Assembly (NCBI GenBank): GCA_903919455.1
Contig: CAIXIJ010000100.1
Location: 1-35,192 of the forward strand
DNA from: an uncultured Acidimicrobiaceae bacterium
GTDB lineage: Bacteria > Actinomycetota > Acidimicrobiia > Acidimicrobiales > Ilumatobacteraceae
DNA length: 35,192 nucleotides
Direction of reading: 5' to 3'
The notes under the pieces were generated by a model, which searched no databases, was not told where the DNA came from, and worked only from the letters and a program-made list of their open reading frames with translations. Position numbers and translations under genes: made by a program. This document shows positions 1 through 35,192 of the stretch, piece after piece; the stretch's first letter is position 1, and every line of letters starts with the position of its first letter.

Positions 1-7
1 CAGGGGC

Positions 8-13
8 TACCGT
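8..13 (+). promoter_or_regulatory. Putative -10 box of dapB (leaderless)
   Basis: TACCGT fits the actinobacterial -10 consensus TANNNT and ends 7 bp before the dapB ATG. Transcription would begin at or next to the A of the start codon. No Shine-Dalgarno sequence lies between. The -35 region is outside the window. Confidence 0.5.
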
Positions 14-20
14 CACTTCC

Positions 21-791
21 ATGAGCGAGATCCGTGTTGGTGTGGTGGGAGCAAGTGGCCGAATGGGAGCCACGGTGTGTGATGCGGTGGCGGCCGATCC
101 CGCCCTGGCGCTCGTTGCGGCGGTCGACCTTCACGCAGCCGGCAATCAGACCCACGGCCTCACCATCGCCCCCGAACTTCGTGCCCTCGCCGACGCCGGT
201 TGCGAGGTTGTGGTGGACTTCACGGTTGCAGAGGCGGCCAGGGTGACGTTGCCGTGGCTTGCCATGCACGGCATGCACGCGGTGGTGGGCACCACTGGTC
301 TCAGCGACGCCGACGTTGATGGCCTCCGCAGCGTTTTCGGCGGCAGCAACTGCTTGATCGCTGCGAACTTCGCGATCAGCGCGGTGCTGATGATGCGCTT
401 TGCCGAACTGGCCGCCCCCTTCTTCGAGACGGCTGAGATCATCGAGTTGCACCACGACGCCAAGATCGACGCTCCGTCGGGTACCGCCGTTGCCACTGCC
501 CGACGCATGGCTGCAGCGAGCGATGAGTGGGCCGCCGACCCCACCCAGCACGAGGTGTACCCCGGCTCGCGTGGCGGTGTCGGACCCGCCGGTATTCACC
601 TTCACGCCGTGCGAATGCGCGGCATGGTGGCGCATCAGGAGGTCATCCTCGGCGCCCAAGGACAGTCGCTCACCATTCGCCAAGACAGTTACGACCGCGC
701 CAGCTTCATGCCGGGCGTTGTGTTGGCATGCAAGCGGATCGCCGACCATCCCGGAGTGACCATCGGCCTCGACGCCCTGTTGGGTGTGTGA
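21..791 (+). CDS. dapB: 4-hydroxy-tetrahydrodipicolinate reductase
   Basis: DapB reduces 4-hydroxy-tetrahydrodipicolinate to tetrahydrodipicolinate with NAD(P)H, the second committed step of the diaminopimelate/lysine pathway in the cytoplasm. The 256-residue protein has the N-terminal nucleotide-binding loop GASGRMG (residues 10-16) and the family signature with the active-site His pair and DAPSGT at about residues 143-153. The length is close to the usual 245-270. The ATG at 21 is chosen because the protein begins exactly at the first beta-strand and a TANNNT box lies 7 bp upstream. The partner gene dapA lies about 9.2 kb downstream rather than adjacent. The 3' end, including the stop codon, is tandemly duplicated just downstream. 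Confidence 0.97.
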   Translation: MSEIRVGVVGASGRMGATVCDAVAADPALALVAAVDLHAAGNQTHGLTIAPELRALADAGCEVVVDFTVAEAARVTLPWLAMHGMHAVVGTTGLSDADVDGLRSVFGGSNCLIAANFAISAVLMMRFAELAAPFFETAEIIELHHDAKIDAPSGTAVATARRMAAASDEWAADPTQHEVYPGSRGGVGPAGIHLHAVRMRGMVAHQEVILGAQGQSLTIRQDSYDRASFMPGVVLACKRIADHPGVTIGLDALLGV

Positions 792-808
792 CCGTGTTGG
801 GTGTGTGA
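778..808 (+). repeat. 17-bp-period tandem duplication of the dapB stop region
   Basis: TGTTGGGTGTGTGA occurs at 778-791, where it ends with the dapB TGA, and again at 795-808, a period of 17 bp. The second copy lies in the short gap between dapB and the convergent membrane-protein gene and supplies a second TGA. It looks like a small slipped-strand duplication. I see no clear terminator in this gap. Confidence 0.75.
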
Positions 809-836
809 TTGGGCCGCAGCCGAAGCCACACGCGCG

Positions 837-1532
837 TCAGCGACCGCGACGGAAGTTGCGCACGTTCACGAGCACCACGACGAGCACTGAACCGACGATG
901 ATCCACATCTGATATCTGGTTGTCCAGTCGATGACGTCGCGCAGTTGCGATTCGAACGCCTTCGCCAACCACCAGATGAGTAGCAGGCGAACGGCGACGC
1001 CCACGGCGAACATCGGGGCGAGGCGCTTCCAGTTCGTCTTGGCGGCACCAGTGAGGGCCCAGATGATGTTGCTGCCCACGAAGAACGGCACCACGATCCA
1101 TTCGGCCTTGGCCACCTGCTGCTCGAACTTGGCCACCTGCTCTTGCGGCATGCCGAGGAAGCGCCAGAACCATCGCAACGCCCGGTCGCCGTAGCACCGA
1201 CCGATCATGTGACACACGATGGCTGCTGCCATCAACCGCAGCGCTCCCACGATGGCCCACTGCAGCGGCGACGACGAAAGTGCGGGCACCGTGAGTACGA
1301 GATAGCGGTTCCGGGACGACAGGGCCAGCAGTTTCAGCGGATGCTCGGACTCCAGCGCCGCCCATGTGCCTGCAGCAATGTTCGTGCACACCACGAGCGC
1401 CACAAAGAGCACCACCCACACTGGGCCGGTGCGCGGCGCAGGCTCGGGCGGAACGACGACATCGTCGATCGCGTCCACCGCCGCCAGGGTCTCGAAGGGT
1501 AGGTCGGATGGCCCGGTTTTGTCGTCGCTCAC
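837..1532 (-). CDS. Integral membrane protein, VTT/DedA-like
   Basis: This 231-residue protein has an acidic, Pro-rich cytoplasmic N-terminus (about residues 1-35), a first TM segment near 37-56, two or three hydrophobic stretches in the middle, and a last TM near 205-222 ending in an Arg-rich tail. The central part, with a Gly-Tyr-Gly-Asp-like turn, a PFFVGSN segment and a following Gly-rich hydrophobic helix, resembles the re-entrant-helix layout of VTT/DedA (SNARE-associated) proteins, which are linked to lipid scrambling. The resemblance is by eye and the family call is tentative. The start is GTG at 1532, because a TAGTGT box lies 7 bp upstream on the minus strand. It is divergent from the cupredoxin gene and convergent with dapB. 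Confidence 0.75.
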   Translation of the reverse strand: MSDDKTGPSDLPFETLAAVDAIDDVVVPPEPAPRTGPVWVVLFVALVVCTNIAAGTWAALESEHPLKLLALSSRNRYLVLTVPALSSSPLQWAIVGALRLMAAAIVCHMIGRCYGDRALRWFWRFLGMPQEQVAKFEQQVAKAEWIVVPFFVGSNIIWALTGAAKTNWKRLAPMFAVGVAVRLLLIWWLAKAFESQLRDVIDWTTRYQMWIIVGSVLVVVLVNVRNFRRGR

Positions 1533-1539
1533 CTACCGC

Positions 1540-1549
1540 ACACTAGAGT
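1540..1549. promoter_or_regulatory. Symmetric bidirectional -10 element
   Basis: The decamer ACACTAGAGT contains TAGTGT on the minus strand (1545 to 1540) and TAGAGT on the plus strand (1544-1549), sharing the central TA. The minus box sits 7 bp from the GTG of the membrane-protein gene. The plus box would start a roughly 45-nt leader for the cupredoxin gene, which has a good Shine-Dalgarno site. It matches the general form ANNNTANNNT expected of a bidirectional promoter. Confidence 0.5.
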
Positions 1550-1602
1550 CCAGTGAGCGATCTGGCTGTGCAAGGTTCGGTCTCTGGGGGAAGGAATTCG
1601 TC

Positions 1603-2028
1603 GTGCGCACTCTCTGCATCGTGACCGCGCTTGCGTTGTTGACGGGTGTCACTGCATGTGGCGCCGACGCCGACGACAGCATCAAGGCGTTGTCGAGCAC
1701 CACCACGGCTGTGCCGAGCGACGTCTCGTTTCCTCCCAACGGCGAGACCGTGAACGTGTTGTCGCTGGACAACAACTTCATCCCGCAGGTCATCGAAGTG
1801 AAGGCCGGCACCGAGGTGCTCTGGGAGAACAACGGTCGGAACCCGCACAACGTGGTGCCCGCCGAGGATCCCAAGGCCACCGAGTGGGGAGTGCTGGAGG
1901 CTGCCTTCCAGCCGAAGGACACCTACTCGCGGGTGTTCGACCGTCCCGGCACCTACGTCTACTACTGCACGATTCATGGCACGCCCAAGGCCGCCATGTT
2001 CGGCACCGTCATCGTCACCGAACCCTGA
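1603..2028 (+). CDS. Cupredoxin-domain lipoprotein (plastocyanin-like)
   Basis: Predicted type 1 blue-copper protein anchored outside the membrane as a lipoprotein, likely carrying electrons or binding copper. The 141-residue product starts at GTG 1603, preceded by the purine-rich Shine-Dalgarno GGGGGAAGGA. Its signal peptide ends in a lipobox with Cys19, followed by an acidic/Thr-rich linker. The copper ligands are visible: His82 in NPHNVV, then Cys122, His125 and Met132 in a YYC-x2-H-x6-M segment. The open frame continues upstream to 1366, but that part is antisense to the membrane-protein gene and lacks a start supported by a ribosome site. It lies first in a run of three secreted lipoproteins on the same strand. 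Confidence 0.9.
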   Translation: MRTLCIVTALALLTGVTACGADADDSIKALSSTTTAVPSDVSFPPNGETVNVLSLDNNFIPQVIEVKAGTEVLWENNGRNPHNVVPAEDPKATEWGVLEAAFQPKDTYSRVFDRPGTYVYYCTIHGTPKAAMFGTVIVTEP

Positions 2029-2069
2029 ACGAACGATCCATCGAGTCATCCATGAAAGGCACCAACCAC

Positions 2070-3491
2070 ATGCAACGTCGCATCCTTGCCGGAGCGCTCG
2101 CCGCCGTTCTCGTCCTTGCCGCGTGCGGTGGCGACGAGTCGTCGTCGGCCACCACGGCCGCACCCGACAGCACCACCGAAGCAACCCAGCCGAGCGATAC
2201 CTCCACGCCGAGTGGGGCCTCCGGCACCATCACGGTGCCCGACGACTTCGCCACGATTCAAGAAGCAGTCGATGCAGCCGAACCCGGTGCGTTGATCTTG
2301 GTGAAGCCCGGCACCTACAGCGAGGCCGTGCAGGTGCAGACCGACAACCTCACCATTCGCGGCCTCGACCGCAACACGGTGGTACTCGACGGCAAGCTGG
2401 AACTGGAGAACGGCATCCGCATCGTGGGAGCCAAGGGCGTGGCCGTGGAGAACATGACCGCCACGAACTACACCCACAACGGCTTCTTCTGGACCGGCGT
2501 CGACGGCTACCGCGGTTCGTACCTCACCACCTATCGCACCGGCGACTACGGCGTGTACGCGTTCGACTCCATGAACGGTCAGCTCGACTACATCTACGCG
2601 GCGGGAAGCCCCGACGCCGGTGTGTACATCGGCGAGTGCTATCCGTGCAACGCGGTGCTGGACCACACCGTGGCCGAGCACAACGGTCTCGGCTACTCGG
2701 GCACGAACTCGGGCGGCAACCTGCTGATCGTGAACTCGATCTTCCGCTTCAACCGCGCTGGCATCGTGCCGAACAGCGGCAGCTACGAGCTCTGCTACCC
2801 GAGCCGTGAGACCACCATCGTCGGTAACGAGGTGTACTCGAACAACCAGGCCGACACGCCGGCGATCGATGTGGCCATTCTCGCCATGGGTAACGGCATC
2901 CTCGTGGCAGGTGGCGTGAAGTCCGACATCCAACGCAACCTCGTGTACGACCACGACAAGACAGGAATCGCCGGGGTGCCCTTCCTCGAGGAAGACCCCA
3001 ACGACTCGATTCCGACCGAGGCCGACTGGGCGCTTCCGTGCTCGGAGCAGAAGAAGAAGACTCCGGTGGATCCGGGCGGCGCGCTTCTGTGGGATGCTCA
3101 ACAAAACCGCATCATCGGCAACGAGGTCACGGGTAACCGGTTGGCCGACATTCTGGTGGCCTCCGCCGGCTCCGACATCAGCACGCTGGGCAACTGCTTC
3201 AGCGACAACAAGGCCGACACGTCGAAGCCGAACAACCTCCAGACTCTGGCACCCTGCGACGCGACGGGTTCGGGCGACTGGAAGGATGGTGAATACGACA
3301 TCACCCAGTGGCTGATCGATGCCACCACGGCCCCGAAGTCGGTGGACTGGAAGACGGCGACGCTGCCCGAACTGCAACCGCAGGAGAGCATGAAGGACGC
3401 CGAGACGGCCCCCGCACACCCGGCCACCGACGTGCCGTTCGCCGTGGACCTTGCGGCCATCAAGGTGCCCGCCAAGAGCCCGGCTCCCTGA
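2070..3491 (+). CDS. Right-handed parallel beta-helix lipoprotein (NosD/pectate-lyase-like fold)
   Basis: A 473-residue exported lipoprotein: signal peptide with lipobox LAAC, Ser/Thr-rich linker (about residues 25-50), then an opening typical of parallel beta-helix proteins (TITVPDDFATIQEAVDAA, followed by a GTY turn). Repeating short strands with Asn/Gly turns continue to about residue 390. A CYPC motif and several further Cys residues lie in the helix. The same fold is used by NosD, which helps mature the copper centre of nitrous-oxide reductase, and by polysaccharide lyases; no catalytic residues can be assigned. ATG 2070 is chosen because AAAGG lies 10 bp upstream; ATG 2052 in the same frame would add six residues. 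The gap to the cupredoxin gene is about 40 bp. Confidence 0.85.
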   Translation: MQRRILAGALAAVLVLAACGGDESSSATTAAPDSTTEATQPSDTSTPSGASGTITVPDDFATIQEAVDAAEPGALILVKPGTYSEAVQVQTDNLTIRGLDRNTVVLDGKLELENGIRIVGAKGVAVENMTATNYTHNGFFWTGVDGYRGSYLTTYRTGDYGVYAFDSMNGQLDYIYAAGSPDAGVYIGECYPCNAVLDHTVAEHNGLGYSGTNSGGNLLIVNSIFRFNRAGIVPNSGSYELCYPSRETTIVGNEVYSNNQADTPAIDVAILAMGNGILVAGGVKSDIQRNLVYDHDKTGIAGVPFLEEDPNDSIPTEADWALPCSEQKKKTPVDPGGALLWDAQQNRIIGNEVTGNRLADILVASAGSDISTLGNCFSDNKADTSKPNNLQTLAPCDATGSGDWKDGEYDITQWLIDATTAPKSVDWKTATLPELQPQESMKDAETAPAHPATDVPFAVDLAAIKVPAKSPAP

Positions 3492-3500
3492 TCGGTCCCG

Positions 3501-4409
3501 ATGCACCGTTTCGCCGTGGCCGTGGCGGTGGTTGCAACCCTTGCGTCGTGCAGTAGCACGGGTGAGGGTGGCGCCACCGCCACAACCGGTCATCAACACA
3601 CCCACACCGACGTCACCTCGCTCGGCCAGCCCGACCACCCAATTGCGGGTCCACAGGGTGCAGTGCCGCAGTTCGTGGTGGAGTGCACCTACGACCATTC
3701 GGCAATGGACGACCCGATCGTGTATCCGGGTCAGCCCGGGGCCAGTCATCTGCACGACTTCTTCGGCAATGTTGGTGTCGATGCGAACACCACGGTCGAC
3801 GAGTTGGTGCAGCACGACACGACGTGCGACCAGAAGATGGACAAGGCCGCCTATTGGGCGCCGGCGCTGTTGAAGGATGGCAATCCGGTCGTGCCGGTGA
3901 AGAGCACGGCGTACTACCGACCCGGCATCGATGTGGACCCAACCATCGTGCAGGCGTTCCCCAAGGGCTTGGTGATGGTGGCGGGAAACGTTGGCACCGA
4001 GAAGGAGCAACCGCTCTCGATCGTGGCGTGGTCGTGCGGTACCGGCATCCGCCGTGATGTCACGCCTCCCGAATGTCACCAGGGTCGCAACCTGCGCCTA
4101 CTGGTGACCTTCCCCGATTGCTGGGATGCCGAGCACCTCGACAGCGACGATCACCACGCCCATGTTGCGTACAGCTCCAAGGGTGTGTGCCCCGAAGGGT
4201 TCCCGACGCCGATCCCGCAGTTGCAGTTCAGCGTGGAGTATTCGGTGTATGGCGCCCCGGACGGGCTGGAGTTGGCCAGCGGTGGGTTGCTCACGGGTCA
4301 TGCCGACTTCATGAACGGTTGGGACGAAGCGCGCCTGCAGGAAGAGGTGGCGCTGTGCCTGCATCGCAAGGTGGTGTGCGGCATCACCAGCGGCCGCAAG
4401 ACCGGCTGA
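3501..4409 (+). CDS. DUF1996-domain lipoprotein with N-terminal HxHxH
   Basis: A 302-residue exported protein. A short signal peptide ends at lipobox Cys17 and is followed by a Gly/Thr linker with three alternating His residues (31, 33, 35). The rest matches the DUF1996 pattern known from fungi and actinobacteria: an early Cys-x-Tyr-Asp, a PG turn then SHLHDFFGN, a WAPAL segment, and a YYRPG motif. The family has no established biochemical function. The HxHxH near the mature N-terminus could bind metal, which would fit the cupredoxin upstream, but this is inference. ATG 3501 lies 9 bp after the beta-helix stop with no clear Shine-Dalgarno site, so translational coupling is likely. Confidence 0.85.
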   Translation: MHRFAVAVAVVATLASCSSTGEGGATATTGHQHTHTDVTSLGQPDHPIAGPQGAVPQFVVECTYDHSAMDDPIVYPGQPGASHLHDFFGNVGVDANTTVDELVQHDTTCDQKMDKAAYWAPALLKDGNPVVPVKSTAYYRPGIDVDPTIVQAFPKGLVMVAGNVGTEKEQPLSIVAWSCGTGIRRDVTPPECHQGRNLRLLVTFPDCWDAEHLDSDDHHAHVAYSSKGVCPEGFPTPIPQLQFSVEYSVYGAPDGLELASGGLLTGHADFMNGWDEARLQEEVALCLHRKVVCGITSGRKTG

Positions 4410-4451
4410 ACGTCGGTTGTGTTCGCAGCACTCAGGTGGGAGCATGCGGAG

Positions 4452-4691
4452 ATGGGCTACGAGGTGCGCGCTGAGGTGGAACTCCGCAAGGTGCCGCACG
4501 AGCACGTGCTCGACAATTTCAACCACGCATTTGGCGCGGTCGAGCATGCGATCGGCTCCAAGGCAGTGACGCTGATCGAACACGTTGCGATGAGCGACGA
4601 GTCTGATGCGCTCGCCTTCGTGCGCGGCTTGGTGCAGGAAGCCGTGCCCGCTGGCACCTCGATCGTGTCGATGGTGGCGACTCCCGACTGA
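4452..4691 (+). CDS. Small conserved-looking protein of unknown function
   Basis: A 79-residue soluble protein, acidic, with no signal peptide, TM segment or Cys. It reads as a small alpha/beta domain: a charged first strand (about residues 3-11), a helix around His17-Gly28, a strand at about 33-40, a helix from about 44 to 59, and a final hydrophobic strand. ATG 4452 is preferred over GTG 4419 because AGGTGGGAG ends 9 bp before it. It ends 6 bp from the convergent ABC-transporter ATPase. I do not recognise the family; a regulatory or dimerising small domain is possible. Confidence 0.6.
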   Translation: MGYEVRAEVELRKVPHEHVLDNFNHAFGAVEHAIGSKAVTLIEHVAMSDESDALAFVRGLVQEAVPAGTSIVSMVATPD

Positions 4692-4697
4692 GCGCCG

Positions 4698-5456
4698 TCA
4701 GAGTCGGCCGCTGGCGATGACGCGCTCGAGGAACTCGGCGGTCTCGGCGTGGGCCGGAGCGGTGAAGAGTTGATCGGGCGGTGCGCTTTCCAGCACCACG
4801 CCGTCCTTCAGGAAGCAGACCTGGTCGCTGATCTCGCGAGCGAAACCCATCTCGTGTGTGGCCAGCACCATTGTCATTCCCTCGTTGCGCATGTCGCGGA
4901 TGACGTTCAGCACTTCGCCCACCAGCACTGGGTCGAGCGCTGCCGTCACTTCGTCGAGCAGCATCAGCTCGGGCTTCATCGCCAATGCCCGCACGATGGC
5001 GACGCGCTGTTGCTGCCCTCCGGAGAGTTGGTCGGGATAGGCGGCGGCCTTGTCGGCCAACGAGAACCTGCTGAGTAGTTCGAGGGCGGCCTCGCGTGCC
5101 TCGGCCTTGTCGTGATGCAGCACTTTGGTGGGTGCCAGTGTGATGTTCTCCAGCACGCTCATGTGTGGGAAAAGGTTGTAGCTCTGGAACACCATGCCGA
5201 TGCGGCGACGAATGGGGTCGGCGTCCAGACCCGGCTCGCTGATGTCGACGCCGTCGAGGAAGATGGCGCCGTCGTCGATGGGTTCGAGCAGGTTGATGCA
5301 GCGCAGCAGTGTGCTCTTCCCAGAACCACTGGCACCGATGAGGCAGACCACTTCGTGTTCGCCCACCTCGAGGGAGACATGGTCCAGCACCACCTTGCGA
5401 TCGTGCTTGCCGCCGAACGACTTCTGCACATCGTCGATGCGAAGTTTGGCGGTCAT
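4698..5456 (-). CDS. Polar amino-acid ABC transporter ATP-binding protein (GlnQ/HisP type)
   Basis: Cytoplasmic ATPase energising the adjacent permease and binding protein. The 252-residue protein has Walker A GASGSGKST (about residues 39-47), the Q-loop in MVFQSYNLFPHM, the signature LSGGQQQR, Walker B LMLLDEVTAALDP and the H-loop in LATHEMGFA. The PAAT-family SYNLFPHM segment and length identify the polar amino-acid subgroup; the transported amino acid cannot be told. Its ATG overlaps the permease stop by 4 bp (ATGA), so the two are translationally coupled. It is the last gene of a three-gene minus-strand operon. Confidence 0.95.
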   Translation of the reverse strand: MTAKLRIDDVQKSFGGKHDRKVVLDHVSLEVGEHEVVCLIGASGSGKSTLLRCINLLEPIDDGAIFLDGVDISEPGLDADPIRRRIGMVFQSYNLFPHMSVLENITLAPTKVLHHDKAEAREAALELLSRFSLADKAAAYPDQLSGGQQQRVAIVRALAMKPELMLLDEVTAALDPVLVGEVLNVIRDMRNEGMTMVLATHEMGFAREISDQVCFLKDGVVLESAPPDQLFTAPAHAETAEFLERVIASGRL

Positions 5457-6367
5457 GTGATGACCGTCCCGCTGGTGCGCTTGCGTTGACGGTTGGTGTA
5501 CCAGTCGACCAATCGGGTCTCGGGAATGGTGAGCACGAGGAAGATCACCGCTGCGGCCACCAGCGGCGTGAAGTTGAAGGTCTTGTCCTTGATGGACGTG
5601 GCCCGTCGAAAGACCTCGACGATCCCGAGAATGCTCAGCAGGGCGACGTCTTTCTGCAACGACAGGAAGTCGTTCATCAGCGGCGGAATGACGCGGCGCA
5701 CGGCCTGGGGGAGCACCACATGCCGCAACGTCTGTGTCTGTGAGAGCCCGAGCGAGCGTGCGCCGGCGCGCTGGCTCTCGTGCACGCTCTCGATGCCGGC
5801 GCGGAACACCTCAGCCACGTAGGCCGAGTACGCCAACACCAATGCGATCGGACCCCACAGATAGGGGGAGTTCCAGGCGCCGCCGAAGCCGAGGAAGTGG
5901 ACGTCGCCCTCGATGAGTTTGAGCTTCGGGATGCCGAAGCCGATGAGGTAAATCGTGAGGATCACCGGCACGCCGCGGAAGAAGTCGGTGTAGACGGCAG
6001 CGAACACCCGCAGCGGGAACAACACCGGATTGCGGGTGTTGCGGCACAGCGCGATCACCATGCCCCAGATGATGATCAGCGGCGCGCATTGCAGGAAGAG
6101 CTTCACGTCGACCCAGAGGTAGCCGAGCAACTCGGGGAAGTCGTCCTTGAACCGGGCGGGGTCGAAGAAGAGCGCCTTCACCTTCGGCCAACCGCTGGAG
6201 CCGGTGACCACGGCGATGACGATGCCGAAGGTGAGCGCCGTGGATGCGAGCGCCACCGTTGCCGAACGGCGGCGGCGACGACGCAACCATTGCTCGCGGC
6301 GGGTGAGCTGCCCCGGTACGCGAGAGGGCGCCGACACGTTGTCGGCGCCCTCGTCGTGTTCGGTCAT
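5453..6367 (-). CDS. Amino-acid ABC transporter permease (HisM/GlnP type)
   Basis: Membrane subunit of the importer, 304 residues. A long cytoplasmic N-terminus with an Arg cluster (about residues 24-35) precedes the first TM helix near 40-58. The C-terminal half carries the EAA loop that docks on the ATPase (AGARSLGLSQTQTLRHVVLP, about residues 205-224). Only one permease gene is present, which implies a homodimer. The N-terminal extension and an extra loop between TM1 and TM2 make it longer than the typical 220-250 residues. Start at ATG 6367, 19 bp after the binding-protein gene. Confidence 0.93.
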   Translation of the reverse strand: MTEHDEGADNVSAPSRVPGQLTRREQWLRRRRRRSATVALASTALTFGIVIAVVTGSSGWPKVKALFFDPARFKDDFPELLGYLWVDVKLFLQCAPLIIIWGMVIALCRNTRNPVLFPLRVFAAVYTDFFRGVPVILTIYLIGFGIPKLKLIEGDVHFLGFGGAWNSPYLWGPIALVLAYSAYVAEVFRAGIESVHESQRAGARSLGLSQTQTLRHVVLPQAVRRVIPPLMNDFLSLQKDVALLSILGIVEVFRRATSIKDKTFNFTPLVAAAVIFLVLTIPETRLVDWYTNRQRKRTSGTVIT

Positions 6368-6386
6368 GGTGGGAGAGGCTAGAGCC

Positions 6387-7286
6387 TCAGCTCTCCGGCA
6401 GCGTGGGTGCCTCGGTGTAGTTGCTCATCCACTCGGTGGTGATCTTGTCGAGATCGCCCGAGGCCTTGATGTTCGCGAGGGCGATGTTGGCGCACTCCAC
6501 GAGCGGATTGTCCTTGGCGAACAGCAGACCCCACTGATCGCCACCCTGGTCGCCGAGCGGGAACTGGCCAAACACCTTGGTGTTGTCGATGCCGCCAAAC
6601 TCGGCACCGGCATTGGCCCAGAAGATGGCGGTGGGCAGGTCGGAGATGATGGCGTCGATCTGCTTGTTGTCGAGCGCAGTGGCTGCGTCGGCGTTGCTGT
6701 TGAAGGTGAACGCCTCGGCGTCGGGCTTGATGACGTCGCTGATGTAGGTGAGGCTGGTGGTGCCAGCAGCGGCGCCGAGCTTCAACTTCTTCAGGTCGGC
6801 GATGCTCTTCACGCTGGCCGCCGGGCCATCCGTGTAGCCGATGAGCGCCTGGTTGGCCGTGTAGTACGGGTCGCTGAACGACACCACCTTCTGGCGGTCG
6901 GCGTTGATGGTGAACTGCTGCAGGTTGAAGTCGAACGTCGTGTCGTCGCCGGCCACGGCCGTGTCGAACGAGGTGCGCACCCACTTCACGGTGTCGCCTT
7001 CGAAGCCGAGTTCCTTGGCAACGGCCAGGGCCAGTGCGGACTCGAAACCCTTACCGGCCTCGGGCTTGTCGTCGATGACGTAGGGCGGGAAGGCCGGGTC
7101 GCCGGTGGCGATGGTGAGGCTGGCGGCATCGAGGGTCTTGCCCTGCGCACATGCCTTGGCGTCGCCACCACTGGCCGCAGCCGTGGTGTCGGGAGCGTTG
7201 GTGGCGGGGGAGGACGTGCTGTCGCTGCCGCAGGCGGCGAACAACACCGCGCCGGCGGCGGCGAGCACGAGGATCTGACGCTTCAT
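6387..7286 (-). CDS. Amino-acid ABC transporter substrate-binding lipoprotein (SBP_bac_3)
   Basis: Extracytoplasmic receptor of the importer, 299 residues. The signal peptide ends with lipobox FAAC, followed by a Ser/Thr linker. The family 3 fold is shown by the opening TIATGDPAFPPYVI, the segment with Arg preceding VVSFSDPYY, and DAIISDLP near the end of lobe 2; the conserved Arg and Asp are the usual ligands of the amino acid's carboxylate and amino groups. ATG 7286 is chosen because AAGGAG lies 10 bp upstream and the protein then begins MKRQ at a proper signal peptide. It is the first gene of the operon and is divergent from tetR. Confidence 0.94.
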   Translation of the reverse strand: MKRQILVLAAAGAVLFAACGSDSTSSPATNAPDTTAAASGGDAKACAQGKTLDAASLTIATGDPAFPPYVIDDKPEAGKGFESALALAVAKELGFEGDTVKWVRTSFDTAVAGDDTTFDFNLQQFTINADRQKVVSFSDPYYTANQALIGYTDGPAASVKSIADLKKLKLGAAAGTTSLTYISDVIKPDAEAFTFNSNADAATALDNKQIDAIISDLPTAIFWANAGAEFGGIDNTKVFGQFPLGDQGGDQWGLLFAKDNPLVECANIALANIKASGDLDKITTEWMSNYTEAPTLPES

Positions 7287-7370
7287 TGGAATGAGGCTCC
7301 TTGAAAGAGGTTCACGAGCGCGGTGCGCGGGACACCGGCCAGACAACGATAGCAACCGAGTCCTAAATAT

Positions 7371-7383
7371 GACTGACTTAGTC
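7371..7383. promoter_or_regulatory. Inverted repeat in the ABC / tetR divergent region
   Basis: GACTGACTTAGTC is an inverted repeat (GACT at 7371-7374, AGTC at 7380-7383), and its inner part GACTTAGTC is also symmetric. It lies about 85 bp upstream of the binding-protein ATG and about 80 bp upstream of the tetR ATG, so it could be an operator for either gene. No clear -35/-10 pair for the ABC operon could be assigned. Confidence 0.35.
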
Positions 7384-7424
7384 GGGATTAGCGAAATGGC
7401 AGAAGGAAATCGCCGTGGCGACTC

Positions 7425-7454
7425 TTGACGGTGAGACGAAATGCGTCTTAGTGT
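7425..7454 (+). promoter_or_regulatory. tetR promoter with operator filling the spacer
   Basis: TTGACG (7425-7430) and TAGTGT (7449-7454) are separated by 18 bp, and the -10 ends 8 bp before the ATG at 7463. The whole spacer is nearly filled by the inverted repeat AGACG-N5-CGTCT (7434-7448). A repressor dimer bound there would block RNA polymerase, so autoregulation by the TetR protein is the simplest reading. Confidence 0.6.
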
Positions 7455-7462
7455 CTCATCTC

Positions 7463-8065
7463 ATGACCAGCCCGGCGTCAGCCGCTCCCGCGCCCTCGGT
7501 TGAGGAGCGCGTGCTCGATGCGGCGAAGGTGTGCATCGAGCGCTGGGGTATGGCCAAGATCACCATCGACGACATCGCCAACGAGGCCGGTGTCTCGAGG
7601 GCCACGCTGTATCGATTGTTCCCCGGCGGCAAGGACGTGTTGTTCGAAGCCTTTCGGGTGCGCGAACTCGAAGACTTCTTCACGCGTCTCGCCAGCCACC
7701 TGGATCACATCGACGACCTCGAGGATCTGTTGGTGCGCGTGGTGGTCAGCGCCACCGAGGAACTGCGCAGCGACCAGCACCTTGCTGGCATGTTGGCCAG
7801 CGAACCGGGCGAAGCGCTCACGTCGCTCACCGTGGATGGCCTGCCGCGCATCATCCGCATCGCCACCGTGTTCCTCATCCCGCTCGTGGGCGAGTACGTC
7901 CCGCGCCGTGAGGCCAGCCGACTCGTGGAGTTCCTGGCCCGCATGGTGATCAGCTTCTTCCTTGCCCCCAGCGACCACGTAGATCTCGGCGATGCCGAGT
8001 CCGCCCGGTCGTTCATCGCCACCTTCGTGCTGCCGGCCTTCCAGCCGTCGCTCGCCAGTTCGTAA
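7463..8065 (+). CDS. TetR-family transcriptional regulator
   Basis: A 200-residue protein with the TetR N-terminal DNA-binding domain: a first helix around EERVLDAAKVCIERWG (about residues 14-29) and the helix-turn-helix ITIDDIANEAGVSRATLYRLF at about 33-53. The C-terminal ligand/dimerisation domain is not typical of a named subgroup. ATG 7463 is chosen over GTG 7415 because it matches the family N-terminus and the expected transcription start; the mRNA would be leaderless. It precedes the di-iron gene by 41 bp on the same strand and probably controls it and itself. The ligand is unknown. Confidence 0.9.
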   Translation: MTSPASAAPAPSVEERVLDAAKVCIERWGMAKITIDDIANEAGVSRATLYRLFPGGKDVLFEAFRVRELEDFFTRLASHLDHIDDLEDLLVRVVVSATEELRSDQHLAGMLASEPGEALTSLTVDGLPRIIRIATVFLIPLVGEYVPRREASRLVEFLARMVISFFLAPSDHVDLGDAESARSFIATFVLPAFQPSLASS

Positions 8066-8106
8066 CCAACCAACCTGAAATCAGCCACACAGGAGCCATC
8101 CCCGAC

Positions 8107-9234
8107 ATGACCGTCACCCACAACAGCACCGAAGAGATCATCGGCCGTACCGAGATCAACGATGTCGAAGCCATCCTCGCCATCCCGAATGCCGATCCCA
8201 ATGAGATCGAGCACGTGGTGAAGAACAACGCCGACACCATCTTCACCTGGGACTACTCGCTCCAGCGGCCGGCGCTGCGCAAGCTGTACGAGAAGGCCAA
8301 GACCGGCCAGTGGAACGCCACGACCGACCTCGACTGGACCATCGACGTGGACCCGGAGAAGATCGCCCACGAAGAGCGCGAGATGATCGGCGTTGGCCTC
8401 GACACCACGCGTCTCATCGGCACGCCGGTGGAAAAGTGGGGCGACAAGGAGTGGTTGCAGTTCAACATGGAGAGCAAGAACTGGAGCCTCAGCCAGTTCA
8501 TGCATGGTGAGCAGGGCGCCCTCATCTGCACCGCCAAGATCGTGGAGACCGTGCCGTGGTACGACGCCAAGCTGTACGCCAGCACCCAGGTGGTCGATGA
8601 AGCTCGCCACGTGGAGGTGTTCGCCCGCTATCTCGCAGAGAAGCTCGGTGGCGAGTACCAGGTGAACATCCACCTGCGGATGCTGCTCGACGACATCGTC
8701 AACGACAGCCGCTGGGACATGACCTACCTGGGCATGCAGGTGATGGTGGAGGGCCTCGCCCTCGCCGCCTTCGGCTTCCAGCACGACATGACCACCGAGC
8801 CGCTGCTGAAGAAGCTGCTGCGCTACGTGATGAGCGATGAGGCCCGCCACGTGGCCTTCGGCGTGCTTTCCCTGAAGGAGGCCTACGACGAGATGAGCGA
8901 CAAGGAGATCGCCGATCGCCAGGAGTTCGCCTTCGAGGCTGCATTGCGCATGCGCGACCGCTTCATGCAGCAGGAAGTCTGGGAGCGCATGGGCATCAAC
9001 ACCCGCGACATCCTCCCCGTCATCCTGGCCGACCCCACCCGAGTGGTGTTCCAGAGCATGCTGTTCAGCAAGATCGTTCCGAACTGCAAGAAGCTGGGCC
9101 TGCTCGACCGCAACAACCAGTGGCTGCGTCGTCGTTTCGAAGAGATGAACGTCATCCAGTTCGAGGACTGGGCCGACACCGGCGAGGAGTACACCTCGTT
9201 CGAACTCGGTGCCGAGGCCCCGAGCGCTCACTGA
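8107..9234 (+). CDS. Ferritin-like di-iron carboxylate protein (putative oxygenase/oxidase)
   Basis: A 375-residue soluble helical protein with a complete di-iron ligand set: Glu135, Glu165-x2-His168 (DEARH), Glu215, and Glu245-x2-His248 (DEARH again). The near-equal spacing is that of the four-helix bundle of ferritin-like oxygenases such as ribonucleotide-reductase R2-like proteins, acyl desaturases and AurF-like N-oxygenases. It lacks the length and motifs of RNR R2, so a substrate oxidation role is more likely, but the substrate is unknown. AGGAG lies 11 bp upstream of ATG 8107. It follows tetR and is closed by a strong terminator, so the two form a self-contained unit. Confidence 0.85.
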   Translation: MTVTHNSTEEIIGRTEINDVEAILAIPNADPNEIEHVVKNNADTIFTWDYSLQRPALRKLYEKAKTGQWNATTDLDWTIDVDPEKIAHEEREMIGVGLDTTRLIGTPVEKWGDKEWLQFNMESKNWSLSQFMHGEQGALICTAKIVETVPWYDAKLYASTQVVDEARHVEVFARYLAEKLGGEYQVNIHLRMLLDDIVNDSRWDMTYLGMQVMVEGLALAAFGFQHDMTTEPLLKKLLRYVMSDEARHVAFGVLSLKEAYDEMSDKEIADRQEFAFEAALRMRDRFMQQEVWERMGINTRDILPVILADPTRVVFQSMLFSKIVPNCKKLGLLDRNNQWLRRRFEEMNVIQFEDWADTGEEYTSFELGAEAPSAH

Positions 9235-9254
9235 GCCCCGAACAGCCTGTTCCA

Positions 9255-9295
9255 GCAGAAGGGAGCGCCATCTGGCGCTCCCTTCTGCGCGTTTT
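9255..9295 (+). terminator. Rho-independent terminator after the di-iron gene
   Basis: A perfect 15-bp stem (GCAGAAGGGAGCGCC at 9255-9269 with its complement at 9274-9288), a four-base ATCT loop, and GCGTTTT after it. It ends the tetR/di-iron transcript and insulates the downstream operon. Confidence 0.92.
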
Positions 9296-9340
9296 GGGCC
9301 CGGGAGGTTGGCGGCCACGGCGGACGACGGCGGTGTCCAC

Positions 9341-9346
9341 TACGCT
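9341..9346 (+). promoter_or_regulatory. Putative -10 box of the wHTH-dapA-rnj operon
   Basis: TACGCT fits TANNNT and ends 8 bp before ATG 9355, so the mRNA would be leaderless. It lies just after the terminator of the preceding unit. No good -35 hexamer is visible at 16-19 bp upstream. Confidence 0.5.
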
Positions 9347-9354
9347 GGAAGCCG

Positions 9355-9975
9355 ATGTCCAACGCCTCCGACCCGTTCTTCCGCACGTTTCACGCCCTGC
9401 GCATCAAGGGCTTTGCGAAGGCCGACACGATCGCTGAAGTGGCCGATCTGCCGTTGTCGCTCGTGGAAGAGCACCTGCAGGGCCTGCTGGCGCGGGAATG
9501 GGCTCAGTACCGCGAGGCTCGCGAGCTGTGGCAGCTCACGCCAGTGGGGCGAGAAGAGCACCACATCGGCTTGGCCGAAGATGTCGGCGGCGCGCACATG
9601 TCGGCCCACCTGCACGACCCGTATCACGAGTTCCTGCGGCTCAACGATCGCTTCAAGATGCTGTGCGGCGACTGGCAGCTCCGCAACGGACAACCCAACG
9701 ACCACACCGACGCCGAGTACGACGCCGAGGTGGTAGGGCGCTTGGTGGCCATCGACAGCGAGGCCGCGCCGATCGTGGCAGCGATGGGCGGCGTGCTTGC
9801 CCGCCTCGCGCCCTACGGTCCTCGTCTGGCACGAACGTGCCAGTTGGTCGTGGCCGGTGAAACGAAAATGTTCACGGGAGTGATGTGCGGCAGCTACCAC
9901 GATGTGTGGATGGAGTTGCACGAGGATCTCATTCTCACCCAAGGCATCGACCGCACAGCGGAAGGATCATTCTGA
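9355..9975 (+). CDS. Winged-helix DNA-binding-like protein upstream of dapA
   Basis: A 206-residue protein. Residues about 8-65 form a winged-helix domain: helices over FFRTFHALRIKGFAKADTIA and LPLSLVEEHLQGLLARE, then a wing ending LWQLTPVGREEH, a pattern seen in MarR-like regulators. The C-terminal 140 residues are mostly helical, with no recognised ligand domain or metal cluster. Its TGA overlaps the dapA ATG (TGATG), so it is the first gene of a coupled operon with dapA and rnj. Roles as a DAP-pathway regulator or a non-regulatory paralogue are both open. Confidence 0.75.
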   Translation: MSNASDPFFRTFHALRIKGFAKADTIAEVADLPLSLVEEHLQGLLAREWAQYREARELWQLTPVGREEHHIGLAEDVGGAHMSAHLHDPYHEFLRLNDRFKMLCGDWQLRNGQPNDHTDAEYDAEVVGRLVAIDSEAAPIVAAMGGVLARLAPYGPRLARTCQLVVAGETKMFTGVMCGSYHDVWMELHEDLILTQGIDRTAEGSF

Positions 9976-10868
9976 TGGCTCATTTCGGCAGGGTGCTCAC
10001 CGCCATGATCACGCCGTTCACGGCCGACGGGGCGCTGGACCTCGATGAGGCTCGCCGCCTGGCCACGTGGCTGCAGGACAACGGCAACGACGGTCTGGTG
10101 ATTGCCGGCACCACCGGCGAGGCGCCGGTGCTCACCGACGACGAACGGCTCAGCTTGTTCGCTGCGGTCATCGAGGCGGTCAGCATTCCAGTGATCGCCG
10201 GTACGGGCACCAACGACACCGCCCACTCGGTGCACCTCACCAAGGAAGCCACGGCGCTCGGCGCTGCTGGAATCCTGGCGGTCTGCCCGTATTACAACCG
10301 TCCGTCGCAGGCCGGTATCGAGGCACACCTCCGTGCCATGGCAGCGGCATCACCGCTACCGCAGGTGGTGTACGACATTCCGGTTCGCACGGGTCGCAAG
10401 ATCTCCACGGCCCTGCTCTTGAATCTGGCTCGCGAACTGCCGAACGTGGTGGCCCTGAAGGACGCCGCTGGCAACCCCGGCGAGACCGCCGTGCTCATCG
10501 CCAACGCCCCCGAGGGCTTCGAGGTGTACAGCGGCGACGACGGTCTCACCCTGCCACTGCTCGCTGCCGGCGCGGTTGGCGTGATCGGTGTGGCCACGCA
10601 CTGGTCGGGTACCGATCACCAAGAACTGTTCGACCACTGGGAGAAGGGCGACACCGTCGCCGCTCGCGCCGTGAACGCCCGCCTACTGGAGAGCTTTGCG
10701 TTCGAGACCGGCGATGATGCCCCGAACCCCATTCCCACAAAGGCAATGATGCGCCATCTCGGCTTCCAGGTGGGTCAAGCCCGCCTCCCCATGGGCGATG
10801 CGCCCGCCTTCGTCGACGAGCGTGCTCCTCAGGTGATGGCAAATCTGCGAGCCCGGCGCGGTCTGTGA
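9975..10868 (+). CDS. dapA: 4-hydroxy-tetrahydrodipicolinate synthase
   Basis: DapA condenses pyruvate with aspartate semialdehyde through a Schiff-base lysine, the first committed step of DAP/lysine synthesis. The 297-residue TIM-barrel protein shows GTTGEAPVL (about residues 45-53), the catalytic Tyr region PYYNRPSQ (about 108-115), YDIPVRTG with the substrate-binding Arg, and the Schiff-base Lys in VALKDAAGN (about residue 163). The start at 9975 overlaps the upstream TGA; GAAGGA lies 8 bp upstream. Its stop overlaps the rnj ATG in the same TGATG manner. Confidence 0.97.
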   Translation: MAHFGRVLTAMITPFTADGALDLDEARRLATWLQDNGNDGLVIAGTTGEAPVLTDDERLSLFAAVIEAVSIPVIAGTGTNDTAHSVHLTKEATALGAAGILAVCPYYNRPSQAGIEAHLRAMAAASPLPQVVYDIPVRTGRKISTALLLNLARELPNVVALKDAAGNPGETAVLIANAPEGFEVYSGDDGLTLPLLAAGAVGVIGVATHWSGTDHQELFDHWEKGDTVAARAVNARLLESFAFETGDDAPNPIPTKAMMRHLGFQVGQARLPMGDAPAFVDERAPQVMANLRARRGL

Positions 10869-12529
10869 TGGCTGCTTCCGTACGCGTCGTCTTCCTCGGC
10901 GGTCTCGGTGAGATCGGCCGCAACTGCATGGCCATCGAGCAGGAGGGCAAGGTCCTTCTCATCGACTGCGGCCTCATGTTCCCCGACCCCGACATGCATG
11001 GCATCGACCTTGTGCTGCCCGACTTCACGTGGCTGCGCGAGCGCGCCAACGACATCGTGGCCGTGGTGGCCACTCATGGCCACGAAGACCACGTCGGCGC
11101 ACTGCAGTATCTGCTGCGTGAGTTGAGCTTCCCCATCTACGGCTCGGCTGTCACGCTGGGTCTGGCGCGTAACCGAATTGAAGAAGCTGGCCTGCTCGGA
11201 AAGACCGACTTGATTGTGGTGCGCGACGGCGAGCGGCGGATGATCGGTCCGTTCGACGTGGAGTTCATCCCCGTCACGCACTCGGTTCCTCACGCGCACG
11301 CCATCGCCCTGCACACCCCGCAGGGTGTCATCCTGCACACCGGCGACTTCAAGCTCGACCTCACCCCGGTGGATGGTCGTCGCACCGACCTCGGTCGCAT
11401 CGGCACCATCGCCACCACCGAGGGCATTCGTCTGCTGCTCGCCGACAGCACGAACGCCGAGGAGCACGGACATGCTCCTAGCGAGTCGAGCGTGGGTGCG
11501 GTGTTGCGCAGTGTGTTCAGTGAGCAGAAGGGCCGCCGCATCATCACGGCCAGCTTCGCCAGCCACCTGCACCGCATTCAGCAGATCGCCGATGCTGCCA
11601 TCGCGAATGGTCGAGTGGTTGCCACGCTCGGTCTGAGCATGAAGAAGAACGTGCGCATGGGACGAGACCTCGGCGTGCTGAGGATTCCGGATGCCTCGCT
11701 GATCGACATCGAAGAGGCCGACAAGTACAAGCCCGAACAGGTGTGCATCGTGTCCACCGGTTCGCAGGGCGAGCCGATGTCTGCCCTCGCGTTGCTGGCG
11801 CGTGGCGAGAGCAAGTGGGTGAAGGTCGGCGAGCACGACACGGTGGTGCTCAGCAGCCATGCCATCCCCGGCAACGAAAGCAATGTGAACAGAGTCATCG
11901 ACGATCTGCTGCGTGCCGGTGTGGAAGTGATCCACTCCGGCGTTGCCGACGTGCATGCCACCGGCCATGCGCAGGCCGACGAACTCAAGACCTACCTGTC
12001 CATCACCAACCCTGAGTACTTCGTTCCGATCCACGGCGAGTATCGGCACATGGTGGCCAATGCCAAGCTCGGCTATCTGATGGGTGTGCCCCGCGACCAC
12101 GTGCTGGTGTGTGAGGACGGCGATGTGCTCGAACTCAGCGACGAAGGCCTGTCGGCCGTCGGTCGAGTGCCTGCGGGCTACCTGTACGTCGACGGCATTG
12201 TCGGCGACGTGGGCCAGGGCGTTCTGCGCGACCGCAAGGTGTTGGCCGAGGAAGGCGTGGTCGTGGTGGTGGTCACCGTCGACATCGGCACCGGCAAGGT
12301 GCTCGTGGGCCCGGAGATCATCACCCGTGGCTGGGTGTATGCGCCTGAGGCCGAAGACCTGCTCGATGAAGCGTGCGACCGTGTTGCCGAGGCCGTGGAG
12401 GCGTCGTTGGCGTCGGGCGTCCGCGATGTGGAATCACTGGAACGCAACGTTCGTCGTGCCGCCGGGAAGTTCGTCAGCGAGCGCACCAAGCGCCGCCCGA
12501 TGATCGTCCCAGTGGTCATGGAGGCGTAG
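10868..12529 (+). CDS. rnj: Ribonuclease J (metallo-beta-lactamase/beta-CASP)
   Basis: RNase J is a 5'-to-3' exonuclease and endonuclease for RNA decay and processing. The 553-residue protein opens with FLGGLGEIGRNC, carries the zinc motif HGHEDH (about residues 70-75), a second His region TGDFKLD, the beta-CASP domain in the middle, and a HSGVADVHATGHAQADEL segment near residues 356-375. The C-terminal domain (about 450-553) is the usual one for the family. ATG 10868 overlaps the dapA stop; GTG 10865 would add one residue. The dapA-rnj order is common in actinobacteria. Its stop codon lies inside the first copy of a tandem repeat array. Confidence 0.97.
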   Translation: MAASVRVVFLGGLGEIGRNCMAIEQEGKVLLIDCGLMFPDPDMHGIDLVLPDFTWLRERANDIVAVVATHGHEDHVGALQYLLRELSFPIYGSAVTLGLARNRIEEAGLLGKTDLIVVRDGERRMIGPFDVEFIPVTHSVPHAHAIALHTPQGVILHTGDFKLDLTPVDGRRTDLGRIGTIATTEGIRLLLADSTNAEEHGHAPSESSVGAVLRSVFSEQKGRRIITASFASHLHRIQQIADAAIANGRVVATLGLSMKKNVRMGRDLGVLRIPDASLIDIEEADKYKPEQVCIVSTGSQGEPMSALALLARGESKWVKVGEHDTVVLSSHAIPGNESNVNRVIDDLLRAGVEVIHSGVADVHATGHAQADELKTYLSITNPEYFVPIHGEYRHMVANAKLGYLMGVPRDHVLVCEDGDVLELSDEGLSAVGRVPAGYLYVDGIVGDVGQGVLRDRKVLAEEGVVVVVVTVDIGTGKVLVGPEIITRGWVYAPEAEDLLDEACDRVAEAVEASLASGVRDVESLERNVRRAAGKFVSERTKRRPMIVPVVMEA

Positions 12530-12740
12530 CGCAGCGGAGCCGACCATTCGGCCCAGAGGCGTAGCGCAGCGGAGCCGACCATTCGGCCCAGAGGCGTAGC
12601 GCAGCGGAGCCGACCATTCGGCCCGGAGGCGTAGCGCAGCGGAGCCGACCATTAAGTACGGCGTAGCGCAGCGGAGCCTTGTGGCGGCTCGACAAGTACG
12701 GCGTAGCGCAGCGGAGCCTTGTGGCGGCTCGACCACTTTG
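12521..12740. repeat. Tandem repeat array, six copies of a 19-bp core with hairpins
   Basis: The core GGCGTAGCGCAGCGGAGCC starts at 12523, 12558, 12593, 12628, 12660 and 12700. Copies 1-4 are units of 35 bp; the last two are units of 40 bp (12661-12700, 12701-12740). Units 1-3 carry a perfect hairpin, GCCGA-CCAT-TCGGC (12539-12552, 12574-12587, 12609-12622). The 40-bp units carry a different one, GAGCC-N7-GGCTC (12674-12690, 12714-12730). The first core contains the rnj TAG stop, so the array appears to have grown from the 3' end of that gene. It fills most of the rnj to 12800 intergenic region. Confidence 0.93.
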
Positions 12741-12785
12741 GGCGAATAGGTCAAAGGGTCCGTATCCGTGTGGCGGTTCGTCACG

Positions 12786-12791
12786 TAGCGT
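12786..12791 (+). promoter_or_regulatory. Putative -10 box, leaderless start at 12800
   Basis: TAGCGT fits TANNNT and ends 8 bp before the ATG at 12800. There is no Shine-Dalgarno site. The box lies 45 bp after the last repeat unit. Confidence 0.45.
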
Positions 12792-12799
12792 GTTGGTCG

Positions 12800-13150
12800 A
12801 TGTCCACCGCTCGGCGCCCCCTCTCTTTCGTGCTGTCAGTGGTTGCTGCGTCCCTGCTGTTGGGCTCGGTTCCCAGCCATGCGGGCACCCACACTGTGCA
12901 GCGAACTGTGTCGGTTGCGGTCGCCGCCACCGATGCCGGCGACGACTCCACGACCACCACCATCGTGGCCTCGGAGGGGCCTGTGCCCGGGGTCGATCCT
13001 CGAGGGATTCCCCTGCCGACTGGCGAAGCCAGCGAGTGGTGGGAAGGCAAATCGCTCCTGCTCGCGTTCGGTGGTCTGCAGCTCGTCGGCCTGTTCTACA
13101 TCACTCGACGTGCCAGGGCCCGATTGTCCACCGACGACTCGCAGCCCTAG
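12800..13150 (+). CDS. Small exported membrane-anchored protein, unknown function
   Basis: A 116-residue protein with an N-terminal signal sequence (Arg pair, hydrophobic stretch to about residue 25, SHAG cleavage-like site), a Thr/Ser-rich extracytoplasmic middle of about 50 residues, and a single C-terminal TM helix (about residues 80-99) followed by basic ITRRARAR. It would be a type I membrane protein with a short outer domain. No known domain is seen. ATG 12800 is chosen because the upstream in-frame sequence runs into the repeat array and a -10 box lies just before this codon. It lies 11 bp from the next lipoprotein gene. Confidence 0.65.
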   Translation: MSTARRPLSFVLSVVAASLLLGSVPSHAGTHTVQRTVSVAVAATDAGDDSTTTTIVASEGPVPGVDPRGIPLPTGEASEWWEGKSLLLAFGGLQLVGLFYITRRARARLSTDDSQP

Positions 13151-13153
13151 CCT
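13124..13153 (+). promoter_or_regulatory. Promoter whose -10 contains the upstream gene's stop codon
   Basis: TTGTCC (13124-13129) and TAGCCT (13148-13153) are 18 bp apart; the -10 ends 8 bp before the ATG at 13162. The first three bases of the -10 are the TAG stop of the preceding gene. Confidence 0.5.
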
Positions 13154-13161
13154 GCGGGGCG

Positions 13162-13713
13162 ATGCGCTCTCGCCGTACGTTCGTCGTCCTCGCTGCGCTG
13201 CTGGTGGCAGCGTGCACCACTGAGCCATCAGGTTCGGCCACGTCGCCGGCCGTCACCATCTGCGAGCCATCGGTCACGGCACAGCCCGATGACCAGTTGC
13301 CCAACCTGACCAACATCGACAAGGCCATCGTTGCGCTCGAGCAGCAGTTCGGTGGGGCACAGCAGTACTTCGAGATCAACGCCACGGCACGCGTGGTGAA
13401 CCTCTTCGTGGCGCTGAACGACGCAAAGGTGGCGCAGCCGTGGCTGTGGGTTGACGGCGAACTGTCGTCGAAGGAAGGGCAACCGGCCTCTGGCGGCACG
13501 TTTGCTGCCGCCAACATGGACTACGAGTCCGACAAGGTGCTCACTCAGATCCGGTCGAAGTTGCCCGACGCCATCCTGGAGAGCTTCTATGTGAACGGCG
13601 ACGGAACGGGTAGCACGCTCTACGGCGTGTTGGCGACGGCGCAATGCGGCGGCGGTCTCGACATCGTGGTGGGCCCCACCGGGGCAGTGAAGTCGGTCGA
13701 CCCCGTGAACTGA
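13162..13713 (+). CDS. Putative lipoprotein, unknown function
   Basis: A 183-residue exported protein with an Arg-rich n-region, hydrophobic stretch and lipobox LVAAC (Cys at about residue 18), then a Ser/Thr linker. The mature domain has two Cys residues, at about residue 34 and near the C-terminus in AQCGGG, that could form a disulphide. It has an alpha/beta pattern with a helix over IDKAIVALEQQFGG. No recognised domain. The frame is open upstream to 12679, but that part crosses the repeat array and the preceding gene in another frame. ATG 13162 is supported by the signal peptide and the -10 box. Confidence 0.75.
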   Translation: MRSRRTFVVLAALLVAACTTEPSGSATSPAVTICEPSVTAQPDDQLPNLTNIDKAIVALEQQFGGAQQYFEINATARVVNLFVALNDAKVAQPWLWVDGELSSKEGQPASGGTFAAANMDYESDKVLTQIRSKLPDAILESFYVNGDGTGSTLYGVLATAQCGGGLDIVVGPTGAVKSVDPVN

Positions 13714-13741
13714 TTGCCCTCACTCACGCGCACCCCCTTGG

Positions 13742-13747
13742 TACCGT
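13742..13747 (+). promoter_or_regulatory. Putative -10 box of ftsK (leaderless)
   Basis: TACCGT ends 6 bp before the ftsK ATG. A purine run, GAGGAA, lies between but is too close to the ATG to act as a Shine-Dalgarno site. Confidence 0.45.
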
Positions 13748-13753
13748 GAGGAA

Positions 13754-16126
13754 ATGGCAACCCAGTCTCCGCGCAAGCCGCGCACCAACGCGGCCGCATC
13801 CAGCAAGCGCGATACCGCGCCCGCGGAGGCCCAGTCGCGTAAGTCGGCGGGCTCCGGCAGCATCAAGCAGGCTGTAGGCGACCGCGAAGACGAGTTCTGG
13901 GGCCTCGGGTTCGTCGCCCTTGGCGTACTGCTGGCACTGGCCATCTATCTGAAGTTGGCCGGCCCGTTCGGTCGCGGCGCCAACACCGTGGTCGGCTGGT
14001 TCACCGGGGTGGGGCGCTTTCTCGTCCCCGTCGCACTGGTTGGCGTCGGTGTGGCCCTGGTCCGCAAGGGCCGCAGTTCGCACCGTTGGCGTCTGGCCAT
14101 CGGCTGGGGGTTGTCCAGTCTGGCGGTGCTGGGCGTGCTGCACGTGGTGCGCGGGCCCGAACAGATCTGGGCCGGCTTCGACACGCTCGGCCGGGCCGGT
14201 GGCTGGCTGGGTGCGCTCATCGGCGAGCCGCTGCGCAAGCTCCTGGATTCGGCCGGTGCCATTGTCGTGCTCGGTCTGCTGTTCTTGGGTGGCGTGCTCG
14301 TCATCACCGGCAGTTCGGTGAAGACGGCGGCCTCCAATGTGTCGAAGGGCGCCACGGCAGTGGCTGTGCCCGTCGGTCGGCGCATCAAGAAGGCGTTCAC
14401 CGATGTCTCCACCTTGAAGAGCGACCGCGCTGCCGAGGTGGAATCTGCGTCGCCTCAGCTGTACGACTTCGCTGCCGACGACGAGTACGCCGAGTCAGCC
14501 GAGGCCGCCGAGCCCTCGAAGCCGAAGCGTCCCAAAGCCCCCAAGCCGTCAGCAATGCCACCCATCGGGCCAGGCGAGCAGGTGGAGCTGGATCTCGGGC
14601 CCGGGGCCGAACGCGGCGCCTGGACGCTGCCTCCGGTGAGTTTCCTCACCCGCAGCACCGCGCAGGCCATCAACAAGGCTGAGGTGGAGGCCCGCGGCCG
14701 CACCCTGGTCGACAGCCTTCGGTCGCATGGCGTCGACACCACGTTGGTGGGCATGACCATCGGCCCCACCGTCACCCGTTTCGAACTCGAACTCGGCAGT
14801 GGCGTGAAGGTGGCCCGCATCACCAGCCTCAACCGCGACATCGCGTACGCGATGGCTGCCACCGACGTGCGCATCCTCGCCCCCATCCCGGGTCGTTCGG
14901 CCATCGGCGTGGAAGTGCCGAACCACACCCGCCAACTCGTCAGCCTCGGCGACATCATGACCAGCAGCGATGCCAAGACCGCCACCAACCCGCTCGACGT
15001 GGCCATTGGCAAAGACATCGCCGGTCGTTCCATCTTCTTGAACCTTGCCACCACGCCGCACCTGCTCATCGCTGGTGCTACCGGTGCGGGTAAGTCCAGC
15101 GGCATCAACTGCATCATCACCTCCATCCTCATGCGCACCACGCCCGACCAGGTGCGGCTGATCCTCATCGACCCGAAGCAGGTGGAGATGGGGCAGTACA
15201 ACAAACTGCCGCATCTGCTTACTGCTCCGGTCACGAACCCGAAGAAGGCCGCCAATGCCCTCGGCTGGGCCGTGAAGGAGATGGAAAAGCGATACGACCT
15301 GCTGTTCGAGGTCGGCTTCCGCGACATCCTCGGCTACAACGCCGCCTACGACCGAGGCGATCTGCACCGCGATGCGAACGGTGAGGCCATCGTGTTGGAA
15401 GAGGGCGAGTCGCACAAGTACGAGCGTCTGCCGTACATCGTGGTGGTGGTCGACGAGTTGAACGACCTGATGATGGTGGCCGCTCGCGATGTGGAGGAAA
15501 GCATCACCCGTATCGCGCAGAAGGCCCGCGCTGTTGGCATTCACCTCATCGTTGCCACGCAGCGTCCGTCGGTGAACGTCATCACCGGTGTCATCAAGGC
15601 CAACGTGCCGGCCCGAATGGCCTTCGCCGTGTCGTCACTCACCGACAGTCGCGTCATCCTCGACCAGCCCGGTGCAGAGAAACTCGTGGGCAAGGGCGAC
15701 ATGCTGCTGCTGCCCGGCAACTCCAGCCATTCGCAACGTATCCAGGGCTGCTTCGTCAGCGAGGAAGAAGTGCGCAAGGTGGTGGCGCACTGGCGCCGCC
15801 AGGCACCCGAGGTGGTGTACGTCAGCGGGGTCGAAGGCGAAGAAGACGGTCAGCTCGGTGGCGGCAACTTCGGAGGCAACGGTGCCGACGACGACGAAGA
15901 CGAAGCACTCATGCGGCAGGCCATGGAACTCGTCGTGCGCAGCCAATTGGGCAGCACCTCGATGTTGCAGCGCAAGCTCAAGGTGGGCTTCGCTCGCGCC
16001 GGCCGACTCATGGACCTGCTCGAGCAGCGCGGTGTGGTTGGCCCCAGCGAGGGTTCCAAGGCTCGCGAAGTGCACATGAGCGTGGAGGAGTTCGAACTGC
16101 TCCAGGAAGCGCACCGCAACCGCTGA
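13754..16126 (+). CDS. ftsK: DNA translocase FtsK/SpoIIIE
   Basis: Septum-anchored DNA pump that moves chromosome ends during division. The 790-residue protein has a basic N-terminus, four TM segments (about residues 46-66, 80-103, 112-132, 170-186), a short acidic/Pro linker (about 230-290), the alpha/beta motor with Walker A GATGAGKSS (about 440-448) and Walker B VVVVDELND (about 563-571), ATQRPS, and the C-terminal winged-helix gamma domain (about 715-790) that reads KOPS-type sites. The linker is short compared with E. coli FtsK, as in SpoIIIE. It is transcribed as a separate unit after the small lipoprotein gene. Confidence 0.97.
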   Translation: MATQSPRKPRTNAAASSKRDTAPAEAQSRKSAGSGSIKQAVGDREDEFWGLGFVALGVLLALAIYLKLAGPFGRGANTVVGWFTGVGRFLVPVALVGVGVALVRKGRSSHRWRLAIGWGLSSLAVLGVLHVVRGPEQIWAGFDTLGRAGGWLGALIGEPLRKLLDSAGAIVVLGLLFLGGVLVITGSSVKTAASNVSKGATAVAVPVGRRIKKAFTDVSTLKSDRAAEVESASPQLYDFAADDEYAESAEAAEPSKPKRPKAPKPSAMPPIGPGEQVELDLGPGAERGAWTLPPVSFLTRSTAQAINKAEVEARGRTLVDSLRSHGVDTTLVGMTIGPTVTRFELELGSGVKVARITSLNRDIAYAMAATDVRILAPIPGRSAIGVEVPNHTRQLVSLGDIMTSSDAKTATNPLDVAIGKDIAGRSIFLNLATTPHLLIAGATGAGKSSGINCIITSILMRTTPDQVRLILIDPKQVEMGQYNKLPHLLTAPVTNPKKAANALGWAVKEMEKRYDLLFEVGFRDILGYNAAYDRGDLHRDANGEAIVLEEGESHKYERLPYIVVVVDELNDLMMVAARDVEESITRIAQKARAVGIHLIVATQRPSVNVITGVIKANVPARMAFAVSSLTDSRVILDQPGAEKLVGKGDMLLLPGNSSHSQRIQGCFVSEEEVRKVVAHWRRQAPEVVYVSGVEGEEDGQLGGGNFGGNGADDDEDEALMRQAMELVVRSQLGSTSMLQRKLKVGFARAGRLMDLLEQRGVVGPSEGSKAREVHMSVEEFELLQEAHRNR

Positions 16127-16175
16127 CTGGCGGAGTTGCCCAAACGGGCGCACCATGAAGTTGAGGAGGTGTGCC

Positions 16176-17105
16176 ATGCGAACCACACTTCGAATCGTCG
16201 CTCCGCTTGCAATGCTGCTGGCCACGGCCTGCGGATCCGGCACGGATTCCACCCCTCCGTCGACGTTGCCCGCCACGACGTTGCCCGCCACGACGCAGGC
16301 ATCCACGACGGCGGTGACGACAGCACCGCCGACTACAGCACCGCCGACGACAGCGCCCTCGACAACGGCAACGCCGACAACGGTTGCCCTGCCGCCCATC
16401 GACGAGCCGGGCGTGGCGCTGTACTTCGTGCGTGGCGAGACCCTGACCGTGGTGGGTCGCTGGCTCGGCACGATGGCCCCCGATGAACTGGTGCGGGCGC
16501 TGCTGGCTGGCCCGACCGATGTGGAGCGGGCCAACGGCATCACGTCGCTGATCCCCGTCGGCACCCAGTTGCGCGGTGTGATCGTCGAGGGCAATGCCGC
16601 CACGGTGGATCTGAGCGCAGAGTACGAGTCGATGGGCGGCAGCCTGGCGGTGACACTTGCGGTGGCGCAGGTGACGTACACGCTCACGCAGTTGCCGGGA
16701 GTGGACAACGTGTGGTTCCGCATCGATGGGGAGCAGCGCGACATGCTCACCGGTGAAGGCGTGATGGTGGACCCCGCCACCCGCGCCGAGTTCACCGATG
16801 GGGTGCTGCCGCCGATGCTGCTGGAGCAACCGTTCGACCACAGCCCGCTCAGCAACCCCATCGTCATCGCCGGCATGACCAACGCGTTCGAGGCCACGGT
16901 GAACTACCAGGTGCTGGCTGTGGACGGCAGCCTGTTGGTGGAGGGCGTCACCACCGCGATGTGTGGTTCAGGCTGCTGGGGCGGGTTTATTGCGGGCATC
17001 GGGCTGCCATTTGGCACGAAGGGCCCGGTGACGCTGCGGGTCTTCGACTACAGCGAGGCCGACGGCACCACGATGCTCGACCTGGTGGAGGTGCAACTCA
17101 TCTGA
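16176..17105 (+). CDS. GerMN + Gmad2 domain lipoprotein
   Basis: A 309-residue exported lipoprotein: signal peptide, lipobox LATAC, then a Thr/Pro/Ala-rich stalk with repeated TTAPPT-like units (about residues 25-65). A GerMN domain follows (about 70-200: VRGETLTVV, LLAGPTDVE, TVDLSAEY), then a Gmad2 immunoglobulin-like domain (about 215-309) with a CGSGCWG pair of Cys. These domains occur in spore germination proteins and in actinobacterial cell-envelope lipoproteins such as LpqB. No spore genes are seen here, so an envelope role is likelier. ATG 16176 is chosen because a strong AGGAGGT ends 5 bp before it; ATG 16155 would add seven residues. Confidence 0.9.
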   Translation: MRTTLRIVAPLAMLLATACGSGTDSTPPSTLPATTLPATTQASTTAVTTAPPTTAPPTTAPSTTATPTTVALPPIDEPGVALYFVRGETLTVVGRWLGTMAPDELVRALLAGPTDVERANGITSLIPVGTQLRGVIVEGNAATVDLSAEYESMGGSLAVTLAVAQVTYTLTQLPGVDNVWFRIDGEQRDMLTGEGVMVDPATRAEFTDGVLPPMLLEQPFDHSPLSNPIVIAGMTNAFEATVNYQVLAVDGSLLVEGVTTAMCGSGCWGGFIAGIGLPFGTKGPVTLRVFDYSEADGTTMLDLVEVQLI

Positions 17106-17150
17106 CTGCAACGTTGGACACGGACCGCCGACCTCGGTCAGGCTGCATCG

Positions 17151-17585
17151 ATGCAGGGCGACGAACGTTTGATCCGCGACGTGCAGGTGATGGTGGATGA
17201 AACCGAAGAGGTGCTGGGCGCAGTGCTCGGTATCCGTGGCCCTCGCCCGGGGAGCGAGGTGCTGGTGCTGCTGCCGTATCCGCTGCTGTTGATGCTCACC
17301 GACAACCACGTGCTGGCTGTTGGCACGTCGCTGCTGGTGTTCGCAGTGATCTGGGTGCTGCGTCGCTACTCCATCATCGTTCGCACCTCGCAGCAGGTGC
17401 TGGTGGTGGACAACGGTCGGCGCCGGCGTCTGCATTCCCCGGCATCGCCGGAGCGACTGCCACTCGACGCGGTCGTGCCCGATTCGGGTGGCCGCAACGC
17501 GGTGACGGTGGGCGGCGCGAGGTTCTGGGTGACGGGGCCCCACGTCGACGAGGTACGACGTCTGGCGGCGCTGCCCGTCACGTGA
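17151..17585 (+). CDS. Small membrane protein, PH-like, unknown function
   Basis: A 144-residue protein with an N-terminal soluble segment (about residues 1-35), two closely spaced hydrophobic segments (about 37-49 and 54-69), then a C-terminal domain rich in beta-strand (YSIIVRTSQQVLVVDNG and AVTVGGARFWV), suggestive of a bacterial PH-like or similar small domain. No known motif is certain. It starts 45 bp after the GerMN gene on the same strand and might be cotranscribed with it. No ribosome site is obvious at ATG 17151. Confidence 0.6.
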   Translation: MQGDERLIRDVQVMVDETEEVLGAVLGIRGPRPGSEVLVLLPYPLLLMLTDNHVLAVGTSLLVFAVIWVLRRYSIIVRTSQQVLVVDNGRRRRLHSPASPERLPLDAVVPDSGGRNAVTVGGARFWVTGPHVDEVRRLAALPVT

Positions 17586-17617
17586 CGCTCACCTCGTTCG
17601 TGGGGGAGCGACGCTGG

Positions 17618-17623
17618 CACAAT
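17618..17623 (+). promoter_or_regulatory. Putative -10 box, leaderless start at 17631
   Basis: CACAAT matches four of six bases of TATAAT and ends 7 bp before ATG 17631. This supports that ATG over the one at 17622, which would lie inside the box. Confidence 0.35.
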
Positions 17624-17630
17624 GCCCGGC

Positions 17631-18566
17631 ATGAGCGATTTCACCGAGATCACGTCCGGCCTGCGTTTCCCTGAGGGACCGATTGCGATGCCCGACGGCA
17701 GCGTGATCCTGGTGGAGATGTTCGGCCCGCGCATCACCCGCGTGCTGCCCGATGGCACCAAGCAGACCGTGGCCGAGATCGTGGGTGGCCCCAACGGTGC
17801 CGCCATCGGTCCCGACGGGGCGCTGTACCTGTGCAACAACGGTGGCGTGTTCACCCCGGTGGACCTGGGCGATCTCCTGCTGCCCGGGCCGTTCGACCCC
17901 GAGCGGTACATCGGCGGCCGCATCCAGCGCGTCGACCTGGCCACGGGCGAAGTGACCGACCTCTACACCGAGTGCGATGGCCGCCCGCTTCGGGCCCCGA
18001 ACGACCTCGTCTTCGATGCCCACGGCGGCTTCTGGTTCACCGACCACGGCATCCGCAACGAGCACGCCCGCACCACCGACTTCACGGGCATCTATTACGC
18101 CAAGGCCGACGGCAGCCATATCAGCGAGCAGGTGTTTCCGGTGGAAGGCCCCAACGGCATCGGCCTGTCGCCCGATGGCAACACGCTGTACTGGGCCGAG
18201 ACGCACACGGGTCGCGTGTTCCAGCGGGCCATCGTGTCGCCGGGCGTGGTGGCACCTGCCATTCCGCTCGACACCTCGGCGTGTCTGGCCGGTCTCCCCG
18301 GCTACCAGCTGCTCGACTCGCTGGCCGTTGATGGCGATGGCAACGTGTGCGTCGCCACCCTGGTGAATGGTGGCATCACGTTGGTGTCGCCCACCGACGG
18401 CAGCCTCACCCACGTGGCCACCGGCGACTTGCTCACCACCAACATCTGCTTCGGCGACAACGATGGCAGCGGCGAGTACCGCGACGCGTACATCACGTGC
18501 TCGGGCACCGGCCGACTGTTGCACATGCGCTGGCCCAACAAGGGCCTGCGCCTCAACTACCTGTAG
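17631..18566 (+). CDS. SMP-30/gluconolactonase/LRE-family protein
   Basis: A 311-residue six-bladed beta-propeller hydrolase-like protein, probably a lactonase acting on sugar or related lactones. Family features: the opening TSGLRFPEGPIAMPDGSVIL with the metal-ligand Glu (about residue 16), PNGAAIGPDGALYLCNN, APNDLVFD with the Asn/Asp ligands, FWFTDHG, and GPNGIGLSPDGNTLYWAET. There is no signal peptide, so it is cytoplasmic. ATG 17631 is chosen for the family-like N-terminus and the upstream box; ATG 17622 would add three residues. The exact substrate is unknown. Confidence 0.88.
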   Translation: MSDFTEITSGLRFPEGPIAMPDGSVILVEMFGPRITRVLPDGTKQTVAEIVGGPNGAAIGPDGALYLCNNGGVFTPVDLGDLLLPGPFDPERYIGGRIQRVDLATGEVTDLYTECDGRPLRAPNDLVFDAHGGFWFTDHGIRNEHARTTDFTGIYYAKADGSHISEQVFPVEGPNGIGLSPDGNTLYWAETHTGRVFQRAIVSPGVVAPAIPLDTSACLAGLPGYQLLDSLAVDGDGNVCVATLVNGGITLVSPTDGSLTHVATGDLLTTNICFGDNDGSGEYRDAYITCSGTGRLLHMRWPNKGLRLNYL

Positions 18567-18590
18567 CCCCCGGCTCGGCGCGCCCGCCGG

Positions 18591-18596
18591 TAGCCT
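18591..18596 (+). promoter_or_regulatory. Putative -10 box of rimO-pgsA-cinA
   Basis: TAGCCT fits TANNNT and ends 9 bp before the rimO ATG; no Shine-Dalgarno site is present. No clear -35 is seen. Confidence 0.45.
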
Positions 18597-18605
18597 GAAC
18601 GCTTC

Positions 18606-19889
18606 ATGAGCCAGCGCTTCTACGTCGAGACCTTGGGCTGTCCCAAGAACCAGGTGGACAGCGACAAGCTGGTTGGCACCTTGCTGGCCGACGGCATGGC
18701 TGCCACCGACGACCCGTCGAAGGCCGACCTTGTGGTGGTGAACACGTGCGCGTTCATCGAAGAGGCGCGCAAGGAAAGCATCGACACCATTTTGGCGCTG
18801 GAGGAACAGCGCAAGAGCGGGGCGCGCATTGTGGTCACCGGCTGCATGGCCGAGCGCTACGGGGCTGAACTTGCCGAGGCATTGCCCGAGGTGGATCAGG
18901 TAGCTGGCTTCGGCGTGCCGGTGAACCTGCTCATGTCGAACCCGTCAGGAAAAAAGAAGAGCATCCCGGTGTCGGCTGTGCAGGTGCCCACCCTGGATCT
19001 GCTGAACCTCCCTCGCCCCAAGAGTTCGTCGCCCTGGGCATACGTGAAGATCGCCGAGGGGTGCGACCGAACATGCGGGTTCTGCGCCATCCCGTCGTTC
19101 CGTGGCCCGCAGCGCAGCCGCGATGTGGCGTCGATTCTCTCCGAAGTGGAGCAGCTCGAGGCGCAAGAGATCGTGCTCATCGCGCAAGACCTCGCCAGCT
19201 ATGGCAAGGACCGTCCCGACGAACTGGGTGCCGGTTCCATCGTGCCGCTCGTGCAGGCGGTGAGCGCCATGTCGCCGTGGACGCGACTGCTGTACCTGTA
19301 CCCGAGCGACCTCACCGACGAGCTCATCGACGCCATCTTGGCCACCACAGTGCCGTACTTCGACCTGTCGCTGCAGCACGTCAGCAAGCCGCTGCTGCGC
19401 CGCATGCGCCGGTGGGGCGACGGCGAGCGCTATCTGCGTCGCATCACCGACATTCGCGCCCGCGACCCGCACGCTGCATTCCGCAGCAACTTCATCGTCG
19501 GCTACCCGGGTGAGACCGAGGAAGACCACGATCAACTGCTGGCCTTCGTGGAGGAAGCACAGCTCGACTGGTGCGGCTTCTTCGCCTACAGCCCCGAAGA
19601 GGGCACCTACGCCATGGACCTCGACGGCGCGGTCGATGCTCACCTCATGAACGAACGCCTGGCCGAACTGCGCGAGTTGCAGGACGACATCACCGCGTCG
19701 CGCAGCGATGCCACCATCGGCAGCACCATCCGAGTGTTGGTCGACGAACCCGGTGTGGCGCGCAGCACCCGCGAGGCACCGGAGATCGATGGCATCGTGG
19801 AGGTGCCGACCGAGCTGACGGTCGGTCGGTTCCACGAGGTGCGCGTGGTCGATGCCATGGGCCCCGATCGCGTGGCAGAATCGCTCTGA
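18606..19889 (+). CDS. rimO: Ribosomal protein S12 methylthiotransferase RimO
   Basis: RimO is a radical-SAM enzyme that adds a methylthio group to an Asp of ribosomal protein S12. The 427-residue protein has the N-terminal UPF0004 domain with cluster Cys residues at 12 (ETLGCPKNQVDS), in VNTCAF and in TGCMAER, the radical-SAM CDRTCGFC motif (about residues 153-160) and a C-terminal TRAM domain (about 365-427). The CPKNQVDS segment separates RimO from the tRNA-modifying MiaB. Its stop overlaps the pgsA ATG (TGATG). Confidence 0.95.
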   Translation: MSQRFYVETLGCPKNQVDSDKLVGTLLADGMAATDDPSKADLVVVNTCAFIEEARKESIDTILALEEQRKSGARIVVTGCMAERYGAELAEALPEVDQVAGFGVPVNLLMSNPSGKKKSIPVSAVQVPTLDLLNLPRPKSSSPWAYVKIAEGCDRTCGFCAIPSFRGPQRSRDVASILSEVEQLEAQEIVLIAQDLASYGKDRPDELGAGSIVPLVQAVSAMSPWTRLLYLYPSDLTDELIDAILATTVPYFDLSLQHVSKPLLRRMRRWGDGERYLRRITDIRARDPHAAFRSNFIVGYPGETEEDHDQLLAFVEEAQLDWCGFFAYSPEEGTYAMDLDGAVDAHLMNERLAELRELQDDITASRSDATIGSTIRVLVDEPGVARSTREAPEIDGIVEVPTELTVGRFHEVRVVDAMGPDRVAESL

Positions 19890-20452
19890 TGCCCGTCGAT
19901 CCGAGCGCTGTCAAGACCTGGGCGAACCTCGTCACGGTCGCCCGCATTCTGGTGGCACCGTTCATGCTGGTGCTCATCCCCGAGACGCCGGGTGGTTCCT
20001 GGCCGGCGTTCGTACTGTGGTTCGTGCTGTGCTCCAGCGACGGCATCGACGGCTACCTGGCTCGTCGCCACGGCGCCACCACGTTGGGAGCGTTCCTCGA
20101 CCCGTTGGCCGACAAGGTGCTGGTGCTGGGCGCCATGTTCATCCTGGTCGCGAACGACACGTTCTGGATCGTGCCGGTCGTCATCGTCACTGCTCGCGAG
20201 ATCATGATCTCGCTCTACCGCACGTTCGTGGGTGCCAAGGGCGTCAGCGTGCCGGCCAGCAAGATCGCCAAGTGGAAGACCTTCGTGCAGCAGTTGGCGG
20301 TGGGCTTCGCCATCATGCCGCCCACGGCGCTGGATGCGAAGTGGCTCTGGAACGGTCTGCTCTGGATCTCGGTGGCGCTGGCGTTGATCAGCTTCGGCCA
20401 GTACGTGTATCGCGCTCGGCAGCACGCGCCGGTCGCCGACATGGCAACCTGA
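19889..20452 (+). CDS. pgsA: CDP-diacylglycerol-glycerol-3-phosphate 3-phosphatidyltransferase
   Basis: PgsA makes phosphatidylglycerol phosphate in the membrane. The 187-residue protein carries the CDP-alcohol phosphatidyltransferase motif, DGIDGYLAR then GAFLDPLADK (about residues 51-77), with four Asp metal ligands, and four to five TM segments. The start codon at 19889 overlaps the rimO stop. It lies between rimO and cinA, a common actinobacterial order. A paralogue such as a cardiolipin or inositol-phosphate synthase is less likely given this context. Confidence 0.92.
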   Translation: MPVDPSAVKTWANLVTVARILVAPFMLVLIPETPGGSWPAFVLWFVLCSSDGIDGYLARRHGATTLGAFLDPLADKVLVLGAMFILVANDTFWIVPVVIVTAREIMISLYRTFVGAKGVSVPASKIAKWKTFVQQLAVGFAIMPPTALDAKWLWNGLLWISVALALISFGQYVYRARQHAPVADMAT

Positions 20453-20457
20453 CCGGC

Positions 20458-21702
20458 ATGCGTTGCGACGTTCTCGCGGTGGGCACCGAGCTGTTGCTCG
20501 GTCAGATCACCGACACCAACAGCCAATGGATCGGTGAGCAGCTCGCTGCGGCTGGCATCGATTCGCTGTTCCAGGCGAAGGTGGGCGACAACCTGGCTCG
20601 CGTAGAGACCGTGCTGCGCCGCATGCTCGCCGACGCTGATGCGGTCATCATGTGTGGCGGCCTCGGGCCCACGCACGACGACCTCACGCGCGATGCCATT
20701 GCCGCGGTGATGGGCGTCGAGTTGCAGCACGACGAGGGGGTGGCCGACGTGATCCGCGAACTCTTCGCTGCCCGTGGCCGCCGCATGGCTGAGAACAACC
20801 TTCGCCAGGCTCAGGTGCCGGTGGGGGCCACCGTCATTCCTCAAACGCGAGGCACGGCGCCCGGCCTGATCTGCCCCGTCATCATCGACGGTGTGAGCAA
20901 GGTGATCTATGCGGTGCCCGGCGTACCGCACGAGATGAAGGACATGCTCCAGCGCGCGGTGTTGCCCCACCTACTGCAGCGTTCGGGTGAGGCCAGCGTC
21001 ATCATCAGTCGCAGCCTTCGTACGTGGGGTGAGAGCGAGAGCGGTCTGAACGAACGCCTCGATCCGGTGATCGAACGACTCGAGACGGAAGGCAACCCCA
21101 CGTTGGCATTCCTCGCCAGCGGCTGGGAGGGCATCAAGGTGCGCCTCACTGCCAAGGCGGCCACGCATGCGGAGGCAACGACCATCATCGACCGATGGGA
21201 AGCAGAAGTGCGGTCACTGGTCGACGACATCGTGTTCGGCGTGGACGACGACACGATGGAGAGCGTGGTGCTGCAGATGCTGCGTGATCGCGGTCTGTCG
21301 CTGGGCCTCGCCGAGTCGGTCACGGGCGGGTTGGTGGCCGGCCGCATCACCAACGTGCCCGGTGCCAGCGACGTGTTCCGTGGCTGCGTGGTGAGCTACG
21401 CCAGCGAAGTGAAGTTCGACGTACTTGGCGTTCCCGAGGGCCCCGTGGTCAGTGAAGCTGCGGCTGCTGCCATGGCCGTGGGCGCGCAGCGTGTGCTCGG
21501 CGCCGATGTGGCCCTGTCGCTCACCGGCGTGGCTGGCCCTGCCGAGCAGGACGGCATGCCCGTTGGCACCCTGTGCGTGGGCATCGCCATCGGCGATGCA
21601 GTGATGACGCGCGCCCTGCGAATGCCCGGCCTGCGCGACCAGATGCGCCAGATGAGCGTCATCAGTGCGCTCGACCTGCTGCGGCGGGCCCTGACCGATT
21701 GA
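20458..21702 (+). CDS. cinA: CinA-family nicotinamide-nucleotide amidase / competence-damage protein
   Basis: A 414-residue full-length CinA. The N-terminal MoCF-like domain (about residues 1-170; VGTELLLGQITDTNS, GGLGPTHDDLTRDA) is linked to ADP-ribose pyrophosphatase activity. The C-terminal PncC domain (about 255-414; AESVTGG with the nucleophile Ser, VSYASEVK, TGVAGPAEQDG) deamidates nicotinamide mononucleotide. It starts 5 bp after the pgsA stop. In many actinobacteria clgR or recA follows; here a nested hairpin and a tRNA gene follow instead. Confidence 0.95.
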   Translation: MRCDVLAVGTELLLGQITDTNSQWIGEQLAAAGIDSLFQAKVGDNLARVETVLRRMLADADAVIMCGGLGPTHDDLTRDAIAAVMGVELQHDEGVADVIRELFAARGRRMAENNLRQAQVPVGATVIPQTRGTAPGLICPVIIDGVSKVIYAVPGVPHEMKDMLQRAVLPHLLQRSGEASVIISRSLRTWGESESGLNERLDPVIERLETEGNPTLAFLASGWEGIKVRLTAKAATHAEATTIIDRWEAEVRSLVDDIVFGVDDDTMESVVLQMLRDRGLSLGLAESVTGGLVAGRITNVPGASDVFRGCVVSYASEVKFDVLGVPEGPVVSEAAAAAMAVGAQRVLGADVALSLTGVAGPAEQDGMPVGTLCVGIAIGDAVMTRALRMPGLRDQMRQMSVISALDLLRRALTD

Positions 21703-21705
21703 GTG

Positions 21706-21754
21706 ATCGTGGGCACCAAAGTGGGCCGTGGCGGCCCAGATCGGTGCCCGCGAT
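21706..21754 (+). terminator. Nested hairpin after cinA, possible terminator
   Basis: An outer 12-bp stem (21706-21717 with 21743-21754, one G-T wobble) encloses an inner stem TGGGCC-GTGGC-GGCCCA (21722-21738), with four unpaired bases on each side between the two. It begins 4 bp after the cinA stop. There is no T-run after it, so it may be a terminator without a U-tract, an mRNA-stabilising 3' end, or a structured RNA. Confidence 0.55.
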
Positions 21755-21781
21755 GGAGGGTCCGGCCTGTGATGGTCCCAG

Positions 21782-21787
21782 TAGGCT
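21782..21787 (+). promoter_or_regulatory. Putative -10 box of tRNA-Arg
   Basis: TAGGCT fits TANNNT and ends 12 bp before the mature tRNA 5' end, so a short 5' leader is expected. No clear -35. Confidence 0.4.
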
Positions 21788-21799
21788 CGGGCGGCACCA

Positions 21800-21875
21800 G
21801 CCTCGGTAGCTCAATGGATAGAGCAGCGGGTTTCTACCCCGTTGGTTGTGGGTTCAAGTCCTGCCCGAGGCGCCA
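21800..21875 (+). tRNA. tRNA-Arg (anticodon UCU)
   Basis: A full cloverleaf can be folded: acceptor stem GCCTCGG with CCGAGGC, D stem GCTC/GAGC, anticodon stem GCGGG/CCCGT with loop TTTCTAC (anticodon TCT at positions 34-36, reading AGA), T stem GTGGG/CCTGC with loop TTCAAGT. The discriminator base is G and the CCA end is encoded. No integrase or att-like duplication lies next to it. Confidence 0.95.
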
Positions 21876-21904
21876 CCCGACAACGGGCGATTCATGCATG
21901 CGAC

Positions 21905-21910
21905 TACGGT
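21905..21910 (+). promoter_or_regulatory. Putative -10 box, leaderless tetR at 21918
   Basis: TACGGT fits TANNNT and ends 7 bp before ATG 21918. This supports that ATG over the in-frame ATG at 21894, which lies upstream of the box. Confidence 0.45.
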
Positions 21911-21917
21911 CGTGGCC

Positions 21918-22526
21918 ATGGATGTCGCGCCCGCCAGCAGTCGTGCTCTCACCAAAGGGCAACGCACTCGAGAGCGACTTCTGAGTGCGGCCGTCTCGCG
22001 CTTTGGTGACGACGGCTATCGCGCCACATCGGTGAGCCAAATCAGTCGCGATGCGGGGCTCACGCCTGCGGCGGCGTATGCCTATTTCGAGGACAAGGAT
22101 GCGCTGTGGGTGGCTGCTGTCCAGGCCGATCTCCACGAGTTGAGCGACGAGATCACGGACGCCGCGATGGCAGATGCTCAGCCGATCTTCGCGCTACTGA
22201 GGGGTCTGCTGCTCGGGCTCGAACGTCACCCGTTGGTGCGGCGGGTTCTCGCCGAAGGCGACCTCGGCGATCTGCAGGTGGTACTCGACCATCCGCTGTT
22301 CTCCGGGACCACCGAACGACTCATCGACACGTTTGTGGCTCGAAAGGCTGCGGGAGTGCTCGCCCCGGACGCCGATCCGGAAGTGCTGGCGCGAGGTCTG
22401 GAAACCATCTTCTTGTCGCTCATCGTCTCGTCCGTTCGTGCCGGAATGCTGGCCGACGCGGAGCGAGTGCGGGCTGTCATCGAGGTGCTTCGAAGCGCGG
22501 TGGGTGGCGGAGCCTCGCAACCTTGA
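21918..22526 (+). CDS. TetR-family transcriptional regulator
   Basis: A 202-residue regulator. The TetR helix-turn-helix is at about residues 14-60 (RTRERLLSAAVSRFGDDGY, then SVSQISRDAGLTPAAAYAYF), followed by a helical ligand domain of unknown specificity. The start is ATG 21918; ATG 21894 would add eight residues. The genes around it (tRNA upstream, carD downstream) do not suggest a target, and no divergent gene is present. It ends about 100 bp before carD. Confidence 0.88.
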   Translation: MDVAPASSRALTKGQRTRERLLSAAVSRFGDDGYRATSVSQISRDAGLTPAAAYAYFEDKDALWVAAVQADLHELSDEITDAAMADAQPIFALLRGLLLGLERHPLVRRVLAEGDLGDLQVVLDHPLFSGTTERLIDTFVARKAAGVLAPDADPEVLARGLETIFLSLIVSSVRAGMLADAERVRAVIEVLRSAVGGGASQP

Positions 22527-22569
22527 GCCGGAACGGCCCGCCAGCGTCGGAATTCGGCACTTTTCGGCC

Positions 22570-22575
22570 TACCCT
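22570..22575 (+). promoter_or_regulatory. Putative -10 box of carD
   Basis: TACCCT fits TANNNT; transcription near 22582 would give a leader of about 40 nt, with GAGG 5 bp before the GTG. Unlike its neighbours this gene appears to have a leader. Confidence 0.4.
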
Positions 22576-22622
22576 AAAGCGTTCCCAAAGGGCGGCGACT
22601 CCCCCCGAAGCGTGAGGTCGAA

Positions 22623-23147
22623 GTGAAGTTCAAGAAGGGCGACACCGTCATCTATCCGCAGCATGGTGCCTGCATTGTTCAGGGCACCAAGAAGATCGAG
22701 GCCTTCGGGGCGCTGCAGGAGTACCTGATCTTGAAGACCGTCATCAACGAGATGACGCTGTCCGTGCCCACGCTCAAGGCCGAAGAAGTGGGCGTGCGCC
22801 CGCCGGTGAGCGCCGATGAACTCGAAGATCTCGTGGCCGTGCTCAGCAAGCCCGACCCGCGCGTGCCCTCCAACTGGAGCCGACGGTTCAAGAACCACCA
22901 GGAAAAGCTGAAGAGCGGCGACGTGTACCAGGTGGCCGAAGTGGTTCGTAACCTCGCTGCCCGCAACCGCGACGCCTCGCTGTCGGCGGCCGAGCGCACC
23001 ATGTACGACCGTGCACGCATCAACCTCATCAGCGAGATCGCACCGGCGTTGAAGGTGAGTGCTGAAGAGGCCGAGAAGTACCTCGACGATGCGCTGGCCA
23101 AGGGTGTGCTGAAGCCCGCCAAGGAACCGGCGAAGAAGAAGGCCTGA
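22623..23147 (+). CDS. carD: CarD-family transcriptional regulator
   Basis: CarD binds RNA polymerase beta and stabilises open complexes at promoters such as those for rRNA. The 174-residue protein starts at GTG 22623 and opens KFKKGDTVIYPQHGACIV, the hallmark of the RNAP-interacting Tudor-like domain (about residues 1-60). A helical DNA-binding domain follows (about 70-160), with a Trp in SNWSRRFKNH that fits the minor-groove Trp of the family. The C-terminus carries an extra KPAKEPAKKKA tail, which may add DNA affinity. A weak GC hairpin without a T-run follows at 23148-23162. Confidence 0.95.
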   Translation: MKFKKGDTVIYPQHGACIVQGTKKIEAFGALQEYLILKTVINEMTLSVPTLKAEEVGVRPPVSADELEDLVAVLSKPDPRVPSNWSRRFKNHQEKLKSGDVYQVAEVVRNLAARNRDASLSAAERTMYDRARINLISEIAPALKVSAEEAEKYLDDALAKGVLKPAKEPAKKKA

Positions 23148-23179
23148 GCCCGGGTCGCGGGCGCTGCTCGCTACCGCAT

Positions 23180-23185
23180 TAGTGT
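23180..23185 (+). promoter_or_regulatory. Putative -10 box of the glutamine-synthetase-like gene
   Basis: TAGTGT fits TANNNT and ends 7 bp before ATG 23193, with no Shine-Dalgarno site between. Confidence 0.45.
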
Positions 23186-23192
23186 CCGGCAC

Positions 23193-24563
23193 ATGTCTGG
23201 TCACATTTCACGCGACGACCTCGAGGGGCTCATCCGCAACGGCGATATCGACACCGTGCTCATGGTGTTTCCCGACCTCCAAGGTCGGCTCGTCGGCAAG
23301 CGCACCACGGGCCGCTTCTTCCTGCAGAGCGTCGCCGACGCAGGCACGGAGAACTGCGACTATCTCATCGCCTGCGACATCGACAACAACCCGGTGCCCG
23401 GATATCGCTTCACCAGCTACGAGCAGGGTTACGGCGACATGCTGGCCAAGGCCGACTGGAACACCGTGCGGGTCATCCCGTGGGTGGAGAAGACTGCGAT
23501 GATCATGTGCGATCTGCTGAACGTGAACACCCACGATCTCATCGACGTGGCACCGCGCAGCATCCTGCAGCATCAGGTGGACGCCGCCGCGGCCATGGGC
23601 TTCCTGCCGATGGTGGCCAGTGAGATCGAGTTCTACCTGTTCAAGGACACCTACGACGAGGCTCACGACAAGGGTTACCGCGATCTGAAGCCGCACTCGC
23701 CGTGGCTGGAGGACTACCACATCCTTCAGACCACCAAGGACGAGTACATCCTCGGCGCCATTCGCCGTGGCCTCGAGGCCGCCGGCGTACCGGTGGAGTT
23801 CAGCAAGGGCGAGGCCGGTCGTGGCCAGCACGAGATCAACCTCGATTACACCACGGCCGTGGAGATGGCCGACCGCAACAGCGTGTACAAGCTGGCTGCG
23901 AAGGAGATCGCCCACTTCCATGGTCGCTCGGTGAGCTTCATGGCGAAGTACGACTTCAACGACACCGGGTCGTCGTGCCACATTCACTCGAGCCTCTGGA
24001 CGCTCGATGGCAAGACCGCCGTGTTCGACGATCACGACGGCCCGCATGGGATGAGCGAGACCTTCCAGCACTACCTCGCTGGCCAGATCGCCACCGCTCG
24101 CGAGTTCAGCCTGCTGTGGGCGCCCACCATCAACAGCTACAAGCGATTCCAATTGGGCTCATGGGCCCCCACCGGTGTGGGCTGGGGTATCGACAACCGC
24201 ACCCTCGGCTTCCGCAAGGTGGGTCATGGCAAGGGCACGCGTGTGGAGTGCCGCATTCCGGGCAGCGACGCGAACAGTTACTTCGCGTTCGCCGGCACGC
24301 TCGCTGGTGGCCTGTACGGCATCCGCAACAAGATGGAACTGTCGGCCCCGTTCGTGGGTAACGGCTACGACGCTCCCGAGATCCCGCGTATCCCATGGAA
24401 CATCGTGGATGCCATCTCGCTATGGGAGAACAGCAGCATCGCCCGGGAGTGCTTCGGCGATGAAGTGCACCACCACATCCTCACAATGGCCAAGGCCGAG
24501 TGGGAAGCCTTCAACCACACGGTGACCGACTGGGAACTGCGCCGCTACTGGGAGCGCATCTAA
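23193..24563 (+). CDS. Glutamine-synthetase-family ligase, GlnA4/PuuA-like
   Basis: A 456-residue ATP-dependent ligase of the glutamine synthetase fold. Metal/Glu ligands appear in SEIEFYLF (Glu144, Glu146), GQHEINL and HIHSSLW (about residue 262), and the ATP/glutamate region as NSYKRFQLGSWAPT then RVECRIPGSDANSYF. The housekeeping enzyme's NSYKRLVPGYEAP is replaced by the SWAP type seen in GlnA4/PuuA-like paralogues, which glutamylate amines such as ethanolamine or putrescine, so it is unlikely to be the ammonia-assimilating GS. M. tuberculosis glnA4 (Rv2860c) sits in a cluster with an SDR (Rv2857c); an SDR lies nearby here. The 3' end overlaps the convergent EEP gene by 4 bp. Confidence 0.88.
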   Translation: MSGHISRDDLEGLIRNGDIDTVLMVFPDLQGRLVGKRTTGRFFLQSVADAGTENCDYLIACDIDNNPVPGYRFTSYEQGYGDMLAKADWNTVRVIPWVEKTAMIMCDLLNVNTHDLIDVAPRSILQHQVDAAAAMGFLPMVASEIEFYLFKDTYDEAHDKGYRDLKPHSPWLEDYHILQTTKDEYILGAIRRGLEAAGVPVEFSKGEAGRGQHEINLDYTTAVEMADRNSVYKLAAKEIAHFHGRSVSFMAKYDFNDTGSSCHIHSSLWTLDGKTAVFDDHDGPHGMSETFQHYLAGQIATAREFSLLWAPTINSYKRFQLGSWAPTGVGWGIDNRTLGFRKVGHGKGTRVECRIPGSDANSYFAFAGTLAGGLYGIRNKMELSAPFVGNGYDAPEIPRIPWNIVDAISLWENSSIARECFGDEVHHHILTMAKAEWEAFNHTVTDWELRRYWERI

Positions 24564-25270
24564 CGTTCGAACTCCATCAGCACCGGTAGATGGTCGCTGA
24601 TGTGGGCCCATTCCTCGTCGCCGTCGGGCACGTGCTGGTCGGTCACCACTGCATCCCTCGGGATCAGCACCATGTCGAGTCGCTGCTGTGGCGCCTCGAC
24701 CGGGCTGGTGCTGTTCCCGCCCACGTCGTGCAGCCCCGCAGCATGGAACTCGCGCACGACTTCGGCGAGGTCGGAGCTGTGAGTGTTCAGGTCGCCGGCG
24801 ACGACGGCCAACGGAGCCCCTTCCTGCAACACAAGCTCGCTCACACGGCGGGCCTGGTCGATCCGTTCGTCCACCTCGGTGGACAGATGCGTGTCGTACA
24901 GCCGCAAGGCCGACGAACCGCGCGTGATGGTGACCGCCAGCACGACGCGGTGCCGGTGGGTCCAGGTGCTGGCGCCGCGTGAGATCGGGATGCGCACCAC
25001 ATGTGAGGTGTGCAGATTGGTGAGCACGGCCAGGCCTTCCGCCCTCCACCAGACGAGCGGCGAGTAGGGATAGTGCTTGCGGGCCCAGGTGGCACGCCAC
25101 CCGAGGCGTTTGGCGAGGCGGCGCGCCTGTCGACGCTGCACCTCCTGCAGGGCCAGTACATCGGGGCCGTAGCCTTCCACCACCTCGGCCACTTGCTCCA
25201 GGTTGGGTTGGTGCGAACCGTGGATGTTCCAGGTGAGCAGCCGCCAGCGGGCACTCGGATGGTCTGTCAT
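24560..25270 (-). CDS. Endonuclease/exonuclease/phosphatase (EEP) family protein
   Basis: A 236-residue cytoplasmic metal-dependent phosphodiesterase-fold protein. Motifs: LLTWNIHG with the Asn ligand (about residues 11-18), ALQEVQ with the metal Glu, YDTHLS, VVAGDLNTH with the catalytic Asp/Asn, and the C-terminal HISDHLPV with the Asp-His pair. Substrates in this superfamily include DNA, RNA, phosphoinositides and sphingomyelin, so the substrate is open. ATG 25270 is preferred over ATG 25294, which would extend across the plus-strand promoter. It is divergent from the SDR gene with only 38 bp between start codons. Confidence 0.85.
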   Translation of the reverse strand: MTDHPSARWRLLTWNIHGSHQPNLEQVAEVVEGYGPDVLALQEVQRRQARRLAKRLGWRATWARKHYPYSPLVWWRAEGLAVLTNLHTSHVVRIPISRGASTWTHRHRVVLAVTITRGSSALRLYDTHLSTEVDERIDQARRVSELVLQEGAPLAVVAGDLNTHSSDLAEVVREFHAAGLHDVGGNSTSPVEAPQQRLDMVLIPRDAVVTDQHVPDGDEEWAHISDHLPVLMEFER

Positions 25271-25276
25271 TGATAC

Positions 25277-25283
25277 ACAGTCT
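25277..25283 (-). promoter_or_regulatory. AGACTGT motif before the EEP gene
   Basis: On the minus strand AGACTGT lies 6 bp before the EEP ATG. The same heptamer appears twice, in opposite orientations, in the divergent gap at 28051-28098. It may be a weak -10 (CAGACT) or a shared operator. Confidence 0.25.
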
Positions 25284-25294
25284 GTCGCGTCCAC

Positions 25295-25300
25295 TACCGT
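25295..25300 (+). promoter_or_regulatory. Putative -10 box of the SDR-decarboxylase pair
   Basis: TACCGT ends 8 bp before ATG 25309. TTGATA at 25270-25275 could be the -35 with a 19-bp spacer, overlapping the EEP start codon. Confidence 0.45.
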
Positions 25301-25308
25301 TCATGTTC

Positions 25309-26079
25309 ATGAGTCGTCTGTCGGGCAAGGTTGCCCTCATCACTGGTGCATCATCGGGTCTCGGTCGAGTGGGCGCAGAGCGCTTTGCCGCAGAAGGAGC
25401 CAAGGTCGTCATCGCCGACGTCACCGATGGCGACGACGTGGTGGAAGCCATCGACGCCGCTGGAGGCGAGGCCAGTTTCGTGCGCTGCGATGTCACCGAC
25501 GAGGCAAGCGTGAAGAACGCCATCGACTTCGCGGTGGAGACGTACGGCGGCCTGCACGTGCTGTACAACAACGCCGGCGTGATGCTGGGCGACGACGACA
25601 ACCCCGTCACCACCAGCGTCGAGACGTACCAGAAGACGATGGACATCAATGTGCTCGGCACGCTGCTGGGCTGCAAGTACGCCATCCCCGCTATGCAGGA
25701 ATCCGGTGGAGGCAGCATCGTGAACGTGGCGTCGTTCGTGGCGCACATGGGTGCAGCCACACCGCAGGTTGCCTACACGGCTTCGAAGGGCGCTGTGCTT
25801 GCCATGACCCGCGAGATCGCCGTCATCTACGCGCGCCAGGGCATCCGCTGCAATGCGCTGTGCCCAGGGCCCATCATGACGCCACTGCTCGCCAAGTTCC
25901 TCAGCGACGATGCCAAGCGCAACCGCCGTCTGGTGCACATTCCGATGGGCCGCTTCGGCGAGCCCACCGAGATCGCCAACGGTGCGTTGTTCCTTGCCAG
26001 CGACGAGAGCAGCTGGATGACCGGGCAGTCGCTCATCATCGACGGTGGCATCACCGCCGCGTACGTCACTCCCGAGTGA
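25309..26079 (+). CDS. Short-chain dehydrogenase/reductase
   Basis: A 256-residue NAD(P)-dependent Rossmann oxidoreductase. Motifs: TGASSGLG (about residues 12-19), NNAG (about 88-91), the catalytic Ser in NVASFVA, YTASK (Tyr/Lys) and CPGPIMTP. The acidic residue after the second strand (VVIAD) suggests NAD(H) preference. The substrate is unknown, but an SDR close to a GlnA4-like ligase is also seen in M. tuberculosis (Rv2857c-Rv2860c). ATG 25309 is chosen for the -10 box and the family N-terminus. Its TGA overlaps the ATG of the decarboxylase gene. Confidence 0.92.
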   Translation: MSRLSGKVALITGASSGLGRVGAERFAAEGAKVVIADVTDGDDVVEAIDAAGGEASFVRCDVTDEASVKNAIDFAVETYGGLHVLYNNAGVMLGDDDNPVTTSVETYQKTMDINVLGTLLGCKYAIPAMQESGGGSIVNVASFVAHMGAATPQVAYTASKGAVLAMTREIAVIYARQGIRCNALCPGPIMTPLLAKFLSDDAKRNRRLVHIPMGRFGEPTEIANGALFLASDESSWMTGQSLIIDGGITAAYVTPE

Positions 26080-27431
26080 TGTCACAACCTTCGCCGCTGC
26101 ACGGCCCGTCGGCGTTGCCGGCGGGTTGGTCGGCTCGCGTCGCTGAATGGATCGATGCGCGCATCGCGCAGGCCCCGCTCGGACGCACCGTTGCTGCTTC
26201 GGAGATGTATCCGTTGCTGGATGGCGTCATCACAGCCGATGGGCTGGGTGTGGAGTCGGCGTGGCAGCGTTTCACCGATGCCGTGGCGCCGAACAGCATC
26301 GGCCTCGACAGCGAACGGTTCCTCGCCTTCATTCCGGTGTCGCCATCGGCGGCAGGTGTGTGGATGGAGGCTGCGGTGGGTGCTGCCACGTTCAGCGCAG
26401 AAAGCTGGTTGGAAGCCGCCGGGCCGGTCGCAGCCGAGAACCAGACACTGCGATGGCTCGCCGACCTGATGGGGATGCCCGCCGGGGCGGGTGGCTGCTT
26501 CATGAGTGGCGGTTCCATCGGCAACCTCTCGGCGCTCACCGTGGCGCGCGATCAATGTGCGCCGGGGAGGCGCACCGTGGCGTGTGCCGACACCGCCCAT
26601 GCCTCGGTGTTCAACTCCATGCACATGCTCGGCCTCACCGACGTGGTGGTGGTGCCCACCGGCCCCGACGGGCGGTTCACGGGCGCGGCGCTGGCTGGGG
26701 CCATCGGCGAGCGCACCGACATCGGGATCGTGGTGGCTGCCGGTGGTTCCACGAATGCCGGCGTGGTCGACGACCTTGCTGGGCTGGCCGATGTCTGCGA
26801 ACGGCTCGGCGCGTGGCTGCACGTCGATGCCGCCTACGGAGGCGCGGCGCTGCTGCTTCCCGAACGTCGTGCGTTGTTCGACGGTGTCGAGCGCGTGAAC
26901 TCGATCATCGTGGATCCGCACAAGTGGTTGTTCGCCCCAGAGGGTTCGTGCGCGCTGCTGTACCGCGACCCTGAATTGGCCCGGGCCGTGCACACCCAGC
27001 ATGGTCCTTACATCGATGTGCTGCACGGCGACGAGCCGCTCTGGAACCCCAGCGACTTCGGCTACCAACTCACGCGGCGCGCCACCGGCCTACCGCTGTG
27101 GTTCGCGCTGGCGGTGCACGGCGTGGATGCCCATGTGCAGGCTGTGCGCGTCGGTGTGGAACTGGCAACCGCTGCTGCGACGAAGTTGGCTGCCACGCCG
27201 GGTGTGTCGTTGGTGATGGAGCCGATGCTCGGTGTGGTGATGTTCCGGCGTGAGGGCTGGCGCGCTGCCGAGTGGAAGGCGTGGGGCGATCGTCTACTCC
27301 ACGACGGTGTTGCCTTCGTAGCTGCATCCACCTGGAAAGGCGAGCCGGTGGGCCGGTTGGTGTTCATGCACCCGCGCACCCCGACGACGCTGATCGACGA
27401 GATCGTCGAATCCCTCAGCGACGCGAGCTGA
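26079..27431 (+). CDS. PLP-dependent decarboxylase (group II, aromatic-amino-acid/glutamate type)
   Basis: A 450-residue fold-type I PLP enzyme. Visible features: FMSGGSIGNLSAL (phosphate loop region), ADTAHASV with the His that stacks on PLP, HVDAAYGG with the Asp that binds the pyridine nitrogen, and the Schiff-base Lys in DPHKWLF (about residue 285). It is likely to decarboxylate an amino acid to the amine; the substrate-selecting region is not diagnostic. Translation is coupled to the SDR (TGATG). The 3' end overlaps the convergent VOC gene by 17 bp. Confidence 0.9.
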   Translation: MSQPSPLHGPSALPAGWSARVAEWIDARIAQAPLGRTVAASEMYPLLDGVITADGLGVESAWQRFTDAVAPNSIGLDSERFLAFIPVSPSAAGVWMEAAVGAATFSAESWLEAAGPVAAENQTLRWLADLMGMPAGAGGCFMSGGSIGNLSALTVARDQCAPGRRTVACADTAHASVFNSMHMLGLTDVVVVPTGPDGRFTGAALAGAIGERTDIGIVVAAGGSTNAGVVDDLAGLADVCERLGAWLHVDAAYGGAALLLPERRALFDGVERVNSIIVDPHKWLFAPEGSCALLYRDPELARAVHTQHGPYIDVLHGDEPLWNPSDFGYQLTRRATGLPLWFALAVHGVDAHVQAVRVGVELATAAATKLAATPGVSLVMEPMLGVVMFRREGWRAAEWKAWGDRLLHDGVAFVAASTWKGEPVGRLVFMHPRTPTTLIDEIVESLSDAS

Positions 27432-28050
27432 GTTCTGCCCTGCCCCGCGGCGTCGTGATGGTGGCGCTCAGCGCTGCGTCACCCACCGCAGTCTCCACCT
27501 TGGGCGAAGCGCCCAGCTCGGCCAACACCGCCGCCAGCGTGTCGGCCTGCGGGTGGGTGATGCGCAACATCGTGAGCTCGCAGTGATGCGACAGCGTGGC
27601 TGCCGGGTGCGGGGAATCCAGCCAGTCGATGAGGAAGGGCACGGTGCCGTGGTGGGGCGGACCCAGCAGCGGCAACGTGAGCTGCCACTGCAGCAGCACA
27701 CCATCGGGTCGGGCCCGCGACATGGGAGCAGCGTCGCCGAAGTCGATGCCGAGTGCCCGACACGCATCGATCACGTCGGGCAGCGGCCGCATTGGCCGCG
27801 CGCACCACGCCACCAACGCTGGCGCATCCAGGTCGTCCACGCCGAATGGCCGGGGATGCATGGGCGTTGGCTGATCATCGTCGGGGCCCACCACCTCGAG
27901 GTACGTGGCTCCGCCGAGGCCGGTGAGTTCGTTACGGGTGCCTCTGCCCACATGGCTGCCGCCGGGGCTGAGTGTCAGGCCCCAATCCCTGCCCAGAACT
28001 GCGGCGGTGCCCTCGACATCCGGGGTGGCGACAACGAGATGATCGATCAT
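27415..28050 (-). CDS. VOC-family (glyoxalase-like domain) protein
   Basis: A 211-residue protein opening MIDHLVVATPDVEG, the typical first strand of a vicinal-oxygen-chelate domain with its metal-ligand His, followed by GGSHVGRGTRNEL and TYLEVVGPD, where the Glu would be a ligand. The second half holds a further beta-alpha-beta repeat (HCELTMLRITHP). It resembles the glyoxalase-like domain proteins of actinobacteria; isomerase, dioxygenase and binding roles are all possible. Start at ATG 28050, the only start matching the domain boundary. Divergent from the dehydrogenase gene with 48 bp between starts. Confidence 0.85.
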   Translation of the reverse strand: MIDHLVVATPDVEGTAAVLGRDWGLTLSPGGSHVGRGTRNELTGLGGATYLEVVGPDDDQPTPMHPRPFGVDDLDAPALVAWCARPMRPLPDVIDACRALGIDFGDAAPMSRARPDGVLLQWQLTLPLLGPPHHGTVPFLIDWLDSPHPAATLSHHCELTMLRITHPQADTLAAVLAELGASPKVETAVGDAALSATITTPRGRAELSSRR

Positions 28051-28054
28051 TCCG

Positions 28055-28094
28055 ACAGTCTGCTCCCTTGTGCCCTCGTGACCGGCAAGACTGT
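28055..28094. promoter_or_regulatory. Inverted ACAGTCT/AGACTGT pair in a divergent gap
   Basis: ACAGTCT (28055-28061) and AGACTGT (28088-28094) form a 7-bp inverted repeat, 33 bp centre to centre, about three helical turns. Each copy lies 4 bp from the start codon of one of the divergent genes. The copies may be weak -10 boxes (CAGACT, AAGACT) or an operator. Confidence 0.3.
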
Positions 28095-28098
28095 GCAC

Positions 28099-28971
28099 AT
28101 GAGCAACGTTGCATTCCTCGGTCTGGGCGTGATGGGTGCGCCGATGGCGCGTCACTTGGCGGCCGCAGGCCACAAGGTCACCGTGTACAACCGCACCCCT
28201 GAGAAGGCGTTGGCCTGGGTGGCGTTGTACGGCAACCGCGCTGCACCCACCCCGAAGGAAGCCGCAGAGGGCGCCGAGTTCGTGTTCATGTGCGTCGGCA
28301 ACGACAACGATGTGCGCGAGGTGGTGTACGGACCCGACGGCGCGTTGGCCGGCGCTGAAGCGGGTGCGGTGCTGGTGGACCACACCACTGCCTCGGCTGA
28401 GGTGGCCAAGGAGTTGGCCGAGGCGTGCACCGAGTTCGGCGTGGGTTTCGTGGATGCGCCCGTGTCGGGCGGTCAGGCCGGAGCCGAGAACGGGCAGCTC
28501 ACCATCATGTGTGGCGCCGACGATGAAGCGTTCTACCAACTGTCGCAGCCGGTGATGGCGTCGTATGCGAAGGCCAGCGCCCTGATGGGCAAGGCGGGCT
28601 CTGGCCAGCTCACCAAGATGGTGAACCAGATCCTCATCGCCGGCCTCGTGCAGAGTCTCGCCGAGGGGCTGAACTTCGCGATGCGTGCCGGGCTCGACCC
28701 CGAGCAGGTCACCGAGGTGATCAAGTACGGCGCAGCGCAGAGTTGGCAGCTCGAGAACCGTGGTCACACGATGGTGAAGGGCGAGTTCGACTTCGGTTTC
28801 GCGGTGGAGTGGATGCGCAAAGACCTCGGCATCGTGCTCGATGAAGCCAACCGCAACGGCGCACGCCTGCCCACCACGGCCCTCATCGATCAGTTCTATG
28901 CGCAGGTCATCGCCCGCGGCGGCAAGCGCTGGGACACCAGCAGCCTCATCCATCTCCTCGCGAACGACTGA
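28099..28971 (+). CDS. 3-hydroxyisobutyrate dehydrogenase-family NAD(P)-dependent reductase
   Basis: A 290-residue beta-hydroxyacid dehydrogenase. The N-terminal Rossmann loop is GLGVMGAPMA (about residues 8-17) with NRT after strand 2, where the Arg suggests NADP(H). The substrate loop is DAPVSGGQAGAENGQLTIM (about 121-139) and the catalytic Lys is in GQLTKMVNQ (about residue 174). The family also contains tartronate semialdehyde and succinic semialdehyde reductases, so the substrate is uncertain. It starts at ATG 28099 and ends 19 bp from the convergent P450 gene. Confidence 0.92.
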   Translation: MSNVAFLGLGVMGAPMARHLAAAGHKVTVYNRTPEKALAWVALYGNRAAPTPKEAAEGAEFVFMCVGNDNDVREVVYGPDGALAGAEAGAVLVDHTTASAEVAKELAEACTEFGVGFVDAPVSGGQAGAENGQLTIMCGADDEAFYQLSQPVMASYAKASALMGKAGSGQLTKMVNQILIAGLVQSLAEGLNFAMRAGLDPEQVTEVIKYGAAQSWQLENRGHTMVKGEFDFGFAVEWMRKDLGIVLDEANRNGARLPTTALIDQFYAQVIARGGKRWDTSSLIHLLAND

Positions 28972-28990
28972 GGCGTACCACCGGCGCCGA

Positions 28991-30226
28991 CTAGGTGAGG
29001 GTGAGCGGGAGGTGGTCGACGCCGCGGATGGTGAGACGATCTCGCCAGCCCGGGTCGCCCGCCAACTGCGCTTCGGGGAAGCGCCGGATCAGCGACGTGA
29101 TGGCCACGTTGGCCTCGAGCTTCGCCAGTGACGCACCCAGGCAGTAGTGGATGCCTGCTGCGAAGCCCAGATGGCGGTTCGAGTTCGGTCGATCCAGCAC
29201 GAGGTCGTTCGGGCGGTCGAACACTTCGGGGTCGTGGCTCGCGGCACCGAGGATGGTCATCACCATCTGCCCCTTCGGCACCACGATGTCGGCACCGTCG
29301 AGGGCGGTGTAGGTCACGTCGACCATGGGCACTCGAACCGTCTGCTGCACAGGCCCGTCGAAGCGCAGCAACTCGTCGATGGCGGTGGCATCCAGCGACG
29401 GGTCGGCAGCCCAGCGTTGCATCTGATCGGGGTGACGCAGCAGCGCCAACATGCCGTTGCCAATGAGGTTCACGGTGGTCTCATGGCCGGCCACGTAGAG
29501 CAGGGTGACGAACGTGCGAAGTTCGACGGAGGAGAGGCGGTCGCCTGCTTCCTCCACCTGGATCAATGCCGACAGCAGGTCGTCGCCGAGGTGCTGGCGG
29601 CGGTGCTCGATGATCTCGGTGAGATACGCCGCCATCTGCATGCCGGCCGCCTCCGCCGCATCGAGGCCGGCTTCATCCACCGTCGGCTCGAGCGATGCGG
29701 TGAGCACCTGCGACCACTCGCGCACGTCGTCGCTGCGATCGGTGGGAATGTTCAGCATGTCGCTGATTACTTGGAACGGCACGGGGAAGGCGAGTTCCTC
29801 CACCACCTCCATCGACCCTCGCTCCTGAGCGGTGTCGAGAATGTCGTCGACGAGTTGCTGCACGCGAGGGCGGAGGCGCTCGATGGACGTGGGCGTGAAG
29901 GCCTGCGACACCAGACGCCGCAGCCTGGTGTGATCCGGCGGGTCGAGGTTGAGGATGCTCTTGGCGGCGACGCCGTCTTCCACTCTCTGGCGGAAGCGCT
30001 CACGCCTGGCGTTGCGCGGATCGTCGGCTCGGGGAGTGATGTGGGCTTCGATGTCGCGGGCGAACTCCGCGCCGCGCAGTGTGCGAGCTACGTCGTCGTA
30101 GCGCGTGAGCACGGTGAAACCCAACGGCGAGCGGTGCACAGGGTCGCGCTCTCGCAGCGCGTCGTAGAACGGGTACGGGTTCGCCCGGAACGCCGGGTCG
30201 AAGGGGTTGAAGACTGCGTCGGTCAC
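28991..30226 (-). CDS. Cytochrome P450
   Basis: A 411-residue soluble bacterial P450 monooxygenase. Motifs: DPPDHTRLRRLV (about residues 88-99), the I-helix AGHETT, the K-helix ExxR in DELLRFDGP, and the heme-binding FAAGIHYCLG with the Cys ligand near residue 355. The substrate is unknown; terpenoids, fatty acids or sterols are usual for this type. The frame stays open upstream, but GTG 30226 is chosen because it overlaps the SDR stop as GTGA and begins TDAVFNPFDP, a normal P450 N-terminus. Redox partners are not seen in the window. Confidence 0.95.
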   Translation of the reverse strand: MTDAVFNPFDPAFRANPYPFYDALRERDPVHRSPLGFTVLTRYDDVARTLRGAEFARDIEAHITPRADDPRNARRERFRQRVEDGVAAKSILNLDPPDHTRLRRLVSQAFTPTSIERLRPRVQQLVDDILDTAQERGSMEVVEELAFPVPFQVISDMLNIPTDRSDDVREWSQVLTASLEPTVDEAGLDAAEAAGMQMAAYLTEIIEHRRQHLGDDLLSALIQVEEAGDRLSSVELRTFVTLLYVAGHETTVNLIGNGMLALLRHPDQMQRWAADPSLDATAIDELLRFDGPVQQTVRVPMVDVTYTALDGADIVVPKGQMVMTILGAASHDPEVFDRPNDLVLDRPNSNRHLGFAAGIHYCLGASLAKLEANVAITSLIRRFPEAQLAGDPGWRDRLTIRGVDHLPLTLT

Positions 30227-30954
30227 GACAGGCCGAAGTCGGACTGCTCGTTCTGACGGATGATGTCGCCCCACACGATCCATTGCGACCCGTTCACCTT
30301 GGCCTCCATGGCCTGCATCGCCGCCTCGGCCACTCGGCTCGGCTCGATGACCGGCATGCCCATCGCGGCGATGAACTCCTGTGCCTCCCTGGCCACCAGA
30401 GGCGTGTCGACGAAACCGGGGCACAGCGCGCTCACGCACACGCCGCTGTTGCCGCCCTGCTCGAGGGTTGCCCCGAGCGACTTCACCAGGCCCACCACGG
30501 CGTGCTTGGTGGCGGTGTAGGCGATGTCGCCCGGCATACCACCGAGTCCGGCCATCGATGCCGTGACGATGAGATGGCCGCTGCCGCGCTCCACCATGCC
30601 GGGCAGCACCGCACGAGCACCGAAGTACACGCCGTCGAGGTTCACGCCCACGATGGCCCGATAGGCATCGTCGGTAACGTCCGACAGGGGAGCAGCCGGG
30701 TCGTCGGACATGGAGCGCCCTGGAGTGGTGATGCCGGCATTGAGGTGCACCATGTCGAGCGGAGGCAGCGTCGAGATGAGCGCTGCCCACGCGGCTGAGT
30801 CGCTGACGTCGAGCTGAATCTCGTCGCTCGACTGCGGCCGGATGTCGGCCACGTACACCGTGGCTCCTTCAGCTCGGTACCGCTGCGCGCAGGCCTTGCC
30901 GATGCCGCTAGAGCCACCGGTCACCAGTACGTGCTGTCCGTCGAGTTGTCCCAT
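30223..30954 (-). CDS. Short-chain dehydrogenase/reductase, coupled to P450
   Basis: A 243-residue SDR with TGGSSGIG (about residues 12-19), LNAG in place of NNAG, the catalytic Ser in TASMAG, YTATK (Tyr/Lys) and CPGFVDTP. The second strand ends VADIRP, an Asp that favours NAD(H). It overlaps the P450 gene by 4 bp, so the two are cotranslated; oxidation of the alcohol made by the P450 is a plausible division of labour. Start at ATG 30954, about 50 bp downstream of the aminotransferase stop on the same strand. Confidence 0.92.
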   Translation of the reverse strand: MGQLDGQHVLVTGGSSGIGKACAQRYRAEGATVYVADIRPQSSDEIQLDVSDSAAWAALISTLPPLDMVHLNAGITTPGRSMSDDPAAPLSDVTDDAYRAIVGVNLDGVYFGARAVLPGMVERGSGHLIVTASMAGLGGMPGDIAYTATKHAVVGLVKSLGATLEQGGNSGVCVSALCPGFVDTPLVAREAQEFIAAMGMPVIEPSRVAEAAMQAMEAKVNGSQWIVWGDIIRQNEQSDFGLS

Positions 30955-31004
30955 GCGACCATGGTGCCACCTCGCAGCCTGTTCAACCCCGATCGAAGGG
31001 TGAG

Positions 31005-32219
31005 TTACTTCACCGCAGCGGCGACGGCATCGACGATGCGATCTATTTGCTCGTCGGTGGTGACGAGCGGCGGGCAGAACAGCAACGAGTCTGCGTTGAG
31101 CGCCCGACACACCACGCCGCCGTGATCCAGCATGTGATCGCGGAGCTGCATGGCGTTCTGGTTCGGGTGCAGGCCGATTGCCCACATGGCTCCGAGGCCG
31201 CGTACGTGGTCGACGGCGCCGTCGGCGGCCAACGAGCGGAACCCGCTCGACAGCCGATCGCCGACGTGGGTGGCGCGAGACACCAAGTCTTCGCGACGAA
31301 TGATCTCCAGGTTCTTGCTGGCCGCAGCACACGCCGTTGCGTGACCTGAATAGGTGAAGCCGTGGCGAAGGAAGAAGTTCTCGTCGGCCTGAAGGGCCGC
31401 CAGAGGGGCCGGCCCGACAAACACACCGCCGAGGGGTTGGTAGCCCGAGGTGACGGCCTTGGCGAACGTGACCATGTCGGGACGGACGCCGTAGTGGTGC
31501 GCAGCGAACCAACTGCCGAGGCGGCCGTAGCCGCTGATGACCTCATCGAAGATGAGATAGGCGCCGTGCTGATCGCACAGACGCCGCACGCCTTCGAGGT
31601 ACCCCTCGGTGGCGGGGAAGATGCCGCCGGCGCCCTGCACGGGCTCGACCAGCACGGCGGCTACCTCGCTGCCACGCTGGGCCATGAGCGATGCCAGCGC
31701 CTCGATGTCGTCGGCAGGAACCTGTACCACCTCGTCGACGAACGGGCCGAAGTTCTCCTTGTTCGGGGCGATGCCCTGCGCGCTCGTGCCGCCGTAGGCG
31801 GTGCCGTGATAGCCGCGGACCCGGGAGATGATGAGTTTGCGATGGCCTTGGCCGGCCTGCACGTGAGCGATACGGGCCAACTTCATGGCCGTGTCGACGG
31901 ACTCGCTGCCGGACCCGGTGAAGAACACGCGGGCATCGGGCATCGGTCCGATGCCCACCAGTTCCTCCGCCAGTGCTTCGGCCGGGTCGGTGGTGAAGGG
32001 GTCGAAGCAGGAGTAGGCCTCGAGCGTGGAGACCTGGGCGGCGATGGTGTCGGCCATCTCTTTGCGGCCGTGACCGATGGCGCAGTACCAGAGGCTGGAC
32101 ATGCCGTCGATGAACTCGCGCCCGTCGGAATCCCACAGGAGGGCACCTTCGCCGCGCACGATACGGATGAACGACTCGCGAGTGGGCTTGGCGAACGGGT
32201 GCAGAAAGGCCTTGGGCAT
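31005..32219 (-). CDS. Class III aminotransferase (omega-amino acid/diamine type)
   Basis: A 404-residue PLP aminotransferase. Features: DGMSSLWYCAIGHG (about residues 37-50), the PLP-phosphate region FFTGSGSESVDTA, RVRGYHGTAYGG, FDEVISGYGRLG with the Asp binding PLP, and the Schiff-base Lys in FAKAVTSGYQPLGG (about residue 262). Members move amino groups from omega-amino acids, diamines or beta-alanine to pyruvate or 2-oxoglutarate. The substrate is unknown, but the GlnA4-like ligase in the region makes an amine pathway plausible. ATG 32219 is chosen for the family start; TACCGT lies 6 bp before it on the minus strand. Confidence 0.93.
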   Translation of the reverse strand: MPKAFLHPFAKPTRESFIRIVRGEGALLWDSDGREFIDGMSSLWYCAIGHGRKEMADTIAAQVSTLEAYSCFDPFTTDPAEALAEELVGIGPMPDARVFFTGSGSESVDTAMKLARIAHVQAGQGHRKLIISRVRGYHGTAYGGTSAQGIAPNKENFGPFVDEVVQVPADDIEALASLMAQRGSEVAAVLVEPVQGAGGIFPATEGYLEGVRRLCDQHGAYLIFDEVISGYGRLGSWFAAHHYGVRPDMVTFAKAVTSGYQPLGGVFVGPAPLAALQADENFFLRHGFTYSGHATACAAASKNLEIIRREDLVSRATHVGDRLSSGFRSLAADGAVDHVRGLGAMWAIGLHPNQNAMQLRDHMLDHGGVVCRALNADSLLFCPPLVTTDEQIDRIVDAVAAAVK

Positions 32220-32225
32220 GCCACG

Positions 32226-32231
32226 ACGGTA
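32226..32231 (-). promoter_or_regulatory. Putative -10 box of the aminotransferase operon
   Basis: TACCGT on the minus strand ends 6 bp before the ATG at 32219, again a leaderless arrangement. No clear -35. Confidence 0.4.
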
Positions 32232-32363
32232 GTCAGTCGAACTCGATCGCCCCGACTTCTTCGACGAGCGATGAGAGGCATGTGGGCAGCGCGCGCAGAA
32301 GTGGCATCGTTTGCGGCCTTGCCGCGGGTCGAAAGGCCCTACTGGCGGCCACAAGTGCGTTCG

Positions 32364-32369
32364 TAGGGT
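32364..32369 (+). promoter_or_regulatory. Putative -10 box of the pyruvate:ferredoxin oxidoreductase gene
   Basis: TAGGGT ends 6 bp before GTG 32376. The rest of the 156-bp divergent gap from 32220 shows no further clear element. Confidence 0.4.
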
Positions 32370-32375
32370 GCTGGT

Positions 32376-35192
<2,817 letters not shown>

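Follow-up and report, generated by a model that had tools for sequence, protein, structure and literature searches.

Members of the beta-helix family TIGR03805 pair with a TIGR03806 protein. For the cytochromes SO_2930 and SO_2931 of Shewanella, passages in three papers give an outer-membrane or extracellular location. The DUF1996 proteins of Beauveria bassiana are vacuolar and share a published HxH and HxDxxxGW signature; the deletion mutants show Congo red and calcofluor white sensitivity, and their copper sensitivity is unchanged (PMC4738358). In the literature covered, which mostly excluded subscription papers, no title or abstract opening describes a three-gene module of a cupredoxin, a beta-helix protein and a DUF1996 protein.

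The window, i.e. the whole stretch of 35,192 nt analyzed here from an uncultured Acidimicrobiaceae bacterium, carries three genes for exported lipoproteins in a row at exactly 1603-4409, as the first-pass annotation had stated. Their features are as follows.

1603..2028, + strand: cupredoxin (blue-copper) lipoprotein, GTG start, 141 aa; PF00127 at 43.5 bits (cut-off 21.2)
1846-1848, 1966-1968, 1975-1977 and 1996-1998, + strand: codons of the cupredoxin ligands H82, C122, H125 and M132, respectively
2052..3491, + strand: right-handed beta-helix lipoprotein, 479 aa; PF13229 at 49.7 bits (cut-off 25.9)
2637-2639 and 2646-2648, + strand: codons of the beta-helix CxxC cysteines C196 and C199
3501..4409, + strand: DUF1996 exported protein with a lipobox, 302 aa; PF09362 matched along its full length at 149.2 bits (cut-off 27)
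3591..3605, + strand: N-terminal HxHxH of the DUF1996 protein (H31, H33, H35; residues 31-35), not conserved
3747-3749, 3753-3755, 4299-4301 and 4305-4307, + strand: codons of the candidate DUF1996 metal-site residues H83, H85, H267 and D269

The cupredoxin and beta-helix genes are separated by 23 bases, and the beta-helix and DUF1996 genes by 9. As read from the sequence, all three products have signal peptides and lipobox cysteines (C19 in the cupredoxin, C25 in the beta-helix and C17 in the DUF1996 protein). There is also an inner ATG inside the beta-helix gene at 2070. Scans of positions 1-6000 returned one promoter site (0.4 expected) and four terminator sites (3.4 expected), numbers on which no conclusion was built, and the sole match of an Rfam search was a tRNA. 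The annotation had seen no nosZ, nosL or ABC partner nearby; this holds for a Nos-type ABC partner, but a non-Nos ABC transporter (ATPase, permease and family-3 binding protein) is encoded at 4698-7355 on the strand opposite to the trio.

We found 554 relatives of the beta-helix in the genome collection. Among the best 80 of these, 69 lie at loci where cupredoxin, beta-helix and DUF1996 are all present, at thresholds of 60 bits for the beta-helix and DUF1996 and 40 bits for the cupredoxin below which matches were dropped; 10 of the 11 loci without the full trio are compatible with contig ends. Conservation of the three-gene order in other actinobacteria, which had been proposed as a check, is thus strong, and the three genes are a conserved module in a group of actinobacteria. 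Since the order is kept so strongly elsewhere, the suggestion that they are unrelated exports is unlikely. In its regional form, this explanation holds that three unrelated exported proteins are neighbors through shared ancestry of the region. The flanking genes are indeed conserved within the genus of the window, and dapB or the membrane-protein gene accompanies the trio in 16 of the 33 loci open to this test. However, in the other 17, all with flanks of sufficient length, both of these genes, which lie upstream of the trio in the window, are absent, so that synteny alone does not account for the set. A layout rearranged such that the cupredoxin gene is convergent has been conserved in 15 of the best 80 loci, and cupredoxin and beta-helix fuse in relatives. 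Shared regional ancestry, already contradicted by gene order and fusions, is very improbable as the explanation. Clustering of the neighbors of 50 loci revealed genes shared among related genomes only, none of them tied to copper, and inspection by eye picked out acyl-CoA synthetase, dapB, thiol peroxidase, ABC transporter and TetR genes as recurrent. Neighbor genes were called by a custom GC3 rule, with L239 left uncalled, and one locus sample skipped every even-numbered locus from L132 to L211 as well as most loci of the same genus.

The annotation of the first protein as a blue-copper protein with a complete ligand set (H82, C122, H125 and M132) was correct. It passes the cut-off of the plastocyanin/azurin-type family PF00127 with its predicted type-1 copper ligands complete, and in 122 aligned cupredoxin stretches the H, C and H ligands are invariant (122/122), while the fourth is M in 118 and Q in 4. 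The lipobox C19 is kept in 21 of 21 rows of alignment A2. Assignment to plastocyanin proper (TIGR02656) was rejected at 56.5 bits, under the equivalog cut-off of 87.85. The alignments used 21 of 34 (A1), 20 of 24 (A2) and 19 of 22 rows (A3), and 67 of 72 (A4) and 61 of 69 rows (A5) plus the window.

The predicted model of the second protein (pLDDT 89.5) is closest among solved folds to mannuronan C5-epimerases and alginate epimerases/lyases (Z 31.4-32.2), with 2pyh_A as the top match (Z 32.2, rmsd 2.6, 292 aligned). The NosD chain 7o0y_A follows behind the alginate epimerases (Z 27.3, rmsd 3.0, 265 aligned). The NosD-type fold and CYPC motif reported earlier are confirmed: the latter is C196-x-x-C199, and both of its cysteines, together with C25 and C402, are invariant in 62 of 62 homologues, the alignments of which contain no invariant His. 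The functional link to NosD, in contrast, was not supported. The Pfam NosD model is matched just above its cut-off (27.2 vs 23.6 bits), but the NosD family model TIGR04247 gives 32.6 bits, far under its cut-off of 300. Of the 28 searched genomes with this beta-helix, including the draft genome of the window (97% complete), none encodes NosL and 26, again including that of the window, lack nosZ, which occurs in the other 2. The protein was thus rejected as the NosD of a nitrous-oxide reductase system, and judging from sequence and predicted model, the link is one of shared fold only. The beta-helix also scores under the cut-off of TIGR03805 (74.3 vs 141.5 bits), and TIGR03806 had no match in the genome of the window, a search in which the control sequences were silent as well.

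Outside the trio clade, 44 genomes of the phylum were positive for the beta-helix. We took 33 of them and left out 11, mostly with weak or fragmentary matches (G057, G081, G085, G142, G177, G215, G219, G262, G272, G282 and G297). Cupredoxin and beta-helix lie in one open frame at 20 of the 33 loci, and likewise at two loci of the trio clade, L041 and L186; 10 of the 33 have no cupredoxin at the 40-bit threshold. A PLDc_N-like C-terminal tail is found in two of five scanned fused proteins. Passages of PMC8756737 deal with other fusions. A multicopper oxidase lies at most 3 kb from the beta-helix in 14 of the 33 genomes, these 14 being from only 6 families, against 0.10 expected on the assumption that oxidases are placed at random. 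The custom oxidase profile was built from the neighbors themselves and is bound to recover them; Pfam PF07732 provides the independent test. None of these 14 multicopper-oxidase-linked beta-helices has DUF1996 beside it. In G122, both DUF1996 and a multicopper-oxidase-linked beta-helix are present on different contigs, so that the two are not exclusive genome-wide.

In Ruegeria, a related beta-helix shares its chain with a cytochrome c domain and is preceded by cytochrome c and MauG-like genes. On a plasmid of Novosphingobium sp. EMRT-2, a TIGR03806 protein, the SO2930-family di-haem cytochrome, is encoded 11 bases after a related beta-helix, and a TonB receptor precedes the pair. A GH127 gene lies near a Hymenobacter copy. 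Of 12 matched plasmid records, 6 were inspected in addition to H15, with H1, H3, H7, H10, H11 and H12 outside the sample; among these 7, 4 have no redox neighbor of the beta-helix and 1 is unannotated. The beta-helix family is thereby linked to electron carriers in two phyla, to cupredoxin in actinobacteria and to cytochrome c in two alphaproteobacteria.

These neighborhoods also bear on metal capture and delivery, in which the lipoproteins would take up copper, or a different metal, on the outside of the cell, while the beta-helix with its CxxC would load the cupredoxin or an exported cuproenzyme in the manner of NosD and NosZ. The multicopper oxidases could be clients of such a system, and the invariant CxxC, the place of NosD among the structural neighbors and the TonB receptor of Novosphingobium all fit. 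However, no copper transporter or chaperone was recognized among the recurrent neighbors examined, the alphaproteobacterial partner is a haem protein, and both the missing invariant His and the NosL and nosZ counts speak against it; we consider metal delivery possible but unlikely.

In 68 of 68 homologues of the DUF1996 protein, H83, H85, H267, D269 and eight cysteines are invariant. The HxHxH noted earlier at its mature N-terminus is present but not conserved: only 4 of the 68 have such a motif before residue 50, and 12 have three or more His there. It was therefore ruled out as a conserved metal site. When the fungal residue formula was applied to the window protein, all residues agreed except for Ala in place of one Ser, with three spacers widened to fit. 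For the predicted model (pLDDT 89.8), Foldseek returned no solved relative at E 0.001 or better and VIA-align a best Z of only 2.3, which does not demonstrate a new fold; a profile match to 8sxq (E 1.7e-4, about 75 residues) was judged to be local similarity only.

CBM6 or F5/8-type C domains occur in 3 of 25 distant DUF1996 proteins. Together with the Congo red and calcofluor white phenotypes of the fungal deletions and the epimerase/lyase folds nearest to the beta-helix, they are what would be expected of polysaccharide processing, with an epimerase- or lyase-like beta-helix, a carbohydrate-active DUF1996 protein and a cupredoxin that feeds oxidative sugar cleavage or is accessory. Grouping with polysaccharide lyases had been named as a sign against the copper idea; it applies to the fold, but fold likeness by itself demonstrates no function of the beta-helix. 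Apart from GH127, glycoside genes are missing from the conserved neighbors, which are oxidases and cytochromes. Epimerases do not usually have an obligate blue-copper partner, which also counts against this explanation, and we regard it as rather improbable. As to the earlier proposal of a copper-handling or electron-transfer module, its copper/redox theme is strengthened by the cupredoxin-beta-helix fusions and neighboring multicopper oxidases, whereas the NosD link is not supported and the HxHxH is not conserved.

On these sequence comparisons, the trio may form a conserved redox module at the cell surface, in which DUF1996 is the probable enzyme, a reading that we hold with middling confidence. 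Its observed basis is the conserved gene set, the fusions, the oxidases and cytochromes that accompany related beta-helices, and the conservation of the copper ligands and of the His, Asp and Cys residues of DUF1996. The three exported, mostly lipid-anchored proteins would act together at the cell surface, where the cupredoxin would carry single electrons on its type-1 copper. The beta-helix would be its dedicated scaffold or docking partner, because the two form one chain in many relatives. DUF1996 would be the third and probably catalytic partner, acting on a substrate in the place held by the multicopper oxidase in relatives, and its His-x-His and His-x-Asp residues would form a metal site, set within a beta fold predicted to be rich in disulfides. 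Against the redox module are the fungal deletions without a copper phenotype (PMC4738358), the polysaccharide enzymes as nearest folds of the beta-helix, the plasmid records without a redox neighbor (4/7), the phylum loci without cupredoxin (10/33) and the coexistence in G122. It is a further, doubtful step to suppose that DUF1996 is an unrecognized class of extracellular metal-dependent redox enzyme that replaces the multicopper oxidase as partner of the cupredoxin and beta-helix, and that fungal homologues share its HxH/HxD site.

The trio ties DUF1996, a domain of unknown function common to fungi and bacteria, to a blue-copper protein, and reduces the question of its function to a bench-testable form on three small exported proteins. 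It also draws attention to a probable surface redox system of the largely uncultured Acidimicrobiia that has apparently not been studied.

Compared with known systems, the locus shares with NosD the right-handed beta-helix fold and the weak Pfam match, but misses the family cut-off in a genome without NosL and nosZ. The alginate epimerases/lyases represented by AlgE4 are nearest in fold, but a profile search with the beta-helix, taken to an E-value of 1, gave no sequence match to them; the beta-helix moreover has a cupredoxin partner. The TIGR03805/SO2930 pair of Novosphingobium likewise places a beta-helix of the same superfamily next to an electron-transfer protein; in contrast, the window beta-helix is under the family cut-off, its partner carries blue copper instead of haem, and DUF1996 is a third gene. 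The B. bassiana proteins have the same domain and, with the spacers widened as above, a comparable signature (PMC4738358), but are vacuolar and stand-alone, whereas the bacterial protein is exported and belongs to a three-gene set. The fused proteins of other actinobacteria contain homologous cupredoxin and beta-helix parts, unlike the window in that these form one chain and are adjoined by a multicopper oxidase, not DUF1996.

The window spans the entire contig C100 of its genome (G+C 65%). Three consecutive genes, each product scoring over its Pfam cut-off, lie in the following arrangement.

21-791: dapB, upstream of the trio
837-1532, - strand: protein without a Pfam or NCBIfam match, upstream of the trio
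1603-2028, + strand: cupredoxin, 141 aa
2052-3491, + strand: right-handed beta-helix protein, 479 aa
3501-4409, + strand: DUF1996 protein, 302 aa
Downstream: open frame of 90 residues without a family match
Downstream, opposite strand to the trio: ABC transporter with a family-3 binding protein

The spacers measure 23 bases (cupredoxin to beta-helix) and 9 bases (beta-helix to DUF1996). Read from their sequences, all three proteins carry a signal peptide that includes a lipobox cysteine (cupredoxin C19, beta-helix C25, DUF1996 C17); a lipobox-like motif is present in 51 of 68 DUF1996 homologues. The three genes are confirmed as the first-pass annotation had described them. Among named records, the closest is the Acidimicrobiaceae MAG L132, whose beta-helix is 99% identical to that of the window. 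By eye, the 837-1532 product is probably a membrane protein, and its homologues lie beside many trio loci (cluster in 16/50 loci).

We searched 61 related genomes with the beta-helix and obtained matches in 45 at E 0.001, many of which cover the first 50-100 residues only, i.e. the signal peptide and linker. In 31 regions taken from this search for neighborhood reading, the trio is intact in the genus of the window and also in further families, for example at L044, L054 and L055, which showed no flanking gene of the window. A scan of 84,980 species genomes yielded 554 beta-helix relatives. As the 80 loci kept are the best of these, the following figures hold for close relatives. They derive mostly from MAGs titled Actinomycetota, Acidimicrobiia, Acidimicrobiales, Acidimicrobiaceae or Ilumatobacter; the odd titles (three Bifidobacterium breve, one Thermoanaerobacterales and one Acidobacteria) may be misnamed records. 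The order cupredoxin, beta-helix, DUF1996 in one direction is found in 52 loci, the same order with an extra beta-helix in 2, and beta-helix and DUF1996 with a convergent cupredoxin in 13, plus 2 more with a second beta-helix; thus, 69 of the 80 loci hold all three genes. The others comprise 7 loci without the cupredoxin, 3 without DUF1996 and one cupredoxin-beta-helix fusion at a contig end. Among these 11, only L192 is devoid of the cupredoxin despite ample sequence on both sides; in the other 10 the contig ends on a side where the missing gene could sit. Counted from the starts of profile matches in 51 collinear loci, the cupredoxin-beta-helix gap is 5-182 bases with a single exception of 1881, and the beta-helix-DUF1996 gap is -28 to 97 bases. 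At the 33 trio loci with at least 5 kb on both sides, dapB or the 837-1532 protein is common to 16 and neither is present in 17, 8 of which carry some ABC ATPase. The three genes almost certainly form one functional unit, and the earlier suggestion of a module was right. A second beta-helix gene stands directly behind DUF1996 in L039 (708-2156), L051 (1965-3383), L196 (3087-4544) and L205 (12320-13765).

The cupredoxin ligands H, C and H are aligned in 122/122 sequences, and the fourth is M in 118 and Q in 4. The four with Gln instead of Met as axial ligand, a feature of stellacyanins, are L056, L214, L152 and L154. In the beta-helix, C25, C196, C199 and C402 are present in 62/62 homologues, C248 and C330 in 61 and C382 in 59. 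The best structural match to its AlphaFold model (pLDDT 89.5) is mannuronan C5-epimerase AlgE4 (Z 32.2, rmsd 2.6, 292 aligned), which together with its relatives fills five entries spanning at most 1 Z unit. NosD ranks 11th (Z 27.3, rmsd 3.0, 265 aligned), and the earlier argument from NosD was not borne out; the common beta-helix fold tells little of function. Because of the CxxC of the beta-helix and its NosD-like fold, metal delivery keeps real weight as the function of the set.

Nor did the argument from an N-terminal HxHxH in DUF1996 hold. H83, H85, H267, D269, Y118, W119, R140 and eight cysteines are conserved in 68/68 DUF1996 homologues, and H66 and H221 in 67/68; when 25 distant DUF1996 sequences from the phylum are added, H267 and H221 are still found in every row, and at least 90% retain H83, H85 and D269. 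At the sensitivity applied, no solved structure matched the DUF1996 model (pLDDT 89.8) significantly. Three of the 25 distant proteins (L063 829-2205, L069 and L075 595-2277) bear CBM6 or F5/8-type C domains, which hints at a carbohydrate link of DUF1996 in those actinobacteria. Polysaccharide processing by the set thus keeps real weight too, owing to these domains and the epimerase-like fold of the beta-helix. The published fungal DUF1996 formula includes the same HxH and HxDxxxGW (PMC4738358), and the window protein fits it provided that Ala is accepted for one Ser and a wider range for three spacers. In Beauveria bassiana, deleting any one of three DUF1996 genes raised sensitivity to cell-wall dyes and several stressors as well as to five or six metal ions, copper not among them (PMC4738358); this is evidence against the fungal proteins having a role with copper, though not against their having a redox role.

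We searched 296 genomes of the phylum for all three families and found DUF1996 in 45, the beta-helix in 51 (E 1e-20) and the cupredoxin in 121 (E 1e-10). Among 33 beta-helix loci read outside the trio clade (L212-L245 without L243), cupredoxin and beta-helix share one open frame in 20; a separate adjoining cupredoxin is found in 3, one of them at 41 bits only, and none above threshold in 10. DUF1996 adjoins the beta-helix in none of the 33, and in 7 of these genomes it lies on a different contig. Pfam Copper-bind and Beta_helix were confirmed in 5/5 fused frames scanned, 2 of which have a C-terminal PLDc_N match. This tail, at the end of the fused proteins of L216 (6424-8388) and L222 (6194-8692), is probably membrane-spanning and an alternative to the lipid anchor. 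Fusion is also seen among trio-type relatives, in L041 and L186; L186 is absent from the tree, and since L041 nests among trio-type relatives, the fusion probably arose more than once.

Clustering of neighbors at the loci outside the trio clade revealed one recurrent gene, in 12 loci, matching both Cu-oxidase_2 and Cu-oxidase_3 in 12/12. A multicopper oxidase (PF07732) lies <3 kb from the beta-helix in 14/33 genomes of 6 families, where random placement expects 0.10. The oxidase profile built from the recurrent neighbors has no match in the window or the trio loci read; the three PF07732 matches of the window's genome are all on other contigs. In a beta-helix tree of 99 rows, some placements of which are unsure owing to long branches, all 56 DUF1996-linked rows fall inside one cluster of 59 (support 97), whose other members are the fused L212 and two loci truncated at contig ends. 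Most of the fused rows belong to the neighboring clade, as do 8 of the 14 oxidase-linked rows; the other 6 are on deeper branches.

Beyond the phylum, 12 plasmid records matched the beta-helix, 6 of which were inspected. The Ruegeria pomeroyi DSS-3 protein exceeds the TIGR03805 cut-off (163 bits) and has a weak C-terminal cytochrome c domain (E 1.2e-5, 25.9 bits versus a cut-off of 27). It is preceded by genes for a cytochrome c, a MauG/MbnH-like di-haem protein scoring below NCBIfam cut-offs and a TPR protein; the di-haem gene (L254 3698-4816, on the megaplasmid) is two genes ahead of the beta-helix. In methanobactin operons, the target of MbnH is a copper protein. In Novosphingobium sp. EMRT-2, from a second search, a TonB receptor and the beta-helix are followed 11 bases on by an annotated SO2930-family di-haem cytochrome. 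No redox neighbor of the beta-helix was found in Hymenobacter volaticus, Streptomyces camelliae or two haloarchaeal records, and the region in the S. clavuligerus record is without annotation. The beta-helix genes on Haladaptatus (L252 6899-8104) and Natrinema (L253 6896-7777) plasmids, which match half the length of the window's beta-helix at ~47% identity, are placed by the tree among actinobacterial fused forms and were possibly transferred between domains; the two upstream proteins scanned at each gave no cupredoxin.

Cupredoxin and beta-helix are the most widely kept pair. Their companion is DUF1996 in one clade and, in a second, often a multicopper oxidase; the electron carrier beside or on the related beta-helix of two alphaproteobacteria is a haem protein. 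We favor electron transfer at the cell surface, which would be the simplest common denominator of the partner sets. The beta-helix would serve as a docking scaffold and DUF1996 would take the place held elsewhere by an oxidase; DUF1996 would then probably be the enzyme. That the three-gene unit is a redox module we regard as an even call. The literature searched (titles and abstract starts, most subscription papers being outside reach) held no description of the cupredoxin-beta-helix-DUF1996 set. A beta-helix with an electron carrier is a known but unexplained combination, to which DUF1996 adds a new third partner.
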